IMG/VR virus record: IMGVR_UViG_3300037264_001662
Span: 1-23,368 of that record
DNA length: 23,368 bases
Strand: one strand, 5' to 3'
From: a virus
Shown: piece by piece, positions 1-23,368 of the stretch
Position numbering within the stretch: position 1 is the stretch's first letter
Layout: every line of letters starts with the position of its first letter
Program-made: the position numbers and the translations under genes
The notes under the pieces: model-generated
Seen by the model: only the letters and a program-made list of their open reading frames with translations
Told to the model about the DNA's origin: nothing
The model's database searches: none

Positions 1-1
1 A

Positions 2-241
2 GCCCTAGCAGGTTGTTATCGCTCGGGAATCCAAGATCTAAGAAAGCCGTGCCTTGGAACAGCTTATACCGCCGCGCAGGCCGCAGCTTTGCAGCATTAT
101 TATATGCCAGGCGCAGATCCCTATGCTCCAGGAAAAGACTATTGCAACCCTAGCACAGGGGCAATAAATATGGAGAGTATTGGCCCTGGTGTTTACAAGA
201 CTGAGAACCACGCTTTCAGCACATACGGCAACGACGGTTAA
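2..241 (+). CDS. Unrecognised protein, C-terminal 79 residues (5'-partial)
   Basis: An open frame enters from the left edge and stops at TAA 239-241. The visible 79 residues contain three cysteines and an Ala/Gln-rich stretch, and end in a Gly/Asn/Tyr-rich tail (ending STYGNDG). I do not recognise a family. A large terminase subunit would be expected before a portal gene, but nothing visible here shows terminase motifs. No other reading of the first 240 bases is better supported. The frame has no stop over its length and uses codons similar to those of the genes that follow. A promoter-like element and a new ribosome binding site follow it, so it probably ends the preceding transcription block. 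Confidence 0.5.
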   Translation, partial: ALAGCYRSGIQDLRKPCLGTAYTAAQAAALQHYYMPGADPYAPGKDYCNPSTGAINMESIGPGVYKTENHAFSTYGNDG

Positions 242-278
242 ACCTAGTGTTCCTTATAAGCAGCAACCATTACTAAAT

Positions 279-287
279 TGCTATACT
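279..287 (+). promoter_or_regulatory. Extended -10 promoter-like element
   Basis: TGCTATACT is a TGn extended -10 box lying about 28 bases before the start codon of the next gene. No good -35 box is seen at the usual distance. It overlaps the 10-bp palindrome TACTATAGTA (284-293). The 13-mer ATTGCTATACTAT (277-289) recurs exactly at 8854-8866, in front of the scaffold-like gene, which supports a regulatory role. Confidence 0.5.
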
Positions 288-315
288 ATAGTAGATCCTT
301 TAGGAGGGAATCATA

Positions 316-654
316 ATGGCCGAAGATAAAGATTACAGTGCGCAGTCTCAAATAGTCATAAACCGAAAGCAACGTGATATGGATAAGGCTAAGGACGCGG
401 TTGAGGCTATGAAGAGTCGGCTCCACAAGCTTCACAAGACTATGCTCAAGGATGAAGAGATTAAAAATTCTCTATCCCAAGAGATGCTTAACGGTGTAAG
501 GGGCACTTCGCCGCTCGCAGGCATACTTGCCAAGTTAAAAGGTGCCAAGACCAATGCCGCTGATGGCATGAATAGCTCGGACCTAGAAGACTTCGGGAAC
601 GCAGACAACGCTCCAACCGGTATGGACGATGACTACTGGAATCGGGAAGAGTAA
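316..654 (+). CDS. Small basic coiled-coil-prone protein, function unknown
   Basis: The product is 112 aa. The start is well fixed by the strong Shine-Dalgarno AGGAGGG (302-308), seven bases before ATG. Residues about 15-55 are rich in Lys, Glu, Met and Asp and look helical or coiled-coil. The C-terminus is acidic (GMDDDYWNREE). I recognise no domain. Its TAATG stop/start overlap with the next gene points to coupled translation. Its place two genes before the portal suggests a small virion or head-assembly protein, but that is inference from position only. Confidence 0.75.
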   Translation: MAEDKDYSAQSQIVINRKQRDMDKAKDAVEAMKSRLHKLHKTMLKDEEIKNSLSQEMLNGVRGTSPLAGILAKLKGAKTNAADGMNSSDLEDFGNADNAPTGMDDDYWNREE

Positions 655-1031
655 TGTTTAAAACCAAAGTAGTAGAACAGATTTCTGCCATCGAGTATGG
701 CAAGGCCATCATGAAGGCCGAACTGTTAGAGGACGTAGTAGAAAGCTTGAAAGCTCAGGTCGATCGTCTCCAAGAGGCCCTGGTCGCTGCAACGGCCCCT
801 CGGGCCTACGACTCTATGCAGAGGGACAAGGCCAATCAGCTCGATCTAACGCCCACTGATGCGCAACTAAAGGCTAGCGAGGAGCGGACAGAAGAGCAGA
901 AGTTTTTAAGTAACTACCTAGAGAACTTGGAAAAGCCGGTCTTTGAAGACGCGGATGACCTAATTTCGTCGTTAGGCAAGCTCGTAGGCGTAGCGCCACC
1001 GGAACCCATGCACATGAATTCGGAAAACTAA
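654..1031 (+). CDS. Small acidic coiled-coil protein, function unknown
   Basis: The product is 125 aa. The ATG overlaps the previous stop (TAATG), and no separate ribosome site is needed. Residues about 18-50 (AIMKAELLEDVVESLKAQVD and onwards) form a good heptad pattern for a coiled coil, followed by an Ala linker and a second helical Glu-rich region. The C-terminal 40 residues are acidic. I do not recognise the family. The portal gene starts only three bases after its stop, so the three genes 316-3233 probably form one translated unit. A role in head or portal assembly is possible but not shown. Confidence 0.75.
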   Translation: MFKTKVVEQISAIEYGKAIMKAELLEDVVESLKAQVDRLQEALVAATAPRAYDSMQRDKANQLDLTPTDAQLKASEERTEEQKFLSNYLENLEKPVFEDADDLISSLGKLVGVAPPEPMHMNSEN

Positions 1032-1034
1032 TAA

Positions 1035-3233
1035 ATGACAATGACACAACAGAGCGCTAAAAAGTTCACACAAGGTCAGCTAAATCAGATAGATGATATT
1101 GAGCCGATGGGTGACCACCTAGCCGGGGCTATTAAGTCTTATTGTCAGTCTATTAACAACAATAGACAGAGCTATAAATGGGTGCAAGCGGTTCAGTGGA
1201 TCGAAAATATCCTATTTGGGCTAGGCAGACAGTACATCGATGACTTGTTAATATCCCGCATAGCGCGAGATTCGGACGGCAGCCTATCAGTAAATCGCGA
1301 GCGCGCGAATCGCGTGCCCAAGCCGGTCAACGATTTCATCGGCCGCTACGTAGAGACTAACATCTCTCTACTAACAGAGAACCGCCCTCAGCCTCGCATC
1401 ACTTCCAAGAGCGACGCGTGGGACGATAAACGAAAAGCCGAGTTATCCCAACTAGTTATCGAGTATCTATGGGAGGAACTCGGCCTTCCGGAGAAGCACC
1501 GCGAGATCGCGCGCATCCTCATGTATTGCGGCCTCTGCTTCCTTGAGACCTCGTTTGATCCAACAGAACCACGCCACTTAGCCGTTCAGCAGACCAAGAA
1601 CGAAGGGCAGATGTCCATTCCTGGCCCAGACGGCAAGCCTATCGACCTACCTATTGACCGCAAAGTAGGCGTCATTGACGAACGTGGGGCTCCTGTTTTT
1701 GAAGCAAAGGTGGAATATGGTGACATTACTTGTCGTGTCGTTTCTCCTTTCGAACTTCATTTCCCGCAAGTTCACTGGTGGGAGGACGTTGATTGGGTCA
1801 TTAAGGAAACTTACGTCCCGGTTAGTACTCTTAAAGACCGCTATCTTGTCCCGGATCTCAAAAGTATTCTAACCAAGAAGAATGGTTGGGACCTCTCGGC
1901 CCTAGACAACTGTGCCACCGAAAATGTGCAGAGTCTACCGTTGTGGTGGTGGGAGCGCATGACTAACGTAGTTGAAGGCCCCGGACCTAGCATCTACGTA
2001 GGCACGCCTGAGATGTGGGACGACTATGTTGTTGTGCGCACAATAGACCGAAAGCCGAATCCGAAGTGGCCCAAAGGCCGAACGGTCATTATTGTAGGCG
2101 ATAAGGTTCTCTATGACTCCCCGAAGTTAAACGGCGCGCGCGCCTATGACCCTCGTTGGCCCCATAGATGGCACCCGTACACACGTTTCCGTTGGGAAGC
2201 TCAGATTGGCTCAATCCTAGGACGCTCGCTAGTAGCGAAACTTCTTCCTAAGATCAAACGCATTAACGCAATCGACACCACTCTTATCATGTGGCGACGT
2301 ACTGTTCCTATTGCTACCTGGATCATGCCTAAGGGCACGAGTCCTATCGAAGATCAGCATTCCGGTCGGCCAGGTGCATACGTTGAATATGATCCGCGTA
2401 AGACCAACGGCCAAGCACCGACCCCTGTGCATCCGCCTGCCTTCCCGGAAGCCGCACTCATCGAGCGGGATACGTGTAAGCAGGAAATGGAAGCCATCGC
2501 GGGCACAGAAGACGTTCTCCGAGGACAGCGCCCAACCGGCGTTAACTCGGCAGCAATGTTGGACGTTCTACGAAAGCAGGCCCTTAGCTCTCGTTCCGCC
2601 ATTCTCCAGGCATGGGATGAGTCGTTGCAGCACGTTGGCACCAGCATACTTCAAGAGGTTATCAAGCACGTCAAGGCTGACTCTCGCTACGAAGAGCGTC
2701 TAAAGATCCTCTCCCGAGAGAAGGCAAGCCGCTTTACGATCAGAAGCTTCTCTGGCGCAGACCTGTCTGATAACGTCATAGTTCGCGTAGACACAGCCAG
2801 CATGGCTATGGTCAGCAAGGAAGCCAAGCAGGCTCGCGCAATCGAGATTCTACAGTACGGCCCAGGGCTTGTGAACATGCCGATAACGTTGCAGAAGAAG
2901 CTAATGGAAGAGCTTGGATTCCCAGACTCTATGAGTCCGAAGAGCCCAGACATCCAGCGCGCACAGATTCTCTTGAGCTTCATTAAGAGCAATAACTTCG
3001 AGTTGGCTATCCCGTTCCCAGAGGATGATCCGTATGTAATCCACGAGTTCTTGGTTGAGGACATGAAGGCTGAGGCGTTCATGGACTATCCGCAAGAACA
3101 GCAGGCTAAACTGGCTGAGCTAATGGATTACTACAAGACGGAGATCGTCCGAATCGAGCAGGCGCAACTGAAAATGCAATTTGAATTGGCTTCTGCAACT
3201 AACGAAGTTCAGAACGGACAACCCCCTAAATAA
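1035..3233 (+). CDS. Phage portal protein
   Basis: The product is 732 aa, close to the size of large podovirus portals such as P22 gp1. Portals form the dodecameric ring at the capsid vertex through which DNA enters and leaves. The N-terminal part has the helical region typical of large portals. Residues about 88-122 contain RANRVPKPVNDFIGRYVETN followed by LLTENRPQPRI. Around residues 488-520 a GTEDVLRGQRPTGVNSAAM segment precedes long helices, as in the portal stem and wing regions. The C-terminus is a Gln/Glu/Lys-rich helix, the expected barrel or crown part. The start at 1035 follows the previous stop by three bases. An in-frame ATG at 1041 is an alternative. Position upstream of the scaffold-like and capsid genes agrees. 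Fold-level certainty would need profile comparison. Confidence 0.88.
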   Translation: MTMTQQSAKKFTQGQLNQIDDIEPMGDHLAGAIKSYCQSINNNRQSYKWVQAVQWIENILFGLGRQYIDDLLISRIARDSDGSLSVNRERANRVPKPVNDFIGRYVETNISLLTENRPQPRITSKSDAWDDKRKAELSQLVIEYLWEELGLPEKHREIARILMYCGLCFLETSFDPTEPRHLAVQQTKNEGQMSIPGPDGKPIDLPIDRKVGVIDERGAPVFEAKVEYGDITCRVVSPFELHFPQVHWWEDVDWVIKETYVPVSTLKDRYLVPDLKSILTKKNGWDLSALDNCATENVQSLPLWWWERMTNVVEGPGPSIYVGTPEMWDDYVVVRTIDRKPNPKWPKGRTVIIVGDKVLYDSPKLNGARAYDPRWPHRWHPYTRFRWEAQIGSILGRSLVAKLLPKIKRINAIDTTLIMWRRTVPIATWIMPKGTSPIEDQHSGRPGAYVEYDPRKTNGQAPTPVHPPAFPEAALIERDTCKQEMEAIAGTEDVLRGQRPTGVNSAAMLDVLRKQALSSRSAILQAWDESLQHVGTSILQEVIKHVKADSRYEERLKILSREKASRFTIRSFSGADLSDNVIVRVDTASMAMVSKEAKQARAIEILQYGPGLVNMPITLQKKLMEELGFPDSMSPKSPDIQRAQILLSFIKSNNFELAIPFPEDDPYVIHEFLVEDMKAEAFMDYPQEQQAKLAELMDYYKTEIVRIEQAQLKMQFELASATNEVQNGQPPK

Positions 3234-3247
3234 TAAGGAATAAGATT

Positions 3248-3493
3248 ATGAGCGAAATGGATGACATGCGAGCAATGAATAAGAAACCAATTGCTGCCGC
3301 TAACTCAAATAAGACACTTTCGGGTGGTGCAGGAGAACCTTCGGCAGCCGATAAGGCACGGGCGAAAAATGCACAAAAATTATCCGATCGAGCCACGTCA
3401 ATGAGAGCAAAGGCTAAAGCACAGCAAGATGCGCAATATGCAGCTTGGGAAGCGGCGCGCGCAGCGCGACTCCGGGCATCGCGACGCAAGTAA
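3248..3493 (+). CDS. Small Ala/Lys/Arg-rich basic protein, unknown
   Basis: The product is 81 aa. ATG follows the Shine-Dalgarno-like AAGGAATAA with normal spacing, just after the portal stop. It consists mostly of Ala, Lys, Arg, Ser and Gln with almost no aromatic residues. The C-terminal 35 residues (QQDAQYAAWEAARAARLRAS and onwards) should form a very basic helix. No family is recognised. The TAA overlaps the ATG of the next gene. This is the first of the basic small proteins lying between portal and scaffold. DNA binding or packaging inside the head is a guess from charge. Confidence 0.65.
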   Translation: MSEMDDMRAMNKKPIAAANSNKTLSGGAGEPSAADKARAKNAQKLSDRATSMRAKAKAQQDAQYAAWEAARAARLRASRRK

Positions 3494-3681
3494 TGGGTGG
3501 CTTAAAACAGAAAATAGTAGACAAGACCAAGGTTGCACAGGCCGTTAAAGAAAAAGAAGCCGCGTTCAAAGCAACATACGGGCGTGAACCTATGACCGAT
3601 TCAGAAATAGATCAAGTCTACGGCGCTGGTGCTGCAACTCGCGCTATGGATGAGTTCTACGAAAAGATGGGAAAGAAATAA
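3493..3681 (+). CDS. Small basic protein with helical YGREPMTDSEID motif, unknown
   Basis: The product is 62 aa if it starts at the ATG that overlaps the preceding stop (TAATG). An in-frame TTG at 3445 would add 16 residues inside the upstream gene and has no clear ribosome site, so the ATG is preferred. The N-terminus is Lys-rich (GGLKQKIVDKTKVAQAVKEK) and is followed by FKATYGREPMTDSEIDQVYG, which looks like a small folded helix-turn segment. The C-terminus is again basic (YEKMGKK). The family is not recognised. The next ATG follows its stop directly. Confidence 0.65.
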   Translation: MGGLKQKIVDKTKVAQAVKEKEAAFKATYGREPMTDSEIDQVYGAGAATRAMDEFYEKMGKK

Positions 3682-3918
3682 ATGGGTGCTCTCAAGACAG
3701 CAGCGGGTAAAAAGAAAGGCAATCTAGCGCAGAAGGTCAAGGCTCGGCCTACCGATATGGCGCTCCGCCACCCCACACTAGACGGACCCGATGAGAGGGT
3801 TCGTGCAGAGCAGCCGTATATTCCGCCTCGCCCAGATAAGCGATTCGAGTTCCTAAAAACGTTCGCCACCATTCCAGGGCTCCGCTCTAAGGGTGCGCCA
3901 GGCGGAACAGGCCAGTAA
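3682..3918 (+). CDS. Small basic protein, unknown
   Basis: The product is 78 aa. ATG lies immediately after the TAA of the previous gene. The N-terminal third is Lys-rich (GALKTAAGKKKGNLAQKVKA). The middle has Pro/Arg motifs (YIPPRPDKRFEFLKTFATIP), and the tail is Gly/Pro-rich. Low aromatic content and high charge suggest disorder. No family is recognised. It belongs to the run of tightly coupled basic-protein genes after the portal. Confidence 0.6.
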   Translation: MGALKTAAGKKKGNLAQKVKARPTDMALRHPTLDGPDERVRAEQPYIPPRPDKRFEFLKTFATIPGLRSKGAPGGTGQ

Positions 3919-4821
3919 TTGAAAAAGCGCACTCCCGATCCGATGATTACCGCCTTGAAGGCGCAATCAACGCACCGCCCTATACCTATTCGGCGCTACG
4001 TCTATGAGCAGTTGGCTCTTTCTAAGCCCGGTTTCTGGGCCGACTGGAAAAAGCGTACCGTAGACGAGTCCGAGGAAGAACCATTTCAGGAACTCGCCGC
4101 GCCACCTGAAATGAACCGGCCTTCTAAAGAGCACCGCCTCGGGCCGTTCAAAGGCGACCCAGACGCTAAGAAGGAAAAGTTCAAGAATGATGAATACGCT
4201 TCACCGGTAACGCAAGAGCCCACAAAGAAGCCTCCGCCTACCAAGGGCTGGATTGCCATGGGCAACCAGGCGGCTGAATTCTGGTTAAAACAGAACCCAT
4301 TGATGGATAGTGGTAGCTCTACTATCCTTGAGTCTCTTGAGAAACATAGGCGCGCACAGGACTTATATAGATTCCAGCAGTACAGGATCTCACGAGGCAT
4401 AAAGGAACATGAATCCCAGACAATGGCTCAATTCATTATATTGAGACAACGCGAGCGCGATGCGGCCCGAGCGAAGAGACCATTCGGCTACGGGGAGCCT
4501 ACCAACTTTGATAAGATGGTGGATCTGCTGCACAAGCCAAAGCCTCCCTATACCCCTCCTACATTCGAGGTATTAAAACAGGGTACAACCCAATGGGTAC
4601 AGCAAGTCCCTAACTGGACTGTTGGCAATTTAAACGTCGCCCAGAACGGCTACGCATCTAACCCGACCGCGCCTAAAAATCAGGCCAAGGCCGCCCTTGC
4701 AGGCCGGATGAACGGCCCGACAAATGTAATGGCTCGCCAGAAGCTCAATCTAGGTCGCACCACCCCTAGCGACGCATCAGTAAGAAATGGCACTGCCAGC
4801 AAGTCCAAACTTAACTACTAG
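3919..4821 (+). CDS. Basic Pro/Lys/Gln-rich protein, unknown
   Basis: The product is 300 aa from a TTG that directly abuts the previous stop (TAATTG). An ATG at 3942 is the alternative start and would remove seven residues. Residues 1-45 hold RRYVYEQLALSKPGFWADWK, a possible folded motif. About 55-115 is Pro/Lys/Glu-rich linker. About 115-185 is helical with many Arg and Gln (ILRQRERDAARAKRPFGYGE). The last 70 residues are Asn/Ala/Gly-rich and basic (AKAALAGRMNGPTNVMARQK). I see no enzymatic motif. It ends the first coupled set after the portal, and a hairpin and promoter-like element follow. An internal virion role is plausible by position only. Confidence 0.7.
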   Translation: MKKRTPDPMITALKAQSTHRPIPIRRYVYEQLALSKPGFWADWKKRTVDESEEEPFQELAAPPEMNRPSKEHRLGPFKGDPDAKKEKFKNDEYASPVTQEPTKKPPPTKGWIAMGNQAAEFWLKQNPLMDSGSSTILESLEKHRRAQDLYRFQQYRISRGIKEHESQTMAQFIILRQRERDAARAKRPFGYGEPTNFDKMVDLLHKPKPPYTPPTFEVLKQGTTQWVQQVPNWTVGNLNVAQNGYASNPTAPKNQAKAALAGRMNGPTNVMARQKLNLGRTTPSDASVRNGTASKSKLNY

Positions 4822-4839
4822 TAAAATCTCACGATTTTA
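4822..4839 (+). other. Short AT-rich inverted repeat
   Basis: TAAAATC and GATTTTA form a perfect 7-bp stem around a 4-base loop (TCAC), between the stop of the upstream gene and the promoter-like element at 4840. It is A/T-rich and lacks a T-run after a GC stem, so it is a poor terminator. An operator or a weak pause site is possible. Confidence 0.35.
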
Positions 4840-4855
4840 GCTAAACTATAAATAG
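4840..4855 (+). promoter_or_regulatory. Promoter-like element GCTAAACTATAAATAG
   Basis: This AT-rich element contains TATAAA/TATAAATA and shares the GCTA(t/a)ACTAT core with the elements at 280-289 and 8857-8866. It lies 10-25 bases before a start codon that has its own ribosome site (AGAGG 4854-4858). No convincing -35 box is visible. A transcript starting here would have a very short leader, so the assignment is tentative. Confidence 0.35.
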
Positions 4856-4864
4856 AGGCTATCA

Positions 4865-6058
4865 ATGGCAAAACCCAAGAAATGGAATAAAATGTCGGCC
4901 GCCGAACAGGCGACCGAGAATGAAGCTCGCGCAGCAGCTAAGGCGACCCGTATGGCCGCAGAGAAGGCCGCTCTCGCCGCTGAGTCTGAAAAGGTCGCCG
5001 GCCCCGCTGAAAATGGCAGAGGTAAGGGGAGCCTTCGGCAGCGAGCAGGTACCAGGGTAGAAACTCCGGCCATAACTACCCTTCGGCAGCGACCAGGTAC
5101 CAAGGTAGAAACTCCGGCCATAACTACCCTTCGGCAGCGACCAGGTACCAGGGTAGAAACTCCGGCAGTCAAAGCTCCGGCAGTCGCCGCCCCTTCGACT
5201 GAAATTAGCTTACCCCACCGCACACCGCCGAATCAGGGCTCTATGGTCGGCAAGCCCGCCATAAGTCCTGTCATAGAGGTTCCGCCAGGTACTTTCAAGC
5301 CTGGAGCTGTAGCTAAATGGAATGAAATGTCGGCCGCCGGTAGACCAATCGTACCTCAAACAGGCTCCGTAGCTGACTCCATGCGCGCCTCCATGCAAGC
5401 GGGACGTGGTGCTGCATCTTGGAGAGTAGATGACGAAGTTAAGGCCGCCTATGAATCTTCTCTAAAAATGGGTCGCCGAGCTATGCAATCCACAGGGCAG
5501 AAAGTTGCCAGTACAGCAACCAAGGTTGCCAAGTGGTCCGGCACCGCGATGGGTAAGGGCTTCCTAGCAGTTGGCAAGTCAGCCATTGAACCTATAATCA
5601 ACCCAATTAGAAGCTTCAGAGCAGGCGCTGCTGCCCGACGAGCATCATGGGAAGCCGCAGGGCCGGTAGGCAAAGCGGCTCAGACTGTAGCAACTACGGC
5701 TAAGGTCGGGTGGGCCGGCGTAAAGACAGCAGGCGGTATTGCTAGAGGCATAGGCTACGGCATCGCAGCAGATATGGGCCACGACTTCGCCGGTCATTAT
5801 GGTGAAGTAAAAGCCGACAGAGAAATTGAAGCCGAGTACCGAGCCGAGTACGGCAGAAAACACGGCCTAAAGGTTACTACGGCCCCTCCTAGTTTGCTAC
5901 GTATGGTTACAGGCGGTTCTCCTAAGATCAAGGTTGAAGAGGTTGATAAGTCTCTTCGTGCCAAGAAGCTAGCACAGGGTCAAGCAAAGCACAACGAACT
6001 CACCTACAACGCTCTCAAGAAAGTAGCCAGTAGGAACGTAATTAGAGGTGGCAGCTAA
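4865..6058 (+). CDS. Ala/Lys/Arg-rich repeat-containing protein, possible internal virion protein
   Basis: The product is 397 aa. ATG lies six bases after AGAGG. The N-terminal 55 residues form an Ala/Glu/Lys helix. Residues about 57-101 are nearly three copies of a 16-residue unit (LRQRPGTRVETPAITT). A motif KWN(K/E)MSAA occurs at the N-terminus and again near residue 153. About 195-330 is Gly/Ala-rich and amphipathic (WSGTAMGKGFLAVGKSAIEP; GGIARGIGYGIAADMGHDFA), which could associate with membrane. The C-terminus is basic. I recognise no family. Charge, low complexity and location in a structural module make an encapsidated or ejected protein possible, but this is inference. Confidence 0.7.
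   Translation: MAKPKKWNKMSAAEQATENEARAAAKATRMAAEKAALAAESEKVAGPAENGRGKGSLRQRAGTRVETPAITTLRQRPGTKVETPAITTLRQRPGTRVETPAVKAPAVAAPSTEISLPHRTPPNQGSMVGKPAISPVIEVPPGTFKPGAVAKWNEMSAAGRPIVPQTGSVADSMRASMQAGRGAASWRVDDEVKAAYESSLKMGRRAMQSTGQKVASTATKVAKWSGTAMGKGFLAVGKSAIEPIINPIRSFRAGAAARRASWEAAGPVGKAAQTVATTAKVGWAGVKTAGGIARGIGYGIAADMGHDFAGHYGEVKADREIEAEYRAEYGRKHGLKVTTAPPSLLRMVTGGSPKIKVEEVDKSLRAKKLAQGQAKHNELTYNALKKVASRNVIRGGS
4880..4904 (+). repeat. Dispersed 25-bp direct repeat, copy 1
   Basis: The stretch encoding KWNKMSAA recurs at 5315-5339 with a single base difference (A to G, giving KWNEMSAA). The near-identity at DNA level over 25 bp implies a recent copy within this gene. Confidence 0.75.
5033..5168 (+). 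repeat. 48-bp in-frame tandem repeat (2.8 copies)
   Basis: Units begin at 5033, 5081 and 5129, each with CTTCGGCAGCG. They differ at only a few positions (GAGCA versus GACCA; CAGGG versus CAAGG). Each encodes a 16-residue unit LRQR(A/P)GT(R/K)VETPAITT. The third unit is truncated after VETPA and runs into further Ala-Pro-Val repeats. Near-identity suggests recent slippage or unequal recombination. Confidence 0.9.
5315..5339 (+). repeat. Dispersed 25-bp direct repeat, copy 2
   Basis: Second copy of the repeat at 4880-4904, encoding KWNEMSAA. One mismatch is seen in 25 bp. It lies after the tandem repeat and a Pro-rich linker, so the gene may have grown by internal duplication of its 5' end. 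Confidence 0.75.
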
Positions 6059-6062
6059 CGTA

Positions 6063-6218
6063 ATGTCTATCGAAGGTGTTCGATATCGCGTTAAGAGCAT
6101 GCCAAACGGTCAAAGGGTCCGCTTGGCCTTTGATAATGAGACAAACAAAGTGGTAGAAGCAACAGCTTTAGCACCAAAGAAGCTTCGCTTTAAAGCTAGG
6201 CAGAAAAGGAAACGATAG
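6063..6218 (+). CDS. 51-residue basic protein, unknown
   Basis: An ATG four bases after the previous stop opens a 51-codon frame that ends exactly in a TAGTG overlap with the next gene, strong evidence that it is real. The N-terminus (GVRYRVKSMPNGQRVRLAF) looks like a beta-hairpin. The C-terminus is very basic (KKLRFKARQKRKR), like a nucleic-acid-binding tail. A possible ribosome site is GAGGTGG about a dozen bases upstream. The family is not recognised. Confidence 0.65.
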   Translation: MSIEGVRYRVKSMPNGQRVRLAFDNETNKVVEATALAPKKLRFKARQKRKR

Positions 6219-6421
6219 TGGCAAACGCACCGCAACATGGTAGACCCGTAGACAAGTCAATGGGTCGCAAAGTAAACACATCAAGAAACGTGTCCGGCGT
6301 AGCTTCAGGGCAGGCTCCGACCAAGATGCCTACTAGAGAATCGCTCCCGAGACTTGGTATCCCACGCGGAGAAATGCCGGACCTTAAGAAAAAAGCCAAG
6401 TTTAAATATCAGGTAGAATAG
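6218..6421 (+). CDS. Small basic Gly/Pro/Arg-rich protein, unknown
   Basis: The product is 67 aa from GTG, which shares its first base with the upstream TAG. The composition is Gly, Arg, Lys, Pro, Ser and Asn with no predicted secondary structure in the first 50 residues (QHGRPVDKSMGRKVNTSRNV). The end is Lys-rich (PDLKKKAKFKYQVE). It is probably disordered. The family is not recognised. It is the third gene of the coupled run 4865-8707. Confidence 0.6.
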   Translation: MANAPQHGRPVDKSMGRKVNTSRNVSGVASGQAPTKMPTRESLPRLGIPRGEMPDLKKKAKFKYQVE

Positions 6422-6428
6422 GTATAAA

Positions 6429-6584
6429 GTGAAAGATGCAAGTGACCTTAGGTACAAGGCTAAGAGCCGACGGCGGGATCGGCGACAGTCGGATCGCGAC
6501 AGCAAGAACTACGGAAAAGATCGCCCTAAAGATAAACAACCTTATGATCGCAACGCTTTTAAAAAAGGTACAGAGGATAAGTAA
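6429..6584 (+). CDS. 51-residue Arg/Lys/Asp-rich protein, unknown
   Basis: The frame runs from GTG at 6429 to TAA at 6582-6584 and overlaps the next ATG (TAATG). Of 51 residues, 19 are Lys or Arg and 10 are acidic, including AKSRRRDRRQSDRDSKNYGK. This charge-dense, RD-repeat-like composition suggests a disordered RNA- or DNA-binding peptide. The exact fit between neighbouring genes and the conserved overlap pattern support it as a gene. A weak AGG-poor leader means translation probably depends on coupling. Confidence 0.6.
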   Translation: MKDASDLRYKAKSRRRDRRQSDRDSKNYGKDRPKDKQPYDRNAFKKGTEDK

Positions 6585-6913
6585 TGGCTGATACACTGAA
6601 AACACTAATGGAACGACGAATGGCCGAATTAGAGGCTGCTTCTAATGGCGACGTAATAGGTGTTCGACCAAACACCCGAACGCCCGCACCAACTGCACCG
6701 CCAGCACCTGCTACACCTAGACCTCCGGTAAAACTGCGGCCTCCCTCTGAATTAGAAGCAGAGATTCAAAGAGAAACTGAAGAGCGTCGAAAGAAACAAC
6801 TGTTTCGTACTGACCCGCCTGTCGCCCGGCTTCCCCGGGTAGGTGGCGCGGCATCTCTTAAAGAGAAAAAAAAGGCTAGGAAGACCGATAGCTTCTCAGA
6901 CCAAGACTACTAA
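6584..6913 (+). CDS. Proline-rich basic protein, unknown
   Basis: The product is 109 aa. ATG overlaps the previous stop. The N-terminal 20 residues are a helix (ADTLKTLMERRMAELEAASN). About 28-58 is a Pro/Ala/Thr linker (RTPAPTAPPAPATPRPPVKL). The rest is a charged helix (ELEAEIQRETEERRKKQLFR) followed by a basic disordered end. A run of seven A (6866-6872) lies in frame as Lys codons. Reading on in either shifted frame soon meets stops, so no frameshift product is proposed. The family is not recognised. Confidence 0.65.
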   Translation: MADTLKTLMERRMAELEAASNGDVIGVRPNTRTPAPTAPPAPATPRPPVKLRPPSELEAEIQRETEERRKKQLFRTDPPVARLPRVGGAASLKEKKKARKTDSFSDQDY

Positions 6914-6915
6914 CA

Positions 6916-8037
6916 ATGTCTACGCTCAAAGAATTGCGGGATGCCGTTAAATCTTGGGCAATGCAGGAAAAACAAGACATAGACTCAGGGAAAAAGAAAA
7001 CCCCGGTATCTAGTTTGGAGAAATTTATGGCAGACACAAAGAAGACGGACCTTCATCCAGACGTGCAAGCAACGCTAGCGGCTATTAAAGCTGCGAAGAA
7101 AGCCGATATTGATAATCTAGCGCCTTCCAAGTATTTGAGGCCCAATCCTCCGGCAGCAGCACAAAGCCGAATGGATGCCAACAAACCAGTAAAGACTGCA
7201 CTAGTTCGAGAAGTCGAACCAGGACGTAGTAGATTGGCTGAAGCTGCGAAACGTCGAGAACGTTATCCTAATGGGGTTCGTGTTATGAGCCCGGGACTCA
7301 CTAAAGCGGAGTCTGAAGGCGCGCTTCCCCCACACCCAGATTCACCCCGGACGATCGGCAGTCGCGGAGGATGGGATAGAGACGCTCTTAAAGAGGCGCG
7401 CATGCAATCAGCAGCCGAGACGGGAGAGGCGCGACAATTCGTTGGTGTAATGAAAGGCGAAACAGTTCCAGGTGCCCACAAAGCTCAGGGTGCGAGGATG
7501 CAGGCTATAGTTGATAGTATACGAGAAGGGCGCAGCGAATCCGTGCGCGAAGCGCGAAGAGCCGCAATTCAAGAGAAGAAATTAAATTCGCTGACGCAAG
7601 CACCGGCCCACCCGAACAAACCCACGCCAGGACAAAAGGCAGGAGGGCAGCGCTTTACACCTAGGCTGACAGGCCCGCCGCCCGGAACACCCGGCTCTGA
7701 GTTCACAGCCCAGACTAAGAGCGACATAGATCGGCCCCACAAAGACCTCGGTAAGATCGCTGTTAACCTCATTCGTAATGCCGGAGAACCAGGCTCTAGC
7801 GTAGATGAAGCAGGTGGACGGATTCTAAGACAGGCGTTAGCCCAGAGGCTAGGTTATAACGCTGGTCCGCCCGCCCGCTTCTCAGTCGCCGGGGCCATGA
7901 GCGGTAAATTGGGCATCTACGGAGCTATTAAAGGCGCGCTCGAAGGTTCCAAGACTTTGCGTAAACTCAAGACAGGAGCCTATGACTTAACGCCTACTGG
8001 GGAGCCAGTCCTTAAGAAAGGATTGATTGAATCATAA
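6916..8037 (+). CDS. Basic, largely disordered protein with a C-terminal module shared with the next gene
   Basis: The product is 373 aa, starting at ATG two bases after the previous stop. It is rich in Ala, Lys, Arg, Pro and Gly with few aromatics. Short helical segments (STLKELRDAVKSWAMQEKQD at the start) alternate with Pro-rich linkers (about 240-270). The last 44 residues, GKLGIYGAIKGALEG to KKGLIES, are nearly identical to the end of the following protein because of a 144-bp DNA duplication. I recognise no family. The shared end may be a virion-targeting or partner-binding tag, an idea drawn only from its reuse. Confidence 0.7.
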   Translation: MSTLKELRDAVKSWAMQEKQDIDSGKKKTPVSSLEKFMADTKKTDLHPDVQATLAAIKAAKKADIDNLAPSKYLRPNPPAAAQSRMDANKPVKTALVREVEPGRSRLAEAAKRRERYPNGVRVMSPGLTKAESEGALPPHPDSPRTIGSRGGWDRDALKEARMQSAAETGEARQFVGVMKGETVPGAHKAQGARMQAIVDSIREGRSESVREARRAAIQEKKLNSLTQAPAHPNKPTPGQKAGGQRFTPRLTGPPPGTPGSEFTAQTKSDIDRPHKDLGKIAVNLIRNAGEPGSSVDEAGGRILRQALAQRLGYNAGPPARFSVAGAMSGKLGIYGAIKGALEGSKTLRKLKTGAYDLTPTGEPVLKKGLIES

Positions 8038-8046
8038 TGGATGAAA
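7903..8046 (+). repeat. 144-bp tandem duplication, copy 1
   Basis: This copy matches 8271-8414 at an offset of 368 bases with two mismatches (C/G in ATCTAC versus ATGTAC; T/G in GGTTCC versus GGTGCC). Both mismatches change the protein (Ile/Met, Ser/Ala). The repeat covers a gene's last 44 codons, its stop, and the first ten bases (ATGGATGAAA) of the next gene. Confidence 0.95.
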
Positions 8047-8405
8047 CAAAATGGACGTTACGGCACGAACCAGATGTTGTGGTTGTCGGTTCTAGAGAGG
8101 AAATGAAGGGCGGACGACCTCATGTTCTTGCTAAATTTGAAAAACCAACCGAGGGTCGATTCGGGAATACGTGGATACCCAAAGACCAACTCAAAGAAGT
8201 AGTGGGCGTACTAAAAAAGATGGAAAGTAAGGCTAGTAGTTCGGCAAGTAAAGCAGGAAAGAACCTAAGAGGTAAATTGGGCATGTACGGAGCTATTAAA
8301 GGCGCGCTCGAAGGTGCCAAGACTTTGCGTAAACTCAAGACAGGAGCCTATGACTTAACGCCTACTGGGGAGCCAGTCCTTAAGAAAGGATTGATTGAAT
8401 CATAA
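8037..8405 (+). CDS. Small protein: unknown N-terminal domain plus shared C-terminal module
   Basis: The product is 122 aa. ATG overlaps the previous stop (TAATG). Residues 1-60 look like a small folded alpha/beta domain (PHVLAKFEKPTEGRFGNTWI then PKDQLKEVVGVLKKM), unlike anything in the upstream protein. Residues 62-77 are a Ser/Ala/Lys linker. Residues 79-122 are the module shared with the 6916-8037 product. This is therefore a different N-terminal domain joined to a copied tail. Its first codons (MDE) are also shared with the next gene through the same duplication. Function unknown. Confidence 0.7.
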   Translation: MDETKWTLRHEPDVVVVGSREEMKGGRPHVLAKFEKPTEGRFGNTWIPKDQLKEVVGVLKKMESKASSSASKAGKNLRGKLGMYGAIKGALEGAKTLRKLKTGAYDLTPTGEPVLKKGLIES

Positions 8406-8414
8406 TGGATGAAA
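8271..8414 (+). repeat. 144-bp tandem duplication, copy 2
   Basis: Second copy of 7903-8046, with two mismatches in 144 bp. It again spans the end of one gene, the TAATG junction and the first codons of the next. The 224 bases between the copies hold only the unique part of the 8037-8405 gene. Confidence 0.95.
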
Positions 8415-8707
8415 TAACAGAACCAGACGAACAACCACTTCCCGGCCCTCGCGGTCAGCGGATGATGCAGCTTGGCATCCTTACAAAGGCCCAAAAGCGA
8501 AAGCCGGTCATTCCTGACGTTCGCACGAACGCCGAAGGCAAGCCCAATCCTGGAGATGTCGAGAAAGCTAAGTATGCTCAGACGCTAGCCGAGAAAGTGC
8601 GCGAGCAGAAGATGGCCGCGTTACAGCAAGGGCCGACCCAGACCGTTAACGAAACCAACCCGATGACCAAGAGTTATTCGGCTCGGCCGCCAAAGCCCGC
8701 CAGATAA
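8405..8707 (+). CDS. Small charged protein, unknown
   Basis: The product is 100 aa. ATG overlaps the previous stop and lies inside the duplicated segment. It begins with an acidic Pro-rich stretch (DEITEPDEQPLPGPRGQRMM). A helix around residues 50-75 (DVEKAKYAQTLAEKVREQKM) follows, then a basic disordered end (SYSARPPKPAR). No family is recognised. It is the last gene of the block and is followed by an intrinsic terminator. Confidence 0.65.
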   Translation: MDEITEPDEQPLPGPRGQRMMQLGILTKAQKRKPVIPDVRTNAEGKPNPGDVEKAKYAQTLAEKVREQKMAALQQGPTQTVNETNPMTKSYSARPPKPAR

Positions 8708-8742
8708 GGTCTACAACCGGCTCCCTATAGTTAAAAGTAAGT

Positions 8743-8771
8743 AGTGCCCGTTCCCCTCCTTCGCGGGCACT
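8743..8771 (+). other. GC-rich hairpin before the main terminator
   Basis: AGTGCCCG pairs with CGGGCACT (8 bp) around a 13-base loop. No T-run follows it; the main terminator hairpin begins two bases later. It may be an RNA 3'-end stabiliser or part of a double terminator. Confidence 0.6.
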
Positions 8772-8772
8772 C

Positions 8773-8814
8773 GCCTCGCTATAACAGTTCTCCCCTGTTG
8801 TAGCGAGGCTTTTT
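8773..8814 (+). terminator. Strong Rho-independent terminator
   Basis: GCCTCGCTATAACA pairs with TGTTGTAGCGAGGC, giving about 14-15 pairs with one G-T wobble and a 7-8 base C-rich loop. TTTTT follows directly. It closes the basic-protein block and separates it from the scaffold and capsid genes. Confidence 0.93.
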
Positions 8815-8834
8815 ATTGCCTATTTGCATTATAG

Positions 8835-8864
8835 TTGCATTCTAATAATAGGTATTGCTATACT
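8835..8864 (+). promoter_or_regulatory. Promoter upstream of scaffold and capsid genes
   Basis: TTGCAT (8835-8840) and TATACT (8859-8864) are 18 bases apart, and the -10 box carries a TGC extension. It lies between a strong terminator and a structured leader. The 13-mer ATTGCTATACTAT also occurs at 277-289. This is the best context for a promoter that drives the capsid genes. Confidence 0.65.
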
Positions 8865-8879
8865 ATTAAAGAAGATGGA

Positions 8880-8958
8880 CGTAAGCTTTGCTACCGCTTT
8901 ACGCGTTCCGGTTCGTCCACCGGGTAAAGGAAAGTTAAAATCGGTCATTCTCCGACCG
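8880..8958 (+). other. Structured 5' leader of the scaffold gene (three hairpins)
   Basis: Three successive stem-loops can be drawn: CGTAAGC with GCTTTACG (8880-8903, one bulge), CCGGT with ACCGG (8908-8923, six-base loop), and CGGTC with GACCG (8942-8958). The last ends just before the ribosome site AGGAG (8962-8966). A role in translation control or mRNA stability is inferred. No known riboswitch or leader family is recognised. Confidence 0.45.
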
Positions 8959-8972
8959 CAAAGGAGTCACGT

Positions 8973-9896
8973 ATGGGCGCAAAGATAGAGGATATCACGG
9001 CAAAGCTGGAAGCAGCGGCAGCCGGAGATAAGGTAACGGAAACGCCAACCGAAACCGAAACAGAACAAGTCGTAGCAACGGACGACAAGACTGAAACAGG
9101 TACTAAAAAGTCAGGGGCGCAGGATAGAATCCAAGAGCTAGTTGCCGCACGAAAAGACGCGGAACGAAGATTCGAGGAACTATCAGCCAAGTATACCGAG
9201 AAAGAGTCGGAAGTTGGCAAGCTCATTGATCTAGTTAAAGACCGCGAGCAAGATGCTAGGGTCGTAGCGAAAATCAACGAACTGCACACAGACCCGAAGT
9301 TCCGAGACATTGTAGAAACGCTAGATAAGGCAATCCGTGGCATTGAAGTAGAAGTAAAGGCAACGGCCAAAGGCGCAGATGCTGCCCCGCAACCGAACGT
9401 CGATCTTCTAAAAAATGTCCAAGCTGACATTGAGCAAGCCCGCGCAGAGGCGGCAGCACAGGCAGCGGATCAGAAGTCAGACTTGCTTCTAATGAAGTCA
9501 GACCTCGTGCTAGAGAAGCTTTTCGAGAATCTACCGGACGACGAGTACACTGAGGAAGATCGAAAGATCCTTAATTCTGCACTAGCAGATATGATCGATT
9601 GGGACTCTATTGAGACAACGCCAGCCAGACTGGAAGGCGAAGTAGCAAAAGGTTTCCAAAAGGCAGTGGATTGGTACGGTAATCCTAAAGGTCGAATCGC
9701 TGCGGAAGCTACAGGTACAACAAAAGAAGCTACAGGTGCCAAGTCTAAGGCCACTGTGGATCTATCAAAGCTCGATCTAGGCAAGCTGGAAAATGTCAGC
9801 GTAGGCGGCAAAGACGTTCAACGTCCGGCCATCACCGACGACGACTTCTCCGCACTACTAGCCGAGGAATTGAGACGATCTCGCGGCGGCCGTTAA
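8973..9896 (+). CDS. Scaffolding-like head assembly protein
   Basis: The product is 307 aa. ATG lies six bases after AGGAG. It directly precedes the major capsid gene, the usual place for a phage scaffold. The protein is acidic, Ala/Glu/Lys/Asp-rich and highly helical. Residues about 15-45 are a Thr/Glu-rich disordered stretch. About 50-95 is a coiled coil (KDAERRFEELSAKYTEKESE). About 140-180 is a second helix. The C-terminal end is basic (EELRRSRGGR), as scaffold ends that bind capsid often are. No protease motif is evident. Scaffolds guide procapsid assembly and are then lost. The call rests on position and composition, so a minor head protein remains possible. Confidence 0.7.
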   Translation: MGAKIEDITAKLEAAAAGDKVTETPTETETEQVVATDDKTETGTKKSGAQDRIQELVAARKDAERRFEELSAKYTEKESEVGKLIDLVKDREQDARVVAKINELHTDPKFRDIVETLDKAIRGIEVEVKATAKGADAAPQPNVDLLKNVQADIEQARAEAAAQAADQKSDLLLMKSDLVLEKLFENLPDDEYTEEDRKILNSALADMIDWDSIETTPARLEGEVAKGFQKAVDWYGNPKGRIAAEATGTTKEATGAKSKATVDLSKLDLGKLENVSVGGKDVQRPAITDDDFSALLAEELRRSRGGR

Positions 9897-9933
9897 GGCG
9901 CTCAGGCAACTGATAGTTAAAGGCAATTAAACT

Positions 9934-11145
9934 ATGCAGACATTCGCAACACTAGGCGATATGCTCCTACGGCGTTACGTCGTTGACTTCATCGGTCAGA
10001 TGCAGCAACTCAGTACGCCGATTTATTCGATGCTTAAAGAGGATAGCCGCTTTACTCCATCGGGTGACGGTGCATACTTCGCAGTACGTCTCGACGGTAA
10101 CGAGTCGGGTGGCGGTTGGCGCGGTACAGACGACAACTCCCTCCCATCAGCAGGTAACGAGCGCATCAAGTCGCACCGCGTTCGGCCCAAGAAGTACTAC
10201 CATGTAGTAAGCTTCTCGGGTCTAGCCGAGGCTGTTTCACGGCGCGGCGGCGAAGAGGCTTTCGCAAGCGCAATTACAGACGCAATTTCTGCGGCTGTTA
10301 AGCGTGCAGGCGCGAACTTCGAGGTCACGTTCCTTCGCGGTGACGGCACAGGCCGCCTAACCAACGTAAACGGCACAGTCACAGCCACTACTTCGGTAAC
10401 GGTTGACGACGCGCGCCCGTTCCGCGTTGGCCAGGTAGTCGTGTTCCTCAACAACACAACCGGCCTAAAGCAGGCAGGTCCAGTTAGCGTTACAGCACGC
10501 AGCGTATCCGGTGGAACAATCACCGTATCCTCAGCGGTAACCCTGGCGGATGACGACGGTATTTACATCTCGGGCGAGCAGTCAGAGGCCGCAGCTCCAA
10601 CAGAAGTAACCGCACTCGGTCTTCCGGCAATCATCAACAACTCGGGTACGATCTACAACCTTTCGCGGTCAACGTACCCAATCCTACAGTCGCAGGTAAT
10701 TGCAGCTTCGAGTGCGTCACTCGATGAAGCACTACTACGACGCCTACGCAAGCGGCTCCTAACAGAGACCGACACTGGTTCGATGGACGGCTTCGCCTTC
10801 ATCAGCAACTACGACCAGTTCGATCGCTACACAGAGATCGCCCTTCCATTCCGCCGGTTTAACGACATGCGGTTGGAGCTAGGTGCGCAGCAAGAGCTAA
10901 CGACCTTCGAGGGTCGGCCTTGGTATATTTCATGGGCCGCAAAGCCAGATGAAGTATATATGATGCGCATGGATGCCATCGTTCGCGGCGTGGTTCGCCC
11001 ACTAAGCATCGATGAGCGCGTAAACATGGCGTGGCAGCCAGGCCAGGATGCTTTCACAGTACTCATGAAGTACTACGGTGAGAACATCGCACGGCTTGTC
11101 AACCAGACAGCGAAGATCACGGGGCTTTCAGTACCAACGTACTAA
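9934..11145 (+). CDS. Major capsid protein, HK97 fold
   Basis: The product is 403 aa. ATG follows a weak AAAGG site. The N-terminal region has a helical arm and an E-loop-like segment (residues 45-85). Helices near 90-130 (AITDAISAAVKRAGANFEVT) match the spine helix region. LRGDGTGRLTNVNG at about 134-146 leads into a beta-rich insertion (about 147-217, with FRVGQVVVFLN and TVSSAVTLADDDGIYISGEQ) of the kind common in capsid proteins. The C-terminal half (ETDTGSMDGFAFISNYDQFD; FEGRPWYISWAAKPDEVYMM) fits the A-domain. No N-terminal cleaved domain is apparent, which fits a separate scaffold. The strong terminator just after it suits a highly expressed gene. Confidence 0.9.
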   Translation: MQTFATLGDMLLRRYVVDFIGQMQQLSTPIYSMLKEDSRFTPSGDGAYFAVRLDGNESGGGWRGTDDNSLPSAGNERIKSHRVRPKKYYHVVSFSGLAEAVSRRGGEEAFASAITDAISAAVKRAGANFEVTFLRGDGTGRLTNVNGTVTATTSVTVDDARPFRVGQVVVFLNNTTGLKQAGPVSVTARSVSGGTITVSSAVTLADDDGIYISGEQSEAAAPTEVTALGLPAIINNSGTIYNLSRSTYPILQSQVIAASSASLDEALLRRLRKRLLTETDTGSMDGFAFISNYDQFDRYTEIALPFRRFNDMRLELGAQQELTTFEGRPWYISWAAKPDEVYMMRMDAIVRGVVRPLSIDERVNMAWQPGQDAFTVLMKYYGENIARLVNQTAKITGLSVPTY

Positions 11146-11166
11146 CAGCCTAGTGCTCTAAACATT

Positions 11167-11203
11167 AACCCCCTAGAGCCTTAAAAACTCTAGGGGGTTT
11201 TTA
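11167..11203 (+). terminator. Rho-independent terminator after the capsid gene
   Basis: AACCCCCTAGAG pairs perfectly with CTCTAGGGGGTT around the nine-base loop CCTTAAAAA, with a T-run at the end. It lies 20 bases after the capsid stop codon and directly before the ribosome site of the next small gene. Confidence 0.95.
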
Positions 11204-11219
11204 CTTGAAAGGATACATC

Positions 11220-11405
11220 ATGGGTTTCTGGTCAAATTTGTTCTCAGGTGCAGGTTCAACCCTCGGCGCAGCGGTTCTAGCAGGTCTAGTAGCCGAAGCC
11301 AAGGCCGAGATTGACAAGGGCAAACTTAAGGCCGCAGAAAAGGCTATCGCCAAGGCTGGTGTTGATCTCCTCGCAGCGAGGGTCGCAGCCAAGTTAGTCA
11401 AATAA
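11220..11405 (+). CDS. 61-residue Ala-rich protein with hydrophobic N-terminal helix
   Basis: I chose ATG at 11220, six bases after GAAAGGA. A TTG at 11205 lies inside the terminator tail and is unlikely. Residues about 2-25 (GFWSNLFSGAGSTLGAAVLAGLV) could form an amphipathic or membrane helix. The rest is an Ala/Lys helix (KLKAAEKAIAKAGVDLLAAR). A holin-like, membrane-active or minor capsid role is possible and none is shown. The gene starts 17 bases after the terminator, so it depends on read-through or a signal I do not see. Confidence 0.6.
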   Translation: MGFWSNLFSGAGSTLGAAVLAGLVAEAKAEIDKGKLKAAEKAIAKAGVDLLAARVAAKLVK

Positions 11406-11406
11406 C

Positions 11407-11438
11407 TTGACAAACAGGCTATAAAGAGCTACTATAAT
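11407..11438 (+). promoter_or_regulatory. Promoter with TTGACA and TATAAT boxes
   Basis: A consensus TTGACA (11407-11412) precedes a consensus TATAAT (11433-11438) at a long 20-base spacing. A weaker box TACTAT (11430-11435) has the standard 17-base spacing. It starts right after a stop codon and precedes a roughly 100-base leader. Confidence 0.6.
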
Positions 11439-11443
11439 AGTAG
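11429..11443 (+). promoter_or_regulatory. Palindrome overlapping the -10 box (possible operator)
   Basis: CTACTAT-A-ATAGTAG is a perfect inverted repeat with 7-base arms that covers the whole -10 region. A protein binding here would block the promoter. A related 10-bp palindrome, TACTATAGTA, overlaps the element at 279-293. Confidence 0.4.
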
Positions 11444-11447
11444 GAAT

Positions 11448-11527
11448 ACCCGTATAGTATTGAGAAAATACTGGGTCAACAATTCAGGGGAAGGGCCTCC
11501 AACGAGGAATCCTCTACATAAAAGAGG
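11448..11527 (+). other. Structured leader with hairpin covering the ribosome site
   Basis: ACCC-gtat-AGTATT pairs with AATACT-GGGT (11448-11476). CCTC pairs with GAGG (11496-11507). CCTCT (11511-11515) pairs with AGAGG (11523-11527), which is itself the Shine-Dalgarno of the gene at 11537. The alternative pairings CCTC/GAGG and CCTCT/AGAGG could exchange, giving a possible on/off switch. This is inference from pairing only. Confidence 0.4.
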
Positions 11528-11536
11528 TAATATCAC

Positions 11537-11914
11537 ATGGCACGATCAATTAGAACACGAGTACGCTCGGCACTTCCTGGCAGCGGTTTCGACAGCTCAG
11601 GTAATGCCAAGCAGGGCAAGCGCCGGGTATCCGGTACTATCGCCGTAACATCCTACGGCTCAGGCGGCGAGTCGCTAACAGCAGCCGATCTTGGTCTATC
11701 CACGATCGACTTCATCAAGCTCACGCACGCCGACGAAGCTGCGGGCGCAGAAGGCCGAGGTCTCCGAACAGTACCTTATTGCTTTACAAGTTCTGACTTC
11801 TACATCGTCCAGGATCTGGGCGCTAACGTAGGGGCACAGCCAGCAACCGGTACGACCCACACCGTCCAGTTCGACGCTGTTGGTGACGCTCTCGACGGCA
11901 TCGAGCTAACCTAA
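11537..11914 (+). CDS. Small beta-rich structural (decoration-like) protein
   Basis: The product is 125 aa. ATG lies nine bases after AGAGG. The N-terminal 30 residues are basic and Ser/Gly-rich (MARSIRTRVRSALPGSGFDS). The remainder is beta-strand-rich (VSGTIAVTSYGSGGESLTAA; FIKLTHADEAAGAEGRGLRT; YCFTSSDFYIVQDLGANVGA). It lies after the capsid gene between its own promoter and terminator, a setting typical of abundant head decoration or minor head proteins. I do not recognise a specific family. It may be distantly related to the four small proteins that follow, but I cannot show it by eye. Confidence 0.6.
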   Translation: MARSIRTRVRSALPGSGFDSSGNAKQGKRRVSGTIAVTSYGSGGESLTAADLGLSTIDFIKLTHADEAAGAEGRGLRTVPYCFTSSDFYIVQDLGANVGAQPATGTTHTVQFDAVGDALDGIELT

Positions 11915-11930
11915 TCCGTTAGCGTAACAT

Positions 11931-11973
11931 AACCCCATCAAGAGTCTAAACCGCTCTTGATGGGGGGTTTTTT
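11931..11973 (+). terminator. Rho-independent terminator
   Basis: CCCCATCAAGAG (11933-11944) pairs perfectly with CTCTTGATGGGG (11954-11965) around a nine-base loop, followed by GG and six T. It begins 18 bases after the stop of the decoration-like gene. It resembles the capsid-gene terminator in layout (C-run, AGAG/CTCT centre). Confidence 0.95.
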
Positions 11974-11990
11974 CAATAGGAGTACGCAAC

Positions 11991-12266
11991 ATGGCAGCAA
12001 GTATAGTCACAGATAGCGAGATCGAAACACCTTTTAACGATAACGCCTATTGCTTTTCTCGCTTCAACTACGCAGTCAGCGGCGATACTGTTCTAGTACC
12101 ACGCGGCTGTCTGTCGGCAGCAGTGCTAGTAGCAACTGGAACGGCACCAACAGTTACAGTTGCGGCAGGCGCAAACAACGATTCCGTTACAGTTACGGGC
12201 GGTACCTTAGGCAATGGTCTAATTCTCGTCACACGTCACGGCGGCAACCCCGCTTCAGCAAGATAA
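11991..12266 (+). CDS. Small beta-sandwich-like protein, tandem paralogue 1
   Basis: The product is 91 aa. ATG lies eight bases after AGGAG. After a short variable N-terminus it shows alternating beta strands (FSRFNYAVSGDTVLVPRGCL; GTAPTVTVAAGANNDSVTVT) with Gly/Thr turns and ends in LILVTRHGG. About 30 of 64 aligned residues match the next protein, so the two are paralogues. The hydrophobic and Thr-rich strand pattern suggests a small Ig- or jelly-roll-like virion protein, possibly capsid decoration. The location just after the capsid and decoration genes agrees. No specific family is named. Confidence 0.65.
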   Translation: MAASIVTDSEIETPFNDNAYCFSRFNYAVSGDTVLVPRGCLSAAVLVATGTAPTVTVAAGANNDSVTVTGGTLGNGLILVTRHGGNPASAR

Positions 12267-12276
12267 GGAATAACAC

Positions 12277-12540
12277 ATGCCAGCAGTAGCAGTTCAGACA
12301 CAAGATGAGCTATGGATTCAAGGCGCGAAGTGGAGCTTTTCAAAGTTCCAGTACAACGCCTCAGCCGAAACGGTAACAGTACCATACGGCGCGATCCAGG
12401 CAACAGCATTCGTTGACAGCGGAACAGCGCCGACAGCGGCAATCACGGCGGGCGCGGATACAGATTCCGTGGCTCTAACAAGCGGCACGGTGAATAAGCT
12501 CGTAACGCTAGTTTGTAAACACTCAGGCAGCGCAGCCTAA
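12277..12540 (+). CDS. Small beta-sandwich-like protein, tandem paralogue 2
   Basis: The product is 87 aa. AAGGAATAA precedes the ATG. It aligns with the previous protein from FSKFQYNASAETVTVPYGAI through GTAPTAAITAGADTDSVALT to LVTLVCKHSG, about 47 percent identity by eye. The N-termini differ (AVAVQTQDELWIQGAKW here). Strand periodicity is clear. Likely a virion surface or head protein by context, unproven. The arrangement looks like tandem gene duplication followed by divergence. Confidence 0.65.
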   Translation: MPAVAVQTQDELWIQGAKWSFSKFQYNASAETVTVPYGAIQATAFVDSGTAPTAAITAGADTDSVALTSGTVNKLVTLVCKHSGSAA

Positions 12541-12552
12541 AAGGAATAAACA

Positions 12553-12834
12553 ATGGCATTACTAGTACCAGTTTTTCAACATTTTCATGATCTTCCAGGC
12601 GGCGGAATTCTTGGCGTTACGAAGGTAAAGCTTCTGTCAACAAGTGACACCCTCACAGTTCCCCTTCCTTCCCACCAGACGGCGACGGCTTCTGTAGGCC
12701 GCGTGCTACAAGGCAGCGCAGCGGCATGTTCCGTTACGCAGTCGGCACAGACAGTAACTCTAGTCGGCACAGCCGGTAACGAAGTTATTGTTTGCACTGT
12801 CCACAACCGCACAAATAGCAATCCAGAAGCCTAA
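12553..12834 (+). CDS. Small beta-rich protein, probable distant paralogue 3
   Basis: The product is 93 aa. AAAAGGAATAA precedes the ATG. Length and strand layout match the two preceding proteins: VTKVKLLSTSDTLTVPLPS corresponds to their first strands (DTVLVP, ETVTVP). The next region shares their Ala/Thr/Val-rich character, and the end (QTVTLVGTAGNEVIVCTVHN) matches their last strands. Sequence identity is otherwise low, so paralogy is probable but not certain. Its N-terminus (MALLVPVFQHFHDLPGGGIL) is longer and unlike theirs. Function unknown. Confidence 0.6.
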   Translation: MALLVPVFQHFHDLPGGGILGVTKVKLLSTSDTLTVPLPSHQTATASVGRVLQGSAAACSVTQSAQTVTLVGTAGNEVIVCTVHNRTNSNPEA

Positions 12835-12853
12835 TAACTAGGAGTATCGTAAC

Positions 12854-13108
12854 ATGGCAACAGTATCAAGCAGAGCACTATGCGCACTCGGGCCAATCAA
12901 GATGGAAGTCGTCCACCTTACAGCATTGACCGACCAGGACACATTCTCAACCCTCATGCAGCGGCCAGTCTTCGCCCTAACAAGCGAATTCAACACCGAC
13001 GCCAACTCGACAGCACAGTCAGCCATTTCAGGTAAAACGGTAACTGTTCACAACCCGACTACGGGCGGTGGCAACGGTGTAGTTGTAGTAGCGGTATTCG
13101 GCTTCTAA
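12854..13108 (+). CDS. Small beta-rich protein, possible paralogue 4
   Basis: The product is 84 aa. Its upstream region (TAGGAGTATCGTAACATGGCA) is almost the same as that of the first gene of the array (TAGGAGTACGCAACATGGCA), hinting at duplication with the leader. The protein has IKMEVVHLTALTDQDTFST in the place of the first strands and ends KTVTVHNPTTGGGNGVVVVA-VFGF, a final strand pair like its neighbours. Identity with them is too low to be sure of common origin. Function unknown; a virion protein by context. Confidence 0.55.
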   Translation: MATVSSRALCALGPIKMEVVHLTALTDQDTFSTLMQRPVFALTSEFNTDANSTAQSAISGKTVTVHNPTTGGGNGVVVVAVFGF

Positions 13109-13132
13109 GAAACGCTCATTCGGGGGAGAGCA

Positions 13133-13813
13133 TTGAAAAGCCATTTGCCGAAAGATTATCGACCCAAGGGTGTTAACCATAAGATCCTTGTGCCGGGTCT
13201 TCATCTACCAGCAGATTTTATTGATTCCATAAAAGGAATTGACCAAAATCTTCATTTTGTTTTCCACCACTACCGCGTGCAGTATGATGATCTCATGAAC
13301 TGCTATTACGGTAGCCTGGAAGACCCCCGCTGGATGATCCATGCAGAGCATGGAACTGAAGTCTGGGGTTGGATTATGACGATGCCAGACGGCTCTCCTA
13401 TTCCTGATATGACTTGGCATCTGTGGCAATTGAAACAAGATTGGGGTTGGTCACATGTGGCTAATATACCTGATTCATCTGAAAATAGTCTCAACACAAT
13501 TGTAAACAGACTAGGCAAAGAAAAACTCTTCAAAGCTAAGTTCGGCGCACTCGCTTGGAACTACCATTTGCGAGCTGAAAAAGAAGATCGTGACGCACGC
13601 GAAATGGACGCTAAAGATGCGCGATTTCAGGACATTCAACGAGAAAATAGCAGCCTGACCCGAAAAGCCATGGAGAACCTGGCGATGGGTATTACCAAAC
13701 CTACCAACCCAACTACAGACGTAATAGCCAGTTACAAAGGTCAGACTAATTTCACTAAGATAACAAGACCCATTACTGATAAGGAAGGTGGGCTCGTAAC
13801 TGGAGAAGACTAA
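13133..13813 (+). CDS. Tryptophan-rich phage protein of unknown function
   Basis: The product is 226 aa from TTG with a strong GGGGGAG site four bases upstream. No ATG fits as well; the first in-frame ATG lies near residue 55. Residues about 1-130 look folded and hold eight Trp (DPRWMIHAEHGTEVWGWIMT; MTWHLWQLKQDWGWSHVANI). About 135-185 is a charged helix (HLRAEKEDRDAREMDAKDAR) and the tail is disordered. I do not recognise it. It lies between the small head proteins and the adaptor, with a TAATG overlap to the adaptor, so a head-closure or connector role is possible. The evidence for that is position only. Confidence 0.6.
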   Translation: MKSHLPKDYRPKGVNHKILVPGLHLPADFIDSIKGIDQNLHFVFHHYRVQYDDLMNCYYGSLEDPRWMIHAEHGTEVWGWIMTMPDGSPIPDMTWHLWQLKQDWGWSHVANIPDSSENSLNTIVNRLGKEKLFKAKFGALAWNYHLRAEKEDRDAREMDAKDARFQDIQRENSSLTRKAMENLAMGITKPTNPTTDVIASYKGQTNFTKITRPITDKEGGLVTGED

Positions 13814-14493
13814 TGGCGAACACGTTATCGACCTTTCGCACGCAAATTAGACGGTACCTCAAGGAAACAAACGCGACTACGTCCTACTGGGACGCCAACT
13901 TCGTAGACCAGCTTTTCAATGCTCAGTACCGCAAGCGCTGCACCCAGTTAATAATGGCATTCGAGGGTTGGTTTGTTAACGTTTCCGTAAGGAATGTTAC
14001 AGCCGACACCGCACGATACGCCTTCCCTGATGGCTTCCTACGCCTTCAGAAAATAGAGATGGTCCGCACTGACGGAACTACCGTGCCTATCCATCGGCAC
14101 GAGCGACACGATGAAGCCAACCCAGCAGATAGCAGCAGCAGCGGTGACTCCTACCTCCCTTTCTATCGTTTACAAGGCAACGGCTTCGTCTTAGAGCCTA
14201 CCCCAACGGAAACAGTCACTGACGGCTTGCAGCTCGAATGGGCCGGAGTACCAGCCCTACTATCAGCCGCTGGCGACGCGTGCCACCCAAGCTTCCCCGA
14301 AATATTCGAGGAACTCCTTGTCATTGACACAGTTGTTAACGCCTTCGACGCCGAAGGTGTCCAGGAATCCGGACTCGTGCGAAGCTTGCTTCGTCAGCGA
14401 GCAGAGATGGAAGAGAACTTCGAGCGGTTCATTGAGATGCGAACCGTCGCCAGGCAGGAAATTCAGCCGTTCATCGTGTACGAAGACGCCTGA
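13813..14493 (+). CDS. Head-tail adaptor (connector) protein
   Basis: The product is 226 aa. ATG overlaps the previous stop. The pattern fits podovirus adaptors such as T7 gp11 or P22 gp4 functionally: N-terminal helices (TFRTQIRRYLKETNATTSYW; NAQYRKRCTQLIMAFEGW), then RYAFPDGFLRLQKIEMV and strand pairs around GNGFVLEPTPTETVTDGLQL, and helices at the C-terminus (LVIDTVVNAFDAEGVQESGL; a long Arg/Glu helix). Such proteins form a ring below the portal and dock the nozzle. The nozzle gene following it directly supports the call. The family was judged by pattern, not by search. Confidence 0.65.
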   Translation: MANTLSTFRTQIRRYLKETNATTSYWDANFVDQLFNAQYRKRCTQLIMAFEGWFVNVSVRNVTADTARYAFPDGFLRLQKIEMVRTDGTTVPIHRHERHDEANPADSSSSGDSYLPFYRLQGNGFVLEPTPTETVTDGLQLEWAGVPALLSAAGDACHPSFPEIFEELLVIDTVVNAFDAEGVQESGLVRSLLRQRAEMEENFERFIEMRTVARQEIQPFIVYEDA

Positions 14494-14499
14494 TGGTAG

Positions 14500-14521
14500 C
14501 CCCTGCAACGCTCGTAAGGGG
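14500..14521 (+). other. Hairpin overlapping the nozzle gene ribosome site
   Basis: CCCCT (14500-14504) pairs with AGGGG (14517-14521), the latter being part of the purine-rich AGGGGAGCAGG just before ATG 14530. An alternative pairing, CCTGC with GCAGG, also covers this site. Both would mask the ribosome binding site, but the stems are only five pairs. Confidence 0.3.
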
Positions 14522-14529
14522 AGCAGGTA

Positions 14530-17064
14530 ATGGCTGAGCGACCCAGACTTCCTTTCATAGACCTTCTTAACTTCATAGGCTTGAATACCAAGACCAGTGA
14601 ACTCATTAAGAACGATCTCGCTGTAACAACCAGCACGAACACTGATCTTTTCCGAGTCTATGGTGCTGTGAGTAAGCCCTACGGCTCGTCCCGCGTTCTG
14701 AATGCCGTCTACACTGAGAGCGGCACAGCACAGCCTTTCTCTTGGATTGGGCACTGGAAGATCGCCGCGCTCAACGGTCAAACTGATCGTCAAGTCCTAT
14801 GTGCAGGCGGCACATTCCTACACAAACTCGCTTCTGGGGCACTTACAGCTTTAACTGGTGCAGGTATGAACATAACCGAGGCTTGGCTATCGGGTTTATA
14901 CCACCAGCATCAGCTTTATCGTGACCTCATGTTCATTACTAATCAGGACCCGGACCTAATCGGCCGTGGGAACACGCTAGTCAAGTACGACGGTAACGAG
15001 ATTACGCGATGGGGGCTACAGGGTCCGGCTAATGAACCTAACGTGTCGCACGACATTACAACAGTCGGCGCGACACCTCCTACAGGCCCTAACAACACCT
15101 GGATTCCTACCAACGCCAGCGCTGTAGCAGATACGACTACAACTCGCGATGGCTATGCCATTTCGATGACCAAGACCAGCATAGTCAGCACCAGTGCCTA
15201 CATCGAGCAGACCTTAGCAACCGGATTGTCAGCTCAAAGCGCCCACACTGGTGCCGCGAGCGTCCAAGTTTTCATCCCTCTAGGAGGACTCGCGAAACTA
15301 GCTGTTGCCAACTCGCTGTTAATCCTGATGACCAGCGCTTCGCAAGTAAGCTCGACCATAACGATCCCTGACTTCGGCACCCACAACTACTCGTGGAGCA
15401 TTCCAATCGGCGAACTCTTTGAGGGCTGGAATCTAATTGAACTAGGGTTCAGTTCGACCTCCACAGATTTAGCTTACGATAAGCGGCTTACTATAACCGG
15501 TAGCCCTACTATCACAGCACTAACCGGCGTCCGTCTTGGCGTAACGTCCCTGACGGCAGCGACCCTACCAACCGCCTTCCGTTGGAGTGAACTACAAAGC
15601 TACACACGAGGCTCGCTCACAGCAGCCGAGGGTGCTGCGGGGTCTGTCTTTACGAGTGCCTCGGTCTATAGCTACAAAGTAACTTTCGTCACTAAGCAAG
15701 GCTTCGAGAGTAACGCAGGCCCGCAGAGTGCCGACCTTACCCTGACAGCGGGCCGAGCGGCCATGTCCCTCACAGCTATACCCGTCTCGGCCGATGCTCA
15801 GGTTATTGCCCGTAAACTGTATCGCACGGCCGCCGACGGCTCGTTGTGGCTATTCGTTGATCGTATCGAGAACAACACCGCCACTACCTACAGCGACGTT
15901 ATATCAGATACTCTATTGAGTGATGACACACCGCCAGAAGAAGGCGATGTATCTATTGACCACACGCTGCCGCCCAAAATCGGCATCGTCAAATTATGGC
16001 GCAAGACCTTGTTCGGCGCGGGGGACCCTAACAGCCCAAATTCGGTCTACTACTCAGATGTAGATGAGCCGGAAGCTTGGCCAACCCTAAACACGTCGGT
16101 CCTGGACGCCAAGGTCACCGCCATTTACGAAGCCTACTCTGCCTTAATTATCGAGACTGAACTAGGCAAGTGGCAGGTAACAGGCGAGAACCCAGACTTC
16201 AGATTCGACAAGATCATCAACCGCATCGGCTGCGTAGGCCGTCGAGCGGCTGGCGAGACTCTCATAGAAGGTTGGGCTATTGACCGTGACGGCATGAGAC
16301 TCTATGACGCCAATAACCCGGTCAAGATTTCAGAGCCTATTCGAGACAAGTTCGAGGGTTTCACCAAGACCTACATCGAACTATCCCACTCGATGCACAG
16401 CAAGTTCAACAACGCCATTTTAATGTGCATGGCTGGCGCAAGCACTTCCGCTTTCAACGCCGACAATTATGTCTACCAGTTCCCGGTCGATGAAGTCGGG
16501 CAGGGTTGGTGGTGGAAACTGAGTTTACCTTCTACCGTTAACATACTAGATCTAGAAGAGATTGAAGACTCGAACGGCGACTTCCACATCTACTTCGGCA
16601 GCGCTGACGGCATGATCTACGAGCTATTCGATCGTAACTCAAAGAATTGGGCCACCGCCACAAGCTCAGAAGCCATCACTACAACAATCGTCACTAAATG
16701 GCTGCGCCTTGGGCAACTAGGCGAGCAGTCAGACTTTGCTACTGGCCGAGTGTCCCCACGTTTCATTGAGATGATTACTGATGGTGACGCTTGCACCTGG
16801 TCAATCACCATAGAATGCGCTCAGGGACCAAATCAGACAACCCCTACCAGTACCGTAACAGTACCTGTAGTATTTGGGGGAGTAAATGAACGTCTCATGA
16901 GATACCCGGTCAAGAATACGTTACAACCGGCTGAATTCATCCGAATAACAGCGACCCAAGCCACAGCTAGCGTCCATTCGCGTATACTGTCGTTACGCCT
17001 ATACTTCCATACCCAGCCAGGGCAGTTCGCCATAGAAACTACAGATTTCGGGGGGACACTGTAA
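14530..17064 (+). CDS. Tail nozzle protein (T7 gp12 / P22 gp10-like role) with inserted beta domain
   Basis: The product is 844 aa, near T7 gp12 (about 790). The N-terminus IGLNTKTSELIKNDLAVTTS plus GAVSKPYG is the hallmark opening of nozzle/tail-tube-B-type proteins. Residues about 480-710 hold repeated propeller-like strands: RKTLFGAGDPNSPNSVYYSD, ALIIETELGKWQVTG, GWAIDRDGMRLYD, YQFPVDEVGQGWWWKLSLP. About 373-465 is a fibronectin-III-like segment (VYSYKVTFVTKQGFESNAGP; ARKLYRTAADGSLWLFVD). About 186-362 is an apparent extra jelly-roll domain (SWSIPIGELFEGWNLIELGF). The nozzle lies below the adaptor and gates DNA release. The inserted domain could bind a fibre or the host surface. Start supported by GGGGAG. 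Confidence 0.75.
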   Translation: MAERPRLPFIDLLNFIGLNTKTSELIKNDLAVTTSTNTDLFRVYGAVSKPYGSSRVLNAVYTESGTAQPFSWIGHWKIAALNGQTDRQVLCAGGTFLHKLASGALTALTGAGMNITEAWLSGLYHQHQLYRDLMFITNQDPDLIGRGNTLVKYDGNEITRWGLQGPANEPNVSHDITTVGATPPTGPNNTWIPTNASAVADTTTTRDGYAISMTKTSIVSTSAYIEQTLATGLSAQSAHTGAASVQVFIPLGGLAKLAVANSLLILMTSASQVSSTITIPDFGTHNYSWSIPIGELFEGWNLIELGFSSTSTDLAYDKRLTITGSPTITALTGVRLGVTSLTAATLPTAFRWSELQSYTRGSLTAAEGAAGSVFTSASVYSYKVTFVTKQGFESNAGPQSADLTLTAGRAAMSLTAIPVSADAQVIARKLYRTAADGSLWLFVDRIENNTATTYSDVISDTLLSDDTPPEEGDVSIDHTLPPKIGIVKLWRKTLFGAGDPNSPNSVYYSDVDEPEAWPTLNTSVLDAKVTAIYEAYSALIIETELGKWQVTGENPDFRFDKIINRIGCVGRRAAGETLIEGWAIDRDGMRLYDANNPVKISEPIRDKFEGFTKTYIELSHSMHSKFNNAILMCMAGASTSAFNADNYVYQFPVDEVGQGWWWKLSLPSTVNILDLEEIEDSNGDFHIYFGSADGMIYELFDRNSKNWATATSSEAITTTIVTKWLRLGQLGEQSDFATGRVSPRFIEMITDGDACTWSITIECAQGPNQTTPTSTVTVPVVFGGVNERLMRYPVKNTLQPAEFIRITATQATASVHSRILSLRLYFHTQPGQFAIETTDFGGTL

Positions 17065-17065
17065 T

Positions 17066-17095
17066 ATGGTTGTAGATTTAAATGCGGGCATCTAA
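17066..17095 (+). CDS. Nine-codon mini-ORF (MVVDLNAGI), possible coupling leader
   Basis: An ATG one base after the nozzle stop, preceded by a strong GGGGGGA purine run, opens nine codons. The TAA overlaps the ATG of the next gene (TAATG). The downstream ATG itself lacks a good ribosome site. A ribosome-delivery leader is a reasonable reading. A working peptide is unlikely, and the ORF may be accidental. Confidence 0.3.
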   Translation: MVVDLNAGI

Positions 17096-18138
17096 TGCCA
17101 GCCGACCGCAAATACACTATAGCTCGACCAATCCAGGAAGTTCGTCTACGTAAGTGGAGCCCTGGCAACGTCGCCCAGTTCAAGAGGGTTGTTGAAAACC
17201 TTGAATCTGAACTAAACACCGCCATGGCAGCCCAAGTTGCCCAAGGCGCTAAGCGTATTCTTTCGCTCAAAGTTCCCCAGGTAACCGGACTAGCAGTGCG
17301 GGCCGGGTTTAAGAACTTCCAGTTGACATTCAACCAAGCCAAAGGGATAAAGAACCTCCTATTCTATGAAATCCAAAAATCAACCGCCGTAACTTTCACC
17401 GATGATGTAACTACCACTTACACCATACCACAAACGTCACTGACCATTCCCGCGCGCACCGAGCTACAAGAGAATCATTTCCGCGTTCGCGTAGTTAATG
17501 CTAAGTTTGAAGTTGGCGTATGGTCCTCAATCGTGAACGTCACCTCGCGAAGCTTCTTCCGCCTTGGAGTTTTTCAGACCGGCAACCTCTCTGACTCGCG
17601 CTCCTCTTACACCGACGCAGACGCAGATGGGTTCGGAGACGCTACAGTCACCGACATTGCGCCGGCTGCATTCAACACATGGGTAACTGTCTTCACAACT
17701 ACGTATTCCCCGTCGGCCGCAGACGTAAGCTTTCAGGTCCACGCCGGGGTCCAAGCCAGTTGCATCAACCACTTTACGGCCGGTAACGGAGTAGTTTCAC
17801 AAATCACTAACGACGCATCAGTCATCTTTAGGGTTACTAGAGATGGCACCCCTTACAAAGAACGACTAAATGTTAGAGCGTGGGGTTACCAGCAGAGAAG
17901 CGGCGCTGTTCCGTCCGTCTTTAAACGCAAAGAGTTTATGGTCTTCGGAACGCTAGTTCTAGGTTTCGAGTCCTACGACGGTACGGAATCCAATACGCCA
18001 TACGTAGTTCAAGCTAAGGTCCTTTCAGAAACTTGTAGTTCCGATGATACTTCCGGGGTCTTAGTAGCTCGCACCTATGACGACAACGTTCGTATAATTG
18101 TCAGTTCCACCACGCTATTCGAGGTCATTCAGACCTAA
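17095..18138 (+). CDS. Fibre-like virion protein, Fn3-containing (paralogue 1)
   Basis: The product is 347 aa. Residues about 5-55 form a helix (NVAQFKRVVENLESELNTAM). About 58-150 looks like a fibronectin-III domain (VTGLAVRAGFKNFQLTF, YEIQKS, HFRVRVVNAKFEVGVWSS). The remainder is beta-rich. Residues 174-182 read DADADGFGD, a DxDxDGxxD calcium-loop-like motif. Domain order is the same in the next two genes, and all three share TAATG junctions. Location after the nozzle suggests tail appendage or receptor-binding proteins. Fn3 domains are common in such proteins but also occur in others, so the role is inferred. Confidence 0.6.
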   Translation: MPADRKYTIARPIQEVRLRKWSPGNVAQFKRVVENLESELNTAMAAQVAQGAKRILSLKVPQVTGLAVRAGFKNFQLTFNQAKGIKNLLFYEIQKSTAVTFTDDVTTTYTIPQTSLTIPARTELQENHFRVRVVNAKFEVGVWSSIVNVTSRSFFRLGVFQTGNLSDSRSSYTDADADGFGDATVTDIAPAAFNTWVTVFTTTYSPSAADVSFQVHAGVQASCINHFTAGNGVVSQITNDASVIFRVTRDGTPYKERLNVRAWGYQQRSGAVPSVFKRKEFMVFGTLVLGFESYDGTESNTPYVVQAKVLSETCSSDDTSGVLVARTYDDNVRIIVSSTTLFEVIQT

Positions 18139-19688
18139 TGGCCGGTACATCTAAAATACCGATTCGCGGCGTCGCTAAGATGCTCACCAACCTGGAGCCT
18201 GGTATCAGGGCCAAGCTGGAAGCGGCGTTCATCGAAGCGGAAGAGCAGCTCGACTTCCATAACACTTCTACGATTGACAAAGTAATTAAGCGTATCCGTA
18301 ACGGAACGGTTGGAGGACCCATCGTAACGGTGACAACAAATACGCTAGGCTTCGACCTGAGCTGGCCTAAGTTGAGGGATCGTGTCATCACGATGTATGA
18401 GGTGCAGATAGCGACTGCCAGCAACTTCAGCAATGCTATAAGCTACAACACAGTCGAGAACTTTTTTTCGGTTGAAGGCGCAGCAGTTATTTCCTATGCC
18501 AGGGTGCGCGGTGTTCGCTGGAACGGCGAAACAGGTCCGTGGTCAAACCGCGAAACTATTTCTCGGTCGGTTCCTGTATCGGCAGGCCCCGTCGTGTATT
18601 CTAGAACCATCAGCAACATGTCCAGTTTTTACATCAATTACCCGGGCACTATCTACCCGGGTGCCCTTTCCGAGATTTCAATTACCCCTGAACGACAAAA
18701 TGGCGGCATAGTGTTCTTCGGCTCTGTAGGCGTTGAATTTTACGTAGATGCCACCGGCTATAGAGGACATCGAGGAAACCACTACTACATCGGTGCGAAT
18801 TCAGCCGTAGACGATTCTATGCGAATTACCATTAACGGGCGAAGAATTGAAAGCCTAGATTACATCCCATGCTTCCGGAGGCCCGGTTGGAGTAACCTGC
18901 AAGCCCCACCGCAAGCCACAGTATTTGGTTACTCTGTGGGGTTCGGCCCTGGCTATCTTAAACATTCAGAGTTCTATATTGAAGAATTCCCCGACGTTGC
19001 TCCTTCTGTTGCGTCGCATCGAGACGATCAAGTTAAAAGCAGCGGCGCAGCGACTCACACAGGATGGTTAACAAAACGAAATATTCAGAATACCTATGAT
19101 TCGGCTGTGGATGCCGTAAACGATGCTACTACTTATGCGACCGTCACACCGGGTCCGGTCGCGGGCGGGACATTTGAGACAACTAGAAGTTTGGTTGGAG
19201 ATAACTTTAAATTCGCCATACCGTCGGACAGCGTAGTAGTCGGCATTAAAACTAAAATATTCGCATCCACCGCGTCTACAGCGATTCCCACAATAACCAG
19301 GCTCAGGCTGATAAACAGCGACGGCGTTCCTAGGGCTACCGAGAAGGGCACCGGAGATACGTTCACTACAGCCACATATGGAGGGATAAGCGACCTTTGG
19401 GGAGAAGCGGCAGGGTTCTGGACCCCTACGATAATCAACAGCACACGATTCGGAGCAGACCTTCAAGGCAAAGTTACATACGGCGCGGGGGCTGCTGACC
19501 GAGCCACTGACTTCGCGGTCCAAGGAATACATATCACAGTTTATACTAACAGAGTGAACGCGCCGCGTGCAGATATTAGAATACAGTATAAACCGAGAAC
19601 AAATGACTTCTATACCTACCCCTACACAAGGGCTATCTTGAAAAACTGCACCCTCAACGTTGTAGAATTCGGAACAGAGGTAAAATAA
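18138..19688 (+). CDS. Fibre-like virion protein, Fn3-containing with C-terminal beta domain (paralogue 2)
   Basis: The product is 516 aa, the longest of the three. ATG overlaps the previous stop. Residues about 15-52 form a helix (IRAKLEAAFIEAEEQLDF). About 60-148 is Fn3-like (FDLSWPKLRDRVITMYEVQI; YARVRGVRWNGETGPWSN). About 150-290 is a beta-rich domain with many Tyr and Gly. About 335-470 resembles a beta domain I have seen in other phage proteins, with NFKFAIPSDSVVVGIKTKIF and a DLWGEAAGFWTP / RFGADLQGKV stretch. Probably a trimeric or oligomeric tail appendage or receptor-binding protein. No enzymatic motif is seen. Confidence 0.6.
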   Translation: MAGTSKIPIRGVAKMLTNLEPGIRAKLEAAFIEAEEQLDFHNTSTIDKVIKRIRNGTVGGPIVTVTTNTLGFDLSWPKLRDRVITMYEVQIATASNFSNAISYNTVENFFSVEGAAVISYARVRGVRWNGETGPWSNRETISRSVPVSAGPVVYSRTISNMSSFYINYPGTIYPGALSEISITPERQNGGIVFFGSVGVEFYVDATGYRGHRGNHYYIGANSAVDDSMRITINGRRIESLDYIPCFRRPGWSNLQAPPQATVFGYSVGFGPGYLKHSEFYIEEFPDVAPSVASHRDDQVKSSGAATHTGWLTKRNIQNTYDSAVDAVNDATTYATVTPGPVAGGTFETTRSLVGDNFKFAIPSDSVVVGIKTKIFASTASTAIPTITRLRLINSDGVPRATEKGTGDTFTTATYGGISDLWGEAAGFWTPTIINSTRFGADLQGKVTYGAGAADRATDFAVQGIHITVYTNRVNAPRADIRIQYKPRTNDFYTYPYTRAILKNCTLNVVEFGTEVK

Positions 19689-20626
19689 TGGGTACAGTAC
19701 CAACACGTAGCATACCTTCTATCGGCTCCTACCTTCAAGGTCTGAAGATCAAAGACAAGTCTGAAAAGGCTTTGATGGTCCGCTTAGGCACACTCCTAGA
19801 TGCAGTAATCAACAATCAGCGAGGACTAGCCAACGCCGGCACCAAGATGTCCAGACGGTCCCAGGCCATCAATGCCAAGAGGCCGGCGAAGATTGTCGGC
19901 ACTACGGAGAACGTCTTCAACGGCGTGGCTGTAACTATTGACCCTGTTAAAAGCACCACCGGCCTAGCTACCTATGAAATTCAAATAGATTCCAATAGGA
20001 ACTTCAGCAATCCGACAACCAAGGAAGTGTTTAGTACAAACGTAGTATTTAAGGGATTAACGGCAGGCGCTATCTACTATATTCGAGCTAGGGTTATTAC
20101 CAAGAGCGGACAAGCAGGCCCTTGGACACTCTTTGACTCTGTAACTACCACACCTTCGGCCGGACTAACTAGCGCCGATTTTACCGGCTCCCTTTACGGT
20201 GAGACACCGGAAGTACACACTTTTAACTTCGTCTATTTCAGCGAGTCTATATTTGCTGGCACTAATTTTGGGCTCTATGAGCGGCAAGAAGGTCACCTGA
20301 CCGAGGAGGATATAGACCATTGGACCGGAATCGACGTAGAGGTCGAGTTCAACAGCGTCAGATTTACTGCTCTCGGCCGGTCTATAGAACTTCAGACACT
20401 GATTTCCCCTCTGCTTACCACAGACACTAGTAATGTCACTTGGACCAATAGGATAGGTGAGATAATACGCTATTGGCCCATAGCGTTATTTCCTATTTTT
20501 AATCTTAACATTTACGCGGATGATGAAGATTTTCAGGCGAATTACCCTTATCCCGCAATCCCCTATACGGAGGTTTTTTCTCTCGTAGGCGGCACTACTT
20601 CGCCTACTAGTATCATAAAGTTTTAA
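19688..20626 (+). CDS. Fibre-like virion protein, Fn3-containing (paralogue 3)
   Basis: The product is 312 aa. ATG overlaps the previous stop. The N-terminal 60 residues include RSIPSIGSYLQGLKIKDKSE and a helix (KALMVRLGTLLDAVINNQRG), like the helical heads of the two preceding proteins. About 72-158 is Fn3-like: AVTIDPVKSTTGLATYEIQI-D then YYIRARVITKSGQAGPW. EIQI-NFSN and RVI-GPW-type motifs recur in the 18138 protein (EVQIATASNFSNA; ETGPWSN), direct evidence of paralogy. The C-terminal half is beta-rich and aromatic with acidic loops. Probable tail appendage component. Confidence 0.6.
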   Translation: MGTVPTRSIPSIGSYLQGLKIKDKSEKALMVRLGTLLDAVINNQRGLANAGTKMSRRSQAINAKRPAKIVGTTENVFNGVAVTIDPVKSTTGLATYEIQIDSNRNFSNPTTKEVFSTNVVFKGLTAGAIYYIRARVITKSGQAGPWTLFDSVTTTPSAGLTSADFTGSLYGETPEVHTFNFVYFSESIFAGTNFGLYERQEGHLTEEDIDHWTGIDVEVEFNSVRFTALGRSIELQTLISPLLTTDTSNVTWTNRIGEIIRYWPIALFPIFNLNIYADDEDFQANYPYPAIPYTEVFSLVGGTTSPTSIIKF

Positions 20627-20650
20627 ACCGGCAACTAGCCCTATACATTA

Positions 20651-20658
20651 GCTATAAT
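20651..20658 (+). promoter_or_regulatory. Promoter-like TATAAT element
   Basis: GCTATAAT contains a consensus -10 box about 32 bases before the TTG start of the next gene, in the only sizeable gap of this region. No -35 box is found at 16-18 bases. The GCTATA core matches the elements near 280, 8857 and 11418. Confidence 0.45.
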
Positions 20659-20689
20659 ACAATAGAACTATTTGCTTAAAGGAATACCC

Positions 20690-21910
20690 TTGGCACGTTA
20701 CGGCACAGTGAAGAGGCAGATGAAGGACCTGAACGCTACGGCGTCTCAGCAACCCGAAGAGATCCGCGAGCGCCGGACTACGGCCGAGGACACCGCCGCG
20801 CAGCTTGAAGCTGACATAGGCAAACCTGGGACCTACGACCTTCCTACTGGCCCTATTGCTGAGGTTCCGCCTCCGCCCGAAGAAGCTCCGCCTACTGGGC
20901 TCCTTTCTAAGGACGGGTATAAATTTGCGGACCTTGGAAGTGTTAAAAACTATGACAAACTTATTAAGCAAGGTTATTCGCCCGAGGAAGCCGCGCATCA
21001 GGGCGGTGTAACCGCCAGGAAATCAGTAGATCCTAACGGAATTTTTAAGGAAACAGAGACCAACCTAGGCATAGGCTCGACAGGGGGCAAAGGCGGAACA
21101 TCTACAATATCTCTAGATAAGGATAAGGCGCTGGCGAAATACAAGTCCAGTTCGGCCTTCCGGCAGGTTTCTCGTATGATGGCCGAGTCCGAGCAGATGC
21201 TAGCTCGTAGCGGCCCACTTTGGGACGAAATGATTCGAAGCCAGCAGCTTCCGATTCTCGAAGGCTCCGCCACTATGGCCCGAGAGAACACAGAGAACAT
21301 TCGCCGTGCTCTACAACGCGGAGGAGCAGCGCGACGGGATGGCTTCGCCGCCATTGCCCGGATTCGAGCCCAGGAAGCCTCTAATGCTACCCGTGGTCAG
21401 GCAATAGCGAAGGCTCATACGGAAATGGACCGTTGGGCACGAGAGAACGCAGGTAACGTTATCAATTTCGCCCACGGTTGGGCGACCAACCAGGCGGGTA
21501 TTCGCGAGTCGTACCAGACAGCCATGGACAATGCCACCCAACTAATGGCTACGAGTTCGTTGCCGTTCATCTTTACCGCCAGCCAGAAAGAACAAGAATA
21601 TCGTGACGCTAAGAGCGCACAAAGCCGGGGTAAGGTAATGAAGCATATAACTGGCGCCCTTGCCGTAGTAGGCTCTTTAGTGTCAATGTATCGCGGCGAC
21701 GGCGGCGGCGCGGCAGCTCTGCTAGAGAGTGCTAACAGCGTCACTCGCGGCCAGGCGATAGGCTCTACAACCTTCCAAAATTCGAGCGGGAAAGATATTA
21801 CAAATACAGCAGAAGTTAGCTACGATGAAGCACCACCGCAAAGGACGCTGGGCGGTGACATTAAGAGTATGGCTTCATCGGCTGGTAAGTACCTATTTGG
21901 GGGTGGATAA
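20690..21910 (+). CDS. Putative ejection / internal virion protein, helical
   Basis: I place the start at TTG 20690, six bases after AAAGGA. This gives 406 aa beginning MARYGTVKRQMKDL. An in-frame TTG at 20672 has no ribosome site. It is Ala/Glu/Arg-rich with long helices. Residues about 160-300 (ARSGPLWDEMIRSQQLPILE; RRALQRGGAARRDGFAAIAR; NFAHGWATNQAGIRESYQTA) resemble the helical cores of podovirus internal virion proteins such as the T7 gp14/gp15 class. A hydrophobic stretch, HITGALAVVGSLVSMY, lies near 310-328 and could enter a membrane. The end is Gly-rich (KYLFGGG). Such proteins leave the particle first and help DNA cross the envelope. Position and composition only; no match was searched. 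Confidence 0.5.
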   Translation: MARYGTVKRQMKDLNATASQQPEEIRERRTTAEDTAAQLEADIGKPGTYDLPTGPIAEVPPPPEEAPPTGLLSKDGYKFADLGSVKNYDKLIKQGYSPEEAAHQGGVTARKSVDPNGIFKETETNLGIGSTGGKGGTSTISLDKDKALAKYKSSSAFRQVSRMMAESEQMLARSGPLWDEMIRSQQLPILEGSATMARENTENIRRALQRGGAARRDGFAAIARIRAQEASNATRGQAIAKAHTEMDRWARENAGNVINFAHGWATNQAGIRESYQTAMDNATQLMATSSLPFIFTASQKEQEYRDAKSAQSRGKVMKHITGALAVVGSLVSMYRGDGGGAAALLESANSVTRGQAIGSTTFQNSSGKDITNTAEVSYDEAPPQRTLGGDIKSMASSAGKYLFGGG

Positions 21911-23368
21911 TGCCTATACAGATGTTCGATGACGGCCAGAAAGATTTTAATGAAGCAGTTCAAAACTTCGGTGTTCAAGTCGGTGGTCTCCTAAGAGATC
22001 GCCTACACAAAAAACAGATGGAGGATTTCCTGGCTGGTCCGAGCAAAGATTTCAAAGACCACATGCAGGAAGCTCAAGACCTATTGCTAGATGAGACTAA
22101 CCCAGAAGCTGCGGCCCAAGGCATGCAGATGCTAAAGGCAGGGTTTGAAACCTACCTGGACGAGGGTGCTCGCTACGCTGACAACCCAATAATTCAGCAG
22201 CGCCTGAAGTCTGCCTTCCAGATGAACATGGACTTCTTGAACATGAATTATAAGATGAAGTTCGACGCCGTCGATAGGGAGAAGGCCAAGGTCAAAGAAG
22301 ATCGCGAGACCGTGAAGTGGGACCTCGACATGGCTAACATCCAGGCTCAAACCAAAGAGCGGCTCGCCAAGGCCGGTCAGGCCGATGCCAAAGCCGAGGG
22401 AGACGTAGAAGCTACTAGCCTGTTCTCAGGTAAGCCAGGCTCCATTGAAGCAGGTGACGAATCTGCTCGCGCGCGAGAGATGTGGTCACGGATCAATAAC
22501 GCCATCGACCGCCCTGGAAGCGAAGCCGAGCGCAAGTCAGTTGATGCTGGCCTAGGTGAAGTTCGCACACAAATGGCTCAGATGAAACTAGCCGAAATGG
22601 CCGGACGTGGCGAGCACCGGAAAACCAGCGCCGGAACAACTGGGGCGAGCGAGGAATGGGATGTGTTCAACAAGGATCATCTAGACGCCGTAGCAGCTTC
22701 TATAGACCCGGCAGAGGTTCGCAACCGCTTCGTCATGGCAAAGGCTTTGGCAGAAGCTCCACAGCAGGAAATTAAAGCAGAGGATATCGAGAAGGAATTC
22801 GGCATAATCGTTAATCCTGCAAAGGCTAACGCGTTCCGACCACTAGCACAGCCTGTCAGCCAAGAAAATCTAGGAAAGATTCTCTTCGGAGCGGCCGGAT
22901 GGGATCAACTCCGCGATCCTAAGACACGCAACGCCCCAGCTACTCTCGAAGAAACTATCGGAAGGCTACCTGCCAGCATCGAACAGGCCCAAGGCCCTGT
23001 AGCGGAAGTGTTCAAACGATTCACAGCAGGACAATTGCCGGAAGGCGTAGACCGTGGCAGCATTAAGTCCCCCGAGGATATAGCAAACTTGACACGCCGA
23101 CAAGCCTACTTATTGATTAATGCGGCCATCGGGGACAATGCGCCCTCTAAGTCCTTGAGCAAGGGCCTACAACAAAATAGACTGGATGCCCTCGCCCTTG
23201 TAAATGCCATGGCCGACAAGTACGCTAAAGAGATTTATGAGAACGTCACAGCCAAGAAAACACCAGGCAAGACCGACGCTGACTTAGCCAGGAGCCACCC
23301 TGTATTTGGCATCATTGGGCGAGAGATAGGAGCCATCACCAAGGGCATAATCCAGCCGGTGAAAAAAG
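21910..23368 (+). CDS. Large helical virion protein, putative ejection protein (3'-partial)
   Basis: The frame opens at the ATG that overlaps the previous stop (TAATG) and runs without a stop to the right edge, 486 codons visible. The protein begins MPIQMFDDGQKDFNEAVQNF and is Met/Gln/Lys/Glu-rich with coiled-coil-prone helices over about 1-165. About 165-240 is a linker. The rest is mostly helical, with RRQAYLLINAAIGDNAPSKS and GIIGREIGAITKGIIQPVKK near the end. No lysozyme or transglycosylase motif is visible in this part. Coupling to the preceding ejection-like protein and its helical nature suggest a second internal virion protein. The missing 3' part could change this view. Confidence 0.5.
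   Translation, partial: MPIQMFDDGQKDFNEAVQNFGVQVGGLLRDRLHKKQMEDFLAGPSKDFKDHMQEAQDLLLDETNPEAAAQGMQMLKAGFETYLDEGARYADNPIIQQRLKSAFQMNMDFLNMNYKMKFDAVDREKAKVKEDRETVKWDLDMANIQAQTKERLAKAGQADAKAEGDVEATSLFSGKPGSIEAGDESARAREMWSRINNAIDRPGSEAERKSVDAGLGEVRTQMAQMKLAEMAGRGEHRKTSAGTTGASEEWDVFNKDHLDAVAASIDPAEVRNRFVMAKALAEAPQQEIKAEDIEKEFGIIVNPAKANAFRPLAQPVSQENLGKILFGAAGWDQLRDPKTRNAPATLEETIGRLPASIEQAQGPVAEVFKRFTAGQLPEGVDRGSIKSPEDIANLTRRQAYLLINAAIGDNAPSKSLSKGLQQNRLDALALVNAMADKYAKEIYENVTAKKTPGKTDADLARSHPVFGIIGREIGAITKGIIQPVKK

Follow-up and report, generated by a model that had tools for sequence, protein, structure and literature searches.

The internal proteins of phage T4 are diverse, and enter the scaffold core by way of a common targeting segment (PMC3012670; PMC9026906), with the propeptides of IPII and IPIII being identical (PMC9026906; PMC3012670). 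A similar arrangement is found in the window, a 23.4-kb virus record with tailed-phage head and tail genes, and in six further lineages, where, as with the T4 capsid targeting sequence (CTS) on IPI, IPII, IPIII and Alt, the only part common to different and mostly basic proteins is a short terminal segment (PMC9026906; PMC3012670). The body of the T4 internal proteins furthermore varies between phages, as it does here (PMC9026906; PMC3012670). The T4 CTS is, however, N-terminal, 10-20 residues in length and cut off by the protease gp21, whereas the segment in the window is C-terminal and comprises 44 residues, with no protease recognised in the window and no cleavage evident. By analogy, the window tail would work like the T4 CTS if it is packaged, but it does not appear to be a member of the CTS family, since its position differs and cleavage is not seen. 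In the giant phages phiKZ and SPN3US, inner head proteins carry long propeptides and occur as paralogues in varying number, and the first 15 residues of SPN3US gp53 and gp54 are identical (PMC5694885). Unlike the window tail, these propeptides are N-terminal and cleaved, and belong to giant myoviruses (PMC5694885); no relation in sequence to the window was found.

Head gene region of the window

The head module of the window resembles that of P22, with a P22-like portal (Pfam) and an acidic putative scaffold encoded directly before the capsid gene, but differs in harboring a dozen or so small basic genes between portal and scaffold. P22 is not known to have such a block. The portal gene (1035..3233, + strand; Pfam P22_portal, phrog_156) forms the upstream border of this interval, in which the block of small genes extends over 3248-8707. 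Three adjoining genes on the + strand are of particular relevance here, namely those encoding a large basic protein (6916..8037; 373 aa, pI 10.1), the body of which is homologous to L002 14160-15536 and L004 1578-3329, a small basic protein (8037..8405; 122 aa, pI 9.8), for which no relative was found of the N-terminal 78 residues and the C-terminal 44 of which constitute the shared tail, and a basic protein of 100 aa (8405..8707), conserved in L002, L004 and L034, the gene for which is the downstream border of a variable slot. A terminator-like hairpin with a T run (8773..8809, + strand), identified as a consensus match only, would end the portal-to-8707 transcription unit ahead of the scaffold gene. 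The putative scaffold gene (8973..9896, + strand; 307 aa, pI 4.7) was assigned by its position before the capsid gene and its acidity, with no family match, and is followed by the major capsid protein gene (9934..11145, + strand; phrog_14242) and an SU10-type adaptor gene (13813-14493). No Rfam families or tRNAs were found in the window, and no family match to a prohead protease was obtained among the window proteins scanned, the record being a fragment of a larger genome.

The 339 proteins encoded in portal-scaffold intervals have a median pI of 9.99, with 66% above 9.5, while median values of 4.5 and 5.39 were obtained for 36 scaffolds and for 431 proteins encoded after the capsid gene, respectively. 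In the window, likewise, the tail carriers are basic and the putative scaffold is acidic. Basic interval proteins beside an acidic scaffold represent the setting expected for proteins that would gather around the scaffold; packaging itself is not implied.

Several other features can be observed in the interval and its surroundings. The gene for a 397-aa interval protein contains a 48-base unit present three times at 5032-5175, as well as a separate 25-base repeat (4880-4904 and 5315-5339, 435 bases apart; KWN.MSAA), which are more signs of frequent duplication in the interval. A protein of approximately 125 aa, beginning like ILFLDDDPNRAAIAY, shows near full-length conservation in 24 portal-scaffold-interval loci (e.g. 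L003 4198-4572, L029 6364-6759 and L049 3095-3478) and is possibly receiver-like, which would make it a strange neighbour for head genes. In the putative scaffold genes of all relatives (e.g. window 8973-9896), the C-terminal part is kept and the first 40-90 residues are strongly variable between phages, so that a variable front and conserved back hold for the scaffold too.

A repeated gene end

A repeat search of the window identified a direct repeat pair (7900-8049 and 8268-8417) with a spacing of 368 bases. Base-by-base comparison of 7903..8046 (copy 1) and 8271..8414 (copy 2), both on the + strand, revealed mismatches at 7917 and 7948 only (2/144 bases), both of which are amino-acid changing (ATC>ATG, I>M; TCC>GCC, S>A; pS: 0/32.7; pN: 2/99.3). 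Each copy comprises the final 44 codons of one gene, the stop-start overlap TAATG and the opening bases of the following gene, with copy 1 joining the 373-aa gene to the 122-aa gene and copy 2 joining the latter to the 100-aa gene. The 224 unique bases between them (8047..8270, + strand) encode the orphan part of the 122-aa protein. The original prediction had described two 144-base copies at this offset, their two amino-acid-changing differences, and the gene end, TAATG junction and next gene start in each, all of which proved accurate; it had also called the duplication tandem, which is incorrect, as the unique bases lie between the copies and these are not head to tail. The repeat is a closely spaced direct repeat and not a tandem array.

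The 373-aa (6916-8037) and adjoining 122-aa (8037-8405) proteins thus have a common C-terminus of 44 residues. As predicted, two proteins with different N-termini share a tail, but it is identical at 42/44 positions rather than throughout, and ends ...PVLKKGLIES. A 144-base match cannot arise by chance, and copying of a gene end, including the tail codons, the stop-start overlap and the start of the next gene, has left two neighbouring, otherwise unrelated basic proteins with a common C-terminus. Two differences, without a close relative, are too few for selection on either tail copy to be judged, as had been anticipated for the two sites.

Relatives and turnover of the slot

A search with the capsid protein returned matches in 46 viral contigs as well as a single contig from a Deltaproteobacteria metagenome-assembled genome, with no match among named phages, and the phage family has no isolate in the collection searched. 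As several of the matching contigs are 119-121 kb in size, the window probably represents about one fifth of a genome. In the closest relatives, L002 and L004, the large gene is present with 47% and 42% identity over aligned columns, respectively. Both the tail and the 122-aa gene are, however, absent from these two relatives and from L034. Searches with the tail and the 122-aa and 373-aa proteins against phages, plasmids, viral contigs and genome contigs yielded nothing apart from the large-gene homologues in L002 and L004. The slot between the large and 100-aa genes holds one 57-aa gene in L002 and two genes with a common N-terminus in L004. Since the nearest relatives fill it with other small genes, the slot turns over quickly, and the copying event in the window looks recent on the scale of these relatives.

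The two adjacent L004 genes (3341-3535 and 3535-3747) represent the converse case: their N-termini agree (MSEMDEMRS.NKKPIAEA.STKTLSGGA) and their C-termini differ. The 31 shared residues are 90% identical at the protein level, with a dS of 2.03 and dN of 0.06, the synonymous sites being nearly saturated. An N-terminus of this type is found once each in the window (3248-3493) and L002 (13452-13712).

Shared C-termini in other lineages

An all-against-all comparison identified six lineages, besides the window, with within-phage pairs of proteins that have a common C-terminal stretch and differ over the rest of their length. The pairs occur in L040 (635 and 112 aa, ending MSPEERGT and KSPEERGT; E: 1e-4; dS/dN: 2.0/0.71), L049 (696 and 108 aa, sharing near the C-terminus; E: 1e-10; dS/dN: 1.59/0.43), L024 (189 and 220 aa, plus a 723-aa protein more weakly; E: 3e-11; dS/dN: 1.96/0.37), L018 (156 and 128 aa; E: 3e-33; dS/dN: 0.79/0.14 over 72 residues), L048 (188 and 178 aa; E: 1e-8; dS/dN: 0.50/0.12) and L029 (191 and 171 aa, sharing near the C-terminus; E: 4e-7; dS/dN: 0.87/0.72, near neutral). 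The start of the small gene lies within the stop codon of its larger neighbour in L040 and L049, as it does in the window. The shared sequences differ from phage to phage. In several relatives, different proteins encoded by one phage have a common C-terminus that is specific to that phage.

Values of dS exceed those of dN in the shared ends of L018, L048, L024 and L049, and less so in L040, in ratios that are biased because the segments were picked by protein similarity. Despite this bias, the excess is strong for the L018 C-terminus and the N-terminal case of L004. The N-termini of the L018 proteins may be distantly alike, so that this pair might represent a whole-gene duplication with a fast-changing front. 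N-termini are also shared, in L004 and L034 only. With the scaffold left out of the counts, homology restricted to the C-terminus is found in 13/49 interval families and homology restricted to the N-terminus in 5/49, compared to 2/19 and 7/19, respectively, of those encoded after the capsid gene (Fisher p = 0.037). When protein ends were compared within and between phages, interval C-ends were enriched (odds ratio 1.9-3.1; p 0.009-0.03 at score thresholds of 30-40), a weak effect that is confounded by unrecognised orthologues; under the same confounding, no enrichment was obtained for N-ends or for proteins encoded after the capsid gene.

A shared C-terminal domain in L006 was set apart as a different case, being decoration-like and also existing alone; in this phage a 610-aa protein likewise carries the decoration-like domain as a fusion. 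After the capsid gene, most relatives encode arrays of small proteins, possibly decoration proteins, with two to three full-length paralogues in each (window 11991-12834; L017, L028, L036-L048). Three related genes of L029 (563-1024, 1379-1798 and 4014-4427; 137-153 aa), together with a fragment (14194-14358), are located between and after the head genes, and their products would seem by eye to resemble HNH homing endonucleases.

Properties and origin of the tail

The window tail is basic (pI 9.7) and matches no domain in Pfam, PHROGs, PADLOC or PDB sequences. Structure models were of low confidence for both tail-carrying proteins (pLDDT 55 and 46), and in both models a helix is predicted over the first part of the tail. 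Gly-rich hydrophobic segments adjoining basic helices are observed in several of the shared tails. A universal tail profile across lineages was rejected for the window, which scored 3.2 bits in a leave-one-out comparison against up to 12.3 in shuffled sequences. By the same procedure, one L024 tail was clearly recovered by the profile of the other tails (15.8 bits against 11.6) and the L040 tail weakly (10.7 bits, below its shuffles).

The GC content is 0.47 in the tail, 0.46 in the orphan part of the 122-aa gene and 0.60 at the end of the large gene's body, and the start beside copy 2 reads MDE, where the relatives of the 100-aa gene begin MDD, so that it looks native to this gene. Copy 2 is suggested as the source by the closer GC content of the tail to the orphan part and by this native-looking start, while the opposite direction of copying is suggested by a weak resemblance between the tail and the end of the large gene in L002, a marginal likeness (p 0.005-0.024). 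The third-position GC of the tail gave no significant result; the GC content of the orphan part is lower than that of the 100-aa gene (p 0.009).

The original prediction had portrayed the tail as a conserved, amphipathic and reusable tag for head packaging or for binding a common partner. Conservation was not borne out, the tail being missing from the closest relatives and from all collections that were searched, and its amphipathicity is not significant against shuffled sequences (p = 0.07). Relatives with a single copy, and with no tail on any other protein, had been named as half of what would mark a chance recent duplication; the nearest relatives carry no copy at all, which corresponds to that half. 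The idea of a reusable tag itself gains support from the position between portal and scaffold, the basic neighbourhood beside an acidic scaffold and the recurring shared C-termini of the relatives, mostly with dS > dN.

Possible roles of the shared tail

By analogy, and from the recurrence of shared C-termini, we suggest that the tail may be a C-terminal recruitment module for head-internal proteins, an explanation that we consider plausible and somewhat short of probable. Basic proteins bearing the tail would bind a common partner in head assembly, most probably the acidic scaffold (or the portal). They would end up inside the prohead and might be ejected along with the DNA. Any protein gaining a partner-binding tail would become a head protein, such that a tail joined to a new N-terminal part would yield a new internal protein in one step, and a copied gene end with its stop-start overlap would likewise add an operon member in one step. 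The proposed matching of tag and partner within each phage would account for tails that agree within but not between phages. Recruitment is supported by the repeat and its frames, the position between portal and capsid, the basic pI, the recurring sharing, the excess of dS over dN, the family counts and the T4 precedent. Points against it are that homology between the window tail and the others could not be detected, that the nearest relatives are without it, the amphipathicity result, the near-neutral L029 pair and the sharing of N-termini too. Nearly equal in likelihood is that the tail is a recombinational by-product, whereby a single event, illegitimate or homologous, would have introduced a foreign frame along with a copy of the adjoining gene end, leaving the tail as a passenger that itself has no role. 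The interval would often gain and lose small genes, and the repeat would now permit clean loss of the 122-aa gene. The different small genes occupying the slot in L002, L004 and the window, the repeat boundaries, which ignore gene borders and extend into the next gene, the lower GC content of the orphan part and the failure to find the tail elsewhere in the searches are all consistent with such an event. However, the older shared C-termini of other lineages keep their protein similarity despite synonymous divergence, and a pure by-product does not predict the recurring arrangement of overlapping large and small genes.

The basic pI of the tail, the helix modelled over its first part and the Gly-rich segments beside basic helices would also fit an ordinary functional domain, such as a basic DNA- or membrane-contacting helix that confers the same activity, other than targeting, on both proteins. 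The lack of a match in the domain and structure collections argues against this, and the agreement of tails within but not between phages is left unexplained, making such a domain unlikely. Retention of the duplicated unit for translation, with the gene end, an AAGGA motif and the stop-start overlap allowing inserted frames to be translated by coupling, is considerably more improbable: TAATG or comparable overlaps are usual in the operon and the overlap is intact in both copies, but the AAGGA is placed approximately 14 bases upstream of the start, a distance too great for it to be strong, coupling needs only approximately 20 bases and not 144, and the other overlaps of the operon work without a repeat. 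That two strains were joined at a shared sequence during assembly might be suspected in a metagenomic contig, the exact arrangement of which was seen once only, but the chance of this is very slight given the two differences between the copies, their intact frames and overlaps, and the similar arrangements in independent contigs. Misassembly is furthermore unlikely because no more than approximately 98 bases of exact identity remain after the last difference, both junctions are in open frame and there is no simpler path between the same flanks.

Implications for the phage family

Were recruitment by the tail to apply more widely, this uncultured phage family would rely on C-terminal, uncleaved and phage-specific tags for loading its heads with basic proteins, the set of which changes. 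Gene-end copying would move the tags to new proteins, and in each phage they would evolve jointly with their cognate partner; we regard this broader proposal as doubtful at present. What is known of the recruitment of new cargo into phage heads comes mainly from T4-like and giant phages, where the signals are N-terminal and cleaved. If the tails are targeting tags, they would represent a second way of loading head proteins, with the evolutionary step, the copying of a gene end, caught recently, and would provide short peptides for testing the packaging of foreign proteins. Even if the tails are not tags, the shared ends mark likely head-associated proteins of this phage family.
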